Source: Armatimonadota bacterium (lineage in GTDB: Bacteria; Armatimonadota; HRBIN16). Taken from it: DNA of 64,000 bases. The notes beneath the pieces are model-generated. The model saw only the letters and a program-made list of their open reading frames with translations, searched no databases and was not told the origin of the DNA. How positions within the stretch are numbered: position 1 is the first letter of the stretch; each line of letters starts with the position of its first letter. Positions 1-64,000 of this stretch are shown piece by piece. Location of the stretch: assembly GCA_026003175.1 (NCBI GenBank), contig BPGT01000001.1:1-64000 (forward strand). The letters run 5' to 3'. The translations under genes and the position numbers were made by a program.

Positions 1-23
1 TCTCTCAAGCAGACGGAGCCATC

Positions 24-706
24 TACTTATCCCTTATCCGAAACAGCCGTTTGGTCGCCCGAGCGGGGGCGCGTCCGTCCAGCAGGATGCGGGCGATGTC
101 CGCATACATGCGCAGGCGAGCTACCGTGCCGCGTAACCGCCCCAGCTTCTCCCTCCTTCATCGGATGGGTCACCCCATAAAGAGGTACATATTGCACTCG
201 CCATCGCTGACGTACCGCCCAGCGCGTGATTTGCGTCTCCACCCCCAAAGCGGGGCGAACTGTACGTTGGGAACCTCTAGAAACAGCTCCCGCCGGATAG
301 CCCTTTGCCCGCTCACGAAGGGAAACAGCTTCTGCGCAAGGTCGGTAGCGCGCCTGCCTCCACGAAACACCCCAAGCGTCATATCCGCATCGCCACAGCG
401 CACCGGTTCCACAAGGCTATCTACATGCTCAGGAGTTAGCCCAATCAGGTCAGCATCCAGAAACACAATCACCGGCGACTCGGTATGGCACGCGCCTGCG
501 TGCATCGCTGCGCCCTTGCCGAGATTCTGAGGAAGTTGCAACGCGCGCACGCCATCGAATCGCCGAGCCACTTCGTAGGTACCGTCCAGAGAGCCGTCGC
601 TGACCACCACGATATCATCCACCAGCGACGCCGCGCGCACCGCCTCTAACACACGGGGCAGGCGAGTCTCCTCGTTATAGGCAGGGATAATAGCAGTGAC
701 CCTCAT
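24..706 (-). pseudogene. Family 2 glycosyltransferase, broken by two single-base indels
   Basis: The N-terminus (MRVTAIIPAYNEETRL, then VVSDGSLDGT and VVFLDADL) is the GT-A fold of a GT2 nucleotide-sugar transferase, with the DXD-like acid pair in FLDAD. The open frame stops at 170, but homologous-looking sequence continues in a second frame (GVETQITRWAVRQRW...) from the G run at 242-246. It then returns to the first frame after the G run at 151-153 and ends RLFRIRDK at about 24. One missing and one extra G would therefore restore about 227 residues, a normal length. It is last in a minus-strand operon behind the M48 protease, 48 bp away. A longer start at 754 overlaps the protease end and is less likely. 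Real decay and sequencing error are both possible. Confidence 0.7.
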
Positions 707-754
707 TGCCCCCGGCGCCGCCGCGGGAGATTGTCTGTCAGGGCAACTGCGCAA

Positions 755-1483
755 TCAACTTCTTCGCCCCCGCAAGATACGGTTCTCAGTCAGCGGGTGC
801 GTGCGCAAGTTCGCCAGCAGTCCCTTCATGGGGCTTTTCTCCAGCTTCTGCAGCTTCTCGAAGAAGCGCACCAGCCCTTCCGGATCGTAGCCAGCAGCGT
901 GGGTATAGAGGATACCGCGCCGGTCGGCGTCGTACTCATCGTCGCGACTGTACTTTAGCATCACCAGCGAGGTGGCAATGCTTGCCACCTTCTGTGCGCT
1001 GCCCTTTGTGCCTAGCGAGATAGCGATGTCCGCCAGAATACTGCTGGAAATCTGCTTTGCCGCGTGATGCGCCACGATATGCCCTACTTCATGCGCTATC
1101 ACCGACGCCAGCATGTCCTTATCGTCGCCGACCTGCTCCATCAACCCGCGAAAAACGTACACCGGACCCCCCGGTAGAGAGACAGCGTTTATCTCCTTCG
1201 TGTCCAGCACTTTGAAGGTGAAGGGAAAATCCGGTGCGCGTTTGCCCTCCGTCTTGCGCATACCCTCCAGGATACGCTGCCCGACTTCCTGCACCAGTGC
1301 CACGCGCCCGGGGTTGGTGTCCAGCCTGTACTCCTTCTCGATCGCCGCCGAGCCCTCTTTGCCGATTTGAATCTCGTCCTGCTTGCTCAACAGGTTCGTG
1401 CCGCGACAGCTCACTAGCGAGAGCATCGACGACACGACGACAAAAAGCAAACCGATCCGCCCAAACCAGATTGTGCGTGTCAT
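755..1483 (-). CDS. M48-family metalloprotease, probable lipoprotein
   Basis: This 242-residue protein is a zinc peptidase. VIAHEVGHIVAHH supplies the HEXXH catalytic site and DEYDADRRG the third ligand, as in the M48 BepA/LoiP/Oma1 group. The N-terminus is a hydrophobic signal ending LSLVSCRG, a plausible lipobox, so it is probably a periplasm-facing lipoprotein acting in envelope protein quality control. There is no TPR region, so it is the short form of the family. It overlaps the preceding small gene by 4 nt (ATGA), which indicates translational coupling. Substrate is unknown. Confidence 0.88.
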   Translation of the reverse strand: MTRTIWFGRIGLLFVVVSSMLSLVSCRGTNLLSKQDEIQIGKEGSAAIEKEYRLDTNPGRVALVQEVGQRILEGMRKTEGKRAPDFPFTFKVLDTKEINAVSLPGGPVYVFRGLMEQVGDDKDMLASVIAHEVGHIVAHHAAKQISSSILADIAISLGTKGSAQKVASIATSLVMLKYSRDDEYDADRRGILYTHAAGYDPEGLVRFFEKLQKLEKSPMKGLLANLRTHPLTENRILRGRRS

Positions 1484-1848
1484 GGCGTTTTCTCCTGTTT
1501 GCCTGACCAGAAGCGTGCCAGCTCCTTGCGTGCGCTCTCCATCATCTGTTGCAACTGCTGGAAGGCATGCTGGGTATCGCCGTTTCGGGGAGCAACCTCC
1601 GCAAGCGCTTTACTGCCCTGCTCCAGCTCCGCCTTCGCCTCATCCAGCTTGCCTGCGCTCATCAGCCGCAAAGCACGCTGCAGGTGCTGTTTCGCCTCGA
1701 CGATGCCTGCGGGTTCTGCCCCCTTTTGCTGGCTGGCAAGCTTCAACCGTATCTGCTCCACCTGCTGGCGAATGTCGCGCAGCTGTTGAGTATTATACAC
1801 CACCCCCACGCAAGCCGCCACCGCCAACAGGAAGGTGATGAATCGCAT
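1480..1848 (-). CDS. Small membrane-anchored coiled-coil protein
   Basis: This 122-residue protein has one N-terminal hydrophobic segment (FITFLLAVAACVGVVY). A long charged helix rich in Q, E and K follows (residues 20 to 120), with heptad-like spacing and a possible TPR-like stretch (HLQRALRLMSAGKLDEAKAE). It begins directly after the stop of the FemAB-like gene and overlaps the protease start by 4 nt, so the three are co-translated. It could be a partner or scaffold of the M48 protease. No family recognised; function unknown. Confidence 0.6.
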   Translation of the reverse strand: MRFITFLLAVAACVGVVYNTQQLRDIRQQVEQIRLKLASQQKGAEPAGIVEAKQHLQRALRLMSAGKLDEAKAELEQGSKALAEVAPRNGDTQHAFQQLQQMMESARKELARFWSGKQEKTP

Positions 1849-2868
1849 CTACGATGCCCCCTTCCCGTGCAAACGCGCCTGTAGCCACCACCAGAAACGG
1901 GTCTCCCAGTCTACCCGTTTGCGCCATGCCCACGCAAGTGTGCCTCGCGCATGGTACGCCCGCCGATGCCATTGCACCTGCGGCTTCCAGCGATATTTGT
2001 AAGGTTCGTCCCCACGCAGGAAGTCAAACACCACACAGCCCTCCTCTATCGCCCGACGGATGGCGTAGGCGGTCAGCACCGTGCCCACACTGTAGCGAGC
2101 CAGCGCGGTGTCAAAACCCCCCAGATAGTAATACGCACGCCGCCCGAAATGAAACACATACAGCACCGCCCGCACCGATCCACCCGCCCACAACATGTGG
2201 AGGCGCAACCAGCCATTCCGCAAAGCATACTGCGCCCACTCGCGATGAAAACGCCTCACGCGCGGATGGAAGAACCCCCCGGGCAACATCCGCTGTCGCC
2301 ACCGGCGCGTGTGCAGGTCGAACAGCGCTTCCAGAGCGTCCGGCAATCCTTCCGAATCAGCGGTATCCAGGCGCATGTCGCCCAAATCTCTCTGCACCTG
2401 CCTCTGGGCATAGCCGATGTTGAAGCGCATCTTCTTACTTAAAGACCCCCAGTAGGCATCCCACGTTTCAGGCAATACAACATAAGGGCACTTCTCCTGC
2501 TCCACCACATGCCAGCCTCGCGCCTCTACCGCGCGCGCTATCCATGAACCGTCCGCCATCTGGTGCAAATCCACGCAGGGCTGCTCCTCTAGCCATTCTG
2601 ACACCGACTCGGCAACCGCCCGCTCATACTCGGGCAAGGCAATGATACCCAGTCTGTCGGAAATACCTGTGCCTATCCAGCGCAGTACCCTGCCCATCCC
2701 TGTCCAGCGGGCGTATAGCGGAGCAATGCCGACTGTTTCATCGCCTGCCTGCACGCACAGCACCTGCGCCCTTTTGCCTTTGCCAAAGTGCTTCCACCAC
2801 AGACTCGCCCACTCCCACGTCTGAAAAGGCGAAACCTGTGGGTTCACCGCCTGCAGCTCGCGCCACAC
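1849..2868 (-). CDS. FemAB/GNAT-type acyltransferase-like protein (Acetyltransf_6 / CelD-like)
   Basis: At least 339 residues. The opening pattern NPQVSPFQTWEW, the central LHTRRWRQRMLPGGF and the C-terminal region ending VVFDFLRGDEPYKYRW are typical of the double-GNAT Acetyltransf_6/FemAB-like proteins found in polysaccharide and exopolysaccharide clusters, where they transfer acyl or aminoacyl groups. The GTG at 2868 has no ribosome site. The frame stays open upstream, and a strong AGGAGGAGG lies at 2922-2930, just before an ATC codon at 2914-2916. The true start may therefore be about 16 codons further upstream. It is the first gene of the minus-strand operon. Acceptor substrate unknown. 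Confidence 0.72.
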   Translation of the reverse strand: MWRELQAVNPQVSPFQTWEWASLWWKHFGKGKRAQVLCVQAGDETVGIAPLYARWTGMGRVLRWIGTGISDRLGIIALPEYERAVAESVSEWLEEQPCVDLHQMADGSWIARAVEARGWHVVEQEKCPYVVLPETWDAYWGSLSKKMRFNIGYAQRQVQRDLGDMRLDTADSEGLPDALEALFDLHTRRWRQRMLPGGFFHPRVRRFHREWAQYALRNGWLRLHMLWAGGSVRAVLYVFHFGRRAYYYLGGFDTALARYSVGTVLTAYAIRRAIEEGCVVFDFLRGDEPYKYRWKPQVQWHRRAYHARGTLAWAWRKRVDWETRFWWWLQARLHGKGAS

Positions 2869-2921
2869 AGAGCACAGGCTCTGCTCCCAGCCCTCACCAG
2901 CAACGACGACTCGGATGACCG

Positions 2922-2930
2922 CCTCCTCCT
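2922..2930 (-). promoter_or_regulatory. Strong Shine-Dalgarno without a conventional start codon
   Basis: Read on the minus strand, AGGAGGAGG lies 5 nt before an ATC codon (2914-2916) in frame with the FemAB-like gene. No ATG, GTG or TTG occurs at a suitable distance in that frame. Either a rare ATC start is used or a base is wrong here. Confidence 0.45.
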
Positions 2931-3001
2931 CTTGCCGACTGATTATAACCTGCTAGCGCGCAGGGCGTCAACCTGGCAGCCTGTAGCCTGCGCACAGCCT
3001 G

Positions 3002-3287
3002 TCACACCCCCGTACGCAGCAAAAGGTAGAGCGACACCATCAACCACACTCCACCCACAAAACCCATCACCAGCCCCGTAATGCCCAGCGCGTCCAGGCG
3101 TGCCGCTGAGCCTGTCATCCCCAGCGCATAACCCAGCAACATCGTGACACCCGATACCACCACCTGCTTCTGGTACCCGCCTGCGCTGGGGATGCTCGAT
3201 AACGAAGCCACACTGCGAGCATGGCTGTGTGGGATCGCTGACCTCTGCAGCGCACTTGGGGCAACGAACGCTCTGATTCGCCGCCAT
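3002..3287 (-). pseudogene. Zinc-ribbon membrane protein with a frameshift
   Basis: The first frame starts at 3287 and encodes a zinc ribbon with two CxxC knuckles (CPKCAAEV, CSQCGF). A second frame, one base offset and ending at 3002, encodes two hydrophobic segments (VVVSGVTMLLGYALGM and LVMGFVGGVWLMVSLYLLL). Skipping one base near 3180-3200 joins them into a protein of about 95 residues, a common small architecture with a zinc ribbon before membrane helices. Each frame alone gives an implausible product. Function unknown; the frameshift may be an assembly error. Confidence 0.55.
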
Positions 3288-3297
3288 GTCCCGACCC

Positions 3298-4104
3298 TCA
3301 GTATCTCTTTAGAAACTCCAGCCCCCGCCGTAAAGACTCTACCACATCTTGACCGCTCTCGTCCTCTACCGCATACCAGCCGTCGTAGCCGATAGACCTC
3401 AGCAAGGCGATATACTCATCCCAAGGCACCGCTCCCTGCCCGACGGTGGGTCTCTTGGTTTCGGGGTTGTGGTCTTTCGCGTGCGTATGCACGATGTATG
3501 GAGCCAGCTCGCGCACGCCCTCCAGCACCCCATACCACAACATGTTCGCCGGGTCGTAGTTCACCCTTAATGCAGGGCTGCCGATGTCCTCGATAAACTG
3601 CCTCAACACGGATGCCGGTTCCATACCCGTCTCGATGCAGAAGATGCCCCCCACTCTCTCTGCATGTCTGGCTATCTGCTCTATCGCGTCACGAATGATG
3701 GAGTAGACAGGGGCGTTCCTATCCTCGGGGATAACCCCCGGATGCGTGGTGACGATGGGCGAACCCATATCTACCGCCAACTCGATGCACCGTTGCGTCT
3801 TGGCGATGCGCTCCTCGATGCCCTCCGCCTCGTCGAACCCGCCAAAGCGATTGGGACCAGACATCTGCGCACAGAATCCGCTGATTTGCAACCCGAACGA
3901 CTCTACCCGCCTGCGCCATTCAGCGCGTTGAGCACCCTGACACACATCGGGGTCCAGCACACAGGGTCCGTAGCTGGCAACGTTCCACAGCTGCACGCCC
4001 TCAAATCCCAGCTCCGCCGCCGTCTGCAGAGCGTTCAGCAGCTTCTCCTCCGTCTCCCCTGCCGACAGCGACCACAGTGCTACTCCAACCTTCAATGAGC
4101 CCAT
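3298..4104 (-). CDS. Sugar phosphate isomerase/epimerase-like TIM barrel
   Basis: The 268-residue protein belongs to the xylose-isomerase-like TIM-barrel superfamily (AP endonuclease 2 fold). It shows the expected metal-site pattern: the CIETGME stretch, VNYDPANMLW, the HTHAKDH motif and a C-terminal WYAVEDESG acidic ligand. Such enzymes interconvert sugars or inositols at a divalent metal. The start at 4104 has an AGGAGC ribosome site. It is divergent from the GT-C gene, with 121 bp between the chosen starts. Substrate cannot be told from sequence. Confidence 0.82.
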   Translation of the reverse strand: MGSLKVGVALWSLSAGETEEKLLNALQTAAELGFEGVQLWNVASYGPCVLDPDVCQGAQRAEWRRRVESFGLQISGFCAQMSGPNRFGGFDEAEGIEERIAKTQRCIELAVDMGSPIVTTHPGVIPEDRNAPVYSIIRDAIEQIARHAERVGGIFCIETGMEPASVLRQFIEDIGSPALRVNYDPANMLWYGVLEGVRELAPYIVHTHAKDHNPETKRPTVGQGAVPWDEYIALLRSIGYDGWYAVEDESGQDVVESLRRGLEFLKRY

Positions 4105-4225
4105 GCCTCTGCTCCTGTCAATGTATTTGGGTTACAGTTTGGCGCAAGCACGGGAAGTTCCTGTTTCGGTAGCGGAAGGATTCGGCGCCATCAGGCGGGG
4201 AAAAGAATCGCGTCAGGGAGTATCG

Positions 4226-5821
4226 ATGGACAAACAGCAGCCAACAGACAGCGCATCACCGCAAATGCTTCACCGTGCCGTACCCGCCGGTGCATGGTGG
4301 GTGCTGGTCGTAGCACTGGGTATTCAGGTCGCTTTCATCCATAAACCTTTCCACGTCGACGATACGGTGGTGCTGCACATCGCCCGGCAAATACTGGCGA
4401 ACCCACTCAATCCCCTTTCGGGTGAGCTGGACTGGGACGGTGCGGTCAAACCCACCTTCCATGTCACCACCAACCCGCCGCTGCTCAGCTACTACCTCTC
4501 TTTGTGGATGCTCGTGGGTGGAGAGCGCGAGTGGATGATGCATACCGCCATGCTGGTATGGCAGATTCTGCTCTGGTGGGGAGTGGTGTTGCTGGCGCGG
4601 CGCTTTGAGGCGAACCCTGCGCTTGCCACTGCGCTGGTGATGCTCAATCCTGCCACCATCGTCTCACCCAACCTGATGCGCGACGTGCCGATGGTTGCCC
4701 TGTGGACGCTGGGCACAGCATGGTTCCTGCTGGGAAACGACAACAAAGACGGCAAACGGATGGGCAGGGGCGCGCTGGTAATCGGTTGCGCCGCGCTGAT
4801 GAAGTATTCGGGCTTGGGGGCAATCCTGTTGCTGGGATTGTACGTGCTCCTGCAGAGACGCCCCCGTCATCTGTGGTGGGTGACACTGGCGATCCTGCCC
4901 TTCGCCCTGTGGTGTACACAGAATCTGATAGCATACGGACAACTGCACTTCTGGGCGACCATGCAGCGCAAGGATATCAGCACACCATTTTCGGACCGCC
5001 TGTGGGGAACGCTGGCAGCACTAGGTGGAGTGTGGCTGCTGTGGCTGTGGGCGGGTATTGTCTGCAGACGGTGGCAGGCGTTTGCCATTGCGCTGATAGT
5101 TGCACTGGCTATCGGTTGGTGGCGATGGCAAAGGTTCGCGCCTGCGGGAGACGTTGAAGCCTCCTTCTGGAGCGCAGCCGGGGTGTTTCTGCTGGCGTTG
5201 ACCCTGTTCCGTGCGTGGGAAGCGTGGCGCGAACAGGCTTTTTCTGCGCTGTGGGCGGCGTGGGTGCTGTTCGCTATTGGAATCGGTGCGCCATTCGCCG
5301 CAGCAAGACACCTCCTGCCTGCCATCCCGCCGCTGGCGCTGCTGTGGCTCCCCGAAGGGCGGTTGCGCCCAGGCAAGCGGCTGGCTCTTTCGGCGGTGGT
5401 GGCGATTCAGGTTGGCTGGGGCATCTATGCGGGCTGGTGCGATATGCAGATAGCGGATGTTTACCGACGGGGCGCGCAGCTGCTGGCGAAAGAACACGAT
5501 ACGCAGGCGTTTGTGGGACACTGGGGCTGGATGTACTACGCGCAACGCGCCGGACTACAGCAGGTGAGCGCGAACCGTTTGCCCCCTGAAGGCACTCTAG
5601 TGGCGATACCCACTGTGGGAGGGGATGCCGCAGTACCTCCCTCGCTCGCGCCTCGACTGCTATACGAAGACAGCGTCGAGGTGACCGCACCGGCGCGTCT
5701 GGCGACCCTGCCGCCGAAGGCGGGCTTCTACGCCTCGCTGCGGGGCGCACCCCCTTTCCGATGGCTGCCCGACGGCTACCGCGAACAGTTTGACCTTTTC
5801 CAGGTGGAGGCGAAGCCATAA
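4226..5821 (+). CDS. Polytopic GT-C family glycosyltransferase (GT39/ArnT-like)
   Basis: A 531-residue membrane protein with about ten hydrophobic helices. The first periplasmic loop holds HVDDTVVLHIARQIL, the acidic Asp-Asp pair typical of lipid-linked-sugar transferases of the GT-C fold, and a later loop carries NLMRDVPMVALW. The C-terminal region (AFVGHWGWMYYAQRAG) is soluble. The start at 4226 is chosen because GGGAG lies 5 nt upstream; the frame is open further upstream to 4103. Its stop overlaps the next GT2 gene (TAATG), so the two are coupled. The GT2 enzyme may make the polyprenyl-phosphate sugar donor that this protein uses (inference). Confidence 0.75.
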   Translation: MDKQQPTDSASPQMLHRAVPAGAWWVLVVALGIQVAFIHKPFHVDDTVVLHIARQILANPLNPLSGELDWDGAVKPTFHVTTNPPLLSYYLSLWMLVGGEREWMMHTAMLVWQILLWWGVVLLARRFEANPALATALVMLNPATIVSPNLMRDVPMVALWTLGTAWFLLGNDNKDGKRMGRGALVIGCAALMKYSGLGAILLLGLYVLLQRRPRHLWWVTLAILPFALWCTQNLIAYGQLHFWATMQRKDISTPFSDRLWGTLAALGGVWLLWLWAGIVCRRWQAFAIALIVALAIGWWRWQRFAPAGDVEASFWSAAGVFLLALTLFRAWEAWREQAFSALWAAWVLFAIGIGAPFAAARHLLPAIPPLALLWLPEGRLRPGKRLALSAVVAIQVGWGIYAGWCDMQIADVYRRGAQLLAKEHDTQAFVGHWGWMYYAQRAGLQQVSANRLPPEGTLVAIPTVGGDAAVPPSLAPRLLYEDSVEVTAPARLATLPPKAGFYASLRGAPPFRWLPDGYREQFDLFQVEAKP

Positions 5822-6666
5822 TGAGCGCGCCGCAGGTGAGCGTTATCGTGCCCATGTATAACGAAGAGGCGAACCTGCCAGAGCTGCACGCACGCTTGAT
5901 GAAGGTGCTGAACCGTCTCGACGTCCGTAGTGAAATCATCTATGTGGACGATGGAAGCACCGACGGCACTCCGCAAGAGCTGGAGAATCTGCTGCAGCAC
6001 CCGCAGCCAATATGCACACGCGCGGTGCGACTGCCCTGCCGACGGGGAAAGACCGCCGCGCTATCTGCCGGTTTCGCCATCGCGCGTGGGGACATTATCG
6101 TGACCACAGACGCCGACCTGCAGGAGCCCCCCGAAGTGTTGCCCATGCTCATCTCGCGGGTGCAGTCCGGCGAGGCGCATCTGGTGGTGGCGTGGCGACA
6201 GCAACGGCAGGATACCCTCTTTCGCGTGCTTGCCTCGCGCCTGTTCAACACCGTTCTGCGCTGGCTGACCGGTCTCTCCCTGCACGACATCAACTGCGGC
6301 ACCAAAGCCCTGAAGCGCGAAGTGGCACAGAACCTGGAAGGCTGGATGGTCTCCGATATGCATCGCTACCTGCCGGTTCTGGCGGCACGAATGGGATACC
6401 GCGTCACGGAAGCACCAGTGCCTCATGTGGTACGTCGTCGCGGGCGCAGCCGCTTCGGAGCCAGCCGTTATCTGCGTGCGGTGTTAGACCTGCTGCCCGT
6501 CTCGCTAATGTGGTGGCGCGGATGGCAAGTGTGGTTGACGCTGGTGGCAGCATCCGCCTGGCTGACGGTGATACATCGTCCGTTCGGCTGGTTCGGTCTT
6601 GCAGTGGCAGTAGCATGGGCAGGAAGCGCGTTGGCGTTCTGGATGAGGCGCAATCATGCATTGTGA
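5821..6666 (+). CDS. GT2 glycosyltransferase, dolichol-phosphate mannosyltransferase type
   Basis: The 281-residue protein starts with VSVIVPMYNEEANLPEL, followed by IIYVDDGSTDGT and VTTDADLQEPPE. These are the nucleotide-sugar and DXD motifs of DPM1/GtrB-like enzymes that load a sugar onto polyprenyl phosphate at the cytoplasmic face. RRRGRSRFGASRY matches the conserved arginine-rich end of the catalytic domain. At least two hydrophobic segments follow (WLTLVAASAWLTV and FGLAVAVAWAGSALAF), as in membrane-anchored members. It overlaps the preceding GT-C gene by 1 nt. Confidence 0.88.
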   Translation: MSAPQVSVIVPMYNEEANLPELHARLMKVLNRLDVRSEIIYVDDGSTDGTPQELENLLQHPQPICTRAVRLPCRRGKTAALSAGFAIARGDIIVTTDADLQEPPEVLPMLISRVQSGEAHLVVAWRQQRQDTLFRVLASRLFNTVLRWLTGLSLHDINCGTKALKREVAQNLEGWMVSDMHRYLPVLAARMGYRVTEAPVPHVVRRRGRSRFGASRYLRAVLDLLPVSLMWWRGWQVWLTLVAASAWLTVIHRPFGWFGLAVAVAWAGSALAFWMRRNHAL

Positions 6667-6788
6667 GGCGCGCCACGCCGAGATCATCCCGTTTTTTTCG
6701 AATGGGCTATGCAATTCAGCGGAGGTTCCTCGCTTCGCTCAGAACAACAGGCAGGCGCAATCTTTCTGCCAATATCAGATGCAGTACT

Positions 6789-6929
6789 CTGTCAAGGCTA
6801 AATGTTGTCATAGACCACCCGGCGACTGGAAGTCGCGGGCAACGTGCACAAAACCCCCTTCGGGGGTTGATAACCTGCGTCAGCAGGTTTCGTTCCCTGT
6901 TGCCCGCGATTTCAATCGCTGGGGCAATC
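6789..6929. repeat. 141-bp multi-hairpin repeat, copy 1
   Basis: This segment is repeated in the same orientation at 9710-9851 with few differences. It can fold into a cloverleaf-like shape. An outer stem (GCGGGCAAC at 6835-6843 with GTTGCCCGC at 6899-6907) encloses two hairpins, AACCCCC/GGGGGTT (6852-6868) and AACCTGC/GCAGGTT (6872-6889). Additional hairpins GCGAC/GTCGC and GCGAT/ATCGC sit on either side. The structure suggests a non-autonomous mobile element or a REP-like repeat. Confidence 0.8.
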
Positions 6930-6953
6930 CCAACTGCCCACAGGCACGCAATC

Positions 6954-7028
6954 GGCTCACCAGAAGGTTCGCCCTCCAGCGCTGTTTGCGAAACCGTCCC
7001 TTGTGGAGGGCGAGGCTCCCGCCGAGCC
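6954..7028. repeat. Inverted pair of the GAGGGCGAGGCTCC repeat
   Basis: The right arm (7003-7028) reads GTGGAGGGCGAGGCTCCCG then CCGAGCC. The left arm (6954-6979) is its imperfect reverse complement. Close relatives occur at 9500, 9599, 9641, 28719, 33472, 53985 and, inverted, at 59629. The arms are non-coding and dispersed between genes. Confidence 0.75.
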
Positions 7029-7120
7029 GCCCATTTCGGACGCAACTGAGGTTGTATGAATAGGAGGTCGGCAGGGAACGCAACAGAAAGGGCGAACAAG
7101 AAAGCAGGAGGTTGGCAAAG

Positions 7121-9430
7121 ATGAAGCACTTCTGGGGGAGCGTGCTGAGCATGATAGCACTGATGACAGCGGTTTCCGCGGCGCCACGCGGTGTGCCGGA
7201 GCCTGTCGTGCCCCTGCCCTTTGGGGTGAACATCCACTTTACCCAGGCGCCCGAACGCGAACTGAACCTGCTGGCGGACGGTGGCTTCCGCTTCGTGCGG
7301 ATGGATTTCACATGGAGCGAGATAGAGAAGCAAAAAGGCGTTTATGACTTCTCCCGCTACGACGTGCTGGTGCGCGACATGACCGCACGCGGAATCCGCA
7401 TCCTCTTCATTCTCGACTACGGTAACCCCCTCTACGACGATGGCAAAGCACCCTATACCGACGAGGGCAGAGCCGCCTTCGCCCGCTTTGCGGAAGCAGG
7501 GGTCAGACGTTACGCAGGCAAAGGCATCCTGTGGGAAATCTGGAACGAGCCCAACATCTTCTTCTGGCAACCCAAGCCGAATGTAGAGGACTACGCGAAG
7601 CTGGCGCATCTGGTGATAGACACCATCCGGCGCGTCGCGCCCGGCGAGTTCATCGTCGCGCCTGCCTCCTCGGGGTTCCCCTGGGAGTTTATGGAGACAC
7701 TTGGACAGCGCGGCGTGCTGGCAAAACTGGACGCAGTGACCGTGCATCCCTACCGACAACAGCCCCCCGAAACCGTTGAAAACGACTATCGCCGGCTGCG
7801 CTTACTGCTTGACCGCTACAGCCCGCGCAAGTACTTGCCCATCCTGTCAGGCGAGTGGGGCTATTCGGATATCTGGATGGGCATGGATATGCAGAAGCAG
7901 GGAAGGTATCTGCCCCGCCAGTGGCTGACTAACCTCGCCAACGACGTGTTCCTCAGCATCTGGTACGACTGGAAAAACGACGGCGAAGACCCCAAAGAGC
8001 CGGAGCACCACTTCGGCACGGTGTACCACGACCTGCGCCCGAAGCCCGCCTACGTCGCCGCCAAAACACTCACCAGCACGCTGAATGGCTACCGCTACCT
8101 GCGGCGCATCGCCCTGCCCAACCCCAATGACTACCTGCTCCTGTTCCGCAAGGGCGAATCTCTGGCGCTGGCGGCGTGGACGAAGGCAGACCCGCATCCC
8201 ATCACGCTCAGCCTGCCACGCGGCACGATACAGGTCGTGGACAACCGAGGTAAAACACAAAGTGTTGCGGTCAGCGGCGCACCGTTTGTGCTGGATCTCT
8301 CGCAGGAGCCTCAGTATCTGCTGTTGCCCCAGCAAGCCGAGCTGAATCTGGTCGGGGCATGGTCGCCTGCCAAGCAGATAATCACCGTACGCGCCGGGCG
8401 CACTCACAATATCCCCATCCGCCTGCAGAACCCGACAGGGCGCACCCTGAACGTGACTCTGCGGGCGCGGGCGAATGAACAGGTGCTGGGACAAACGCGG
8501 GTTCAGCTCAGGGCGGGCGAACAGCGCACCGTGAACATCCCCGTGCAAATCCAGCAACGGGGCAGTGAGAGCCTGCAAGTGACGGTGGAATGGTTGAGCG
8601 AACAGTCCAGCCCCTTGCAGACCGCTACCCTCTGGCTGTGCGTGTCCAACGTGTTGAACGTGCGCACCCTCCCGCCTGTGAAACGGCAGGTGATGGCGGT
8701 CATCGAGAACCCGAGTGAGCAAGCACTGCAGGCAACCCTGCGGATTCAGGCAGGCGATGTGCAGGGCAGTGTCCCGCTGAATCTCGCGAAGGGACAGCGT
8801 GAGGCAACGGTGAGCGTGCAGATGCCGCAGGTGTTGCCCCCCGACGTACGCATCTCCGCGCACATCGTGGACGACAAGGGGGTGACGCTGGCACGTTCGG
8901 AGGAGACGCGCTGGGTGTTGCTCGATGCCATCCGCGCCGAGGCAGGGGGCTGGAGGGCATGGTTGGACGGCGATGCGAAAGTAGAGGGCAAGGCGCTGGT
9001 CACCATCGCCGAATCGCCCGAGCCGACCCCGCTGGGCGTGCGTACTGCCGTACGGTTAGACTATCGCTTCGCGAAGGGCTGGCGGTTCGCCTGCGTGAAT
9101 CTGCCTCAACCGCTGGTTCCTATTGAAGGCAAGCCGAAAGCGGTGGGGATGTGGGTGTACGGCGACGGCAGCGGCAACATGCTGCGTTGTCGCATCACCG
9201 ACAGCACCGGACAGACCTTCCAGCCCGATTATGGACCTGTCACGTGGAAAGGCTGGCGATTCGTGACCATGCGTCTGGACGGTGGGTTCCCCGGCTTTTG
9301 GGGAGGCGCGAACGACGGCGTGGTACACTATCCCATCCGCTGGGAGGCGGTGGTGCTGGTGGACTCCAACCAGCAGAGCGTGGATAGAAATTGGAGTATC
9401 TATGTAACGGGCATCGCGCTGCAGTACTGA
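7121..9430 (+). CDS. Secreted clan GH-A glycoside hydrolase-like protein (GH39/GH5-like)
   Basis: A 769-residue exported protein with a signal peptide (SVLSMIALMTAVSAAP). Residues 30 to 330 form a TIM barrel. WEIWNEPN places the acid/base at Glu143, and ILSGEWGYSD supplies the strand-7 nucleophile, Glu245, the two catalytic glutamates of clan GH-A. The remainder is beta-rich, with a probable C-terminal carbohydrate-binding-like domain (GWRFACVNLPQPLV, MWVYGDGSGNMLRCRI). The ATG at 7121 is chosen for the AGGAGG 9 nt upstream. Direct copies of the 141-bp repeat flank the gene. Substrate unknown; xylosidase or mannanase-like activity is only a guess. Confidence 0.8.
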   Translation: MKHFWGSVLSMIALMTAVSAAPRGVPEPVVPLPFGVNIHFTQAPERELNLLADGGFRFVRMDFTWSEIEKQKGVYDFSRYDVLVRDMTARGIRILFILDYGNPLYDDGKAPYTDEGRAAFARFAEAGVRRYAGKGILWEIWNEPNIFFWQPKPNVEDYAKLAHLVIDTIRRVAPGEFIVAPASSGFPWEFMETLGQRGVLAKLDAVTVHPYRQQPPETVENDYRRLRLLLDRYSPRKYLPILSGEWGYSDIWMGMDMQKQGRYLPRQWLTNLANDVFLSIWYDWKNDGEDPKEPEHHFGTVYHDLRPKPAYVAAKTLTSTLNGYRYLRRIALPNPNDYLLLFRKGESLALAAWTKADPHPITLSLPRGTIQVVDNRGKTQSVAVSGAPFVLDLSQEPQYLLLPQQAELNLVGAWSPAKQIITVRAGRTHNIPIRLQNPTGRTLNVTLRARANEQVLGQTRVQLRAGEQRTVNIPVQIQQRGSESLQVTVEWLSEQSSPLQTATLWLCVSNVLNVRTLPPVKRQVMAVIENPSEQALQATLRIQAGDVQGSVPLNLAKGQREATVSVQMPQVLPPDVRISAHIVDDKGVTLARSEETRWVLLDAIRAEAGGWRAWLDGDAKVEGKALVTIAESPEPTPLGVRTAVRLDYRFAKGWRFACVNLPQPLVPIEGKPKAVGMWVYGDGSGNMLRCRITDSTGQTFQPDYGPVTWKGWRFVTMRLDGGFPGFWGGANDGVVHYPIRWEAVVLVDSNQQSVDRNWSIYVTGIALQY

Positions 9431-9499
9431 AGGCGACGCACAGGGTGCCCTGTTTACCTTCTCCCCGGCAGCTGCAGTACTCTGTCAAGCCTCCATCTT

Positions 9500-9525
9500 C
9501 TGGAGGGCGAGGCTCCTGTCGAGCC
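9500..9525 (+). repeat. GAGGGCGAGGCTCC repeat
   Basis: CTGGAGGGCGAGGCTCCTGT followed by CGAGCC. A dispersed palindromic repeat, same family as at 7003. Confidence 0.7.
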
Positions 9526-9538
9526 GTTGTTGTTGGCA

Positions 9539-9668
9539 TTCACGGCTAAAGCCGTTCCCTTGCAAACGGAGCCAGCCTGCGCTGGCTGCTAAACCTTCTG
9601 GAGGGCGAGGCTCCTGCCGAGCCGTTGTGGAAGTGATGTTCGGCTCACCGGGAGGTTCGCCCTCCAGA
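9539..9668 (+). repeat. Composite repeat (three palindromic units)
   Basis: The segment joins ACGGCTAAAGCCGT, then AGCCAGCCTGCGCTGGCTG, then the GAGGGCGAGGCTCC unit and its inverted partner (9641-9667). The first three parts recur as a reverse complement at 59629-59711, so the blocks travel together. Confidence 0.75.
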
Positions 9669-9709
9669 GTAGCAAAGCGGAGATTCACGCTTGACAAACC
9701 GGTACTAAT

Positions 9710-9851
9710 CTGTCAAAGCTACATGTTGTCATAGACCACCCGGCGACTGGAAGTCGCGGGCAACAACTACAAAACCCCCTTCGGGGGTGGATAACCTGCG
9801 TCAACAGGTTTCGTTCTCTGTTGCCCGCGATTTTCAATCGCTGGGGCAACA
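9710..9851. repeat. 141-bp multi-hairpin repeat, copy 2
   Basis: Near-identical direct repeat of 6789-6929. It keeps both inner hairpins and the GCGGGCAAC/GTTGCCCGC outer stem; the differences lie mainly in loops and linkers. Confidence 0.8.
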
Positions 9852-9942
9852 CTGACACCTTAAGAAGCAGATCTGACAAAGTACTACGCTGCTGCAGGCG
9901 CTGGATTACCTGCTGGCAAAACCGAACTGGATACGTTCTACG

Positions 9943-10206
9943 ATGCAGATACGGATTGAAGCGCACACACTCCAGCGAGCTGCTGAGCGCGGTACGAATG
10001 CTCACGAGATAGAGGACGTACTGCGTACGGGCACTGACGTCATCGCAAAGGGCGGTCGGCGGGCGAAGGCAAAGGTGTATCCATTCCAGCAGACGCGGTT
10101 GGGCAAGTATTATGAACAGAAGCGTGTGGAGGTAATATATACGGTGGAGGGAGAAACCATCGTGACCGTAACGGTATATGTGTTTTATGGACGTTGGGAG
10201 GAATAA
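9943..10206 (+). CDS. DUF4258 family protein
   Basis: An 87-residue basic protein with the DUF4258 pattern: IEAHTLQRAAERGTNAHEIE at the start, then a beta-strand end VEVIYTVEGETIVTVTVYVF. DUF4258 proteins are often encoded next to DUF2283 proteins, as here, and are suspected but unproven toxin-antitoxin partners. The downstream gene's ribosome site overlaps this gene's end, so the two are co-translated. The upstream ribosome site is weak. Confidence 0.75.
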   Translation: MQIRIEAHTLQRAAERGTNAHEIEDVLRTGTDVIAKGGRRAKAKVYPFQQTRLGKYYEQKRVEVIYTVEGETIVTVTVYVFYGRWEE

Positions 10207-10208
10207 CC

Positions 10209-10421
10209 ATGCAGATAGTGTATGATGCTCGGAACGACTTGCTCTACCTGCGTCTGGACGACCGCCAGCAGCCTGTGGTGAACGAGCGGGTGAGCGAACA
10301 TATCGTGCTGGACATCGGGGATGGAGGGCAAATCGTGGGCATCGAGATACTGGATGCCTCGCATCGTGTCAACTTGCAGAGGCTATTACCTGTAGAATAC
10401 GCCGGGGTGGGCAGTAAGTAG
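10209..10421 (+). CDS. DUF2283 family protein
   Basis: A 70-residue protein of the DUF2283 family (MQIVYDARNDLLYLRLDD, then VNERVSEHIVLDIGDGGQIV and GIEILDAS), a small beta-rich fold. The ATG at 10209 has GGGAGG at 10196-10201 and lies 2 nt after the stop of the DUF4258 gene. The pairing with DUF4258 is common; function unproven. Confidence 0.78.
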   Translation: MQIVYDARNDLLYLRLDDRQQPVVNERVSEHIVLDIGDGGQIVGIEILDASHRVNLQRLLPVEYAGVGSK

Positions 10422-10506
10422 CAGGAGTACGCCCCCCGCACCGCCCGCTGGCTGCAAAGAGACCTGATGAGTGATGGCTGCCATTCGGGATGGAGGATGA
10501 GAACGC

Positions 10507-12828
10507 CTATCCCTCCCGCACGAGCCACACTTCCGCTACCTGGCAACCCCGCCCTTCGACGAGCTCCCACTTCAGCCGCAGCACACCACTGCGCGTCGCC
10601 TCCTGCGGGATGGCAAACTCCATCACTGAAGGCGGCTGTGTGCCCCTCAGCGCATCGTGAATCTGTACCGAATCGTTCGCTATCAGGCGCATCACCGCAC
10701 GAAATCGCCCGTTATACACCACCCGCAGGCGGTAGCGCGCGTTCGGGTCTAAGCCGGTATACAGCATCTCCAACGGCGTGCCGTACAGTGTGGACGCCTG
10801 GCTGCCCCACGAAAGGCGATACCCCGGTGCCATCGCGCCGAACTCGTCCTGTGCGGAGCGTAGAAAGCCGGGGTCCTTCGCCCAGCCTTCCCCGCGCACC
10901 AGATGCGGCTCGGCATCGGGATTCCCTAAGTCGTCATAGAAACCACCCGGCGCAGGGTCCGTCCACCGTGCGATTTTGACCAGAGCCTGCGTCTGTTGTT
11001 CGGAGGGCAGCTGAAGGGCTTTCTCTATCTCCGCGATCAGCCATAGCCGGTTGTTCAACGGTTCGTCCATCGTGTCCAGCACCGCACCGCGCTCCAACCC
11101 GTCCGCATGATAGCGCGACACGCTCATCTGCATGCCGATGCTCTTCCACAACACATCACCCAGAGCCAGTATCTCCTGCCGCATGGTTTCGATGTCGGCG
11201 GTGGCATACGACTTAGTTAAGATAGCTTTCGCTTCCTCTGCCGCCCGACGCGCCCCAAGCCTCTCTGCCTGCTCCAAAACTCTTAGCGCGTCCTGTTCCT
11301 GCTTCTGTTCTACCTCCAGCCGAGCTTGCACGAACACATCGTAGAGCGCACGGAAATATGCCATCTGCAAACGCCAGTTGTTTTGACCCTCTTTACCCAG
11401 TGCTTGCCAGAGGTGTTTCCATAGCCCCAGCGTCAGGCGCGGGCGCGGGTTGCCCAGAAGCGCACCCTGCCAGTTCCGTTCCAGCGCCAGCAGCCCTTCC
11501 GCGATGTCCTCCGCGAACTCGGAGGAGATATATGCACGCCCGTACTCTATCAGCACGTTGCGCACCGCACAGCGCGGGTCCCACAGCCGGGCGGACCATA
11601 TCGCCTTATTCACATCATCGTTCACACCTTCCGAGTAGGTAATGCAGCCGTCGGCGAGGTTCATGAACAGGTTGTGGATGTGTGCCTGCGCCATCGGGCG
11701 GGGGTTAATCGGCTCACGGTTAAGAGTCAGCGCATACGCCATGTCCCACTGCGGCACAGGGTACTGACAGCGTACACAGTGCGTAATGTCGGGATAACGA
11801 CGCAGTTTGTAGCGAGCGGGAACCATCTCCCGCACGCGCTCCATCCGGTCACGTATCCAGGGACCGTACACCACGCCGGTCAACCAGTCCGGCTGTTGCT
11901 CGCGCAGGAAGCGATAAAAGGTGTCCATTCGCTCGCGGCTAAAGCCCTGCGGAGAGAGCCACAGTCCAGCACGGGGATGCACCCGGCGCAGCTCCTCCGC
12001 CATCTTCTCTAAAAGCGGGAACAGCTCTTCAGGAGGCATATCGCCCGGGTCGCCCCCGGGCACAAACACGTGGTCCAGGCGCGGCATGGATTCGAACAGC
12101 CGCCGTCTATCCGCCACCATTCTGGGAATGTCTGCAGGTTGACCCGAAGGCGCATCGGTGTTGGGTAGCCAAATCCACACGTCCAGGTCATACTCATCCA
12201 GCAGAGAGGATAGCCGAACGTTCATCTCCCACGGCGACAGGGGCATGATAGCGGTGCGCGGCGCGTCCGGTCTCAGTGGCGGGATGAGCTCGATGCTGTT
12301 CGCCCCGAAAACCAGCAGGTCGCGGATGTACTGCTCGTACTGTGCCACATTCCAGGCATCGTACGTGTTCGGTGTGCTGCGATAGCCTAACTGGTGACCA
12401 CGTATAGGGAACCGCGCAGACGTAGTAATCAACCTGCCCGGCTGGCGGTCGGGGAGCAAGGCACGTCCGCGCCCGGTATGCAACCAGCGCAGTAACTGTC
12501 CTCCAGCAAACAGCGCGGCGCGCCCACAGTTGCCCACCAGCCACAGGCGCGGTGCACGTAGTGAAGGCAGCTCCAGATAGAGCGTGTAGCCCTCGGCGGA
12601 ATCGGCGGGCGGTCCCGCCTGACGGGGTAGATGCAGCCCAGCTGGTACACGCTGCGGATGCGCAATTACTATCGTCGGCACGCCCTCGCGAGGCGTCTCC
12701 ACAATCTGCCACGTGAGACCGGTGCGCCGCTTCACTTCATCGCGCAGGAACTGCGCCGCCTTTCGTTCCGCCCGATGCGCTGCGTCCCCTGCGCTCAGGA
12801 TAACAGCACGGGAAAAGTCATAATTCAT
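10507..12828 (-). CDS. Large GH-like protein with an alpha-glucuronidase/GH20-type N-terminal domain
   Basis: A 773-residue protein without a signal peptide. Residues 1 to 140 (SRAVILSAGDAAHRAERKAA, then YTLYLELPSLRAPRLWLVG) resemble the small alpha/beta domain placed before the barrel in GH20 and GH67 enzymes. A TIM-barrel-like region follows (FPIRGHQLGYRSTPNTYDAW, then FGANSIELIPPL and FVPGGDPGDMP), then helical and beta C-terminal parts. No catalytic pair can be assigned with confidence. GTG at 12837 and ATG at 12828 are both possible starts; the ATG is preferred. It may act on cytoplasmic oligosaccharides (inference). Confidence 0.6.
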   Translation of the reverse strand: MNYDFSRAVILSAGDAAHRAERKAAQFLRDEVKRRTGLTWQIVETPREGVPTIVIAHPQRVPAGLHLPRQAGPPADSAEGYTLYLELPSLRAPRLWLVGNCGRAALFAGGQLLRWLHTGRGRALLPDRQPGRLITTSARFPIRGHQLGYRSTPNTYDAWNVAQYEQYIRDLLVFGANSIELIPPLRPDAPRTAIMPLSPWEMNVRLSSLLDEYDLDVWIWLPNTDAPSGQPADIPRMVADRRRLFESMPRLDHVFVPGGDPGDMPPEELFPLLEKMAEELRRVHPRAGLWLSPQGFSRERMDTFYRFLREQQPDWLTGVVYGPWIRDRMERVREMVPARYKLRRYPDITHCVRCQYPVPQWDMAYALTLNREPINPRPMAQAHIHNLFMNLADGCITYSEGVNDDVNKAIWSARLWDPRCAVRNVLIEYGRAYISSEFAEDIAEGLLALERNWQGALLGNPRPRLTLGLWKHLWQALGKEGQNNWRLQMAYFRALYDVFVQARLEVEQKQEQDALRVLEQAERLGARRAAEEAKAILTKSYATADIETMRQEILALGDVLWKSIGMQMSVSRYHADGLERGAVLDTMDEPLNNRLWLIAEIEKALQLPSEQQTQALVKIARWTDPAPGGFYDDLGNPDAEPHLVRGEGWAKDPGFLRSAQDEFGAMAPGYRLSWGSQASTLYGTPLEMLYTGLDPNARYRLRVVYNGRFRAVMRLIANDSVQIHDALRGTQPPSVMEFAIPQEATRSGVLRLKWELVEGRGCQVAEVWLVREG

Positions 12829-12922
12829 CGTGTTCACCCCGTTAACTTCATTTCGCTAAGTCGCTCACTCATCCTCTGTGCACGCAGGAGAACGCGCCAA
12901 CATCGGTTAATCCAAAAGAGGC

Positions 12923-14578
12923 ATGAAGGGAATCTCACAGGCTCTGGACAACCGCATAGCCTCTGCCGACCGCAAAGCGTGGACGCTAATACTCGCCGTC
13001 GTGCTGTTCACGCTGTTGCCTTATCTCTTTGGGGCGTGGCTGTCGCTCGGACGCAAGTACTTCTGGATAAACCATAACATCGACGACAACTGCGTGTACC
13101 TTGCGTGGATACGCCAGGCATGGGAAGGACACTTCTTCTTCGAGAACCGCTTCACCACCGACCCCCAACCCCGCCTTTCCACGAACCTCTTCTTTTGGGC
13201 AATCGGCACAATAGCCCGCTGGACCGGGCTACCGGTGCTACTGCTTTTCCACCTGGCGCGGATGGGGCTGGGTATCGTATGGCTATGGACGCTCTGGCTG
13301 CTCTACAAGCGGCTCCTGCCAGAAGGCGCGCGGATGCCTGCGCTGTGGCTGGCGTGTGTTTCGGCAGGGCTGGGATGGCTGTTCTGGCGAGAAGCGGGCA
13401 TCAATGCCCCCATCGACGTGTGGCAGGTGGAGGCGTTCACCTTCCTGTCATTGTATCTCAATCCGCTGTTTGTGGTAGGCACGCTACTGATGACCGCTTG
13501 CACCTACGACCTGTGGCGGGCGATACGGGAACAAAGATGGGGCTACGCGGTACGGGCAGGTATCTGGGCTTTCCTGCTGGGCAACATCCACTCCTATGAC
13601 GTGATTCAGGTAGCAGCGGCGTGGCTGGCGTTTCTCGTGCTTAACAACATCCTGAACAAACGCTTTGAGCGACAACGCTGGCTCATGGCGCTGGCAACAG
13701 CACTTATCGGTTTACCCACAGTAGCCTATCAGTACTGGTTGTATCGCATCGACCCCATCTTCCGACACCGTGCTGACGTACCCACCTCCGCGCCCCCGTT
13801 GTGGCACGTGCTAACGGGATACGCACCTCTGCTGGTGCTCGCGCTGGCTGCGTTAGTCATCATCGTCCGCGAGCGACGACACCGCGAAGAGCCGTTCCTC
13901 TTTCTGCTCTGCTGGGCAATCGTGGGGGTGGGATTGCAGTATCTACCGCGGATCTTCGCTGCGATAGGCGTGCATCTGCCCATGAACTTCGAGCGCAAGA
14001 TGGTGATGGGCGCGCATCTGCCTCTGTGCGCGCTGGCAGGATGGGGGCTGTGGTTACTGGTGCGTCACATGCCTGCACGACACGCCCTGCTGGTCACTGC
14101 GCTGGTCATTGCGCTCACCACGCCGAGCAACATCCGGTGGCTCATTCGCGACGGACACAACCTCATCCACAACATGGCGAATACCGGTATGCACCGAGCC
14201 TACATGGAACCTGAAGAATGGGAAGCCATCCAGTGGCTGGCGAACAACACCCGCCCCGAGGAGGCAGTTCTGGCTTTCCCCTCTTTCGCTGTGTTCATCC
14301 CACCGTTCGCGGGAAACCGCGTATATGTGGGACACTGGGGCGAGACTCCACAGTTCGCCGAGCGACTGCGCGAGAGCCTGCGCTTCCTAGATGCCCGCCG
14401 CGGCGATGCAGAACGGTACGAACTGCTGCGCCGCGCCAGGGTGAAATATATTGTCACCTTCTCACCCGAGCTGCGAGGGTGGTTCGGCGTTCCTCTGCGC
14501 GACTTCGTTGCCCAGCCTCTGGAGGGGACAGAGGTGGTTTTTCAGAACCGCCTGGTGGTGATACTGAGGCGGATTTGA
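12923..14578 (+). CDS. Polytopic membrane protein, GT-C-like
   Basis: A 551-residue protein with about ten to twelve hydrophobic segments. An early loop (NIDDNCVYLAWIRQAWEG) carries an Asp-Asp pair where GT-C transferases place their catalytic acid. The C-terminal 120 residues are soluble and include AIQWLANNTRPEEAVLAFP and RARVKYIVTFSPE, patterns common at the end of membrane mannosyltransferase-like proteins. It lies divergently from the GH-like gene. Substrate and donor unknown; a non-enzymatic role is possible. Confidence 0.6.
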   Translation: MKGISQALDNRIASADRKAWTLILAVVLFTLLPYLFGAWLSLGRKYFWINHNIDDNCVYLAWIRQAWEGHFFFENRFTTDPQPRLSTNLFFWAIGTIARWTGLPVLLLFHLARMGLGIVWLWTLWLLYKRLLPEGARMPALWLACVSAGLGWLFWREAGINAPIDVWQVEAFTFLSLYLNPLFVVGTLLMTACTYDLWRAIREQRWGYAVRAGIWAFLLGNIHSYDVIQVAAAWLAFLVLNNILNKRFERQRWLMALATALIGLPTVAYQYWLYRIDPIFRHRADVPTSAPPLWHVLTGYAPLLVLALAALVIIVRERRHREEPFLFLLCWAIVGVGLQYLPRIFAAIGVHLPMNFERKMVMGAHLPLCALAGWGLWLLVRHMPARHALLVTALVIALTTPSNIRWLIRDGHNLIHNMANTGMHRAYMEPEEWEAIQWLANNTRPEEAVLAFPSFAVFIPPFAGNRVYVGHWGETPQFAERLRESLRFLDARRGDAERYELLRRARVKYIVTFSPELRGWFGVPLRDFVAQPLEGTEVVFQNRLVVILRRI

Positions 14579-14633
14579 ACCCTCTGCGTCCTTTTGCGTC
14601 TGAAAATGTACCCAGGCGAAAAGGTGTTCATCC

Positions 14634-15983
14634 ATGACCGAACGCGAACGAATCGCTCATTTGCTACGACGTGCAGGGCTTGGTGCCAGCAAAAGCGAGG
14701 TGGACTACTACCTGCCGCTGGGCTACCGCGGCGCGGTAGAGGCGTTGCTGGACTACGAAAAGGTACCCGAAGACTATACCGAACTGCTGCAACGCCTGCG
14801 GGGCGACTCGCCGCAGGTGCGTCCACCCCATGCTAAAATGTGGTGGATGACTCGTTTGCTCACCACCCGACGTCCCTTACAGGAGCGGATGGTGCTCTTC
14901 TGGCACAACCATTTCGCTACTTCTGCCTCTAAAGTGCCTCGAGCCGAACTCATGCTACAACAGAACGAGACCTTCCGCCGGCTCGCGTTGGGCAGCTTTC
15001 GCGACATGCTGCTGGCGGTATCGCGTGACCCGGCGATGCTGCTATGGCTAGACAACCATCTCAACCGCAAAGGTAAGCCCAATGAAAACTACGCCCGTGA
15101 ACTGTTGGAACTGTTCACCATGGGCATTGGCAACTACACCGAGCAGGATGTGAAAGAAGCAGCACGAGCCTTCACCGGGTGGACACTGCGTCCGCGCGTG
15201 GGCTTCCAGTTCGTCCCCGCCTTGCACGACGACGGCGAGAAGGTATTCCTCGGGCAGAGGGGCCATTTCGACGGCACGGATATTATCGATATCCTGGTCA
15301 AACATCCCAAAACGGCGGAGTATATCTGCACTAAACTGTTCCGCTTCTTCGCCTACGATAACCCGGAGCCAGCGGTGGTGCGTGCACTGGTCACAACCTA
15401 CTTCGACAGCGGCTACCGGATTGGGGCAGTGATCAAGCAGATACTGCTCTCCGAAGCGTTTCTCTCGCCGCGCTCCGTGCGCTCTATAGTGAAGTCTCCG
15501 ATGGACTTTGTGGTAGGAACGCTCCGGTGCCTGGGCGTCGGACAGTGGCTGCTGGCTGCTCTGCAGGCGCAAACGCTGCCCCAACCTGCTCTGGCGGTAC
15601 TGCGCTTCGCAGACCAGGCCATGCAGAGGATGGGGATGAGCCTCTTCTACCCCCCGTCGGTAAAAGGCTGGGACTGGGGCATGGCGTGGATAAACTCCGC
15701 CACCATGACCGAGCGCATCCGCTTTACCGACACGCTGGTAAACCCGCGAACGCTGGGACGGGGCATCGCTGGCGCCATCAACAGCCTGACCCCTGCTCCG
15801 ACGAGCGCAGATGACGAACGCCTGCTGCAGCAGGTATGCGAGTTACTGGACGCCAGCCTGTCTGCCCGGTCAAGACAGAGCATCCTGAAAGCGGTGCGTG
15901 CCAAAACGCCTTCTGACAATTCAACGAAAGTAATGATGATGCTGCGGCTGGTGTGCAGCAGCGCAGAGTACCAATTCTGTTAA
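14634..15983 (+). CDS. DUF1800 family protein
   Basis: A 449-residue protein with DUF1800 signatures: HLLRRAGLGASKSEVDYYL near the start, MVLFWHNHFATS, DNHLNRKGKPNENYARELLE, FTGWT and a C-terminal YPPSVKGWDWGMAWI. DUF1800 proteins are nearly always encoded just before a DUF1501 protein, as here with a 12-bp gap. The pair is common in Planctomycetota and relatives. The role is undefined, though secretion-associated or sulfatase-like roles have been suggested. Confidence 0.92.
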   Translation: MTERERIAHLLRRAGLGASKSEVDYYLPLGYRGAVEALLDYEKVPEDYTELLQRLRGDSPQVRPPHAKMWWMTRLLTTRRPLQERMVLFWHNHFATSASKVPRAELMLQQNETFRRLALGSFRDMLLAVSRDPAMLLWLDNHLNRKGKPNENYARELLELFTMGIGNYTEQDVKEAARAFTGWTLRPRVGFQFVPALHDDGEKVFLGQRGHFDGTDIIDILVKHPKTAEYICTKLFRFFAYDNPEPAVVRALVTTYFDSGYRIGAVIKQILLSEAFLSPRSVRSIVKSPMDFVVGTLRCLGVGQWLLAALQAQTLPQPALAVLRFADQAMQRMGMSLFYPPSVKGWDWGMAWINSATMTERIRFTDTLVNPRTLGRGIAGAINSLTPAPTSADDERLLQQVCELLDASLSARSRQSILKAVRAKTPSDNSTKVMMMLRLVCSSAEYQFC

Positions 15984-15995
15984 TGGAGGTGCGAG

Positions 15996-17219
15996 ATGAA
16001 CCTGAAATTATCACGGCGTGACCTGTTGCGTCAGGGAGCCACCTTTATCGCACTCGGTATTGCCGCGCCCGGATGGCTGGCAAGACTGGCATCTGCCGAC
16101 ATCCAGACCAGAAGCAAAGGACGCAGACTACCTGACGACCGTATCCTCGTGGTGGTGCAGCTGAGCGGCGGCAACGACGGCTTGAACACAATCATACCCT
16201 ACACCGAGCCGCGCTACAGGCAGCTGCGTCCTACCCTGGCGATACCCGAAAACCAGGTGGTGCCTCTGGACGAGCACATCGGGCTGCACCCTTCTTTCGC
16301 GAAGGTCAAACCGCTGGTGGAGGCAGGGCAGTTTGCCGTTATTCAGGGCGTGGGCTACCCCAATCCCAACCGCTCGCACTTCCGCTCGATGGAAATCTGG
16401 CAAACAGCCAATCCCGACAAGGTGGTGGGCACTGGCTGGCTGGGACGGTATTTGGATACCCTTCCCGATTCGGCGCGAAACCCGTTGATCGGTATCACGC
16501 TCGGTCGCGAGAACCCGGTAGCAATGACGGGACAGCAGGTCTCTGTGCCCTGCGTGGCGAGCCTCGAAGATTTCAAATCGCTGGCGGGGGAAGAGGCTGA
16601 AGCGCTGCACGCGGTGTACGCTTTGCAAGACAGCAAAACCGCTTCTGTACGCGCCGCCACGCTGAAAGCACTGGATGCGGCAGAGATAATTCGACAGAGA
16701 GTAGGACAGTACCGCTCACCAGTAGAGTATCCGCGTACGCCTTTCGCGCAGGCTCTGCAGCAGATTGCACAGCTCATCGCCGCCGGCATCGGCACGCGCG
16801 TTTTCTACTGCTCCACCGGTGGATTCGACACCCATGCCCAACAGGCGCGTACACACGCCGTGTTGCTGCAAAACGTGGCTGAGGGACTATCCGCCTTCTG
16901 GACAGACCTGCAGGCAATGGGCAAGGCGGACAAGGTGCTGGTACTCGCCTTCTCCGAGTTCGGCAGGAGGGTGGCAGAAAACGGCAGCGCGGGAACCGAT
17001 CACGGCGCCGCCGCGCCCATGTTCGCTATGGGTAAAAGCATCTATGCTGGGCTTCTGGGCGAACACCCCAGCCTGAGCGACCTGCAAGACGGCGACTTGC
17101 GTTATCATATCGATTTCCGTTCCGTGTACGCCGCCGTGCTGGAGGACTGGCTGGACGCTGACTCACAACAGGTGCTGGGTGGCAGGTTTGACAAGGTATC
17201 GCTGATTCGCAGGGGATAG
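15996..17219 (+). CDS. DUF1501 family protein, Tat-exported
   Basis: A 407-residue protein beginning LSRRDLLRQGATFIALGIAA, a twin-arginine signal, so it is exported folded. VVVQLSGGNDGLNTIIPYTE, FYCSTGGFDTHAQQ and FSEFGRRVAENGSAGTDHG are the DUF1501 hallmarks and resemble alkaline-phosphatase/sulfatase metal-site loops. It has a strong ribosome site (GGAGGTG). Coupled to DUF1800; function unproven. Confidence 0.92.
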   Translation: MNLKLSRRDLLRQGATFIALGIAAPGWLARLASADIQTRSKGRRLPDDRILVVVQLSGGNDGLNTIIPYTEPRYRQLRPTLAIPENQVVPLDEHIGLHPSFAKVKPLVEAGQFAVIQGVGYPNPNRSHFRSMEIWQTANPDKVVGTGWLGRYLDTLPDSARNPLIGITLGRENPVAMTGQQVSVPCVASLEDFKSLAGEEAEALHAVYALQDSKTASVRAATLKALDAAEIIRQRVGQYRSPVEYPRTPFAQALQQIAQLIAAGIGTRVFYCSTGGFDTHAQQARTHAVLLQNVAEGLSAFWTDLQAMGKADKVLVLAFSEFGRRVAENGSAGTDHGAAAPMFAMGKSIYAGLLGEHPSLSDLQDGDLRYHIDFRSVYAAVLEDWLDADSQQVLGGRFDKVSLIRRG

Positions 17220-17225
17220 AAGGAT

Positions 17226-18158
17226 TTAACGCCCTATCCCAAGCAGCATTACCGTGATGGGTAGCACCACGATAGTCAACAGCGTGCCCACCACAATCAC
17301 CAGGGTTGCCAGCTGGTGGTCGCAGCCATAGCGTTCGGTGATAACCGCATTGACCATTGCACTGGGCATCGCGGATTGCGTGACCGCTACCCATCTTGCT
17401 ACGCCCTGTACTCCCGCCCATCCCGTCGCCAGCCACATCAGCCAGGGGAACAGAGCCATCTTGGTGAGCAGAATCAACACCATCGGCAGGTAATAGTGGT
17501 TCGCCCGCAGGTGCCCGGGTTCCAGCATCAGCCCCAGAGATAGCAGCACCAGCGGAACCGTCGCCCCCGCCACCAGCTGCGCCGCATGGGTGATAAACGA
17601 CGGCACAGGTACCTGCAGAGCGTTGACAATCAGGGTTGCAATTAACACCAGAAAGGTTGGGGTGGTGAAGAAGGTAAGCATCTCGCGCCAGCTGGTTTCA
17701 TACTTATTGCCGTAGTGCATCGCGACCGCTACCCCGACGGTGTACACGGGCAACGCCATGCTGAACTGGTCGTACACCACCGCTGCCGCCATCGCCCCTT
17801 CCGTCTTACCGAAAATCGCCTGCACGACGGGATAGCCCAGGAAGCCCGTGTTGCCATATACAGCGGTGAGCAAAAAGGTTCCGATGACGGGGCGACGAAA
17901 CCGCGCCAGACGAGCGGGCACCCACAGCAACGCCATCACCAGCACCTGCAGGACGCCAAACAGCCATGCCGCATGAATCATATCCGCAGTCACCCGCTGG
18001 CGGTAAAGGGCGTGAAAAACAAAAGCGGGCAGGGTGACATCCAGAATCAGACGGTTGATCACACCCGTATCGCTGTCGCGCAGGATGCCCTGCCGCTTCA
18101 GCAGGTAACCGGTGAACAGTACCAGAAACAGCGACAGCACTACCCGAAAAACATCCAA
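17226..18158 (-). CDS. AEC-family (auxin efflux carrier) transporter
   Basis: A 310-residue protein with about ten transmembrane helices and the AEC pattern: YLLKRQGILRDSDTGVINRL at the start, then FLGYPVVQAIFG, AALTLIVNAL-type helices and VTQSAMPSAMVNAVITERY near the end. These secondary carriers move organic acids or amino acids. It begins with TTG at 18158, 4 bp after the pyrG stop, with GGAGGAA upstream, so it is co-transcribed with pyrG. Confidence 0.87.
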   Translation of the reverse strand: MDVFRVVLSLFLVLFTGYLLKRQGILRDSDTGVINRLILDVTLPAFVFHALYRQRVTADMIHAAWLFGVLQVLVMALLWVPARLARFRRPVIGTFLLTAVYGNTGFLGYPVVQAIFGKTEGAMAAAVVYDQFSMALPVYTVGVAVAMHYGNKYETSWREMLTFFTTPTFLVLIATLIVNALQVPVPSFITHAAQLVAGATVPLVLLSLGLMLEPGHLRANHYYLPMVLILLTKMALFPWLMWLATGWAGVQGVARWVAVTQSAMPSAMVNAVITERYGCDHQLATLVIVVGTLLTIVVLPITVMLLGIGR

Positions 18159-18161
18159 GAG

Positions 18162-20009
<1,848 letters not shown>

Positions 20010-20072
20010 CTATCGCCGCCTGTATCTTGTGGTCACGACTGGAGTGTTCACTCAAGTACAGGGAGGATTTCA

Positions 20073-20103
20073 GGGAGCGAGGTTTGGGCGGAGCCTCGCT
20101 CCC
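20073..20103. terminator. 10-bp perfect hairpin, possible terminator
   Basis: GGGAGCGAGG (20073-20082) pairs with CCTCGCTCCC (20094-20103). It sits 16 bp beyond the end of the pseudopilin gene. There is no T run, so termination is uncertain; the stem resembles the dispersed GAGGGCGAGGCTCC repeats. Confidence 0.4.
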
Positions 20104-20118
20104 CATGTATGCCTACAT

Positions 20119-20990
20119 TCAGCGATACTCTGGGACCTGCCAGCAGTGTTCCTGCCAAACACGCAATACGTTCGGGTCCACGCCGGTCCACCACTCCCAC
20201 AGGTAGTCGTCCGGCGGAGTGTCACCGGGATTCCAGCGCAGCGCTCCGAAGGTAGCGCACACCTTGATGGCTTTGGCGTGCCCATCCATAAACGTCCAGT
20301 TGCTGACCCCGTTGTGGCTGGTGAACCAGCCCTTATTGTTGTCGAACCAGATGCGCCAACCATCCACGCACCAGGTGCCCAGGTCGTGGAAGTACTCGCG
20401 CGACTCCAGCACCTGAATCAGCGTTGCCGGACGCGGAATGGACGACATTTTGACCGCATTGGACAACCAACCGGGCACAATCCAGCCGTTCCACCAGCCA
20501 ACTGTACCCCGGTGCGCCCAACTGTTTGCGCCGGCATACGAGCGTCGCCAGCCGTGATAGTGTTCCAGAGTGGTCTCCTCCGGTCCTGGCAGCGGGTTGA
20601 CGCCATCGTGCAGTCCGCTGTTGGCATCATCTCCCCAGCGGAAACATTGCCAGTTCCAGATAGGCTCGTTTGGGCGCTCGTAGGATGGGCAAAGCGAGAT
20701 ACCCGTGTTCTTGATGTAGGGCTGTACTGCCCAACGCCATGAGTAGCAGGATGTTTTGCCGTTGGGCGCACGCGCAGGCGACCATCCTGGATATGGCAGG
20801 GTGTCGTCATAGTCCTGATTGTACTGCAGGATGCCCAGAGCAATTTGCTTCATATTGGACAGGCATGAGGTTTTATTTGCCTGTTCGCGTGCCCGTTCAA
20901 ACACGGGGAACAAGATCGCTGCAGTATCGCAATTATCGCTATAACAACCAGCAGATCGATAAGCGTAAACGCTCTGAGAGCAGGTCTCAT
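20119..20990 (-). pseudogene. DUF1559-like type II pseudopilin, frameshifted after the leader helix
   Basis: An ATG at 20990 with AAAGGGAGG upstream starts MRPALRAFTLIDLLVVIAII, a type IV prepilin leader and N-terminal helix. After AIL a base is missing near 20922-20923. Adding one G to give CTGGCAGCG continues as AAILFPVFERAREQANKTSC in the frame that runs to 20119. The rest has the family features: CLSNMKQIALGILQYNQDYD, and TFMDGHAKAIKV at the C-terminal H-X9-DG region. The restored protein would be about 290 residues and would be cleaved by prepilin peptidase. Real mutation and consensus error are both possible. Confidence 0.8.
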
Positions 20991-21181
20991 CTGTTGCACC
21001 CTCCCTTTGATTTGATGTTTTTACACGGCAAGGATACTGCTTACGTGTGCGCCCTCAAACGATTCCTCATCACCTCCTTTGCACTTCTCCGTTGCGTTGC
21101 AGTGAAACCGACGGTACGTAATCGTTTACACCTTCATCATAGCACGTTGTGCCAGAAAAAGCAATATGGCTGTGGTTAAAC

Positions 21182-21222
21182 AAAAACCATCACCCAAGCA
21201 GCAGAGCCACTCGGGTGATGGT
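21182..21222 (-). terminator. Rho-independent terminator
   Basis: On the minus strand, ACCATCACCC pairs with GGGTGATGGT and is followed by a T run (GGTTTTTGTTT). It lies 25 bp after the stop of the small exported protein gene. Confidence 0.75.
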
Positions 21223-21246
21223 CGGAGGTGCAATCATAAAACCATC

Positions 21247-21636
21247 TCAATAGTATTCAGCAGGTCCTGGCTGGGCAATCAGCACCAGCAGGGTGTAGAA
21301 CACCATCGCACCCACCAGATACAGCATAAACACTACAGAAGCAGGTAGCTTGGGAAGATGGATGGGTACCACTTCTACCGTCATATTATCTGGCGCAACG
21401 TTCGTGTTTGCTGCCGTCAGGTTGTGCAGTTCGGGCGGCAGAAGACTGTTGTCCTCTTTCAAGGGCGCAGGGGCATTAGCACGCAACTGATTGCTATCGC
21501 TGCCCCAGCTGCTCACAAACGCTACCAGCGGATGGTGCGTCACGACGTCTTCAATCACGATAGCGCGTGCAGGCATCGCCGTAATCAGCGCTGCCAGCAG
21601 AACAACTGCCCCAATAGCCCCGATTTTCCCCTTCAT
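21247..21636 (-). CDS. Small exported membrane protein of unknown function
   Basis: A 129-residue protein. The start MKGKIGAIGAVVLLAALITA is a signal peptide or anchor ending MPARA, and a second hydrophobic helix (VVFMLYLVGAMVFYTLLVLI) lies near the C-terminus, so the middle 60 residues face outward. The ATG at 21636 has CGGAGG upstream. It has its own promoter and terminator and therefore forms a single-gene unit. No family recognised. Confidence 0.65.
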   Translation of the reverse strand: MKGKIGAIGAVVLLAALITAMPARAIVIEDVVTHHPLVAFVSSWGSDSNQLRANAPAPLKEDNSLLPPELHNLTAANTNVAPDNMTVEVVPIHLPKLPASVVFMLYLVGAMVFYTLLVLIAQPGPAEYY

Positions 21637-21696
21637 AGCCACACCGCCTCCGGAAGTTTTGACGGTATACCTACAAAACATGTACCACTATCATGT

Positions 21697-21725
21697 ATGA
21701 TACCCGAAACGTGCAAACTTTGCAA
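21697..21725 (-). promoter_or_regulatory. Sigma70-type promoter for the small exported protein
   Basis: On the minus strand, TTGCAA (21720-21725) and TATCAT (21697-21702) are 17 bp apart, about 60 bp before the start. Confidence 0.5.
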
Positions 21726-21733
21726 GCCAAAAT

Positions 21734-21758
21734 GGGGAGCAGATCGTATCTGCTCCCC
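21734..21758 (-). terminator. Hairpin terminator after the PEP-CTERM gene
   Basis: An 11-bp perfect stem (GGGGAGCAGAT with ATCTGCTCCCC, loop of 3 nt) sits 14 bp after the stop at 21773, followed on the minus strand by ATTTTGG. Confidence 0.65.
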
Positions 21759-21772
21759 TAAACTATGTCACA

Positions 21773-22531
21773 TCAGCTGCGGCGTCGTTTGATGCCCACC
21801 AGTGCAAGCACTCCGCCCGCCAGCACCGCGACGCTTGCCGGTTCGGGCACGACGTGGATGGCGAAGTTGTCAATCCAAACCACATCCGCCCCCGACCCCG
21901 ACGCGGCATCGTGAGACAGCGAGATGCCCCAGCCGGTGAGCGAGGTGATCCCGCTGATGGGGATACCGTTGTCCACCAGCACACCGTTGTACCACGAGTA
22001 CGCCTTCATCTGGTTGAAGTCCCAGACCATCTTGAGGGTGGCGTACTGGTCAAAGATGGTAGGAGTGGAAGTTGCACCGGGGTTCCATCCGAACGGGTGA
22101 GTGGCGTTCGACAGGTCCCACTGGATGCCGTACGTGGGCTCACCAGCATCGAACCAGTACCACCAGAGGTTCTGCTTCTGGTTGGGTCCGACACGGTAGA
22201 TGTCGAAGGTGACGATGACCACCTTCCAGCCTGCCGCGAGTGGGTCAGGAATGGCTCGCGCCATGAGAGACTGATCACCCTGACTGTCACCGACCTCCAG
22301 ACGCACCGCCTGTTGACCAAGCACCGGTTCAGGAGCTTTGACCACCCGCGACCAGTCCCCGAACGTTCCACTCGGCGCGCCTACCCAGCCGTCCTGTCCG
22401 TCTAAAACACCGGGACTGAACGTGGGAGCCTCGAAGCCGTTGGAGTCGTACCAGGGAATCTGGGCGTGTACCACTCCGGCTCCCAGCACGACAGTCGCGA
22501 CTGCCGCAAGAATCCAGCGATAAACCCGCAT
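21773..22531 (-). CDS. PEP-CTERM sorted exported protein
   Basis: A 252-residue protein with an N-terminal signal (RWILAAVATVVLGAGVVHA). The C-terminal tripartite sorting signal is VPEPASVAVLAGG, then a hydrophobic stretch, then KRRRS, the substrate motif of exosortase. The body is beta-rich and lectin-like (FEAPTFSPGVLDGQDGW near the start, then VVWIDNFAIHVV), typical of PEP-CTERM proteins linked to extracellular polysaccharide. It has a clear promoter and terminator. Exosortase is not in this window. Confidence 0.88.
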   Translation of the reverse strand: MRVYRWILAAVATVVLGAGVVHAQIPWYDSNGFEAPTFSPGVLDGQDGWVGAPSGTFGDWSRVVKAPEPVLGQQAVRLEVGDSQGDQSLMARAIPDPLAAGWKVVIVTFDIYRVGPNQKQNLWWYWFDAGEPTYGIQWDLSNATHPFGWNPGATSTPTIFDQYATLKMVWDFNQMKAYSWYNGVLVDNGIPISGITSLTGWGISLSHDAASGSGADVVWIDNFAIHVVPEPASVAVLAGGVLALVGIKRRRS

Positions 22532-22572
22532 TGTGCTGCCCTCCTTTCATAGCATGGTACAGCATCGCTTTC

Positions 22573-22601
22573 AGTATAAATGCTTGTGCCAAAAAGTGCA
22601 A
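22573..22601 (-). promoter_or_regulatory. Sigma70-type promoter for the PEP-CTERM gene
   Basis: On the minus strand, TTGCAC (22596-22601) and TATACT (22573-22578) are separated by exactly 17 bp, 42 bp before the start. Confidence 0.65.
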
Positions 22602-22620
22602 CAGGTATTCTTGCGAGGTT

Positions 22621-22649
22621 TTGACTTTTCTGGAAACACACCTTACAAT
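22621..22649 (+). promoter_or_regulatory. Sigma70-type promoter for the propeller-dockerin gene
   Basis: TTGACT (22621-22626) and TACAAT (22644-22649) have a 17-bp spacer. A strong ribosome site (AAAGGAGGAG, 22666-22675) lies 6 nt before the ATG at 22682. The promoter is back to back with that of the PEP-CTERM gene. Confidence 0.7.
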
Positions 22650-22681
22650 AGCAATGGTCTGATAGAAAGGAGGAGACACAA

Positions 22682-25000
22682 ATGCAATCTCTCTTCATGC
22701 GCCTCTGGTGGGGCTTGGTCGCGATGGCATATCTGGCATTGCCCGCTCTTGCCCAACAGGATGTGGTCTGGCTGCAGAAGGCTCCTCACGACACATTGCA
22801 GATGGACATTTCACCAGATAACCAGTGGGTGGCTGTGAGCATGCTGGATAGATCTGGGAGTGGATTTAGCACCAGCATATACCAGTTACCCGAACGCCGT
22901 CTCGTACGTATCATGCCTGGGGGGTGGCCTGTTCTTGCAGGTAACCGGCTGATCGCGCTGTCTACCAGTGAAGGGGTCATACTGCGTGATGTGCCCTCTT
23001 TTCGATCTGTGTATCGCCTTCCAACGAGCGGGTGGTTGCAGGCATCGAGAGACGGACGATGGTTACTTGTCTACCGATACGCCCTCCGGGTCGCTGAGCT
23101 ATGGGAACTGACCCCTCCACAGCGACGGTTAAGCCTGGCTCTACCCGACCGCAGCGAAGTGGCTCTCTCTGCGAATGGGCGATATCTATTTGAGGCGAGA
23201 CCAGTTGACACCAACAGCATGGAGGTAACTGCGCGCGCATTACCAGGTGGACAGGTAGTGCGGCGGTTTCGCGTGAACGCCTCCGGTTTGCTGGCAGCAT
23301 CTCCATCTGGAGACCGAATCGCTTTTGCCATGCCCACCCAGGTGGCGGTTTTTCGTGTGGCTGACGCGCAGCTGCTGTACACGTTCACGGACGTTGGCTT
23401 GTTCGGGTTCACCTCGCTACGCTTCAGTCCCGACGGCAACTATCTGGCAGGCGGGTATGGACCATATTACGAACGTGGCGCATGGCGCTTGTGGCGATTG
23501 ACGGACGGCGTGCAGGTAGCGGGTAGGGACTACCGCTACCCAGATGAAGTATGGCAGGTTGCGTTCTCTAGCGACAGCACGACGCTGTATGTGGTCTTCC
23601 CTTCTCAAATCGTTTCGGTGGATACCTTTTCGGGCACTGTGCGAGATAGGTGGCAGACACCGACAAACGAAAAGACCCTCGGTTTCCTCTCCAGCGAGGA
23701 ACAGATCGCTATCGCCGATGAACAGAGCGTGCGTTTCTACGCTAGCGCGGACGGCTCTCTCGTCCGCCAGGTAGACGTGCCGGGAGCATCTCCCTTCGCA
23801 GCCGCTATCTCTGGGGATGGAAGCACCTACGCCGTCTACCCCTATCAGAACGGCATCGGGGTGTTTCACCTGCCGACAAGTGGTCCGGCTGTTCACCTGT
23901 TGACCATACCGCTGTTCCCGCTCAGCAGTCTCGATGAACCCAGACTGCTCCGTTTGAGCGAAGACGGTTCCGCGCTCTTTGTGTGGGACTATTCTGGCTG
24001 GGTTCACCGCGTCCATGTAGCAGATGGCACCATTTCCACGCTGGTGCAAAGCAGTTACGACTTTGACATCACGCCAGATGGTTCCACTTTAGTAACACAA
24101 TATGGTGAGATCACCGTGAGTCGTGTTGCCGATGGCGCCATCCTGTACACGCTGCCGTCCGCCCAATGGCTCGCCGTCGTACAGGACGGGCGTTCGCTCG
24201 CAGCAGTACGGCAGTACGATTCAGACTACGTTGTATCTCTATATGACCTGTTAACGGGTAATCTGCTACGCCAAACCAGCCTGTGGTTGCTTACTGATTA
24301 TCCAGAGGATATAGCGACCGTCATCGTGTCACCAGATGCTCAAGTGATTTACACTCAAAGGCGATACCGGGCGCAGCATGAGGCGGCTTGTTATCACTGG
24401 GATAGTATGGGCACACATACCGTTGCCCTCTGGCGCGGTAATGCCGTCCCCTTCAAGCCGATATTCTCGCGCGGCGGTCGCTATATCCTTTTCTCCGAGT
24501 CTTACGTGACTCGAGGATTTTCCGGCAAGACCGGTGTACCGGGCCATGTATTACTGGATGGTTGGAGCGGTGTCTTCCCCGAGCACCTGCGCTACACCCT
24601 GCGCGATGCAGCGACGGCTGAGGTGCTGGACGAGGGTATACTGCACGTGACCGATGTGCCCGACCTGGCGACAGGCTTGTTTATCCTGCCCATCCCTGCC
24701 GATAGAGACCCTGCCAGCCTCCGCCTCACCATCGCGGGCAGTCCCTTCCTGAAGCGCACTGTGCTGGTCTCGGAGATTTCTAGGGGGTTGCCACCACAAC
24801 CCGTGTCTCTGTTGCTCGGCGACATTGACGGCGATAACGAGGTCACCTTGTTGGACTTCGGCAGGATGGTGGCGGCGTTTGGCAGCTTCGCAGGCGAAGA
24901 ACGCTATGACATCGATGCCGACCTGGACGGTGACGGCGAGATCAGCCTGTGGGACTTTAGCTGGCTGGTAGCCAACTTTGGTATGGTGGGAGATGAATAG
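22682..25000 (+). CDS. Exported beta-propeller protein with C-terminal dockerin-like module
   Basis: A 772-residue protein with a signal peptide (GLVAMAYLALPALAQ). Residues 30 to 600 are repeated WD40/YVTN-like blades, seen as recurring SPDG or SxDGS turns (FSPDGNYLAGGYG, ISGDGSTYAVYP, ITPDGSTLVTQYG). The last 60 residues form a type I dockerin-like pair of calcium-binding motifs: LLGDIDGDNEVTLLDFGRMV and DADLDGDGEISLWDFSWLV. In non-cellulosomal bacteria such modules often end surface proteins. Partner cohesin not seen here. Ligand unknown. Confidence 0.82.
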   Translation: MQSLFMRLWWGLVAMAYLALPALAQQDVVWLQKAPHDTLQMDISPDNQWVAVSMLDRSGSGFSTSIYQLPERRLVRIMPGGWPVLAGNRLIALSTSEGVILRDVPSFRSVYRLPTSGWLQASRDGRWLLVYRYALRVAELWELTPPQRRLSLALPDRSEVALSANGRYLFEARPVDTNSMEVTARALPGGQVVRRFRVNASGLLAASPSGDRIAFAMPTQVAVFRVADAQLLYTFTDVGLFGFTSLRFSPDGNYLAGGYGPYYERGAWRLWRLTDGVQVAGRDYRYPDEVWQVAFSSDSTTLYVVFPSQIVSVDTFSGTVRDRWQTPTNEKTLGFLSSEEQIAIADEQSVRFYASADGSLVRQVDVPGASPFAAAISGDGSTYAVYPYQNGIGVFHLPTSGPAVHLLTIPLFPLSSLDEPRLLRLSEDGSALFVWDYSGWVHRVHVADGTISTLVQSSYDFDITPDGSTLVTQYGEITVSRVADGAILYTLPSAQWLAVVQDGRSLAAVRQYDSDYVVSLYDLLTGNLLRQTSLWLLTDYPEDIATVIVSPDAQVIYTQRRYRAQHEAACYHWDSMGTHTVALWRGNAVPFKPIFSRGGRYILFSESYVTRGFSGKTGVPGHVLLDGWSGVFPEHLRYTLRDAATAEVLDEGILHVTDVPDLATGLFILPIPADRDPASLRLTIAGSPFLKRTVLVSEISRGLPPQPVSLLLGDIDGDNEVTLLDFGRMVAAFGSFAGEERYDIDADLDGDGEISLWDFSWLVANFGMVGDE

Positions 25001-25040
25001 ATCAGCGCTGGCACCCAGCGCAAACGCAGAGACGTACACC

Positions 25041-25119
25041 CCACCCTCAGCCCCCTTCCCTGAGCGGGAAGGGGGCATCTCCCTCTCTGCTGCGAGCAGA
25101 GGGGCTTGGGGTGAGGGTA
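25041..25119. repeat. Divergent copy of the CCCCTTCCC inverted-repeat element
   Basis: Ends are CACCCTCAGCCCC and GGGGTGAGGGT, with an internal CCCCCTTCCC/GGGAAGGGGG hairpin. It lies between two convergent genes, so it may also stop transcription. Related to copies at 28755, 54030, 57120 and 58432 but shorter and more diverged. Confidence 0.6.
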
Positions 25120-25125
25120 CTTCTG

Positions 25126-27804
25126 CTACTTATCCACCGTCACCGCGACCTTGTCCTTAATCGCCACCTGTGCGGCAGCAAGGCGGGCAATCGGCACGCG
25201 GAACGGCGAGCAGGACACGTAGTCCAGCCCGATCTCGTGGCAGAACTCGATGGACGAGGGCTCGCCACCGTGCTCGCCACAGATGCCCAGCTTGATAGTG
25301 GGATTCACCTTGCGGGCATCCTCCACGCACATCCGCATCAGCTTGCCCACGCCATTGCGGTCCAGCTTCTCGAACGGGTTGGCTGGCAGGATGTCCATCT
25401 CCACGTATTTCTGCAGGAACTTGCCCTCCGCGTCGTCGCGGCTGATGCCGAAGGTGGTCTGCGTGAGGTCGTTGGTGCCGAAGGAGAAGAACTCGGCGTG
25501 TTGGGCGATTTCATCGGCGGTCAGAGCAGCGCGCGGAATCTCAATCATCGTGCCGAACTTGTAGTCGATATCCTCGCCCATCTCCTCTACCACCGCTTTA
25601 GCAACCGCCTCGAGCTTCTCACGCACGAACACCAGCTCGTTGACGTCGCCCACCAGCGGAATCATAATCTCGGGATGCACGTCGATACCGCGGCGCTTGA
25701 CTGCGACCGCTGCCTGCAGGATGGCGCGCACCTGCATCTCCACGATTTCGGGGAAGAGGATAGAGAGGCGGCATCCGCGCAGACCCAGCATCGGGTTGAA
25801 CTCGCGCATGCCCTCAATCGCCTCTAGCAGGTGCTCCTTCTCAGCGAGCAGACTCTCCAGCGCCTTGCCACCCAGTGTGTTTACCGCCACGCGCAGCTCG
25901 GTCACCTCGCGCAACGTCTGCTCGTAGCTGGGCAAGAACTCGTGCAGCGGCGGGTCAATCAGGCGGATGGTGACGGGGCGTCCCTCCATCACCTCGAAGA
26001 TGCCCTCAAAGTCCTTCTGCTGCACAGGCAGGAGCTTCGCCAGAGCAGCGCGCCTCTGTTCCTCGGTGCGCGCCAGAATCATATCCTGCACTACCGGCAG
26101 GCGGTCGGTCTCAAAGAACATGTGCTCGGTGCGGCACAGACCGATGCCCTCCGCGCCGAACTCCACCGCCTGCTTGGCATCGCGCGGATTGTCAGCGTTG
26201 GTGCGTACGCCCAGCTTGCGCCGCTCGTCTGCCCACTCCAGCAGCTCGTGCAGTTCATCGGTGAACATGGCTTCCACCAGCGGCGCCTGCCCGAGGATAA
26301 CCTCGCCGGTGGAGCCGTTGATGGAAATCCAGTCGCCTTCCTTCACCGTGATGCCGTTGGTGCTGAACTCGCGCTTGTTGAGGTCGATGGAAATGGCTTC
26401 ACAGCCCGCCACACAGGGGATACCGAAGCCGCGAGCCACCACCGCCGCATGGCTGGTCATACCACCGCGAGCGGTCAACACGCCCTTGGAAGCAAGCATC
26501 CCGTGAATGTCGTCGGGCGTGGTCTCAGGACGCACCAGGATGACCGGCTCACTCTGCCCGCGCTCCGCAGCAGTGTCGGCATCAAACACCGCCTTGCCTA
26601 CCGCCGCGCCCGGCGAGGCTGCCAGACCTTTGGCGATAACTTCCACCTTCGCCTTGGGGTCAATCTGCGGGTGCAACAGCTGGTCGATGTCGCCGGGCTT
26701 CACGCGCAGGATAGCTTCGTCCTTGCTGATAAGCCCTTCCTTCGCCATATCCACCGCAATCTTGACCGCCGCCAGCGAGGTGCGCTTGCCCACACGGCAC
26801 TGCAAGATGAACAGGCGGTTCTTCTCCACGGTGAACTCGATGTCCATCATATCGCGATAGTGGTTCTCCAGCAGCTTGGCGATTTCGTCAAACTGCTTGT
26901 AGATTTCAGGGTTGATGGACATCAGTTCGTCCAGATGCATGGGGGTGCGGATACCAGCCACCACGTCCTCGCCCTGCGCGTTCACCAGATACTCGCCGTA
27001 TAGCTTCTTCTCGCCGGTAGCAGGGTCGCGGGTGAACGCCACGCCGGTGCCCGAGTCGTCGCCCATGTTACCGAACACCATCGTCTGCACGTTGACGGCA
27101 GTGCCCAGGTCCCAGGGGATGCCTTCGCGCTCGCGGTATACCTGGGCACGCGGGTTATTCCACGACCTGAAGACCGCCTCGATCGCCAGCTGCAGCTGCT
27201 CAAAGGGGTCCATCGGGAAGTCCTTGCCGGTCTCCTCTTTGACCAGCTTCAGGTAGTCGTCGCACATCTGCTTGAGGGCATCTGCGGGCACTTCGGTATC
27301 CAGCGTCACACCCAGCTTCCTCTTGTACTCATCCAGTATCTCCTCGAACTTGTGCCTCTCCATGCCCAGCACGATGTCGGAGAACATCATGATAAACCGG
27401 CGGTAGGCGTCGTACGCAAAGCGGGGATTGTTCGACTGCTTGATCAAGCCTTCCACCGTCTGGGCGTTCAGTCCGAGGTTGAGGATGGTATCCATCATGC
27501 CGGGCATCGAGAACTTCGCGCCCGAACGGACGGACACCAGCAGAGGGTTGGCGGGGTCGCCGAATTTGCGTCCCATACGTCGTTCCACTTCCGCCATTGC
27601 GGCGCGCACTTCGTCCATTAAGCCGTCAGGAAACTTGCCGCCGCTGCGGAGGTATTGCATACACACTTCGGTGGTAATCGTGAATCCCGGAGGAACAGGT
27701 AGACCGATGTTGGTCATCTCCGCAAGGTTTGCGCCCTTGCCGCCCAAAAGGTCGCGCATCTGGGCGTTTCCTTCCTCGAAGAGGTACACACGCTTATTCG
27801 CCAT
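25126..27804 (-). CDS. ppdK: Pyruvate, phosphate dikinase
   Basis: The 892-residue length and domain order match PPDK, which interconverts pyruvate, ATP and Pi with PEP, AMP and PPi. The nucleotide-binding region contains LLGGKGANLAEMTNIGLPVP and RSGAKFSMPGMMDTILNLGL. The swivelling domain carries the phospho-histidine in ARGGMTSHAAVVARGFGIPC. The PEP/pyruvate barrel ends with LGICGEHGGEPSSIEF, including the catalytic cysteine. It is transcribed alone from a promoter shared back to back with the CPBP gene region. Confidence 0.97.
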   Translation of the reverse strand: MANKRVYLFEEGNAQMRDLLGGKGANLAEMTNIGLPVPPGFTITTEVCMQYLRSGGKFPDGLMDEVRAAMAEVERRMGRKFGDPANPLLVSVRSGAKFSMPGMMDTILNLGLNAQTVEGLIKQSNNPRFAYDAYRRFIMMFSDIVLGMERHKFEEILDEYKRKLGVTLDTEVPADALKQMCDDYLKLVKEETGKDFPMDPFEQLQLAIEAVFRSWNNPRAQVYREREGIPWDLGTAVNVQTMVFGNMGDDSGTGVAFTRDPATGEKKLYGEYLVNAQGEDVVAGIRTPMHLDELMSINPEIYKQFDEIAKLLENHYRDMMDIEFTVEKNRLFILQCRVGKRTSLAAVKIAVDMAKEGLISKDEAILRVKPGDIDQLLHPQIDPKAKVEVIAKGLAASPGAAVGKAVFDADTAAERGQSEPVILVRPETTPDDIHGMLASKGVLTARGGMTSHAAVVARGFGIPCVAGCEAISIDLNKREFSTNGITVKEGDWISINGSTGEVILGQAPLVEAMFTDELHELLEWADERRKLGVRTNADNPRDAKQAVEFGAEGIGLCRTEHMFFETDRLPVVQDMILARTEEQRRAALAKLLPVQQKDFEGIFEVMEGRPVTIRLIDPPLHEFLPSYEQTLREVTELRVAVNTLGGKALESLLAEKEHLLEAIEGMREFNPMLGLRGCRLSILFPEIVEMQVRAILQAAVAVKRRGIDVHPEIMIPLVGDVNELVFVREKLEAVAKAVVEEMGEDIDYKFGTMIEIPRAALTADEIAQHAEFFSFGTNDLTQTTFGISRDDAEGKFLQKYVEMDILPANPFEKLDRNGVGKLMRMCVEDARKVNPTIKLGICGEHGGEPSSIEFCHEIGLDYVSCSPFRVPIARLAAAQVAIKDKVAVTVDK

Positions 27805-27885
27805 ATCCTTCCACCCGTCACATAGAGTTTTGCTCTCGCCTTCTGGCGAAGGAGAGCGGAGCGCAGCAGCACACCGCCCCTATAT

Positions 27886-27913
27886 AAGATAACACATTTT
27901 TGACACAGGTCAA
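27886..27913 (-). promoter_or_regulatory. Sigma70-type promoter for ppdK
   Basis: On the minus strand, TTGACC (27908-27913) and TATCTT (27886-27891) have a 16-bp spacer, about 80 bp before the start codon. Confidence 0.5.
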
Positions 27914-27951
27914 GAAGAATCGCTACATTTGCAGTAAATTGCAGGGCAACA

Positions 27952-27985
27952 CGCACTTTTACGTCTGCCGAAAGTGCGGTAAAAT
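27952..27985 (+). promoter_or_regulatory. Promoter with embedded inverted repeat before the CPBP gene
   Basis: CGCACTTT (27952-27959) and AAAGTGCG (27971-27978) form an inverted repeat with 11-bp spacing. It lies over a candidate -35 (TTTTAC, 27957-27962) and just before TAAAAT (27980-27985, 17-bp spacer). The overlap suggests an operator; the -35 match is poor. Confidence 0.4.
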
Positions 27986-28020
27986 AGGGTTAACGAAGAT
28001 TCGCAGCGGAGGGCGACGTG

Positions 28021-28713
28021 ATGGAGAATCTACCAGCGCGCTACCTTCCTCTTACTCTGCTCGGGTTCGCAGGTGCTTACGTCACCAGGTTGGTGATACT
28101 TCGACCGCAGCAGCTGGCACCCATGCTGCATCTGGACCCAACGATAGCCTCCCTGCTGGTATACGTGTTGTGGTCAGCAGCGGGCGTTGCGCTGATAGCG
28201 TGGTTGTTGGGGCGCGAAGGGCTCACGTGGAAGCATCTTGGCTGGACAGGCCACTTGAGCCTGTCCAGCACTGTCGCCGCTGTGACGTGTACCCTGCTTG
28301 CCATTATATTGTGGCTGCCAGTCAAATCGTTTACCGATATGGTGGGCATTCCGTACTACTGGGACCCCAGCAGACGACACTTCATGAATCCACACTCGCC
28401 ACAGGATTTGGTGATGGTGTTTGTACTGGGTGTGCTGTGTGTGCCCGCTCTAGAGGAAACGCTGTTCCGCGGCTACCTTCTGCGCGTGTTGTATCAGCGG
28501 TGGGGAGCGGTTTTGGGCTTGCTGGTGCACAATATCGTGTTCGCCGCCATCCACGGCTACTACGGCGCCGGGCTCATGGTGTATATCTTCGCATGGGCGC
28601 TGTTTCCGGCGTGGTTGTTTCTGAGGTATCGTTCGCTTTACCCATGTCTTCTCATGCACGCACTGAACAATGTGTTTGTGGACATCGTGGTGCCGCTGTT
28701 CCTCAGCAGATAA
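28021..28713 (+). CDS. CPBP-family intramembrane metalloprotease
   Basis: A 230-residue protein with about six to seven helices and the CPBP/Abi motifs: ALEETLFRGYLLRVL (EExxxR), FAAIHGYYG (FxxxH) and a final LMHALNNVFVD (HxxxN). These proteases are related to Rce1 and in bacteria are often linked to bacteriocin maturation or self-immunity. The ATG at 28021 has GGAGGG 7 nt upstream. It lies directly before the Rhs-tip cassette and cysteine-rich peptide on the same strand, which may or may not be functional linkage. Confidence 0.9.
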   Translation: MENLPARYLPLTLLGFAGAYVTRLVILRPQQLAPMLHLDPTIASLLVYVLWSAAGVALIAWLLGREGLTWKHLGWTGHLSLSSTVAAVTCTLLAIILWLPVKSFTDMVGIPYYWDPSRRHFMNPHSPQDLVMVFVLGVLCVPALEETLFRGYLLRVLYQRWGAVLGLLVHNIVFAAIHGYYGAGLMVYIFAWALFPAWLFLRYRSLYPCLLMHALNNVFVDIVVPLFLSR

Positions 28714-28718
28714 CCTCA

Positions 28719-28743
28719 GTGGAGGGCGAGGTCCTGCCGAGCT
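28719..28743 (+). repeat. GAGGGCGAGGCTCC repeat
   Basis: GTGGAGGGCGAGGTCCTGCC followed by GAGC; one base shorter than the other copies. It lies just before the Rhs homology block. Confidence 0.65.
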
Positions 28744-28754
28744 GTTGGTGTTGG

Positions 28755-28967
28755 AACCTAACCCCCTGACCCCCTTCCCTACAAGGGAAGGGGGCGTCCG
28801 ACGCGCGGCTCCCCTCTCCTCGCAGGAGAGGGGAAGGGGGAGAGGTTGACCAACCAAGCATCGCGGAAGTGATGAGGAACATGCCGGCATCGGTGGTCAG
28901 CAACAACCTGGTTGACCTGTTCGGGGTGTTGCGGTATCAGCAGGGCAGTGCGGAAACGCCGTGGAGG
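28755..28967 (+). repeat. 213-bp Rhs homology block, copy A
   Basis: The first 93 bp (28755-28847) are an inverted-repeat element with ends AACCTAACCCCC and GGGGGAGAGGTT and two internal hairpins (CCCCCTTCCCT/AGGGAAGGGGG and CCCCTCTCCT/AGGAGAGGGG). The rest encodes the end of an Rhs core. Nearly identical blocks lie at 57120-57333 and 58432-58645. Confidence 0.85.
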
Positions 28968-29341
28968 CAAAAGGGGTAGCTGCCGGCGAAGAGGGATTAT
29001 CATGGCTCGCAAACGTTGCCTTTATACCCAGTCGTGCAGTTCTGACCAACAACAGTTTGAAGCCGCTCCAACTGCAAATACAACAAGACAGAAGGAACTG
29101 CAAAATGGAGCTATATGCCTGCTGGATTGCTGCAGCAGCAATAGCTGCAGTGGGCGTTTTTTGGAGCATATGTAGTGGAGGATGTAGCGGCTTGGCTCCG
29201 TGGCTAACACCGCTATGCATAGCGCAGTGTAGCTGGCGTGCCAGAACGTTGTGGCTTGCCTGCACAGCATTGTTCTCAACATTGCTATACGTATGCCAAT
29301 ACAACTACCAACAATGCGTGAAGGAAGGAGGGCTTCCCTAA
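28845..29341 (+). pseudogene. Rhs core tail fragment A with frameshift into a Cys-rich C-terminus
   Basis: From 28869 the frame reads VMRNMPASVVSNNLVDLFGV, then LRYQQGSAETPWRQKG and a stop at 28977. This is the conserved end of an Rhs/YD-repeat core. In the neighbouring frame the sequence continues KGVAAGEEGLSWLANVAFIP, which matches the position of the EGxxx-IP segment in the two other Rhs tails, and runs to the cysteine-rich peptide ending at 29341. A single-base indel near 28968-28975 would join them. The upstream Rhs body is absent, so this is an orphan tip. The 78-residue peptide may also be read on its own (next entry). Confidence 0.65.
29105..29341 (+). CDS. Cysteine-rich two-helix membrane peptide, candidate toxin
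   Basis: A 78-residue peptide starting MELYACWIAAAAIAAVGVFW with AAGGA-type ribosome site (AAGGA at 29092-29096, 8 nt upstream). It has two hydrophobic helices (residues 6 to 22 and 47 to 64) and eight cysteines at 6, 23, 27, 38, 42, 53, 64 and 71, including two CxxxC pairs between the helices. In the Rhs cassette it occupies the toxin position, and a three-helix membrane protein follows. It could be a bacteriocin-like peptide, the C-terminal domain of a frameshifted Rhs protein, or both. No family recognised. Confidence 0.5.
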   Translation: MELYACWIAAAAIAAVGVFWSICSGGCSGLAPWLTPLCIAQCSWRARTLWLACTALFSTLLYVCQYNYQQCVKEGGLP

Positions 29342-29421
29342 CTGCTTGTTCTGTGGAAGCGTCCGACTCCGCAGAAAGTTTCTGTGCAATGCATACCCTG
29401 CTGGATAGGAGGGGAAATGGG

Positions 29422-29739
29422 ATGCGCATCTTGAGGTCAATTGTCAGTATAATCTCTATAGTAGCAGCACCTACCCTTTTTTGGATATGGCATTTTCAGA
29501 TAGGACAAGATGCACACGCACCACAGGACCTGAAGCTTGGCATATTGGTCTTAGCGCTCCTGGTCACGCTGTTTTCGGCGTTTCTCGCGCTGGCTTCCGT
29601 GCCATCGTTACGGACCGCTTTGACAAGTAGAAATCAAGTCACAGGGGTCACCTTAAATGTCACGTCTGGCTTTTTTGTGATTGCCTTTGCTTTACTCACT
29701 TTGTATTTCATGCAGCTGTGCTTCCGCTTGACTCGTTAA
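29422..29739 (+). CDS. Small three-helix membrane protein, candidate immunity partner
   Basis: A 105-residue protein with three hydrophobic segments (SIVSIISIVAAPTLFWIW, LGILVLALLVTLFSAFLALA and GFFVIAFALLTLYFMQL). The ATG at 29422 has GGAGGGG 7 nt upstream; longer starts lack a site. It lies 80 bp after the cysteine-rich peptide, the usual place of an immunity gene behind a toxin tip. The local sequence looks AT-richer than the flanking genes, which suggests transfer. No family recognised; the immunity role is inference. Confidence 0.55.
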   Translation: MRILRSIVSIISIVAAPTLFWIWHFQIGQDAHAPQDLKLGILVLALLVTLFSAFLALASVPSLRTALTSRNQVTGVTLNVTSGFFVIAFALLTLYFMQLCFRLTR

Positions 29740-29842
29740 GCACGCTCGGACGTCTCGCCCTCCACAGGGTGAAGGCAAGAAACATACTTGACAGACTACT
29801 ACTGGGGCTAAAGTACCAGCATTTTACCGAGGTTGGGTAGAG

Positions 29843-30598
29843 TTGGAAGTTGCGTGGATGTGTTTGGCATCGCTGGGCGCAGGCTTTTTCGATGCCATCG
29901 TTGGAGGTGGGGGGCTTATTCAGATACCCGCTTTGCTCCTGTTATTTCCCCAGTTCGCCCCGGCGACCGTGCTGGGAACGAATAAGCTGATTTCCATCAG
30001 CGGGACGACGGTGGCAGCGTGGCAATACGCACGGGGCGGGCATGTGCAATGGCGAACCCTGCGCATACCCATTCTAGCGGCGTTCCTCGGTTCGGCTGCA
30101 GGGGCGAGGCTCGCGGGACATCTCAGCGCGTCCGTGATGCGCCCCCTGGTCGTGGTATTGCTTGTCGCGGTGTGGGTGTACACGTGGCAGCGTAAGGAAT
30201 TGGGGCTTCAGCAACGCCACCCTCTTACCTCATACCCCACGGAATGGGTTATCTCCCTCATCGCGCTGGTCGTAGGGATGTACGACGGCTTTTTTGGACC
30301 GGGCACGGGTAGTTTCATGATGTTCGGCATGACCGCGCTGTTGGGGATGGAGTTTTTGCAGGCGACAGCGCATACCAAAGTGCTGAACTGGACGACGAAC
30401 CTCGCCGCGCTGGTCACCTTCGGCTGGCAGAGGCACGTGCAGTGGTGGTTCGCGATACCGTTTGTGGCGGCGAACGTACTGGGAGGATGGTTGGGCAGTC
30501 GCCTCGCGATGCGTCGTGGCAGCCCTTTCATCCGCCAGCTCTTCCTGGCGATGGTAGCGGCGATACTGGCAAGACTGGTATGGGATATGTGGAGGTAG
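29843..30598 (+). CDS. TauE/SafE-family sulfite exporter-like permease
   Basis: A 251-residue protein with about eight helices. GAGFFDAIVGGGGLIQIPAL is the family's first repeat signature, and VVGMYDGFFGPGTGSFMMFG the second. Members export sulfoacetate, sulfite or related anions. The start is TTG at 29843 or ATG at 29858; neither has a strong ribosome site. It ends 1 bp before the convergent peptidase gene. Confidence 0.9.
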   Translation: MEVAWMCLASLGAGFFDAIVGGGGLIQIPALLLLFPQFAPATVLGTNKLISISGTTVAAWQYARGGHVQWRTLRIPILAAFLGSAAGARLAGHLSASVMRPLVVVLLVAVWVYTWQRKELGLQQRHPLTSYPTEWVISLIALVVGMYDGFFGPGTGSFMMFGMTALLGMEFLQATAHTKVLNWTTNLAALVTFGWQRHVQWWFAIPFVAANVLGGWLGSRLAMRRGSPFIRQLFLAMVAAILARLVWDMWR

Positions 30599-30599
30599 T

Positions 30600-31766
30600 T
30601 TACAGCGGGTTTACCGGCTCCCCGTTGCGACGTACCTCAAAGTGCAGATGGGGGCCCGTTGCCAGCCCCGTTGCGCCTACATAGCCGATGACCTGCCCCT
30701 GTTTCACCGTTTGCCCTTCGCTAACCGCCAGCGCAGAGCAGTGACCGTACAGTGTGGCAACGCCCCCACCGTGGTCAATGATAACGGTGTTCCCATAGCC
30801 GCGTCGGTAGCCGGCGAAAATCACCTCGCCATCCGCCGCCGCTTTGATGGGCGTGCCGTATGGCGCAGCGATGTCTACACCGTTATGCATCCGATTGACT
30901 TTCAGGATGGGATGGTAGCGCATCCCGAAACCGGAGACAATTGCGCCGTTGACCGGACGAATGAATCCTCCGCGGAACGGTCGGGCAAGACGGACACGCC
31001 CCCGCGGCGTCTGTTCCATCGCCCTCAGCATGGCGGCAATCTGGCGAGATTCCTCCTCCCATTCATCTAGCGCCTGCTCTTTCAGCGCGCGGTCATGGGC
31101 GATGTCCTGCAGGATTTCGCGTTTGGTCTCCGTCTGCTGGTGAAGCCGATAGGTTTGCTGTGCCAGTTCCGCTTCCAGCTGGGCAATCTGCTGCGCCTGT
31201 TTATCCAGTTGCGCCTTCGTCTGGGCGACCTCCTCTTTGTCCTGCTGGATAGCAAGCACCAGCCGCGAGTCTGCCCGGGCTATCCGCCCCAGCACGTACG
31301 AGCGGCTGATGAGATCATGCACGTCGCGTGAACCGAGTAACACACGCACTGTGCTGGCGCCGCCCTGCTGGTAGGCGACGCGCACGCGACGGGCGAGCAG
31401 CTGCTGGCGCTGTCGCAAACGCTGTTCCAGCTCTTTAAGCCGCGCTGCTGTTTTGCGCTGTAATGAGCGCACGGCATCCAGACGCGCTCGTACCGTGTGC
31501 AGGCGTTTGCGGGTGGCATCCAGCTCTTGTTCGGTAGCCAGCAAGTCGGCGGTGATGGCGCGTTCGCGCTTGCGGATACGGTGGATTTCGGCGCGTGCCT
31601 GCCGAATCTGCTTCTGTACTGTAGCCAGCTTCTTCTGTAGTTCGGTTTTGCTGGCTGTGGTTGGCTTAGAGGGTTTCGAGTGCGATTGCTCCGGTGGCTT
31701 CGCCACCGCCGACGATAGCAACAGAAAAACGATGAGACCAATTAACCCTCCCTGTCGCAACCCCAT
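30600..31766 (-). CDS. envC: EnvC-like murein hydrolase activator (M23 domain)
   Basis: A 388-residue exported protein: signal peptide ([14 protein letters not shown]), a long coiled coil (residues 30 to 260) and a C-terminal LytM/M23 domain. The metal-site residues appear intact in [15 protein letters not shown] and [15 protein letters not shown], so it may be catalytic, unlike E. coli EnvC. It lies 21 bp after ftsX in the usual ftsE-ftsX-peptidase order, where the ABC pair activates septal peptidoglycan hydrolysis. The symbol is by architecture and context. Confidence 0.85.
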
Positions 31767-31787
31767 GATACACCCCCGATCTTCGCA

Positions 31788-32672
31788 TCACACTGCCTGC
31801 AAGTATTTTCGGACGGAGAGCGTGCTGACCGCACCCCCGATCGCCGCGCCCAGCAGGGTCAATACCAGAAACACCACCCAAACGGGCATCGGGGAGCCAC
31901 CCAAGCTGTCGATAAACACCAGCTTGCGCATCACGAAATGCGAGACCAGCTGGGATACCCCGAAAATCAACCCGCAGGCGATCCAAGCCCCCAGCACGCC
32001 CTGCACGACCCCTTCCAGCACAAACGGCGTGCGGATGGTGCCCGCAGTGGCTCCGATGAGCTGCATGATGCGTATTTCCCGACGGCGGGCAAAGACCGTC
32101 AAACGGATAGCGTTATAAATAATGACGCTGGTGGCAATCAGCAGCAGAACGGTTCCGCCGATGCCTATCCAGCGCACCACTGTCGCCACCGACAGGATGA
32201 TGTCCACCTCTTCTCTGGCGTCGCGCACCGCATCTACCTCTGGCAGACTCCTCAGCCATGCGCTGACCGCTCCCGTGCGCGATGGGTCTTTGACCTGAAT
32301 GACGAAGCTATCAGGCAATGGGTTATACGGCAGCGCGGCGGTAATCTCCTGCTGCAGTTCCTTCTGGAACTCGGGCCATGCCTGCTCTTTGGGCTTGAAG
32401 GTGACCTGCGCGATGTCGGGATGCTTCTCCAGCTGCCGTTGCAGTTCCTGCGCTCGCTGGCGCGTGACGTTATCTTTCAGAAACACGTCAATGGCGAACT
32501 TGGGGGGCAGGCTATTCGCCAGATTCTCCAGTCGCCATGCGATGAGCCCGAAGCCACCGAACACCGCCAGTGCCAGCGCCACCGTGCCGATAGCCGCCAG
32601 CGTCATCAAGCCATTACGCCGGAGGTTGACCAGAGCCTCTTCCACCAGAAACTCCACATGGCTAAGGTTCAT
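31788..32672 (-). CDS. ftsX: Cell division ABC transporter permease FtsX
   Basis: A 294-residue protein with one N-terminal helix (LAAIGTVALALAVFGGFGLI), an extracytoplasmic domain of about 130 residues (FAIDVFLKDNVTRQRAQELQ and following) and three C-terminal helices ending LLGAAIGGAVSTLSVRKYLQ. This is the FtsX topology. It works with FtsE to signal to peptidoglycan hydrolases at the septum. The start [14 protein letters not shown] overlaps the ftsE end by 11 nt; a longer start lacks conservation. Confidence 0.92.
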   Translation of the reverse strand: MNLSHVEFLVEEALVNLRRNGLMTLAAIGTVALALAVFGGFGLIAWRLENLANSLPPKFAIDVFLKDNVTRQRAQELQRQLEKHPDIAQVTFKPKEQAWPEFQKELQQEITAALPYNPLPDSFVIQVKDPSRTGAVSAWLRSLPEVDAVRDAREEVDIILSVATVVRWIGIGGTVLLLIATSVIIYNAIRLTVFARRREIRIMQLIGATAGTIRTPFVLEGVVQGVLGAWIACGLIFGVSQLVSHFVMRKLVFIDSLGGSPMPVWVVFLVLTLLGAAIGGAVSTLSVRKYLQAV

Positions 32673-33348
32673 GCGCGTACACCCCACACGGAACGTCGCT
32701 CACAATAGTGCCCCGCTCCAGCATCACCACCCGCTTGCGCATCCGGTCGATCACGTACTTGTCGTGACTGGCGACGAGCACGGTCGTGCCCCGAATATTG
32801 ATGTGGCTGAGCAGTTGCATGATGTCCCAGGAGGTATCGGGGTCTAGGTTGCCCGTTGGTTCGTCCGCCAGAAGCAGGGGTGGGTCGTTAGCGATAGCGC
32901 GCGCGATAGCCACCCGCTGTGCCTCGCCGCCCGATAGCTGAGCGGGGAAGCTGTCGCATCGGCGCAACAGTCCGACCAGATCAATCGCGTTGGCGGTGCG
33001 CTTGCGAATCTCCTTGCGTGGCAGCCCCAACACCCGCAACGCAAACGCCACATTCTCCCACACTGTCTTGTTGGGCAGCAGTCCGAAATCCTGGAAGACC
33101 ACACCCATCATGCGGCGATAGTAGGGCACTTCATGGGGAGGAATCTCGGCGACATTGCGTCCCGCCACGATGACTTTACCCTGTGTCGGCAGCACCTCCC
33201 GCGTGATGAGCTTGAGCAGGGTGGACTTTCCCGCTCCCGTTGCCCCCACCAGAAACACAAACTCCCCCTTCTCCACGCGCAGGTTGATGTTTCGCAGCGC
33301 GTGCACGCCGTTGGGATATGTCACCGATGCTTCCTGTATCTCTATCAT
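32662..33348 (-). CDS. ftsE: Cell division ATP-binding protein FtsE
   Basis: A 228-residue ABC ATPase: Walker [11 protein letters not shown]-loop [20 protein letters not shown], signature [14 protein letters not shown], Walker [14 protein letters not shown] and a switch His in [30 protein letters not shown] is typical of FtsE. First gene of the ftsE-ftsX-envC-like operon, coupled to ftsX by overlap. Confidence 0.95.
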
Positions 33349-33696
33349 GGCGTGAACCTGTTATGGTATGGTTCGCAACATGAGGGCGGAATCCCTTTCA
33401 GCAGGAAGAGGCAATACACGTGGAGAAAGTGTATACAGTAATTTTGGCAGAGTGCGTCATGGGTCGTTTCTGTGGAGGGCGAGGCTCCTGCCGAGCCGGG
33501 CATGGCGGCGCATTTCTGCTGGGTGGAGGCGAAACGCCACACCTTTTGTCATCTTGAGCATTAGCGAAGCATCTCAGCGTATCGTTGCAGTGAGATTCTT
33601 CGCTTCAGAACGACAGCGAGATAGAATAAATAGGGAGGCGACCCGTCTCGCCATAATCGCACGATTAACAAGCGACCAGCAAAGGTTTTGATAGTT
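33349..33696. other. Intergenic region with dispersed repeats
   Basis: No gene is supported. The region holds a GAGGGCGAGGCTCC repeat (33472-33497) and a second common dispersed motif near 33548-33607 (TCATCTTGAGC ... GAGATTCTTCGCTTCAGAAC), whose two halves are roughly inverted. The remainder shows no clear promoter. Confidence 0.6.
33472..33497 (+). repeat. GAGGGCGAGGCTCC repeat
   Basis: GTGGAGGGCGAGGCTCCTGC followed by CGAGCC, identical to the 9599 unit. Confidence 0.75.
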
Positions 33697-36186
33697 ATGC
33701 TAAAAAGCTCTATAGCGGTGCTGAGGCAATGGCTTATCGTGCAAAGCCTTGTCCTCTGCGCTCACGCGCAAGGGTTGATGGTGGGACAGGGTGTTTTTGC
33801 CGACCGTGACGGCGGCACACACCGCTGGCAAATAACGCCCGCGCATAGCTTGCAGTGGGATGGTCAGGTTTACCTGCCTGTCGGGGTGTGGTTTACCCCG
33901 CAGTTCCTGCGTGCTGATGCGACGGAAGCGGACTTTCAGCGCGACGCACAGCTGCTGGATGCTCTGGCGCGAGCGGGCGTTAACGATATATACATAGTTC
34001 CCCGTGACGCGGCGACGGCGATCCCCGCCGAGCGCTGGCAGCGCATTGTAGACGCGCTGGAATCGCGTAACTTGCGCTACGGTATCTCTTTGGGTGAAGT
34101 GGGACTGCCTGTCGCGCAGGGATATGTGGTAGCACCAGCTTCCAACCGTATCGCCAACATCGCGCAGAGCGGTGTTGTGGTCTTTCGTGCGCCGTATGCC
34201 GACCACGCGCTGACGTTTATCGTGGACACGCACGATAACAGTATCCTCAGCCACTCTCGGGTGAACGTCGAGCAAGGCGTCGGGCGTCTTCCCCTGCAGC
34301 TGCAGGAGGGCGTGCTGGCGGTAATGGTCGCCTATCCGCACCGCCCGCTGGTAGACGCAGGGGGATTTGTGCCCGATGTGTGGGAGGGCTATGACGCCTG
34401 GCGCGATGGAGTGCTGCAAACGCTGGGCAAGGTGCGATTCGGAAAAGGGCTCCGTTTTTTCACCGACCCGCTTGGGCGTTGGACACTGCCCCTGGAGGAC
34501 GACGGCATCGTGCCCTCGTCAGAGATGTTCCGCCTCGGCTTCGAGGCGTTCCTCTCCCGCAAGTATCAGACTCTAGAGAACCTGATGAGCGCGTGGGCGC
34601 TCTCGGAGCGCAATCTGGAGTCCTTCGCCGACGCCGCCCGCCAGCTCCCGCTGTGGCGAGGGCAGAAGGGTATCCCGCAGCTGCTGGACCTGCAGACAGG
34701 CAACCTGCGCCGGGTAGAGGCAGCCCGCTGTAGCTATTGGAAAGACATCAACCAGTATCGGCGGGAGGTGCTGCAGGAGGCGGCGGACCGCATGGCGGCG
34801 GTATTGAAGCGACACATCGCCGATGTACCCGTGCTGCTCAGCTGGCAGAGGTTTCATCCGGTATATGTGAGCACTCAGAATCAACCGGGTGTAGACGGGT
34901 TGCTGGTAGTGACAGCAGAGCACGGTGCAAACCTCGCCATCAAAAGCATGGCGCCTGCAATGGGACAGGCGACGGAATGCGTGCGCCCTACCTGGTTGTT
35001 GACCTCGTTGACGCACGATGTCAGGCAGGGCTACGCGGATAGCCAGACCCTGCACAGTGAGGCGGAGACTCTGGCACAGGCGGGCGGACGGGGCTGGTTC
35101 TGGCGAGTCACCGAGAGTACCGTAGACGCCACAGCCTTGCAGTGGCTGCGCTCCTTCCAGCAGTCCGTGCTGGCACGGGCGGAGTGGCAGCAACCGTCGA
35201 AGGTGCTGTTCTTTCCGCTGGCTGCCCTGGGCATCTGTGAGGTCAAGCGGCTGCCGGGCGATGTATGGTGGTTGCCTTCGGCTCGCCCGGGCAGTATTGT
35301 CAACGTGGGGCAAAACTATCGTGCCTACCAGCTCAGCACGCTAGGCGGGGAACAATACGTGATGTGGGCGGTGGACCGCGATCGCCCGACGAAGTTCCGT
35401 CTGACAGAGCCGCGCGTGCTCACCGCGCAGCTGCCCGATGGCACGCCAGTGAAAATCGGCGGCAAGGGACGCAACTTCTCGATAAAACTGCCCACCGTGC
35501 CGGTGGTATTCACTAACAGTGGCACGCTGTTTCCGGTAGAAGCTGCCGAAGACGCCATCAACGAGCTGGCAAGGCTGATTAAACTTGGAGAGGCGCGACG
35601 CACCGATGTGGGCACGGCACGCTTTCGCTGGCAGCAGGCGCGTGATAACCTCCGGGCTGGTCAGGTGTACACCGCCTATCTGCTTGCCAGCGAGGCACTG
35701 AACGAGTTAATCCAGCGGCTGGCACAATACCTGTGGATGGAGGCAGAAACAGCAGATGAAAGCAACTTCGACGAGGTAGTGGAACAGCCCTGGGCGAGCG
35801 GGGGCAAGCTCGTTCGGCTGCAAAACTTCAATGACCCGCCTGCGCGAGGTTACTTCCTGCGCTACCGGTTCGCGGTGAAGGAGGAAGGCAATTACACGCT
35901 CTGGGTGGCGTGCCGCCCGGAAGGCAGCTCGCCTCTGTTGTGGAGCATCGACGATAACGCCCCGCAGCCACCTGAAAGCAGCGTGCTTGTTGGTGAGTAC
36001 GGTGAGGGCTTTGGATGGATACGCATGGGCACGGTGAGGTTGTCGCCGGGCTTCCACAACCTCGAACTGAGAGTAGTTAACCGCGCCGGGGAGGGAGTCA
36101 AACCCTACGTACAATGGTGCGACGTGGTGCTGTTGAGCGCCGAGAATATTATCCCGCAAGGTACAACCAAGCCACCCGTCAGGTAA
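33697..36186 (+). CDS. Exported glycoside-hydrolase-like protein with C-terminal beta domain
   Basis: An 829-residue protein with a signal peptide (WLIVQSLVLCAHAQG). Residues 50 to 450 look like a TIM barrel with LPVGVWFTPQFLRADATEAD near the start and repeated beta-alpha patterns, distantly like GH42-type or family-unassigned beta-glycosidases. The last 140 residues (YLWMEAETADESNFDEVVEQ, then LRYRFAVKEEGNYTLWVACR) form a carbohydrate-binding jelly-roll-like domain. No certain catalytic pair. The ATG at 33697 is chosen over an upstream TTG. It leads an operon with the next three genes. Confidence 0.6.
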   Translation: MLKSSIAVLRQWLIVQSLVLCAHAQGLMVGQGVFADRDGGTHRWQITPAHSLQWDGQVYLPVGVWFTPQFLRADATEADFQRDAQLLDALARAGVNDIYIVPRDAATAIPAERWQRIVDALESRNLRYGISLGEVGLPVAQGYVVAPASNRIANIAQSGVVVFRAPYADHALTFIVDTHDNSILSHSRVNVEQGVGRLPLQLQEGVLAVMVAYPHRPLVDAGGFVPDVWEGYDAWRDGVLQTLGKVRFGKGLRFFTDPLGRWTLPLEDDGIVPSSEMFRLGFEAFLSRKYQTLENLMSAWALSERNLESFADAARQLPLWRGQKGIPQLLDLQTGNLRRVEAARCSYWKDINQYRREVLQEAADRMAAVLKRHIADVPVLLSWQRFHPVYVSTQNQPGVDGLLVVTAEHGANLAIKSMAPAMGQATECVRPTWLLTSLTHDVRQGYADSQTLHSEAETLAQAGGRGWFWRVTESTVDATALQWLRSFQQSVLARAEWQQPSKVLFFPLAALGICEVKRLPGDVWWLPSARPGSIVNVGQNYRAYQLSTLGGEQYVMWAVDRDRPTKFRLTEPRVLTAQLPDGTPVKIGGKGRNFSIKLPTVPVVFTNSGTLFPVEAAEDAINELARLIKLGEARRTDVGTARFRWQQARDNLRAGQVYTAYLLASEALNELIQRLAQYLWMEAETADESNFDEVVEQPWASGGKLVRLQNFNDPPARGYFLRYRFAVKEEGNYTLWVACRPEGSSPLLWSIDDNAPQPPESSVLVGEYGEGFGWIRMGTVRLSPGFHNLELRVVNRAGEGVKPYVQWCDVVLLSAENIIPQGTTKPPVR

Positions 36187-36192
36187 AATCGC

Positions 36193-36987
36193 ATGGAGAA
36201 GCCTGCCTCACCCACTATCACCTTCTTCCGGGCGTTGCGCAACGCGACGGGCGACGCCTACGACCGACTTGGCTTGACGCTGGCGAGCAGCCTGTTATGG
36301 TTTGCGACTGCGACGCTGATGCTCGCCGCGATAGCCGTGAGTGTAGCCACGCGCACGCAACAGGTTCTGGTGGTGCTAGGGGTGTTTTTCATCGGTTCGG
36401 TGTTGCTGAGCGAAGTGTGGGCGGGATGCGTGTACCTGGCATATCGCATCGCCACGCGCGATGAACCCTCCCTGCTTTGCTTTGTGGAGGCGTGGAGGGG
36501 TTTAGGATGGAAAACGCTATGGCTGGCAATCGTCCAGACCTTCGTCACGCTGGTCATTATCGCAAACATCGCATTGTATTTGCAGAGCAACTTGCTTTTT
36601 ATGCGGGTGTTTGGTGTGGTGATTGTATATATTCTGTTACTATGGATAACCGCTATACTGTATCAGTACCCACTGCTGGTGGAGCATGTGTTCGGTGCGT
36701 ATGCAGCAGAGCAGACCAAAGCGGGCTGGCTGCGGCGGGTGCTCCGCCGGTCGCTGCTGCTTACAATAGGCAACCTGCCCTTCAGCGCTGGCATGTTTGC
36801 TATCACGACGGCGTGGGCGATTTTCTGCTTTATCAGTGTGATCGGTCTTGCGCTGATGTATGCTGGCTTCGTGTCGCTGGCAGCAGTGTACTGGACACGC
36901 GCACTCCTGATAAACTACGGGGTGATTGTGCTGCCACCAGAGCCGGAGATTATTCCCGATGAGCAGTTTCGCCTGCCAGAGGAGTGA
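36193..36987 (+). CDS. Six-helix membrane protein of unknown function
   Basis: A 264-residue protein with about six helices (LASSLLWFATATLMLAAIAV at residues 27-46 is the first). The layout weakly recalls the YesL/DUF624 proteins found with carbohydrate uptake genes. It starts 6 bp after the GH-like gene and is followed by the PfkB kinase, so a carbohydrate-related role is possible. No firm family. Confidence 0.6.
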   Translation: MEKPASPTITFFRALRNATGDAYDRLGLTLASSLLWFATATLMLAAIAVSVATRTQQVLVVLGVFFIGSVLLSEVWAGCVYLAYRIATRDEPSLLCFVEAWRGLGWKTLWLAIVQTFVTLVIIANIALYLQSNLLFMRVFGVVIVYILLLWITAILYQYPLLVEHVFGAYAAEQTKAGWLRRVLRRSLLLTIGNLPFSAGMFAITTAWAIFCFISVIGLALMYAGFVSLAAVYWTRALLINYGVIVLPPEPEIIPDEQFRLPEE

Positions 36988-37045
36988 GCGGAACACAGTA
37001 AGGAGCAACAAACGGATAGAACCACCCTGTCACGGAGGGAGCGAC

Positions 37046-37990
37046 ATGATAGAGGTAACCTGTCTGGGCATTCTGGTCGCCGATGTGGTCGGCAAACCGA
37101 TAGACACCTACCCCGAACGGGGTCGGCTCAATCTGGTGGAACGTATGGAGCTGCACAGCGGCGGTTGCGCAGCGAACACCGGTGTATCGCTGGCGAAAAT
37201 TGGCGTTAAGACCGCTGTCATCGGCAAGGTGGGCAATGACGGGTTCGGCGACTTTTTGGTGCAGGTGCTGCAAAAGCACGGCATCGACACGCGCGGGGTC
37301 AAACGCGACGAGAAGGAAGCCACCAGCGCGACGATGGTCATGGTACATAGCGACGGCGAACGCTCGTTCCTGCACTATATCGGCGCCAACGCCGCCCTGC
37401 GTCTGGAAGATGTGGACATGGACATCGTGCGCCAGAGTAAGGTGCTGCACGTCGCAGGCGCGCTGGTGATGCCCGGCATCGACGGCGAACCGACCGCAGA
37501 ACTACTGCGCCGGGCGAAAGAGATGGGTATCATCACCAGCTTCGATACCGTGTGGAACGCCAGCAGCGGCTGGATGAACACCGTCAAGCCCTGCCTGCCC
37601 TACGTGGACTACATGATCCCCAGCATCGAAGAGGCGAAAATGCTCACCGGCAAGGAGCACCCTGAAGACATCGCGCAGGTGTTTTTGGATCATGGCGTGA
37701 AAGTAGTGGGGCTGAAGATGGGCGAGCGGGGATGCTACATCCGTACGGCGGATACGAAAATCTCCATCCCGCGCTATCAGGTGGAGGCGGTGGATGCACT
37801 GGGCGCGGGCGACGCCTTTGCAGCAGGCTTCCTGACGGGCGTGGTCAAAGGCTGGGACCTCGAACAGACGGGACTCTTCGCCAACGCGGTGGGTGCGCTG
37901 TGCGTTACCGCTCTCGGTGCGACAACGGGCGTGCGCTCACTGGAAGAGACCTTAGAGTTCATGCAAAAGACGCCCCTGGCGTCAGGATGA
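37046..37990 (+). CDS. PfkB-family carbohydrate kinase
   Basis: A 314-residue ribokinase-fold kinase. The substrate lid GGCAANTGVSLAKIGVKTAV is PfkB signature 1. VEAVDALGAGDAFAAGFLTG is signature 2, with the catalytic Asp in GAGD. It phosphorylates a sugar or nucleoside at a primary hydroxyl; the substrate cannot be told. The ATG at 37046 has GGAG upstream; the frame upstream of it is not homologous. It lies between two membrane protein genes. Confidence 0.93.
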   Translation: MIEVTCLGILVADVVGKPIDTYPERGRLNLVERMELHSGGCAANTGVSLAKIGVKTAVIGKVGNDGFGDFLVQVLQKHGIDTRGVKRDEKEATSATMVMVHSDGERSFLHYIGANAALRLEDVDMDIVRQSKVLHVAGALVMPGIDGEPTAELLRRAKEMGIITSFDTVWNASSGWMNTVKPCLPYVDYMIPSIEEAKMLTGKEHPEDIAQVFLDHGVKVVGLKMGERGCYIRTADTKISIPRYQVEAVDALGAGDAFAAGFLTGVVKGWDLEQTGLFANAVGALCVTALGATTGVRSLEETLEFMQKTPLASG

Positions 37991-37991
37991 A

Positions 37992-38864
37992 ATGGACACC
38001 CCCAATCCCTTTCTGGAGATAGCACGCCAGGGCAGCAACGATTGGTGGCGGTATGGAGCGGGCATAGGGATCATCTTTATCGGCTGGACAGGGGGGCAGG
38101 TCGCATTGAACTTGCCCCTGCTGCTCAGCGGCACAGATACTGCCCATGCCGACCTGCTATTGCTGACCGCCCTGCTTCTCAGCTTTGTACCTGCGCTGGT
38201 GGCAGTGGTGGTAGTGGTACGTTTACTGCATGGCAGACCGTTTCTTTCCCTCGTCACGCCCTGCAAGCAGGTGAGATGGGCAAGGGTAGCCATCGGTTTT
38301 GGGGCATGGTTGGCGCTCGCAACGGTGGCAGCAGCGATCGAGGCAATGCTCTATCCGGGCAGGTATCAACCTACCTCCGACCCGCTGAGCGTGTTGCCCT
38401 TCCTGCTGGTAGCCGCGCTGCTGATACCCGTTCAGGCGGGCACCGAAGAGCTGGTGTACCGTGGCTACCTGTTGCAGGGGATGGGGTTGCTCTTGCAGCA
38501 GCCTCTGTTACTGGCAACTCTCAATGGCGCATTGTTTGCTCTTCCCCACGCCGCCAACCCCGAAACCTCAGTGAGTTTGCTGAAAGCGCTTTCCCTGTAT
38601 TTCCTCGCAGGTTTTTTCTGGGCGCTGGTCACCCTGCGCTCTGGTACGCTGGAGCTGGCTTGGGGAGCGCACACTGCAAATAACTTCTTCACTGTCGTGG
38701 TGGCAAACTATGAGACAACCGCCCTGCCCAGCCACTCTTTCTTTGTGGTCAAAGAGATAGACATCAACTACCAGCTGCTGACGATACTGGTGGGCATGGG
38801 GTTGTTCTACCTGCTGCTGGCGCGCCCCGCACGTCACGAGACCACTCCGGTGGCACTGGAGTAA
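37992..38864 (+). CDS. CPBP-family intramembrane metalloprotease
   Basis: A 290-residue protein with about eight helices. Motif 1 is GTEELVYRGYLLQG (EExxxR), motif 2 is NGALFALPHAANPE (FxxxH) and motif 3 is WGAHTANNFF (HxxxN). Begins 1 bp after the PfkB stop. Second CPBP protein in the window; only 10-20% alike to the first by eye. Confidence 0.9.
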   Translation: MDTPNPFLEIARQGSNDWWRYGAGIGIIFIGWTGGQVALNLPLLLSGTDTAHADLLLLTALLLSFVPALVAVVVVVRLLHGRPFLSLVTPCKQVRWARVAIGFGAWLALATVAAAIEAMLYPGRYQPTSDPLSVLPFLLVAALLIPVQAGTEELVYRGYLLQGMGLLLQQPLLLATLNGALFALPHAANPETSVSLLKALSLYFLAGFFWALVTLRSGTLELAWGAHTANNFFTVVVANYETTALPSHSFFVVKEIDINYQLLTILVGMGLFYLLLARPARHETTPVALE

Positions 38865-39081
38865 GCAGGCGCGCGGAACCGTTGAAACTTTCTGCGCGTA
38901 TTCTGCGTCTATATATGCCGGTAAACATCCTCAAACCAGTTGGAGGTGCGACCACTACAGGCGACACGTACTGACCTCGAAACGCCCTTTTGCAGGGCAC
39001 CCGTTCACCGCAAGGGGGGATTTTTTGCCTCTGCGGGGACGGTAAGAACCTTGACAATCTCAACAAAAGGAGGTCAGTACG

Positions 39082-39765
39082 ATGGCTTTCTCACTGTCTG
39101 TGGACATCCACACTCCGCCCACCATGCGCCCCGAAACCGTCCGGCGCATCGTGGAGTATGCTCATTCCACCGCGCAATTGCTCGGCTTTGCCTGGGTAGC
39201 TCCTGTTATCGAACTGGGGCAGATGGAGATTTTGGAGGCGTTGAGCACGCTTCACGAAGAGACGGCGGAAATCTCTGACGCGGTGCGTTACGCGCGCGAT
39301 ATGCTGTATGACAGCGTCATCGGGCCGGACTTCCCCTCTGAAGAGAACCATCAGCAGATATCGCCTAGCTACGCGATAGGCTTCAGCGCCAAGACCGGCA
39401 GGGGATGCAGCATATTGCATTTTGTGTTCGTCAAGTATCCGCCCGAAGTGGTGCTGCATAAGCCAAAACTCGCGGTAGGCTGGCATCTGTCCGCTGTTAT
39501 CTACGAACACAGCGCGCACCGGATCTCGCCGACCAACTTTGTGCAGTGCCATCTGCGCAACGTGACGCTGTTTCGACAGGTCAAGCGGCGGTTTCCGTTC
39601 CTTCAGGTGTGCGTCGACGACGAGGGCGAGTACTGGCGAAGCCAGAACCTCGACCGCCTGCTAGACCATATCGACACGCACGAGAGGCTGTTGGCGGCTG
39701 TTTTTGGCGCATTGCAAGACGGTGGCATGGACGTGGAAGTGATCAACCTGGATTTAGACGAGTAG
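39082..39765 (+). CDS. Hypothetical protein, 227 residues
   Basis: A soluble protein starting MAFSLSVDIHTPPTMRPETV, with a strong ribosome site AAAAGGAGG (spacing 8). It alternates helical and beta stretches (LHFVFVKYPPEVVLHKPKLA) and has an acidic end (GMDVEVINLDLDE). A Rho-independent terminator follows at once, so it is probably a single-gene unit or the end of the operon above. No family recognised. Confidence 0.65.
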   Translation: MAFSLSVDIHTPPTMRPETVRRIVEYAHSTAQLLGFAWVAPVIELGQMEILEALSTLHEETAEISDAVRYARDMLYDSVIGPDFPSEENHQQISPSYAIGFSAKTGRGCSILHFVFVKYPPEVVLHKPKLAVGWHLSAVIYEHSAHRISPTNFVQCHLRNVTLFRQVKRRFPFLQVCVDDEGEYWRSQNLDRLLDHIDTHERLLAAVFGALQDGGMDVEVINLDLDE

Positions 39766-39775
39766 ACTAAGAGAG

Positions 39776-39804
39776 GGGCATCTCTTCGTGAGATGCCCTT
39801 TTTT
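39776..39804 (+). terminator. Rho-independent terminator
   Basis: GGGCATCTC (39776-39784) pairs with GAGATGCCC (39790-39798), loop TTCGT, followed by six T residues. Confidence 0.92.
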
Positions 39805-39824
39805 GTATATCCCGGTAAGCCCCT

Positions 39825-39852
39825 TTGCCAAGTGCTTCTGTTATGGTATGAT
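39825..39852 (+). promoter_or_regulatory. Candidate promoter for the KaiC-like operon
   Basis: TTGCCA (39825-39830) and TATGAT (39847-39852) have a 16-bp spacer and lie just after a terminator. This leaves a 5' leader of about 135 nt. Confidence 0.45.
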
Positions 39853-39996
39853 GAATGGCGGAGTGACGCAGTTGGGGGAATTGTTCCGAACCTGCGTCGC
39901 TCGTGGGGACACGTGCGCGTTCCGGGATGTCATGGTGAAGTGTGCTTATTCGAGGCAGTCTTTCCACTGCGTCACACCCAATAAAAACGGTGTCAT

Positions 39997-41463
39997 ATGG
40001 TGAGGCGAATGAGAAAAGCATCTTCACGAGTTCCCACCGGTATTGCCGGTCTGGATGAGGTGCTGGGAGGAGGTCTTATTCCCCAGCGAGCGTACCTGCT
40101 GCGGGGTGCTCCTGGTACAGGCAAGACACTCGTCGGACTGCATTTCCTCGTGTCTGGGGCGCGGCGAGAGAAACCCCTGTTTATTGCACTGGATGAGCCG
40201 GAGTACAAGGTGCGTCAGAATGCTGCCAGTGTCGGTCTGGACCTGCGAGGAGTGCACTTCCTGGACCTCACTCCTTCCTCCGATTTCTTCGCGCAGATAC
40301 AAACGTACGACCTGTTCACACCGGCGGAGGTAGAGCGTGCACCGGTTACCCAAATGCTGGTGGAACGCGTGCGAGAGCTGAAGCCTAAACGGGTCTTCGT
40401 GGACTCGATGACGCATTTCCGTTATTTCGCACCAAATGAGTTCGAATATCGCAAGCAGGTGCTGTCGTTTCTGCGCTTTCTGACTGAGCAGGGTGCCACC
40501 GTCATATTCACCTCCGAAGGCAGCGCCCTCGCCCCCGATGATGACCTGCAGTCGCTGAGCGACGGCGTTATCCATCTGGAAATGAATGGGGACAACAGGC
40601 GGCTGCGAGTGACCAAGATGCGGGGCTCTTCCTTCCGCACGGGTGTACACGCGCTACGAATCAACGGGCAGGGCGTGCAGGTTTACCCGCAGATTTTGCC
40701 CGAGCCGGGGCGATTTACCGCTGTGCAGGAGCGAGTCTCGTCAGGCGTGCGGGATCTGGACGCCCTGTTGCACGGTGGTCTGGAGCGCGGCACTATCGTA
40801 CTCCTCACTGGTGCGAGCGGCGTAGGCAAGACCACATTGGGAATGCAGTGGATGAAAGAAGCCGCCGTACGGGGCGAACGTTCGGTAGTGTATTCTTTCG
40901 AGGAGGAGGTGCCCATTATCCTGGCGCGTTGCGCTTCGGTAGGTATCCCCGCTGCTTCGATGGTAGAGCAGGGTAAGTTATCGCTGGTGAAAGTAGAGCC
41001 TTTGCAACATTCCGCAACCGAGTTCGCCTATATGGTACGTGAAGAGGTGGAAGAGCGTGGCGCGCGTATCGTGATGATGGATAGCGTGGCAGGATACCGT
41101 CTATCCCTGCACGGAGAAGACCTAGTAGGGCAGCTGCACGCGCTGTGTAAGTGGCTGCAAAGCCGCGGGGTAGTCACCTTGCTGATTAACGAAACGCACA
41201 CGGTATCCGGTCCGCTCTTGATCAGCGAGGTGGGGCTGAGTTACCTGGCGGATACGGTATTGTTCCTGCGCTATGCGGAAAAGTACACGCCGCAGGGGGC
41301 GGTGCTGACGCGGGTAATAGGCGTGCTAAAAAAACGCATGAGTGATTTTGACCATACCCTTCGCGAATTCCGTATCACTCCTGAAGGTATTCAGGTAGGA
41401 CAGCCCATCCCCAACTTGCGCAATATTGTCGCAGATACGCCGGTCTGGGAAGAAGGCATATGA
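39997..41463 (+). CDS. KaiC-like tandem RecA-fold ATPase
   Basis: A 488-residue protein with two RecA/KaiC domains. The first has GIAGLDEVLGGGLI then Walker A GAPGTGKT (residues 37-44) and FIALDEPEYKVRQ. The second has GVRDLDALLHGGLERGTIVL then GASGVGKT (near 272-279) and MDSVAGYRL. It overlaps the next kinase gene by 4 nt. Such KaiC-like proteins outside cyanobacteria occur with histidine kinases and are thought to act in signalling; clock function is not implied. Starts at 39997 and 40009 are both possible. Confidence 0.9.
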   Translation: MVRRMRKASSRVPTGIAGLDEVLGGGLIPQRAYLLRGAPGTGKTLVGLHFLVSGARREKPLFIALDEPEYKVRQNAASVGLDLRGVHFLDLTPSSDFFAQIQTYDLFTPAEVERAPVTQMLVERVRELKPKRVFVDSMTHFRYFAPNEFEYRKQVLSFLRFLTEQGATVIFTSEGSALAPDDDLQSLSDGVIHLEMNGDNRRLRVTKMRGSSFRTGVHALRINGQGVQVYPQILPEPGRFTAVQERVSSGVRDLDALLHGGLERGTIVLLTGASGVGKTTLGMQWMKEAAVRGERSVVYSFEEEVPIILARCASVGIPAASMVEQGKLSLVKVEPLQHSATEFAYMVREEVEERGARIVMMDSVAGYRLSLHGEDLVGQLHALCKWLQSRGVVTLLINETHTVSGPLLISEVGLSYLADTVLFLRYAEKYTPQGAVLTRVIGVLKKRMSDFDHTLREFRITPEGIQVGQPIPNLRNIVADTPVWEEGI

Positions 41464-42515
41464 ATCGTCTGTTGTTGATGCTGGCAAATAAGGCGAACCT
41501 GCGCCTGCTGGAGAATACGCTGGCAGGTCGTTACAGCCTGTTCCTGTTCGACGAGACGCGGTACCGGGGCGGTCTGCGCGCATGTGACCTGATTATCGTG
41601 GATGGTATGATGCTTGAGCAATATATGGATGCCATCGTCTCCGCCAAGCACGAGTCTTTGCCGGTGTTTTTGCCAGTGCTACTGGTTACCTCAAGGCGCA
41701 ACGTCGGACTGGCAACCCGCAACCTCTGGAAATCCATCGATGAAGTCATCCTGACGCCGATTGAGCGCGTTGAGTTACAAGCTCGGGTGGAAGTGATGTT
41801 GCGTGCCAGGCAGCTCTCGGCGGAGTTGTACCAGCGCAATCAGGAGATGGAGGCGTTTGTTCATGCTGTTGTCCACGAGCTGCGTACGCCATTACGGGCG
41901 ATGGCGGGCTTTGCAGAGGCGATCATAGAGGATGCTGCACTGCCCGAAAACTGTGAAGCGGTTGCTCACCTGCAACGCATCATGCAGGCTTCGCAGCAGA
42001 TGAAGCGCATCCTGGATTCCCTGCTCACTTTTGCGCGACTTGGGCGTGAGGTCCAGATGCAAACGGTCTGGCTCCAGCCGCTCATAGACGGCTGTCTGCG
42101 CGACTTAGAGAAGGAAATTGCCAGTACAATGGCGCAAATAGACTGCGAAATAGAGTGCAACGTGGCGGAAGCCGACCCACTTTTGCTGAAGATAGTGGTG
42201 GGAAACCTGATTTCCAACGCGCTGAAGTTTCGGTACGAAGGAAGAGTACCTCAGATTCGTATCCGCGCTTACCAGCGGGGCGAGTTCTGCCGGATCGAAG
42301 TGCAGGACAACGGCATCGGGATATCTTCGGAAGACATGGCGCGGATATTTGCCCCGTTCACGCGTCTGCATGGGGCAGAAGAGTATACAGGTGTGGGATT
42401 AGGGCTGAGCATTGTGAAAAAAGCCATTACGTTAATGGGAGGACACTACGGCGTGGTGTCTTCCACTAATGAGGGCAGTACATTCTGGGTAGAACTGCCT
42501 ATAGTAGAGGGGTGA
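41460..42515 (+). CDS. Histidine kinase with an N-terminal receiver-like domain
   Basis: A 351-residue protein. Residues 1 to 115 have a CheY-like fold (ACDLIIVDGMMLEQYMD) with a DG in place of the usual DxxMP, so it may be a degenerate receiver. The HisKA box has FVHAVVHELRTPLRAMAGFA with His139. The ATPase domain has NLISNALKF, VQDNGIGISSEDMARIF and TGVGLGLSIVKKAI. No membrane segment, so it is a cytoplasmic kinase. It overlaps the KaiC-like gene by 4 nt and ends just before the next kinase. Confidence 0.9.
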   Translation: MNRLLLMLANKANLRLLENTLAGRYSLFLFDETRYRGGLRACDLIIVDGMMLEQYMDAIVSAKHESLPVFLPVLLVTSRRNVGLATRNLWKSIDEVILTPIERVELQARVEVMLRARQLSAELYQRNQEMEAFVHAVVHELRTPLRAMAGFAEAIIEDAALPENCEAVAHLQRIMQASQQMKRILDSLLTFARLGREVQMQTVWLQPLIDGCLRDLEKEIASTMAQIDCEIECNVAEADPLLLKIVVGNLISNALKFRYEGRVPQIRIRAYQRGEFCRIEVQDNGIGISSEDMARIFAPFTRLHGAEEYTGVGLGLSIVKKAITLMGGHYGVVSSTNEGSTFWVELPIVEG

Positions 42516-42520
42516 AGAGA

Positions 42521-44098
42521 ATGAGAGTGCTGCTGGTAGACGATAATCCTAATGACCGAGAGCTTATCAAACGGCAGCTGCGTAAGGCGATAGAAGGCGT
42601 AGAGTTTGTAGAATCGGCGCGCCGTGACGATTTCAAAGCAGCATTGCAACGCGGTGATTTCGACATCGTACTGACTGACTATCTGCTACACTGGTCGGAT
42701 GGATTGGCAGTGTTGCAGGCGATAAAATTGCAGTATCCCCATATCCCCGTGATTATGATCACCGATTCGGGCAGCGAAGAGATAGCCGTACGTGGGATGC
42801 GCGAAGGTCTGAGCGATTATATCCTTAAGGGGCATCTGGCGCGTCTGCCCAGTGCGATAAAGGAGGCTATCGAGCGCGAGAGGCTCAATGAGGAGTACGC
42901 GCGTGCTGTGGATGAGCTGCGACAATCTCACGCAGCCCTGCAGGAGGCGATGAGACAGCTTCAGGAAACGCAACAGCAGGTGATTCAGCAGCAACGCCTG
43001 CGCGCACTGGGCGAAATGGCAAGCGGCATCGCACACGACTTTAATAACGCGCTGACGCCTATTCTCGGCTTGACCGAACTGCTTTTGGACGACTCCAAAG
43101 TGACCGCCGACCCTCAGGTGAAGCGTTACCTGGAGATGATTCGCACCGCCGCGCAGGATGCTGCGCAGACCGTTAGCCGATTGCGCGAGTTCTACCGTCC
43201 GCGCGGGCGTGCAGAACTGCGCCAGCCGCTGGATGTGAACGCCATTGTGGAAGAGGCAGTGCAGCTCGCTGCGCCGCGCTGGCGGGAGCAGGCAGAGGCG
43301 AAAGGCGTCTTTATTCGGGTACATACCGACCTGCAGCCGGTGCCGCTTGTATCCGCCAACGGCAGCGAACTGCGCGAGGTGTTACAGAACCTCATTTTCA
43401 ATGCGGTAGACGCCCTGCCGCGCGGAGGCGACATCACCGTGCGCACTTTCGCAGTGGACGATTCCAACCCGGGCTGGGTGGTGATAGAAGTGCAGGATAA
43501 CGGCGTGGGCATGGATGAAGAGACACGCGCCCGATGCTTCGAGCCGTTCTTCAGCACCAAAGGTGAGCAGGGCTCCGGGTTGGGGCTGGCGGTAGTGTAC
43601 GGTATCGTGCAACGGCATGACGGCAAGATAGAGATAGACAGCAAGGTAGGCGAAGGGACAACGGTGCGCGTGTTCCTGCCTGTTGCAGCACAGGAAAACA
43701 ATGTTGCTGCTGAGGGATGGGAACCCATTCCCCTGCGCCAGCTGCGGATTCTGCTGGTAGAGGATAAACCGCTAGTGCGCGAGGTGCTTCGGGAACACCT
43801 GCTGCGACAGGGGCACACGGTGGAGACAGCCTCGGACGGGCAGCAGGGGCTGGAGAAGTTTCTGGCATCGCGCTACGACCTCGTGATTACCGACCTGGCA
43901 ATGCCTGCGATGAGCGGCGAGCAGCTCGCTATAGAAATCAAGAAAATCGCCCCCAATAAACCCATTATCCTGCTGACCGGTTTCGGCGACCCGCGTCTGG
44001 CGCAAAACGCCTACTCGGAGCTGGTAGACCACGTGCTGATTAAACCGGTAACGTTGTTTGCTCTGCGCCAGGCGATTGCAAAGGTGATGGCAGAATAG
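42521..44098 (+). CDS. Hybrid kinase: receiver, HisKA/HATPase, receiver
   Basis: A 525-residue protein with no membrane segment. The first receiver (MRVLLVDDNPNDRELIKRQL) has Asp53 in VLTDY. A coiled coil (residues 115 to 160) leads to the HisKA box GEMASGIAHDFNNALTP, His172, then ATPase motifs NLIFNAVDALP, VQDNGVGMDEETRARC and GSGLGLAVVYGIV. The final receiver is intact (LLVEDKPLVREVL, VITDLAMPAMSGEQ). The ATG at 42521 lies 5 nt after the previous stop. The three genes form a signalling unit with no output domain in the window. Confidence 0.9.
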   Translation: MRVLLVDDNPNDRELIKRQLRKAIEGVEFVESARRDDFKAALQRGDFDIVLTDYLLHWSDGLAVLQAIKLQYPHIPVIMITDSGSEEIAVRGMREGLSDYILKGHLARLPSAIKEAIERERLNEEYARAVDELRQSHAALQEAMRQLQETQQQVIQQQRLRALGEMASGIAHDFNNALTPILGLTELLLDDSKVTADPQVKRYLEMIRTAAQDAAQTVSRLREFYRPRGRAELRQPLDVNAIVEEAVQLAAPRWREQAEAKGVFIRVHTDLQPVPLVSANGSELREVLQNLIFNAVDALPRGGDITVRTFAVDDSNPGWVVIEVQDNGVGMDEETRARCFEPFFSTKGEQGSGLGLAVVYGIVQRHDGKIEIDSKVGEGTTVRVFLPVAAQENNVAAEGWEPIPLRQLRILLVEDKPLVREVLREHLLRQGHTVETASDGQQGLEKFLASRYDLVITDLAMPAMSGEQLAIEIKKIAPNKPIILLTGFGDPRLAQNAYSELVDHVLIKPVTLFALRQAIAKVMAE

Positions 44099-44135
44099 GG
44101 TATCATACCGCCGATAAAGGTAAGAGGAGGAGCGT

Positions 44136-44645
44136 ATGTCACAACCACTGGTAGGAATCATTATGGGTAGTGACTCCGACCTGCCGACCATGCGTCAGGC
44201 AGCAGAGGTGTTGGAGGAGTTTGGCGTGCCGTATGAGATCAGGGTGCTTTCGGTGCATCGTACCACGATGGACGTGATAGAGTACGCCAGAACAGCGCGC
44301 CCGCGAGGACTGCGTGTGATTATTGCAGGAGCGGGCGGTTCGGCACATCTGCCCGGCATTACCGCCAGCATCACCACCCTGCCCGTCATTGGTGTACCCG
44401 TGGAGAGCAAGTTGCAGGGGTGGGACTCTCTGCTCTCCATCGTACAGATGCCCGCAGGTGTGCCTGTGGCTACGGTGGCTATCGGCGGCGCGCGTAACGC
44501 AGGTATTCTGGCAGTGCAGATTCTGGCAACCGCCGACGAGCAGCTGCATCAGAAGATGGTACGTTTTAAAGAGCAGCTTGCCGAGCAGTCGCGTGCTAAG
44601 AATCAGAACCTGCCCCACTTGCTACAACAGAACGAGAAACGCTAA
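44136..44645 (+). CDS. purE: N5-carboxyaminoimidazole ribonucleotide mutase
   Basis: A 169-residue class I PurE that moves the carboxyl of N5-CAIR to give CAIR in purine synthesis. [20 protein letters not shown] is the nucleotide site, [15 protein letters not shown] holds the conserved His, and [17 protein letters not shown] is the core loop. The ribosome site AGGAGG is strong. Its stop overlaps that of purK, which is on the opposite strand. Confidence 0.96.
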
Positions 44646-45763
44646 AGACGGGCATCAGGGTACAGCTGCAAAACCTGTTCCAGCCATCTGTCACGCTGGG
44701 CAGCGTCGTCTGCACGCACAGTAATATGCCCGATTTTCCTGCCCGGGCGAGGCTGCTTGCCGTAGAGATGCAAGTGGGCGTGGGGGATAGCCAGTACCTC
44801 TGCCACAGGTGGTAAATCACCAATCAGGTTCACCATAGCACTGTGACCACGTGGAGCAGTGCTACCCAGAGCAAAACCGCAGATGGCGCGCAGGTGGTTT
44901 TCAAACTGGCTGGTCTCCGCACCTTCTATCGTCCAGTGGCCACTGTTGTGCACTCGTGGGGCAACCTCGTTGGCAATGAGAAGGTCCCCTACCTGAAACA
45001 GTTCGATAGCCACCACCCCTACGTAATCGAGTGTTTCCATCAGGCGTGTCACATACTCACGTGCAGCAGCCTCCAGCTGAAGTGAGGTATGGGGTGCAGG
45101 AGCCAGAGAGAGACGCAGAATGCCACCTCGATGATGGTTCTCCACCAGCGGGTAAACCTCCATCTGACCATCCAGAGCACGCACCCCCAGCACCGACACC
45201 TCTCGTTCGAAATCTATCAGCTCCTCTGCTATCAGCGGATGCGCTGCGAGGGTGGCTAATGCCTGCAGGTATTGTTGCTCATCGTGCACGATGACCTGGC
45301 CTTTGCCGTCGTATCCGAACCGCCTTGTTTTCACCACGCAAGGCAACCCCACCTTTTCCAGCGCAGCGTCTGGTTCATGGGGATGTATCGGCGCGAAGCG
45401 AGGCACAGGTACGCCAATATCCTGCAGAAACGACTTTTCTAACAGCCGGTCCTGAAACACCTCGAGGGCACGAGGGGTAGGATGCACCGGTATCCTTGCC
45501 GACAACCACTGCACAGCAGATAAAGGCACGTTCTCGAACTCGTAGGTGATACACTCTTTGTCTTGCGCAAAATCAGCCAGTGCATCCCACTCGTCATAAG
45601 CTGCGCTCGTCAAGGGCGCGACCTGTCCAGCACATGCGCTGGCTTCGTGGTCATACAGCGACGCCCGGATGCCGAGGGGATAACCAGCCAAAGCCAGCAT
45701 ACGTCCTAGCTGACCGCCCCCCAAAATGCCTACTCGCTTGGCACCATCCATCCCTTGAGCCAT
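44642..45763 (-). CDS. purK: N5-carboxyaminoimidazole ribonucleotide synthase
   Basis: A 373-residue ATP-grasp enzyme making N5-CAIR from AIR, bicarbonate and ATP, the step before Pur[21 protein letters not shown] is the N-terminal fold, YEFENVPL and FGYDGKGQ are the ATP-grasp motifs, and [20 protein letters not shown] the metal site. The start at 45763 is chosen because upstream sequence in this frame is not homologous; ATG at 45751 is an alternative. It is convergent with purE and divergent from selD. Confidence 0.95.
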
Positions 45764-45769
45764 GTCAGG

Positions 45770-45799
45770 TTGACTACCCTGCGCCAACACCAGTATAAT
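45770..45799 (+). promoter_or_regulatory. Sigma70-type promoter for selD
   Basis: TTGACT (45770-45775) and TATAAT (45794-45799) have an 18-bp spacer. They lie 53 bp before the selD start and just upstream of the purK start codon on the other strand, so the two genes share this control region. Confidence 0.72.
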
Positions 45800-45851
45800 G
45801 CTATCACACACCCTACATCCAGTGCAAGAGAGACAACCGGTAGACTGGAAC

Positions 45852-46898
45852 ATGCTGGATAAGCGATACCGACTAACTCAACAGGTGCGCTGCGCGGGTT
45901 GAGCGAGCAAACTGGGTCCTTCCCAGCTGGCGCAGGTGCTGCGCCAGTTCCCTCAGATCGCTCATCCTGACCTGCTGGTGGGCATAGATACCCGTGACGA
46001 TGCAGGGGTATTTCGTGTCCGCGAGGACATGGCGCTCGTGCAAACGGTGGATTTCTTCACCCCGATAGTGGACGACCCTTACTGGTATGGCGCGATTGCG
46101 GCGGCGAATTCCTTCAGCGACGTGTACGCGATGGGAGGTACGCCGCTCACCGCGCTCAATCTGGTATGCTTCCCTATCGATAACGCCCCTGCTGCGATGC
46201 TGGCAGACATCCTACGCGGTGGCTACGACAAGGCTCAGGAGGCAGGTGTCGTCATCGTCGGCGGGCATAGCGTAGATGACCCCGAGCCCAAGTACGGTAT
46301 GGCGGTGACGGGAATAGTACACCCCCAGAAAGTGGTGACCAATGCAGGGGCGAAGCCGGGCGACCTGCTGGTACTGACCAAACCGCTGGGAACAGGTATC
46401 ATCACTACCGCCGCGAAGTTCGACGAGTGCCCGCCCGATGTGCTGGAAGAGGCGATACAGGTAATGGCAACACTCAACCGGGGCGCATCAGAGGCGATGC
46501 AAGAGGTAGGCGTGCACGCTGCCACCGACATCACCGGCTTTGGACTTATCGGACATCTGCACCAGATGGCACAGGCAAGTGGTGTAGCGTTTCGTCTCTT
46601 CTCACAACGGGTTCCTCTGTTGCCGGAGGTAGAACGTTTAGCCACACAGGGCAACACCACACGTGGCGGCAGTCTGAACCGCGAATACGTGGGCGACCTG
46701 CTGCAGTTTGCGGAGGGTGTAGCGTTGGCGATGCAGCATGTGTTGCTGGACCCTCAGACTTCGGGCGGGCTGGTCGTTGCGGTTGCCCGCGAGCGAGTGG
46801 ATGCCCTGCTAGACGCGCTACGTATCCGTCAATCTCCTTGCGCAGCGGTGATTGGAGAGGTTTTGAAAGGCACACCGGGGCGGATTGTGGTGGAGTAG
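45852..46898 (+). CDS. selD: Selenide, water dikinase with selenocysteine (TGA at 45900-45902)
   Basis: The frame from ATG 45852 reads MLDKRYRLTQQVRCAG, then TGA, then ASKLGPSQLAQVLRQFP. In SelD the catalytic Cys or Sec precedes a conserved Lys, and here TGA falls at that position with Lys three residues later. The rest is typical: GIDTRDDAGVFRV, GGTPLTALNLVCFP, GGHSVDDPEPKYGMAVTG and the C-terminal DPQTSGGL. Read through, it is 348 residues, the family's usual length; a start after the TGA would lose the active site. The enzyme makes selenophosphate from selenide and ATP. It implies a Sec system elsewhere in the genome. Confidence 0.92.
45903..45947 (+). promoter_or_regulatory. SECIS-like hairpin downstream of the selD UGA
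   Basis: CTGGCGCA (45927-45934) pairs perfectly with TGCGCCAG (45940-45947) around a GGTGC loop. The loop begins about 33 nt after the UGA, within the range of bacterial SECIS elements, and contains the GU often seen at the apex. A smaller hairpin (CTGGG/CCCAG) lies between them. Confidence 0.65.
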
Positions 46899-47006
46899 TC
46901 TATCCGATTGCCGATTCCCCGCGGGCTGCTCGATCGCGGGATCTCGAACAACCTCGTGTTCTGCTTGTGGTAGCGCAACTTGGCGTGCTTCTTTCCGAAA
47001 GCCTCC

Positions 47007-48095
47007 CTACACCAACCCCGACCCGTCTATGGGCGTAGTATCCAGCAACACGAGCACACCGCTGGAGAGAGCAGTGGCACGAGCGTTACCGGTGATACCC
47101 TTCCCCGCCACGACGGGAACGGTGTTCAGCCCCCACTGGCGAAGTAGTTCTGACCGTTGCATGGCGCGGGATACATCCTGTTCATCCACTGTCCACGAGA
47201 TTTCCCATACCAGCAGGCGCTCCTCGTCCGAAGAGCGATGTATCCCCTTCACCAGCAGGTCTATTTGGGATATCTGTTCCCACTCCTCACGAGTCGGGGC
47301 GCGCTGCTCGTACAGGGTATCGATGAGTCGCCCTTTATCCACCACACGCAGTTTGCGGAAGAACAACCCGAGCAAAGCGGTCGCGTTATTACGGTAGTAC
47401 TGCTCCAGCGAAAGCCCTTTCAATTCGCCAACGTCCCGCTCGAGGCGTTCGAAGCGTGCTGCCATCTGCTCAGCAATCTGGTCCACCCGCGCGGTGAGTT
47501 GCTCCAGTCGCACGGTCAGGTCGTCTACTCGCGCGGTGAGTTGCTCCAGTCGCACGGTCAGGTCGTCTACTCGCGCGGTGAGTTGCTCCAGTCGCACGGT
47601 CAGGTCGTCTACCCGCGCAGTGAGTTGCTCCAGTCGCACGGTCAGGTCGTCTACTCGCGCGGTGAGTTGCTCCAGTCGCACGGTCAGGTCGTCTACCCGC
47701 GCAGTGAGTTGCTCCAGTCGCACGGTCAGGTCGTCTACCCGCGCAGTGAGGCCGTCTACACGGCCGGTCAGTTCTTGTACACAACGTGCCAGGTCATCTA
47801 CCCGTGCGGTGAGTTGAATGAGCTTTTCCGCCAGATCGTTATGATGCGCTGCCTGCTGCCGCTGTTGTTCCTCTACCTGCCGAAAGCGTTGTTCGGTCTG
47901 CTCCATAAACCGATGCAGCGTCTGCTGGGTTGCTTCCTGAGCAGCCGCCAGGCGCGCGAGAGCCTCCTCCAACCGGTCCGCCCGCGAGGGCAGCTGCCGG
48001 TACTGGTCGGTCAGCAGGGCATTGAGCAGCGGTTCACGCCACTCGGGATGCTCCTGCAGCGCACGGATGATGTCTTCTACAGTCTCTAAAGCCAT
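47007..48095 (-). CDS. Coiled-coil repeat protein with nuclease-like C-terminus (DUF3782-like), paralogue 1
   Basis: A 362-residue protein. The N-terminal 49 residues (MALETVEDIIRALQEHPEWR and on) equal those of the next gene upstream. The centre is a coiled coil with six copies of LTARVDDLTVRLEQ (14 residues, 42 nt). The C-terminal 130 residues (LEQYYRNNATALLGLFFRKL, then IDLLVKGIHRSSDEERLLVW and EISWTV) show the D ... ExS layout of PD-(D/E)XK-like domains. Such DUF3782-like proteins are frequent in thermophiles and cyanobacteria; function unknown. Tandem with its paralogue, 8 bp apart. Confidence 0.75.
   Translation of the reverse strand: MALETVEDIIRALQEHPEWREPLLNALLTDQYRQLPSRADRLEEALARLAAAQEATQQTLHRFMEQTEQRFRQVEEQQRQQAAHHNDLAEKLIQLTARVDDLARCVQELTGRVDGLTARVDDLTVRLEQLTARVDDLTVRLEQLTARVDDLTVRLEQLTARVDDLTVRLEQLTARVDDLTVRLEQLTARVDDLTVRLEQLTARVDQIAEQMAARFERLERDVGELKGLSLEQYYRNNATALLGLFFRKLRVVDKGRLIDTLYEQRAPTREEWEQISQIDLLVKGIHRSSDEERLLVWEISWTVDEQDVSRAMQRSELLRQWGLNTVPVVAGKGITGNARATALSSGVLVLLDTTPIDGSGLV
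47488..47752 (-). repeat. 42-bp tandem repeat, six units, coding
   Basis: Six near-identical 42-nt units encode LTARVDDLTVRLEQ in paralogue 1. The units differ only at a few third positions (TCGCGCGG versus CCGCGCAG), which points to recent amplification by slippage or unequal exchange. Confidence 0.9.
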
Positions 48096-48103
48096 CGGAT
48101 GTG

Positions 48104-49339
48104 TTACCCCGAAGATAGTTCCTTACCGTTCAGCACGGCAGTATCCAGTACCAGGAAAACCTTGTTTTGTGTAGCGATTTGGCGTGCTTTGGTCGTAATG
48201 TCTTTCCCTGCCACCACCGCCTCAGTGTTCGGCTCCCACCGGCGCAGGATTTGGGCACGTTGCAAGGCGCGCTCTACATCGGTAGAGTCTATCACCCACG
48301 AAATCTCCCAGCAAAGCAGATAGTCAGCCCCAGATTGCCAGTCCTTTCCCGTCAGCAGCAGGTCTGCAGATACCAGCTGCTGCCACTCCTCGTCGGTGAG
48401 TGGAGCTCGCTCCTGCATCCGCTGCAGGTATTCCCCTTTGTCTATAACCTTTAATCCTCTGAAATACCTGCCGAGTATCGCGGGAGCGTTATTCCGGTAG
48501 TACTGTTCCAGAGTGTATCCTTTTACTTCGCCCAGGTCCTTTTCCACCTTGTCCAGGCGTCGTGACATGCTGCGCATCTCGCTCATGACTTCCTGGAAGC
48601 GTCGTTCGGTGCGGTCCTCCAGCTCCTGATGCACCCGACGCAACTCCTGTGTCTCGGCTCGGATTTCCTGGATTTGCTGTTCCGCTCGTTGGCGATACTC
48701 CTCGGTGGAAGCCCGTATCTCTTGGATTTGCTGTTCCGCTCGTTGGCGATACTCCTCGGTGGAAGCCCGTATTTCCTGGATTTGCTGTTCCGCTCGTTGG
48801 CGATACTCCTCGGTGGAAGCCCGTATCTCCTGGATTTGCTGGTCCGCTTTCTCGCGATACTCCTGGATTTGCCTTTCAGTCCTCTCACGATACTCCCGCG
48901 TCTCAGCCCGGATCTCCTGGATTTGTTGTTCAGCCCGTTGGCGATACTCCTCGGTGGAAGCCCGTATCTCTTGGATTTGCCGGTCCGCTTTCTCGCGATA
49001 CTCCTGTATCTGTCTGTCAGTTCTCTCTCGGTACTCCTGGATTTGCTTTTCCGTTCTCTCGCGATACTCCTGGATTTGCCTGTCGGTCTCCCTGCGATGT
49101 TCCTCCAGCGCAGCGCGCAGCTCATCGGAACGTCGCTCCGCCTGTTCAGCCAGCTCGCGCAGCCTGCGGTCAGTGAGCGCAGACTCCTCTGCCAGGCGCG
49201 CGAGAGCCTCCTCCAACCGGTCCGCCCGCGAGGGCAGCTGCCGGTACTGGTCGGTCAGCAGGGCGTTGAGCAGCGGTTCACGCCACTCGGGATGCTCCTG
49301 CAGCGCACGGATGATGTCTTCTACAGTCTCTAAAGCCAT
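48104..49339 (-). CDS. Coiled-coil repeat protein with nuclease-like C-terminus (DUF3782-like), paralogue 2
   Basis: A 411-residue protein with the same first 49 residues as paralogue 1, then a different central coiled coil with copies of EIRASTEEYRQRAEQQIQ (18 residues, 54 nt) mixed with EYREKADRQIQ-type units. The C-terminal part is homologous (LEQYYRNNAPAILGRYFRGL, LLCWEISWVIDSTDVERALQ), with the putative D ... ExS active site. Identical N-terminal coding sequence in the two genes suggests gene conversion or recent duplication. Function unknown. Confidence 0.75.
   Translation of the reverse strand: MALETVEDIIRALQEHPEWREPLLNALLTDQYRQLPSRADRLEEALARLAEESALTDRRLRELAEQAERRSDELRAALEEHRRETDRQIQEYRERTEKQIQEYRERTDRQIQEYREKADRQIQEIRASTEEYRQRAEQQIQEIRAETREYRERTERQIQEYREKADQQIQEIRASTEEYRQRAEQQIQEIRASTEEYRQRAEQQIQEIRASTEEYRQRAEQQIQEIRAETQELRRVHQELEDRTERRFQEVMSEMRSMSRRLDKVEKDLGEVKGYTLEQYYRNNAPAILGRYFRGLKVIDKGEYLQRMQERAPLTDEEWQQLVSADLLLTGKDWQSGADYLLCWEISWVIDSTDVERALQRAQILRRWEPNTEAVVAGKDITTKARQIATQNKVFLVLDTAVLNGKELSSG
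48655..49085 (-). repeat. 54-bp and related coiled-coil repeats, coding
   Basis: At least four near-identical 54-nt units encode EIRASTEEYRQRAEQQIQ, followed by shorter related units. The unit has no clear nucleotide similarity to the 42-nt repeat of the sister gene. Confidence 0.85.
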
Positions 49340-49380
49340 CGGATGTCACCGAGCATATTATACCAGATGGTGGGGAGACG

Positions 49381-50073
49381 CTATTGTGACGGAGAGAGCG
49401 ATTCGGTAGTGGGACGAAAGGCGCGGTAGCCCCGGCTCTCCATCATCTCGCCAATACGACGCATTAGTTCGCGGCTAAACGCCTCACGCGCCTGGCGGTC
49501 GCTTTCGTATTGTTGTGCAAACTGCTGGTAATACATCGGCTCGCCGAAAACCACCTGCAAACGGTGCCAGCGGGGAAGTTGGGGGTCGGCGGGCAGGATT
49601 TCGCGCGTGCCTATCACGGCGGTCGGTACGACAGGTGCGCCGCTCAGCTTCGCCAGCAACGCCACACCCGTTTGCGGTTCCAGCAAGTAGCCATCACCAC
49701 TGCGCGTGCCCTCTGGGAACATGATGAGCAGCTCCCCCATCCTGAGCACTTCCAGCGCGGTGCGCAACGCCTGTCGGTCGGCAGTGTTCTGGTGGACGGG
49801 GAAACAACCGGCGCGGCGGATGTACCAGCGAAGAACCGGTATCTGGAACAGGGGCGCTTTACCCATGAAACAGCATCGGCGAGGCCAGGCAGCGTAGGCG
49901 ACAACGGGCGGGTCCAGATAGCTGGTGTGATTTGGGGCGAGGATGGCTGCGCCTTGCGGGATGTTTTCCCGCCCTTCTACCTTCATCCGAAACAGGATGC
50001 TGAAGATGGGAAACAGCACCCACTTGGAAATTACGTAGAGGGCGGGGCTTCGCTCGTGAACCGGGCACGACAT
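49381..50073 (-). CDS. plsC: 1-acyl-sn-glycerol-3-phosphate acyltransferase
   Basis: A 230-residue PlsC-family enzyme that acylates lysophosphatidate in phospholipid synthesis. LAPNHTSYLDPPVV is the NHX4D box and LIMFPEGTRSGDG the glycerophosphate-binding box; VVPTAVIGTREILP is the third motif. It starts within the 3' end of cmk (43-nt overlap), so it is the last gene of the aro-cmk-plsC operon. The coupling with cmk is known from other phyla. Confidence 0.92.
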   Translation of the reverse strand: MSCPVHERSPALYVISKWVLFPIFSILFRMKVEGRENIPQGAAILAPNHTSYLDPPVVAYAAWPRRCCFMGKAPLFQIPVLRWYIRRAGCFPVHQNTADRQALRTALEVLRMGELLIMFPEGTRSGDGYLLEPQTGVALLAKLSGAPVVPTAVIGTREILPADPQLPRWHRLQVVFGEPMYYQQFAQQYESDRQAREAFSRELMRRIGEMMESRGYRAFRPTTESLSPSQ

Positions 50074-50723
50074 AATCTCAGCACCTCCTCCACCACCTCG
50101 TCGAGGCTCATAGTATCGGTGTCGATGATCACTGCATCTGGCGCGGGGCGCAGGGGGGCTATGTGGCGGGTGCTATCGCGCTGGTCCCGCGCTTCCATAT
50201 CCAGCTTCACCTGCTCGAAAGAGATATTGATGCCTCGCTCCAGCAGCTCCTTGTGGCGACGGCGGGCACGCTCGTCCAGCGAGGCGGTCAGGAATATCTT
50301 CACTTCCGCGTTGGGGAAGACCACCGTACCTGTGTCGCGCCCTTCCGCAACGGTTCCGCCTTGTTTGCCAAACTCGCGTTGCCAGTCCAGCAGTATCTCG
50401 CGCACCTCAGGGATGGCGGAAATCGGCGAGGCAAGATTGCCCACCTCAGGCGTGCGGATAGCATCAGTCACATCTTGCCCATCCACCAGCACACGCTGTG
50501 TGCCATCCTGTTGCTGCAGGTCTACCCGTGTCTCCCGTGTCATCTCTATGATATATCGGGTGTCCTGTGGACGCAAGCCCCTCTGCAACGCTTTCCACGC
50601 CAGCGCACGGTATAGCGCCCCGGTATCCAGATATCGATAACCGAGCGCCTCAGCCACGCGCTTTGCCACACTGCTCTTACCTGCACCGGCGGGACCGTCA
50701 ATAGTGATGACCATCTGCTTCAT
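50031..50723 (-). CDS. cmk: Cytidylate kinase
   Basis: A 230-residue CMP/dCMP kinase. QMVITIDGPAGAGKSSVAKR is the P-loop, YLDTGALYRALAWKAL and TVAEGRDTGTVVFPNAEVKI the substrate motifs, and DERARRRHKELLERG the lid. The ATG at 50723 overlaps the aroA stop by 4 nt; an earlier in-frame start at 50786 would run through the aroA end and is rejected. Confidence 0.96.
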   Translation of the reverse strand: MKQMVITIDGPAGAGKSSVAKRVAEALGYRYLDTGALYRALAWKALQRGLRPQDTRYIIEMTRETRVDLQQQDGTQRVLVDGQDVTDAIRTPEVGNLASPISAIPEVREILLDWQREFGKQGGTVAEGRDTGTVVFPNAEVKIFLTASLDERARRRHKELLERGINISFEQVKLDMEARDQRDSTRHIAPLRPAPDAVIIDTDTMSLDEVVEEVLRLCRARFTSEAPPST

Positions 50724-52018
50724 GGTGCGTCTCCCTCCAGTTCGTGCAGCTTCTCGAAGAAGTTCGGGAAGGTTTTCTGAACACACTCCGGGTTGGCAAT
50801 GGCTATGCCCGGCACACGTAACCCGATGATCGCGAACGCCATCGCAATACGGTGGTCATTGTAGGTCTGCACTGTGCCCCCTTGTGGTGTGCCCGGGTAG
50901 ATTGTTAACCCGTCGATATGTTCTTCCACATCCACCCCCAGCCTACGCAGCTCGGTGGCGACTGCGCTCACTCGGTTGCTCTCCTGGTAGCGGGCGTGCT
51001 CTACCCCGCGAATGCGTGTGGGACTATCGGCAAAGGGCGCAACCACCGCCAGCGTGATGAAGGTATCCGAAATGTCCGACATGTTCACATCCACACCGTG
51101 CAGGACGCCTGTACCTGTGACCTCTACTGCGTCCGACAGCCAGCGCACCGAACAGCCCATCTGTTCCAGAATATCCACGAAGCGAATGTCGCCCTGCAGG
51201 GAGTCGCGGCTCAGTCCGCGCACGCACACACGCCCGCCAGTTATCGCCGCAGCGGCGAAAAAGTAGGAAGCGGCGGTGGCGTCGGGTTCTACAGGGTACA
51301 CCGCCTCTCCCGCCAGTCTATACCGCTGGGGGGCAGGCACTACGATGCGATCTTTCTCCTCTTCCCACACTGCATCTACACCAAACTGCCGCATCATCCT
51401 CAGTGTCATCTGCACAAAGGGCGCGGACACCAGCTCGCCTTCTATGTGTATCGTCACAGAACCCTCAGCGCGGGGAGACACCATCATCAGCGCAGAAAGG
51501 AACTGGCTGCTGATATCGCCACGCATCGATACCTTGCCTCCGCGCAATCCGCGTGCCCGCACAAGCACCGGCGGGCAACCCGTGCCCAGCTCGGAGACCG
51601 CTTCAGCCCCCAACGCGTTCAGTGCGTCCAGCAGAGGCTGAACGGGACGCTGGCGCATACGCGGTGTGCCATCTATGCGATAGGTTCCCTCGCCCAGTGC
51701 GACCAGTGCGGTCAGGAAACGCGCCGCCGTACCCGCGTTTGCCACCCAGAGTTCCGCCTCCCTGGCGGGTATTCTGCCTCCCTCTCCATAAATCACAATG
51801 GTTTCACTTTGTGGTTGTTCCACCAAGAAACCCAGCCGGCGCAGGCTTTCGCGCATCACCTGAGTGTCCTCCGAATCGAGGGCGTGCGAGATGGTCACTC
51901 TCTGTTGGCATAACGCAGCAATCAACAGAGCACGATTGGTGATGCTTTTGGATCCCGGTAGATCCACGCAGACATCGGGCGGAGAGGATAGCGGGACGAT
52001 TTTGCGAAGGGTGTTCAT
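50720..52018 (-). CDS. aroA: 3-phosphoshikimate 1-carboxyvinyltransferase (EPSP synthase)
   Basis: A 432-residue enzyme joining shikimate 3-phosphate with PEP. LPGSKSITNRALLIAALCQQ is the signature 1 region, WVANAGTAARFLTALVALGE the substrate loop, and HGVDVNMSDISDTFITLAVV and YNDHRIAMAFAIIGLRV the C-terminal motifs. It overlaps tyrA upstream and cmk downstream by 4 nt each, a fully coupled operon. Confidence 0.97.
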   Translation of the reverse strand: MNTLRKIVPLSSPPDVCVDLPGSKSITNRALLIAALCQQRVTISHALDSEDTQVMRESLRRLGFLVEQPQSETIVIYGEGGRIPAREAELWVANAGTAARFLTALVALGEGTYRIDGTPRMRQRPVQPLLDALNALGAEAVSELGTGCPPVLVRARGLRGGKVSMRGDISSQFLSALMMVSPRAEGSVTIHIEGELVSAPFVQMTLRMMRQFGVDAVWEEEKDRIVVPAPQRYRLAGEAVYPVEPDATAASYFFAAAAITGGRVCVRGLSRDSLQGDIRFVDILEQMGCSVRWLSDAVEVTGTGVLHGVDVNMSDISDTFITLAVVAPFADSPTRIRGVEHARYQESNRVSAVATELRRLGVDVEEHIDGLTIYPGTPQGGTVQTYNDHRIAMAFAIIGLRVPGIAIANPECVQKTFPNFFEKLHELEGDAP

Positions 52019-52863
52019 AATCCAAACGCCTGTCGCAGGATCCGGGCGTCGACGAACAGCCGTTGTATGGTCTCGGCATCCTCATCGGCAATGGCGGAGC
52101 GCACCTCCTGCAGCTTGCCGATAAACTCGTCGATAGCCCATAGCACGTGGTCGCGGTTATGCAGGAAGATATCGCGCCACAGCTCCGGCGAGCTGGCGGC
52201 GACGCGCGTGCCGTCACGGAAACTACCGCCAATCAACTGGGGATAGGGCGTGTTCTCGGCGACATGTACCAGAGCCAGTGCCAGCGCGTGAGGCAGGTGG
52301 CTGGTGAGCGCAACCGCACGGTCGTGCTCGTTGGGGTCGGCGGTAATAACCTGTGCGCCTACTCCTTGTGCCAGCGCGATAACCTTCTGCAAGGCGTGCG
52401 GTGAGGTTTTCTCCGTCGGCGTCAATGCCCAGGTCGTTCCCTCGAACAGGTCCGCACGGGCGTTGTGCACGCCGGTCTGTTCGGAACCCGCCATCGGGTG
52501 GCCGCCCACAAAACGCTCGCCCAGCAGGTCGGTCGCCTGCTGGACAATAGTGCTTTTGACGGAGCCCACATCGGTCACTACGCACTCTGCAGAAAGCCAC
52601 TGCAGACACCGTTTCATGGTGGGCACAATCAGCCCCACTGGTGTGCACACTACTACCATATCCGCACCGGTGACGCCCTCCTGCAGCGAAGTGGTGGCTT
52701 CATCGACGGCTCCTGCCTGCAGGGCGACCTGTAGCCGTTCCGTATTGCGCCCCACGCCCACGACACGATTTGCCAGCCCGCGCTGGCGTACCGCCATGCC
52801 AAGTGAACCGCCGATCAGCCCCACGCCAACGATGCATAGCCTGTCGCAAATCGCTTCTGCCAT
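52015..52863 (-). CDS. tyrA: Prephenate dehydrogenase
   Basis: A 282-residue NAD(P)-dependent enzyme of tyrosine synthesis. RLCIVGVGLIGGSLGMAVRQ is the dinucleotide fold, FVGGHPMAGSEQTGVHNARA holds the catalytic His region, and SFRDGTRVAASSPELWRDIF the C-terminal helical domain. No ACT or chorismate mutase domain is fused. The ATG at 52863 has AGGAGGGA upstream; an ATG at 52878 overlaps the previous stop (ATGA) and is a possible start. Confidence 0.93.
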   Translation of the reverse strand: MAEAICDRLCIVGVGLIGGSLGMAVRQRGLANRVVGVGRNTERLQVALQAGAVDEATTSLQEGVTGADMVVVCTPVGLIVPTMKRCLQWLSAECVVTDVGSVKSTIVQQATDLLGERFVGGHPMAGSEQTGVHNARADLFEGTTWALTPTEKTSPHALQKVIALAQGVGAQVITADPNEHDRAVALTSHLPHALALALVHVAENTPYPQLIGGSFRDGTRVAASSPELWRDIFLHNRDHVLWAIDEFIGKLQEVRSAIADEDAETIQRLFVDARILRQAFGL

Positions 52864-52874
52864 GCTGTCCCTCC

Positions 52875-53897
52875 TCATATGCTGCGTCCAACCGCCGGAG
52901 CGAGGGCGCGCAGACGCTCCATCATCTGTGCAAACGCCTCGAAACGCAACGACTGCGGACCGTCCTTCAGGGCGCGTTCGGGGTGCGGATGGACCTCTAC
53001 GATGATGCCGTCTGCTCCCGCCGCGATAGCTGCTGCCGCTACTGCCGGTACAAGGCTCGCCTTGCCCGTGCCGTGCGAGGGGTCGGCGATGACGGGCAGG
53101 TGCGACAGCTCCTTCGCTACCGGAATGGCGTTGATGTCGAAGGTATTGCGGGTGTAGGTTTCGAAGGTGCGGATGCCTCGCTCACACAGGATGATGTTGT
53201 AGTTGCCGCGCGAGGCGATGTATTCCGCTGCCTGCATCCACTCTTCAATCAGGGATGCCCAACCGCGCTTAAGCAGCACTGGCATATTCGTATTGCCAAT
53301 CTCTTTCAGCAGGGCAAAATTGGTCATGTTGCGCGTGCCCACCTGAAAGATGTCGGTGTAACGAGCGACCAGCTCCACGTCGCGGGTATCCATCACCTCG
53401 GTAACGATGGGCAGTCCTGTCTCTTCGCGTGCTGCCGCGAGCAGCTTGAGCCCCTCTTCGCCCATACCCTGGAACGAGTAGGGCGAGGTACTGGGTTTAT
53501 ATGCCCCACCGCGCAAGATATGCGCGCCTGCTTGCTTGACAAAACGGGCGGTCTGCATCAGCTGCTCTTCCGACTCGATAGTGCACGGACCCGCCATCAC
53601 CGTCAAGCGGTTTCCTCCGATGGGTACGCCGCGCACCTCGATGACTGTGCCTTCTGGGCGAAAAGCACGTCCCACCAGCTTGTACGGCTTGGAGATGATG
53701 ACCACCCGTTCGACGTAGGGCAGCGCTTGCAGCTGCTCGGAAAGGGCCGCCTTTTCGGTATCCAGCACGCCGATACAACCGACGATGGTGCGCTCTACCC
53801 CGCGCGAGACGTGCACACCGAACCCGCGCGATTTCAGGTTATCGGTCAACTCCTCCAGGTCTCTATCCGTTGCCTGAGGTGTGAGTACGATAATCAA
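52875..53897 (-). CDS. aroF: 3-deoxy-7-phosphoheptulonate synthase (DAHP synthase, AroF/AroAbeta type)
   Basis: A 340-residue enzyme condensing PEP and erythrose 4-phosphate. Residues 1 to 75 form a small ferredoxin-like regulatory domain (IIVLTPQATDRDLEELTDNL). The barrel has VMAGPCTIESEEQLM, LRGGAYKPSTSPYSFQGMG and VIADPSHGTGKASLVP, the class of DAHP synthases seen in Thermotoga and Bacillus. The start is TTG at 53897, with AAGGAGGG upstream, since the family begins IIVL. First gene of the operon. Confidence 0.93.
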   Translation of the reverse strand: MIIVLTPQATDRDLEELTDNLKSRGFGVHVSRGVERTIVGCIGVLDTEKAALSEQLQALPYVERVVIISKPYKLVGRAFRPEGTVIEVRGVPIGGNRLTVMAGPCTIESEEQLMQTARFVKQAGAHILRGGAYKPSTSPYSFQGMGEEGLKLLAAAREETGLPIVTEVMDTRDVELVARYTDIFQVGTRNMTNFALLKEIGNTNMPVLLKRGWASLIEEWMQAAEYIASRGNYNIILCERGIRTFETYTRNTFDINAIPVAKELSHLPVIADPSHGTGKASLVPAVAAAAIAAGADGIIVEVHPHPERALKDGPQSLRFEAFAQMMERLRALAPAVGRSI

Positions 53898-53984
53898 GGC
53901 GACGATGTCCCTCCTTCTGCGATCTGGCAACAGGGGTTGGTGAAGGAATTATACAGGAACAGAGAGGCAATCGTCAACCGCTAT

Positions 53985-54010
53985 TGGAGGGCGAGGCTCG
54001 CGCCGAGCCG
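53985..54010 (+). repeat. GAGGGCGAGGCTCC repeat
   Basis: TTGGAGGGCGAGGCTCGCGC followed by CGAGCC, one base different from the commonest copy. Confidence 0.7.
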
Positions 54011-54029
54011 TCGGTGCCATTGCGCCCTC

Positions 54030-54110
54030 CACCTCACCCCATGCCCCCTTCCCTGTGAGGGAAGGGGGCAACTCCCCTCTCCTCGCAGGAGAGGGGAAGG
54101 GGGAGAGGTG
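54030..54110. repeat. 81-bp copy of the CCCCTTCCC inverted-repeat element
   Basis: Ends are CACCTCACCCC and GGGGGAGAGGTG. The internal hairpins match copies A to C, but the Rhs part is absent, so the element moves on its own. Confidence 0.75.
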
Positions 54111-54261
54111 GAATCTTTAGAAAAACTCTCCCCACCCCCGCCAAAATGCTTGACAACCACGCAAGGATGCGATATAGTGTCACCAGTAGCACATCTCCCG
54201 CAGTATGGCGAAAATCTCAAGAGGGGTTTTCACAACATTACAAAGGAGGGTGCTTACCAAA

Positions 54262-54378
54262 ATGTTACGACGCTTTCCGTATCTGCGCACACTGGCTACC
54301 GTGTGCATCTCCAGCTTCAGTGTGGAGGATGGAATGCTGAATTTTGCACTACTGTGGGGGGATAAACCTACTTCTTAA
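54262..54378 (+). CDS. Small ORF of 38 codons with signal-like start
   Basis: MLRRFPYLRTLATVCISSFS begins 11 nt after AAAGGAGGG. It ends 10 nt before the next gene's ATG, so it may be a leader peptide or a remnant of a former N-terminus. Weak support; no family. Confidence 0.35.
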   Translation: MLRRFPYLRTLATVCISSFSVEDGMLNFALLWGDKPTS

Positions 54379-54388
54379 GAACTACCTT

Positions 54389-55895
54389 ATGCACGCATTA
54401 CATGCGGCAATGTTGACTGTGCTTGCTATTTGCGTCATGGTTTCACCTCTCCAATCCCAGGCTCAAGGCAGATGGGTTAAGCATTACGAAGCACAAGGTT
54501 CCACTGTATATGATCTTTCCCCACGTCCCCCCTATGGTAACTGGCCGGTAGTGTATCACTGGAGCGACTATGGCTGGCCTCTGCCTTGGACACCCATTCT
54601 GTCCTATAGCTCAAATACAGACTTTAGCGCTCGTGCCAACGGTACGGTAACCGCAGTATGGCAGTGGCTTGACGCTAACGGCAATCCCGCACCGAACCCG
54701 CCGACAAGGGTTTACCTCAAGATTACAGCTGGTGCGGGGTGGGGGGGCCTTAGGAGCCTCGGCGCCTTCCTTATTTGCCCATTCTGCCGACAATGGATGG
54801 GGGGCGCCTTACCGATGGCAGTACCATCCGGGGCAATCAGCGACGGGAAATTCGTGGGGAGTGTATTTGATCCAGCGTACACCGGTGATACAAAACGGTA
54901 TCGCCGAAATCCGTGTCTCTGCCATGCTGGACTCCCAGATACAAGGACACTGCCCGGCAAACCAGTATGGTCAGGTTTATGCCAGCGCAAGCTTCGCTGT
55001 AGACCAGGATACTCGTGGGGCGGTGATTACCAGCACTCTAGACCCTACCTACCATCGTGAGGTTCAGGTTGTCAATGGACAGACCCAGCCTGTGCGTGTA
55101 TTGAATACACCGGATAACGTCGGTACCATGTATGGTGACACGCTAGCCCCAATTTGCTATGGCATGGATGCCCGGACAGTCGTAGACTACCGCGTCGCCC
55201 CGTTTGGGGTGTGGGGAGGTGATAGCTATTACCATTGGTATAGTTCCCTCACTGGCGCCTACGACGAGGGAACGTGGATGCCGACGCCGGTGGAGCCCTT
55301 CTCTGTAACGTACGTTGCGACAAATCTGCTTGGGTTTCCAGTGGTGGTACCTGGTAAGGTAGACCATATCCACTTGCGCCTTGTGGATAGTGCAGACAGC
55401 GCCAACCTAACGGCTAACTACTACATGCGGTTCCACGAGGTGTATGAGGATTGGTGGGAGGACGGATTATATGCTCAATCTCACCAGTATCCTCGTAGGT
55501 CTGTCCAAGAGTACCGGCAAGACTGGCAGTTTCTGTGCACACTGCAAAACGATACATCGGTGCAGCAGTCTCAACGCTTGACCAGTACGGTAACCATTTC
55601 TAAAACCGAAACAGGACAGATCGAGGCTACCGTACCATCTGGACGTGTCGCAACATTGTTCACGCTTAAAACAGGCATCTCGGTCGGGACAACCAAGACT
55701 GTGACTTTTTCGCAAGAGGACACGGTAGCTGTTGCCCCGTATACCGCATTGGAAGTGTACGGCGCTATCACGTGGTGTGCACGGAAAGGAGCCTGCAGCA
55801 AATGGGGGGCTCAAGGCTACATAGCCGACGTGGAATGGACAGGCATCAGCGTGTCGCCTGTAAAGTCTTGGGCGTACATAGAGTATCCGCTGTGA
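54389..55895 (+). pseudogene. Exported protein of unknown function, frameshifted in a G7 tract
   Basis: The first frame begins with a signal peptide (HAAMLTVLAICVMVSPLQSQ, residues 5-24) and continues to TRVYLKITAGAGWG at the run of seven G (54731-54737). Without one G the reading moves to the second frame, ALGASAPSLFAHSADNGWGA, which runs to a stop at 55895, giving about 500 residues. Cysteine and aromatic content suggest an extracellular beta-rich protein. No family recognised. The G7 tract could be a phase-variation switch or a sequencing error. Followed by another exported protein gene, 92 bp away. Confidence 0.6.
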
Positions 55896-55987
55896 GAGTA
55901 TCGCCTGTGATGGCGACGGGGGTTAAGGGAACCGACCATAGTAGTGTTGATCCACCCCCAAGAAAAGCAAAGAAGGAGGTTCGCTGC

Positions 55988-56791
55988 ATGAAGACCACTC
56001 TTTACGTGGTTGTAGTCGCCCTGCTGATCAGCGTTGGCGTCTCGGCACAAGAATCCGCAATAAGGACAAGACTTTTGCAGCGATGGCGAGAGCGCATTGT
56101 GGGGTTCTTCCCTCGCGAGGTATCGACGGATTCGCTGAAAGACGCACTTTTTCTGCGCAAACTTTCACAACAGTATCCTGATAACCTCGCTGTCTATACG
56201 GCAATGGTCTTTGCCGACGAAGCGTTTCGCGATGCCGAGAAAGAGCGGCTCCACAGGGATCGTGCCACTTCCAACCTCGGCAAAACGCAGCTCGGACTGT
56301 TGCTGTTTCAGGAGTGGCTAGATACAAGTTACCCCCCTGTGGGAGGAGCGGGCGAACTAAGCAGGTTTCATCTGCTCCACGAGGCAGAGAACCTTCTGGA
56401 AACAGGCTACAAAACAAAAAGGGATCCATTCGTCGGCTACCTTCTTGCTGTAGCCTATTCCTATGACTCCCCGCGCGAGACCCGTTTTCAGGACATGCGG
56501 CAGCAGCTTCTGTCTGTGCTCCAGCACTTTATGCCAGCGACGCTGGTTAAGCAAATCACCGAGGTAAAGGTGACACAGCGTCCCGATGCATCAACAGTAG
56601 CTGGGACGATAGTACCTGAATATCGGCGTCAGGTAAGAACGGTACTCAGAACCTATCGGGAATGGCTGATGCTTCGTGAGTGGTTAGAGACCGCCGAGCC
56701 CGGCAAGCCGCGTGTACGCAAGCAGGTTCATCCCACCAAAGAGGAAGAGCAACTAGCCAAATACCTGGAACAGGTCATCGCAAAACTGTGA
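55988..56791 (+). CDS. Exported protein of unknown function
   Basis: A 267-residue protein with a signal peptide (TTLYVVVVALLISVGVSAQ). The remainder is helical and charged (RLLQRWRERIVGFFPREVS, DNLAVYTAMVFADEAFRDAE, then YREWLMLREWLETAEPGKPR), with a possible TPR-like layout. The ATG at 55988 has AAGGAGG upstream. It lies between the frameshifted exported protein and an Rhs remnant. No family recognised. Confidence 0.6.
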   Translation: MKTTLYVVVVALLISVGVSAQESAIRTRLLQRWRERIVGFFPREVSTDSLKDALFLRKLSQQYPDNLAVYTAMVFADEAFRDAEKERLHRDRATSNLGKTQLGLLLFQEWLDTSYPPVGGAGELSRFHLLHEAENLLETGYKTKRDPFVGYLLAVAYSYDSPRETRFQDMRQQLLSVLQHFMPATLVKQITEVKVTQRPDASTVAGTIVPEYRRQVRTVLRTYREWLMLREWLETAEPGKPRVRKQVHPTKEEEQLAKYLEQVIAKL

Positions 56792-56809
56792 GGGAGCGCA
56801 ATCTACGAA

Positions 56810-57762
56810 GTGGGCGTACCCCCAAGATTTCAGTACGGCGGGCAGGCTGGTTTGGATACATCGAGACTACGGTGGTGGCAACGTGCAGTTAGCGTATGAA
56901 TACGCCTACGGATTTGACGGAGGCAGGCGTTGGCGCAAGGATTACATCAACGGAGTGTGGACGCGGTATCCGTGTGGTGTGGCGTGCGGAGCGGGCGAGC
57001 TGGTAGAGCAGCAGAAGCCGCTGGAGGGTGGCAGTTGGACGACCAGTGCTCTGTATCTGCAGGGCATTTCGCTGGTGCGTCGAAACGGTGAGTGGCATCA
57101 CTTTGACCCGTTGGGGAGAAACCTACCCCCCCTGCCCCCCTTTCCTGCGAGGGAAGGGGGCGTCCGACGCGCGGCTCCCCTCTCCTCGTAGGAGAGGGGA
57201 AGGGGGAGAGGTTGACCAACCAGGCATCGCGGAAGTGATGAGGAACATGCCGGCATCAGTGATCAGCAACAACCTGGTTGATGTGTTCGGGGTGTTGCGG
57301 TATCAGCAGGGCAGTGCCGAGACGCCGTGGAGGTGGAAGACCGACAGGATAAGCGACGAGGGTCTCCTGGTGAGCATGGGATGGAAGAGTTGGTGCTGGG
57401 TGATTTTGCCCGGTAGGTTGTGCGTCGGTGCAGGATGTCGTGGAAACCCGAAGTGCCCTCCCAAAAATCCTAGCGACCCAGCATACGCAGGCTGTTTGAC
57501 CATTTGCAAATCTTTCGCTGCCTATTGCAAGGCACTACCTCAGGGGTCTTCGCTGTGCGAGAGCGTCTTGAAGCTTGGCTGCGAGGCGATTTGCGCAGAC
57601 ATTAACAACCGCGATTATTTCGGAGGATGCTACAAACCCTGTCTTCACCTCCCTAGCACCACGTGCAGTGACTGTTGCGAAAAACTTTGCCCAGGCAAAG
57701 GCGGAGGACCAGCCAAATGTTGGAGAAGGTGCGTCCTTGCTCCAGAGCCGGATAGCAATTAG
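56810..57762 (+). pseudogene. Rhs core tail fragment B with Cys-rich C-terminus, split by an inverted-repeat element
   Basis: The first part reads GRLVWIHRDYGGGNVQLAYE and YAYGFDGGRRWRKDYINGVW, then GISLVRRNGEWHHFDPLG, an Rhs/YD core. At 57120 a 94-bp element interrupts it, and the frame changes. After it comes GIAEVMRNMPASVISNNLVD, then VFGVLRYQQGSAETPWRWK and a unique C-terminus with 18 or so cysteines (CLTICKSFAAYC, CYKPCLHLPSTTC and CSDCCEKLC). The absence of the Rhs body and start makes it an orphan tip. The 161-residue gene behind it is the candidate partner. Confidence 0.7.
57120..57333 (+). repeat. 214-bp Rhs homology block, copy B
   Basis: Near-identical to copies A (28755) and C (58432). 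The first 94 bp (57120-57213) are the inverted-repeat element; the rest is Rhs core end. Element insertion lies just after the DPLG codons. Confidence 0.85.
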
Positions 57763-57826
57763 GCACGCACCCCATTCAGCGTCCTTGAACATCCCTTAAA
57801 GGAGCCGAAAAGGAGGGAGTACAGAC

Positions 57827-58312
57827 ATGAAGACGATGGTGCTAAGAAAGATAGGCAATAAGGTGCTAGAACCACCTTTATTTTTCCCACAAGGGACAGA
57901 GTTCGTAAGAATAGAAATATTAGCTGACAAAAACATGGGGAAAGAGGAATACGATGTTGGCTATGTCGCAGTGGTACCAGCAAGATGGGAAGAGGTTGAA
58001 AGGTTCTACCAACAGCGCTACCGCAACGAAAAAGTACGTTGGCACCATCCACGCACAGGCAAGATCAAGAGCGTTGCGGTAATTTTGAGCCGTTCGAACG
58101 GCAAGGCGAAGGAAACCGTTGCCACGCTGACATTCTCGGACGGGGCGGAAGGGGAAGCCGCCCCCAAGTACATCGGCAGCAGGCAGGGGAAGTGGACAAC
58201 TATATACGCCTTAGTGGAGGCAGATGAACTTCGAGCTCAGCTGGATGCTCTGGCGAAAGACCCCGTAGGGCACCTCGTCACGTTCTCAATCCACATACCA
58301 CAAATTGAATAG
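57827..58312 (+). CDS. 161-residue soluble protein, candidate partner of Rhs tip B
   Basis: A soluble protein starting MKTMVLRKIGNKVLEPPLFF, with AAAGGAGGG 9 nt upstream. It is a mix of beta strands and helices (VGYVAVVPARWEEVERFYQQ and IYALVEADELRAQLDALAKD). It lies 64 bp after the Rhs tip B stop and just before tip C, the place expected of an immunity gene. No family recognised; the immunity role is inference. Confidence 0.55.
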   Translation: MKTMVLRKIGNKVLEPPLFFPQGTEFVRIEILADKNMGKEEYDVGYVAVVPARWEEVERFYQQRYRNEKVRWHHPRTGKIKSVAVILSRSNGKAKETVATLTFSDGAEGEAAPKYIGSRQGKWTTIYALVEADELRAQLDALAKDPVGHLVTFSIHIPQIE

Positions 58313-58336
58313 GGATAGTGAAGCCGTGTGGTGTAA

Positions 58337-58870
58337 GACGGTATGTTCCTCTTTCCCGGTGGAGGTGGCAGGAGGAGTCTACGAAACGACAGGAACGAGC
58401 GGCCTCGCTCCGATCCGCTGGGCACGGAGGAAACCTAACCCCCCTGCCCCCCTTCCCTACAAGGGAAGGGGGCGTCCGACGCGCGGCTCCCCTCTCCTCG
58501 TAGGAGAGGGGAAGGGGGAGAGGTTGACCAACCAGGCATCGCGGAAGTGATGAGGAACATGTCGGCATCGGTGGTCAGCAACAACCTGGTTGATGTGTTC
58601 GGGGTGTTGCGGTATCAGCAGGGCAGTGCCGAGACGCCGTGGAGGTGGAAGGGCAAGAAAACAGGTGGGGAAGGTTTTCAGCTTGCACGCAACAGGATGA
58701 TACTACCGGAGCGCAACCTGGTCCCGCTGTGGGAAGTGATACTGCCGCCTCCACCGCCAAGCAAGGACCCTGGTTACTGGCAGTGTGTCTATCAATGTGT
58801 TCGCCAAATGTGGAAAAACAGAGGCTTTCCAGAGGTCGATTGGGCTTGCCTGCTGTGCGGCAGACCCTGA
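58337..58870 (+). pseudogene. Rhs core tail fragment C, split by the same element
   Basis: From 58337 the frame reads MFLFPGGGGRRSLRNDRNER then PRSDPLGTEET and a stop made by the element at 58432. After it the same frame resumes with VMRNMSASVVSNNLVDVFGV and LRYQQGSAETPWRWKGKK, then a unique C-terminus with PPPPPSKDPGYWQCVYQCVR and WACLLCGRP. The tail may continue in another frame after 58870. The DPxYxxCxxxC pattern is shared with tip B (DPAYAGCLTIC). Candidate partner: the membrane protein at 59044. Confidence 0.65.
58432..58645 (+). repeat. 214-bp Rhs homology block, copy C
   Basis: Near-identical to copies A and B. Element part 58432-58525, Rhs part 58526-58645. B and C are the closest pair, sharing TCGTAGGAG where A has TCGCAGGAG. 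Confidence 0.85.
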
Positions 58871-59043
58871 AACCGGTGACCAAATCTATCTGCTGTGGCA
58901 TCTCCACAGCCTGTCTGGGGGGTACGGGCGACCGAAATGGCCTGTATCGTCTCGTTCTGCCTTCTCGAGTGCCTGGTCGACCGTAAGCCGGTTCCGCCAG
59001 TAGCCACCAAAGCAATACCATGCGTGCAGGAGGTCGTTAAACA

Positions 59044-59592
59044 ATGAACAAGCAGTACCTCATCAGTTGGCTGTTGATCGGGTTTCTAGTGGGGTTAGGC
59101 TTTGGCACGCGCGCGGTAGCCTTAGTCTCCTCCATGACCCCCGAGGTCGCTCGATGGAGTATCCTGTTGACACTGTCCGCAGCAAGTTTGCTACTTGCTA
59201 CACTTTGGCGCCCCTTCGAACTGTATCCCTTGTGGGCGCGTTTCGCTAGCCTACTGACAATCAGCGGGTGGGTCGCACTGGTAGCAGGATACCCGTTGTG
59301 GGGAGGCGGAGAGTTCTACGGTCTCGGATGGACGCTCTCTGTATACCTGGTCATCGCGGGGATAGTGTTTGAGTTCTACCGCCAGGCCAGAAGGCGACAG
59401 ATCGATCGTCCGATCCTTGCTTGGTCACGCCTCGTGCCTGCTGTGATAGCGTGCGTGTCATTAGTTCATCTACTCGTGTATCAACCGTTCCACTCTCCAG
59501 CCACGTTGGTGTTACTCTTTGTCACCGTGCTTGTAGGCTTAACGGCTTGTGCTGCTGGCGATTTGTCATCTGCGAATACGTCCTCTGCATGA
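59044..59592 (+). CDS. Membrane protein of about six helices, candidate partner of Rhs tip C
   Basis: A 182-residue protein (YLISWLLIGFLVGLGFG first helix) with five to six hydrophobic segments and AGGAGGT 9 nt upstream. It lies 173 bp after the tip C stop. Like the three-helix partner of tip A it is membrane-embedded, as expected of immunity to a membrane-acting toxin. No family recognised. Confidence 0.55.
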   Translation: MNKQYLISWLLIGFLVGLGFGTRAVALVSSMTPEVARWSILLTLSAASLLLATLWRPFELYPLWARFASLLTISGWVALVAGYPLWGGGEFYGLGWTLSVYLVIAGIVFEFYRQARRRQIDRPILAWSRLVPAVIACVSLVHLLVYQPFHSPATLVLLFVTVLVGLTACAAGDLSSANTSSA

Positions 59593-59628
59593 GTGTCCAG
59601 CACCCCGGAATGCTCCTGCTGGGCGCAC

Positions 59629-59711
59629 ATCGGCTCGGCGGGAGCCTCGCCCTCTAGAGGGCTATCAGCCAGCGCAGGCTGGCTTCGTTCGAAAGGGAAC
59701 GGCTTGAGCCA
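59629..59711 (-). repeat. Composite repeat, inverted copy
   Basis: Reverse complement of the 9539-9625 composite: GGCTCGGCGGGAGCCTCGCC, then AGCCAGCGCAGGCTGGCT, then GGGAACGGCTTGAGCC. Confidence 0.75.
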
Positions 59712-59775
59712 TGAACGCTCTTGGAGGAACGGACAGCATATGTCCCCTGCAGGCGAGGCGCCTGTGGTCAAGAAT

Positions 59776-60603
59776 CTACCCCTTTAACGCCCCAGCCACC
59801 ATCGTCTCGTGGATGCGGTCGCGGAACAGCCAGTACACCAGCAGCACAGGCAACATGACAATGACCAGCCCCGCAAACAGCGCGCCCCAGTCGCTCTGGT
59901 ACTGCTCCACCATCAGCAGGTTGGCGATGCCCAGTGGCAGAGTGCGTCGTTCGTCACTGCTCATAATCACCAGCGCCAGCGGGTATTCATTCCATAAGCC
60001 GATGGCGTTGAACACCCCGACCACAATAATGCCTGGCTTTGCCAGAGGTAACATCACCCTCCAGAACGCCCGCGCATGACCGCAACCGTCTATCCATGCC
60101 GCCTCCAGCAGTTCTTGAGGCAGAGTCTGGAAAAACCCTGTCAGCACAAACACGGTGAAGGGCAGCGAGTACGCCACATACACCAGCGTTAAACCGTGAA
60201 GAGTATCCAGCAGGCTCAGACGTGCCAGCAGCAGGAACAGCGGCACGATGGTGAGGAAGAGGGGGAACATCATCCCACCCAGAAACGCGCCAAACAACCA
60301 GTTTGCACCGCGAAACGGGTAGCGGGCGAAAATGTATGCCGCCATCGCGCCGATAGGCAGCAGCACCACCAGGGTTGCCAGTGTCACAAACAGGCTGTTC
60401 ATGAAGTAGCGAGCGATACCCGCTTCCTGCCATGCTCGCACGAAGTTCTGCCACTGTAGGGCGCGTGGCAGCCCCCACGGCGCCGTGAATATCTCCGCCC
60501 CTGTTTTGAAAGAGGTCATCAGCACCCACAGCAGGGGCACCACTACAGAAAGCGCAAATAGCGCTAAGCATATATTCGCCAGCCATCTATAGAGCGTGCT
60601 CAA
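59776..60603 (-). CDS. Sugar ABC transporter permease, MalG type
   Basis: A 275-residue inner-membrane permease with six helices. LLEAAWIDGCGHARAFWRVM is the EAA loop that contacts the ATPase. The C-terminal end (VYWLFRDRIHETMVAGALKG) is typical of CUT1 MalG-like proteins. It starts with TTG at 60603, overlapping the stop of the membrane transferase (TTGA), with GGAGGGAGG upstream. No ATPase gene lies in the window, so a shared MsmX-like ATPase is probable. Confidence 0.92.
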   Translation of the reverse strand: MSTLYRWLANICLALFALSVVVPLLWVLMTSFKTGAEIFTAPWGLPRALQWQNFVRAWQEAGIARYFMNSLFVTLATLVVLLPIGAMAAYIFARYPFRGANWLFGAFLGGMMFPLFLTIVPLFLLLARLSLLDTLHGLTLVYVAYSLPFTVFVLTGFFQTLPQELLEAAWIDGCGHARAFWRVMLPLAKPGIIVVGVFNAIGLWNEYPLALVIMSSDERRTLPLGIANLLMVEQYQSDWGALFAGLVIVMLPVLLVYWLFRDRIHETMVAGALKG

Positions 60604-62108
60604 GGTCCTCCCTCCAGAGGAGCTGTACGCGGTGTCACTCGAAACAGGTCAGCATCCGTAAAATGCCTCTCCAGATGCAGCGTCACAAAAGATGCCAGCT
60701 GCCGTGGGGAGTACAAATAATCTGTCGGCTCAGACGGAAACCATAACAGGTAAGCAAGCCCTTTCTCCTGTATCTCCGCTTCGAAATCACGAACGTCCTC
60801 CCGCACCGGAAGATGCGTGGCATAGTAAAACCTTCGGGGCAGGAGATAGGCTACTCGCCCGGTGTGCAGGTAAATAGCTTCCGGGCAGTTACTATACAGA
60901 GGCACATTCGGGGTGTGTTGACGCAGGAATGCCAGAGAGGATGATTTCCACCATCGTTCGGAAGTGAAATCTACCCCTGTCTGCCGCACCTCTTGCAGCA
61001 GGTCCAGCGTGGTGAACACAGGAGAGAGCGCAAAGAGGATTACCAGAGCCGTCGCCAGCCATCTGAACCATACATCACTGAGGAAGCGGGAATAAACGGT
61101 CTCGCCAATACCAAGCAGCGCCAGTAACAGCGGCACATACATAGGAGCAAGCAGTCGGTTATCAAGTTCATCGTATGCCATTTTCGAAGCGCTTAATACC
61201 AACAACATGAGATAGGCGGCTGCATAAAAGATGAACAACACCTGCAGGCGTAACGGCTCGCTGAAAGGGCGGGGGGACTGAGTAAAAATGAGAACGGCTC
61301 CCAAAGGCAGGAGCAAGAAGATAGGTACGGAGGCTCCGGGAAGAAACCATCTATCCACCACTCTGCAACATGTCTCCAGATTCCATAGAAAACCCTGTTC
61401 ACTGGGTACCCGCTCTCCCACTAGCGTGCCTGAGACTGCCAGGTTACGTATTAGCCATACACCCAACGCGCCGAAAACAAGGAGACAGTACAAAACCACG
61501 TGCGTCAGCCTCGTTCGCCTGCAAGACAGCGGTGTCCACCCAATCCCGACAGCTCCCGCCATCGCAGAAACAACCCCAGTATAACGAGTCAAAATACATA
61601 ATGAAGAGACACCCGCAATACAAAGCAACCGTTTAGTGCTCGGCACCTGCAGGTAGCGGGCAAGCATGATAAAAAGCAGCAGGGTAAAGAAAATAAAGGG
61701 AGGTTCGCTCCATCCCATCACGTATACAGACCAGAGAGGCACAGACAAGAGAATCAGCACCAACCCAGCCCATCGAGCTACTGAATAGCGCAAGTAACGT
61801 TGCAGTAGATAAGCGGCAGCGCTACTGCACCCCCCTGCGCTCAGCACAGACAAGAGCTTCACCGCACTTAGCGCTGGCACAGGCAGTAGATACAAAGCAA
61901 CACTGATCAGCAACGGATAAACCGGCGGAAACTCTACCATGACTCCGCCGTCGTAACTGACAAAGCCGTTTCCCTTCAACACATTCTGGGCGACCGAAAG
62001 GTAGGTTACGGTATCCGTCGATGCGCCAATACCGTATATCGCTGTTGCCCAGCTCAGCACAGCCATAGTAACAACGCAACTCATGGCAACCACCAAACGC
62101 CTGTTCAT
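60600..62108 (-). CDS. Polytopic GT-C-like membrane protein within the ABC operon
   Basis: A 502-residue membrane protein with ten or more helices. The first loop, GIGASTDTVTYLSVAQNVLK, has the Asp position of GT39/ArnT-like transferases, followed by MVEFPPVYPLLISVALYLLP. The C-terminal 120 residues are soluble (LAFLRQHTPNVPLYSNCPEA, then LFRVTPRTAPLEGG). Its start and stop each overlap the flanking permease genes by 4 nt, so it is a real operon member and not an adjacent gene. A link between sugar uptake and glycosylation is possible. Function unknown. Confidence 0.7.
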   Translation of the reverse strand: MNRRLVVAMSCVVTMAVLSWATAIYGIGASTDTVTYLSVAQNVLKGNGFVSYDGGVMVEFPPVYPLLISVALYLLPVPALSAVKLLSVLSAGGCSSAAAYLLQRYLRYSVARWAGLVLILLSVPLWSVYVMGWSEPPFIFFTLLLFIMLARYLQVPSTKRLLCIAGVSSLCILTRYTGVVSAMAGAVGIGWTPLSCRRTRLTHVVLYCLLVFGALGVWLIRNLAVSGTLVGERVPSEQGFLWNLETCCRVVDRWFLPGASVPIFLLLPLGAVLIFTQSPRPFSEPLRLQVLFIFYAAAYLMLLVLSASKMAYDELDNRLLAPMYVPLLLALLGIGETVYSRFLSDVWFRWLATALVILFALSPVFTTLDLLQEVRQTGVDFTSERWWKSSSLAFLRQHTPNVPLYSNCPEAIYLHTGRVAYLLPRRFYYATHLPVREDVRDFEAEIQEKGLAYLLWFPSEPTDYLYSPRQLASFVTLHLERHFTDADLFRVTPRTAPLEGGP

Positions 62109-62992
62109 GCCCTGCCCTCCTGCGGGTTATGACGCAGCAGCGCGAGAATCGCCCCACTTAGCGTCATCACCAGCACGAAGTTTAGCACCGCCAGCGCGGT
62201 GGCGTAGCCGAAGTCGCTATGCTTGAAAGCCTGCTCGTAAAGGTAGGTGAGCATCACTTCGGTAGCGCGGTCGGGACCGCCCTGTGTCATCAGGAACACC
62301 AGCGAGAAGATGTTCATCGTGCCTATCGCCATGTATACCAGCGCAATGCGCAAAACCGCCCACAGCATCGGCAGAGTCACATAGCGCAAACGGGTCAGCC
62401 CCATGGCTCCGTCCAGTGTTGCCGCTTCCATCACATCAGGTGGGATAGTGCGCAGGGCAGCGGCAAACAGCATAATATAAAACCCCAGCGCGTGCCAGAC
62501 GTGCGCTACACCGATAGAGGCTAAGGCAGTAGACCTCTCGCCCAGCCAAGCAATCGCCCACTTCTCCAGCCCTACCGCTTTCAGGGTGGCGTTGAGGATC
62601 CCAAAAGAGGGGTTGAGGATGAACATCCACAGGATAGCGACCACCACCAGCGAAATCACCTGCGGGAACAGGTATACCGAGCGCAGAAAACGCGCTGTGC
62701 TCGTGTCATGCCCGATGGCGTGTGCCAGCGCGATCGCCAGTGACAGGATGACGACACTCGTGCCCACGAACAGCAACAGGTTGTGACGAATTGCCAGCCA
62801 CACGATAGGGTCGGCGAAAAGCTGACGAAAGTTCTCCAGACCAACGAAGGTCCGATTGGCGGAAATACCCCGCCAGCGGTATAGCGAAAAGACAAACGCC
62901 TGCACCACTGGCAACACCACGAACAACACATACAGCACCGTTGCCGGCAGAAGGAAACCGGTTACGAATATACCTCGTTCGCGACCTCTCAC
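62105..62992 (-). CDS. Sugar ABC transporter permease, MalF type
   Basis: A 295-residue permease with six helices. The start is GTG at 62992, which overlaps the binding-protein stop by 4 nt; the open frame extends far upstream but only in the wrong frame of that gene. Features are GFLLPATVLYVLFVVLPVVQ (helix 1), VMEAATLDGAMGLTRLRYVT (EAA loop) and SLVFLMTQGGPDRATEVMLT. It forms a CUT1 pair with the MalG-like gene. Confidence 0.93.
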   Translation of the reverse strand: MRGRERGIFVTGFLLPATVLYVLFVVLPVVQAFVFSLYRWRGISANRTFVGLENFRQLFADPIVWLAIRHNLLLFVGTSVVILSLAIALAHAIGHDTSTARFLRSVYLFPQVISLVVVAILWMFILNPSFGILNATLKAVGLEKWAIAWLGERSTALASIGVAHVWHALGFYIMLFAAALRTIPPDVMEAATLDGAMGLTRLRYVTLPMLWAVLRIALVYMAIGTMNIFSLVFLMTQGGPDRATEVMLTYLYEQAFKHSDFGYATALAVLNFVLVMTLSGAILALLRHNPQEGRA

Positions 62993-64000
62993 CGTGTCTG
63001 TCCGCGTTTGTAGGTGTGCTTGGGCAGGCTCTGATCCTGCCTCGTAGCCTCTGCTGCTGCCTCCAGGCGCTCTACAAACTGCTCCGGCGTAATATTGCCT
63101 GCCAGCAGGGCTGCTGTGGCATCCTCTACCTCTTTGCCCAGCTTGGGGTACCACTGCCGATACTCTACCGACCACACCGTCTTCGCGCGACGGAAGACCT
63201 CTACTGGCTCTTTCAGGTGTTCGGGGAAGTTCGCCTGGTCGCTGCCGCGAACGGACATCAGCGTCCCTTTTTGCTCCACAAACTGCTTCGCCTTCTCCAG
63301 CGAGGTTATGTACTTGTAGAAATCGATCGCCAGCTCGCGGTTTTTGCCTTTGGTGGGCACCATCCACGGTTCGATACCGATGCCAACGGCAGTAGGGTCG
63401 CCCTTGCCGTCGTCTAAAACAGGGGGAAGGAAGAAGCCCATGCGAAAGCCCTTGGGCATCACGTTACGCATCTCGGAATGCAGCCACGTGCCACAGGGTA
63501 TCATCGCTGCGCGCCCAGAGAGAAACTCCATCTGCGCTCCCGTGTGGTCCATCGCGTTCGCGCCCTTCTGGAAGTAACCACGTCGGCGCAACTCATCCAT
63601 CATCTGCGCTGCCTTCAGGAAAGCGGGGGACTTCCACGCACCCGGCACCAGGTTCTGTGCGTCGTCGAAGGCTTCAATTCCCCCTGCGCTGATGACCCAG
63701 GGGATGAGGAAGCCGCTGACTGCATAGGCGGGATAGATGCCTTGATAGGTAATCGGCGCAATACCTTTTGCTTTAATCTTCTCGCACAGGTCGAGCAACT
63801 CGCTCCACGTGCGAGGTGGCTTCCAGCCGTTCTTCTCGAACATGTCCTTGTTGTACCACCAGCCCAACATGCTGAAGAAGTAGGGAAGCATGTAGGTCTT
63901 GCCCTGATACTGACACAGCTCCAGCAAGGACGGCTCGAAGGTATCGCGCCATTTACCTTCCTTCTTGCCGTAAGGTGGCGAGTCCAGATACTCGTCCAAC
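62989..64000 (-). CDS. Extracellular sugar-binding protein, CUT1 type (5' end beyond window)
   Basis: The 337 visible residues are the C-terminal part of a family 1 solute-binding protein: YQGKTYMLPYFFSMLGWWYN, then KNGWKPPRTWSELLDLCEKI, GRAAMIPCGTWLHSEM and KGKNRELAIDFYKYITSLEK. The signal peptide and lipobox lie outside the window. It delivers a sugar or oligosaccharide to the two permeases downstream. Substrate unknown. Confidence 0.92.
   Translation of the reverse strand, partial: LDEYLDSPPYGKKEGKWRDTFEPSLLELCQYQGKTYMLPYFFSMLGWWYNKDMFEKNGWKPPRTWSELLDLCEKIKAKGIAPITYQGIYPAYAVSGFLIPWVISAGGIEAFDDAQNLVPGAWKSPAFLKAAQMMDELRRRGYFQKGANAMDHTGAQMEFLSGRAAMIPCGTWLHSEMRNVMPKGFRMGFFLPPVLDDGKGDPTAVGIGIEPWMVPTKGKNRELAIDFYKYITSLEKAKQFVEQKGTLMSVRGSDQANFPEHLKEPVEVFRRAKTVWSVEYRQWYPKLGKEVEDATAALLAGNITPEQFVERLEAAAEATRQDQSLPKHTYKRGQTR

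What the first reader, a model, noticed from the sequence alone, without database searches (positions are those of the whole stretch)
47007..49339. Tandem paralogues share both ends but carry unrelated amplified coiled-coil repeats
Both begin with the same 49 residues and end with a homologous D...ExS domain, but one has six 42-nt units (14 residues) and the other about four 54-nt units (18 residues). The near-identical units imply recent growth. Coiled-coil length may set the reach of a dimeric nuclease-like protein, and repeat number may vary between strains.
Basis: partly seen in the sequence, partly recalled or inferred. Interest (0 to 1): 0.52.

Follow-up and report, generated by a model that had tools for sequence, protein, structure and literature searches.

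The report
Variable-length coiled-coil nuclease-fold protein pair
Two neighbouring bacterial genes make rod-shaped proteins whose conserved ends are joined by a coiled-coil rod that grows and shrinks very quickly between related species, always in steps that keep the coil in register; the tail domain has a DNA-cutting-enzyme fold but lacks one usual catalytic residue.

Summary
Genes A (47007-48095, -) and B (48104-49339, -) share 50 identical N-terminal residues and homologous C-domains (49% identical), but carry different in-frame arrays: 42 nt x 6.4 and 54 nt x 3.7. A's coil has period 3.50 residues (heptads), B's 3.60 (heptad plus hendecad).

They belong to a multigene family (14 C-domain ORFs here, 14 in a congener). 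No Pfam, PHROGs or PADLOC model recognises the C-domain, but it is predicted (pLDDT 89) to have the PD-(D/E)XK fold, closest to EndoMS/NucS. Motif III is E-x-S, not E-x-K, in 23 of 24 members.

In the congener, 11 of 11 orthologous pairs differ in coil length by 7-219 residues, although C-domains are under purifying selection (dN/dS 0.07) and SMC has no gap. Gene A has six units here and none there. In 49 of 50 family ORFs with an array, unit length is a sum of 7s and 11s.

Verdict: a fast-evolving new variant of coiled-coil PD-(D/E)XK (DUF1626/DUF3782-like) proteins. The nuclease fold is supported; cleavage, dimerisation and reach-setting are untested.

The parts
47007..48095 (-). Gene A, 362 aa: N-cap, heptad coiled-coil rod, PD-(D/E)XK-fold domain
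48104..49339 (-). Gene B, 411 aa: same N-cap, heptad/hendecad rod, homologous C-domain
47946..48102 (-). Gene A N-terminal stretch (50 codons plus 7 nt upstream) nearly identical to gene B's
   Evidence: 148/150 nt to B, 141/150 to G004; upstream 7 nt read
49190..49346 (-). Gene B N-terminal stretch, partner of the above
47481..47750 (-). 42-nt (14-residue, two heptads) array, 6.4 copies, 96% matches
48666..48864 (-). 54-nt (18-residue, hendecad + heptad) array, 3.7 copies, 93% matches
48860..49098 (-). Older, degenerate 33-nt (11-residue) and 54-nt repeats of gene B
47010..47444 (-). Gene A C-domain, PD-(D/E)XK fold; A residues 218-362
48107..48547 (-). Gene B C-domain
47196..47204 (-). Motif III of gene A, E298-I-S300 (Ser where the catalytic Lys would be)
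   Evidence: codons checked
47259..47261 (-). Motif II Asp of gene A, D279
   Evidence: D62 of A1, nearly invariant

Best explanation
A and B are tandem members of a dispersed multigene family of rod proteins. Each has a small three-helix N-terminal cap of about 33 residues, then one uninterrupted helix that forms a coiled-coil rod and runs straight into a C-terminal PD-(D/E)XK-fold domain. Rod length changes by gain and loss of tandem units through slippage or unequal recombination between short direct repeats. Products survive when frame and coiled-coil register are kept, so units are sums of 7 and 11 residues; length itself is weakly constrained, while the C-domain is under purifying selection. 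The N-caps of A and B were recently made alike by gene conversion or unequal exchange. The C-domain most likely still acts on DNA, with its acidic metal-binding residues and motif IV arginines, like DUF1626 proteins that lack the motif III lysine. Shown: repeats, family, length change, selection, synteny. Predicted: fold, continuous helix. Inferred: oligomer, mutational mechanism, DNA as target, residual activity.
For: Repeats and periods. Model of the C-domain, pLDDT 89.3, topology a-b-a-a-b-b-a-b-a-b. VIA-align Z 11.0 (rmsd 2.6, 100 aligned) to P. abyssi repair endonuclease 2vld, 10.7 (rmsd 3.4, 107 aligned) to EndoMS 5gke, 9.5 (rmsd 2.6, 100 aligned) to AF1548 1y88. Full-length model of the G004 orthologue: helices 6-15, 17-27, 30-33, then a single helix 35-137 into the core. 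hhalign of A1 to a sister ExS group, prob 98; to an E-S-K group, prob 83, E 9e-6, with S over K. Length change in 11 of 11 orthologous pairs; 16 of 19 control ORF pairs have no internal gap; SMC, 1175 aligned residues, no gap. C-domain dN/dS pooled 0.072. 49 of 50 top units = 7a+11b residues. selD-array-plsC synteny with 1 to at least 3 genes. DUF1626: motif III Lys often Thr, basic motif IV helix (PMC1913061, passages).
Against: No Pfam, PHROGs or PADLOC model matches the C-domain. The catalytic Lys column is Ser in 23 of 24 and Pro in 1. Motif IV Arg R97 of A1 is also present in the E-x-K sister groups, so it is no special compensation. The profile match to the A3 group is weak (prob 18). 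No oligomer was modelled. Neighbours are housekeeping genes and hint at no pathway. Recent N-cap homogenisation is seen only in this genome; N-cap pairs in three other genomes match at 114/147, 118/150, and 125/150, 105/132, 119/132.
Confidence: 0.6

Rival explanations
1. Pseudo-nuclease: the E-x-S domain has lost catalysis and serves as a DNA- or protein-binding head on a rod, while the E-x-K sister paralogues in the same genome are the active enzymes.
For: Ser in 23 of 24 and 5 of 5 members of two E-x-S groups, Lys in 8 of 8 and 3 of 3 of the two E-x-K groups. Non-catalytic relatives of the fold such as RPB5 appear among the fold matches (that RPB5 is non-catalytic is recalled).
Against: Motif II Asp, motif III Glu and motif IV Arg stay invariant or nearly so and dN/dS is low. 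DUF1626 has the same pattern and was predicted active through a migrated residue (PMC1913061).
Confidence: 0.35
2. Adaptive ruler: selection tunes rod length so that two heads, or head and cap, span a given distance.
For: The C-domain is conserved and the rod changes; the rod is one continuous helix in the model.
Against: Lengths differ between close relatives at every locus compared, in both directions, by 7 to 219 residues; no preferred length is seen among paralogues.
Confidence: 0.1
3. Insulation: distinct coil sequences and periodicities keep paralogues that share cap and head from mixing into hetero-oligomers.
For: A has period 3.50, B 3.60; longer coils of the other G000 paralogues peak between 3.50 and 3.57. 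The G008 relative of B has its own 18-residue unit of different sequence between homologous coil ends.
Against: Independent amplification of random stretches of an old coil would give the same picture; no oligomer data.
Confidence: 0.1
4. Assembly error: unit numbers are collapsed or expanded copies.
For: Fragmented assemblies of relatives break inside this locus (contig ends of G003, G005, G007, G009).
Against: G000 has 7 contigs and G004 about 30, both with contigs over 1 Mb. The G004 gene has no exact unit at all, which collapse would not give. Changes occur at 11 of 11 loci and not in SMC.
Confidence: 0.03

Closest known systems
DUF1626 / COG5493 (PF07788), predicted PD-(D/E)XK proteins with N-terminal coiled coil (PMC1913061, passages read)
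   Same: Coiled coil then PD-(D/E)XK-fold domain; motif III Lys often replaced by a small hydroxyl residue (Thr there, Ser here); basic motif IV helix.
   Different: No Pfam match at E<=1 to this model for any of 24 C-domain members; an N-cap of its own; freshly amplified coils.
DUF3782 (PF12644), coiled-coil segment of prokaryotic PD-(D/E)XK endonucleases (PMC4786415, passages read)
   Same: Stalk-plus-nuclease architecture; E-S-K sister proteins in the same genus score near or over the cut-off.
   Different: No match in the window's genome; heptads and hendecads here, nonads with beta-layers in the crenarchaeal members.
EndoMS/NucS C-terminal nuclease domain (2vld, 5gke)
   Same: Best structural match, Z 11.0 and 10.7.
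   Different: Sequence identity 11-14%; E-x-S instead of E-x-K; all-helical N-terminal half.
RmuC (PF02646)
   Same: Coiled coil plus PD-(D/E)XK domain (recalled).
   Different: No match in G000 or G004.
CoCoNuTs (PMC11090510; start of abstract in search listing only)
   Same: Coiled coils and nucleases in tandem genes.
   Different: Those are McrBC systems; here the neighbours are selD, purK/purE, a plsC-like gene, cmk and aroA.

Membership tests
PD-(D/E)XK superfamily | Core fold | tested here: met
   Predicted model, Z 11.0 to 2vld and 10.7 to 5gke, above the rows below
PD-(D/E)XK superfamily | Motif II Asp and motif III Glu | tested here: met
   D62 in at least 90%, E81 in 24 of 24
PD-(D/E)XK superfamily | Motif III Lys | tested here: not met
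   Ser 23 of 24, Pro 1 of 24
PD-(D/E)XK superfamily | Nucleic-acid cleavage | not testable with these tools
   Needs purified protein
DUF1626 (PF07788) | Match to the Pfam model | tested here: not met
   No match at E<=1 in 24 C-domains
DUF1626 (PF07788) | Hydroxyl residue for motif III Lys plus basic motif IV helix behind a coiled coil | tested here: met
   E-x-S with invariant R93 and R97 of A1; continuous helix upstream; trait as described in PMC1913061
DUF3782 (PF12644) | Match to the Pfam model | tested here: not met
   0 matches in G000
EndoMS/NucS | C-terminal nuclease domain fold | tested here: met
EndoMS/NucS | Beta-rich N-terminal DNA-binding domain (recalled) | tested here: not met
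   Residues 6-137 modelled as helices only
RmuC | Match to PF02646 | tested here: not met
   0 of 2 genomes
CoCoNuT / McrBC | Adjacent McrB-type GTPase | tested here: not met
   Seven neighbouring ORFs scanned are housekeeping or signalling genes
Known anti-phage defence or phage families | Match to PADLOC or PHROGs | tested here: not met
   0 of 24 C-domains at E<=0.01

The most novel reading that the evidence does not exclude
A whole paralogous protein family in one bacterial genus uses its coiled-coil rod as a freely evolvable, register-quantised module: every locus compared has changed rod length since two species split, in sums of heptads and hendecads, and each paralogue carries its own coil so that rods with shared caps and heads stay separate (self-recognition by coil).
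Probability: 0.12. Interest if true: 0.75.

Novelty: new variant of a known kind. Interest (0 to 1): 0.5.

Why it matters
It is a natural experiment on coiled-coil length: conserved heads and caps, and a rod that differs at all 11 orthologous loci compared, in register-preserving steps, while SMC in the same genomes does not change. That makes it testable whether rod length matters in coiled-coil nuclease-fold proteins and how coils grow by duplication. It also adds a Pfam-invisible E-x-S branch to a kind of protein with no known function.

Tried and rejected
Full-length Pfam and NCBIfam hits (ATG16, SMC, apolipoprotein and others) are coiled-coil composition matches and were set aside. PDB sequence hits to designed TIM barrels cover 27-47 residues around the D-V-x-R-A helix and were taken as chance. 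The 310-aa ORF on the + strand over gene A and other long ORFs in the arrays are frame echoes of stop-free repeats.

The idea that an Arg in motif IV replaces the Lys only in E-x-S proteins was rejected as a test: R97 of A1 is also invariant in the E-x-K groups. The idea that N-caps are homogenised in every tandem array was rejected: only this genome shows it. A first reading that fold matches to Can2/Card1 or MspJI might give the function was dropped; they rank below EndoMS/NucS (Z 7-8.4). The plasmid search gave one relative at 34% identity (Thermomicrobium roseum plasmid, hypothetical protein) without telling context.

Dropped before counting: of 14 C-domain ORFs in G000, 3 have no usable G004 orthologue (gene B; L005, best 39%; L151, a fragment with an in-frame stop), leaving 11 pairs. 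Pair L150/L147 aligns poorly outside the C-domain (150/201 identical). The gap sizes in pair L012/L103 (3, 7, 7, 15) are not all sums of 7s and 11s; the alignment in the repeat is not unique. Among the 19 control ORF pairs, two are antisense shadow ORFs (46885-47397, 50163-50615); the three pairs with gaps had 9+2, 1 and 7 residues. The 70 ORFs are those I had fetched; they include partial ORFs at contig ends and orthologues, so 49 of 50 is not a count of independent events; 20 of 70 had no array.

Papers read: PMC4786415 and PMC1913061, passages only; PMC11090510 and the rest, listing only. No paper describing this length variation was listed; that is no proof of absence.

Full report
What is there. 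Two tandem genes on the minus strand, A (47007-48095, 362 aa) and B (48104-49339, 411 aa), lie 8 nt apart between selD/purK/purE on one side and a plsC-like gene, cmk and aroA on the other. They share 50 identical N-terminal residues; the first 150 nt differ at 2 positions. Their C-domains are 49% identical. Between these ends A has a 42-nt array (6.4 copies, 96% matches) and B a 54-nt array (3.7 copies, 93%) with older 33/54-nt repeats behind it. A's unit LTARVDDLTVRLEQ is two heptads; B's unit TEEYRQRAEQQIQEIRAS reads as a hendecad plus a heptad (my reading of the hydrophobic spacing). The hydrophobic spectrum peaks at 3.50 residues for A and 3.60 (18/5) for B, each reached by 0 of 500 shuffles.

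A dispersed family. The genome G000 holds 14 ORFs with a related C-domain, one of them a fragment, and its congener G004 also 14. They fall into four C-domain groups: A1 (24 members aligned, includes A and B), A5, A3 and A4. The N-cap is shared by members of A1, A3 and A5; the A4 proteins that I read start differently. In the phylum, A1 matches 33 of 291 genomes, 20 of 194 of the good ones. Record titles of two relatives name Chthonomonadia.

The C-domain. No Pfam, PHROGs or PADLOC model matches it. AlphaFold2 on A1 gives mean pLDDT 89.3. The best structural matches are the EndoMS/NucS nuclease domain (2vld Z 11.0, rmsd 2.6 over 100 residues; 5gke Z 10.7) and AF1548 (Z 9.5); lower rows are mostly other PD-(D/E)XK proteins, as I read the titles. 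Motif II Asp and motif III Glu are kept, but the Lys column is Ser in 23 of 24 and Pro in 1 of 24 in A1, Ser in 5 of 5 in A5, Lys in 8 of 8 in A3 and 3 of 3 in A4. hhalign puts Ser of A1 over Lys of A4 (prob 83, E 9e-6); A1 to A5 is prob 98; A1 to A3 is weak, prob 18, in the same register. One A3 member reaches UPF0102 at E 3.5e-4, below that model's cut-off. DUF1626 proteins are described as coiled coil plus PD-(D/E)XK with Lys often replaced by Thr and a basic motif IV helix (PMC1913061, passages). The window family has the same pattern with Ser and two invariant Arg, but R97 of A1 is present in all four groups, so compensation by it is not shown.

The rod. The full-length model of the G004 orthologue of A (257 aa, pLDDT 87, pTM 0.57) has helices 6-15, 17-27 and 30-33, then one helix 35-137 that enters the nuclease-fold core. 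At 0.15 nm per residue (established value) that rod is about 15 nm; A's 105 extra residues would make it about 31 nm, and B's about 38 nm (inference).

Rod length changes fast. Gene A aligned to its G004 orthologue shows one clean 105-residue difference, six exact units against none. Other orthologues have 1 (G009), 2 (G006) and 2 (G001) exact units; a 3'-truncated G005 ORF also has 2. So units were probably both gained and lost. Of the 14 G000 ORFs, 11 have a usable G004 orthologue, and all 11 pairs differ in rod length: net 105, -175, 7, 126, -14, -25, 18, 26, -96, -14, -219 residues. Controls: 16 of 19 other ORF pairs in this window have no internal gap, and SMC aligns over 1175 residues at 89% identity without a gap, so this is not a general property of coiled coils in these genomes, as far as one protein can say. 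C-domain dN/dS is 0.072 pooled, 0.02-0.30 by pair.

Register. Of 70 family ORFs examined, 50 have a TRF array, and the top unit is a multiple of three nucleotides in 50 and a sum of 7s and 11s in residues in 49; the exception is 15 residues. Of lengths 7-35, 41% are such sums. Orthologues are in the count, so this is not a probability. Seven and eleven are the heptad and hendecad of coiled coils (established knowledge); the result says that surviving duplications keep the register.

The locus. The selD-array-plsC arrangement is conserved in the genus; G004 has one gene there, G008 and G002 two, and G009 at least three, at contig ends. B's nearest relative (G008, C-domain 66%) has an 18-residue unit of different sequence between homologous coil ends, and a G009 relative has about one copy of that unit, so coil centres appear to be re-amplified independently. 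A and B N-caps are closer to each other (148/150) than either is to G004 (141/150), although their C-domains are old paralogues; recent conversion or unequal exchange explains this best.

Function. Most likely a rod with a DNA-acting head; activity is unproven, and a non-catalytic head is a serious rival. Length tuning of reach and coil-based insulation of paralogues remain open.

Noticed in passing
L067:259-408 (G003:C108): A short ORF joins the first 26 residues of the N-cap to the last part of an A-type C-domain: it looks like an internal-deletion remnant of this family.
   Followed up: partly
L151 (G000:C1:1138972-1139351): A family paralogue in the window's genome split by an in-frame TAG, probably a pseudogene.
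   Followed up: no
G000 and G004: No RmuC (PF02646) match in either genome, although RmuC is a common bacterial coiled-coil PD-(D/E)XK protein (the remark on RmuC is recalled).
   Followed up: no
L008:1405-2595: An E-S-K sister protein with a 75-nt (25-residue) unit, 5.9 copies, 100% matches: even fresher growth than in the window.
   Followed up: partly
11 G000-G004 orthologue pairs: Synonymous divergence of C-domains ranges from 0.05 to 1.35 between the same two genomes, which suggests recombination between species.
   Followed up: no
L004:1471-2187: A paralogue with E-V-P in motif III, a very short coil (175 residues less than in G004) and the highest dN/dS, 0.30; perhaps decaying.
   Followed up: no
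window 47157-48089 (+): A 310-aa ORF antisense to gene A; an echo of the stop-free repeat.
   Followed up: no
L020 (Bacteroidia bacterium KatS3mg026): A relative with a 63-nt array in a record labelled Bacteroidia, so the architecture may reach other phyla.
   Followed up: no
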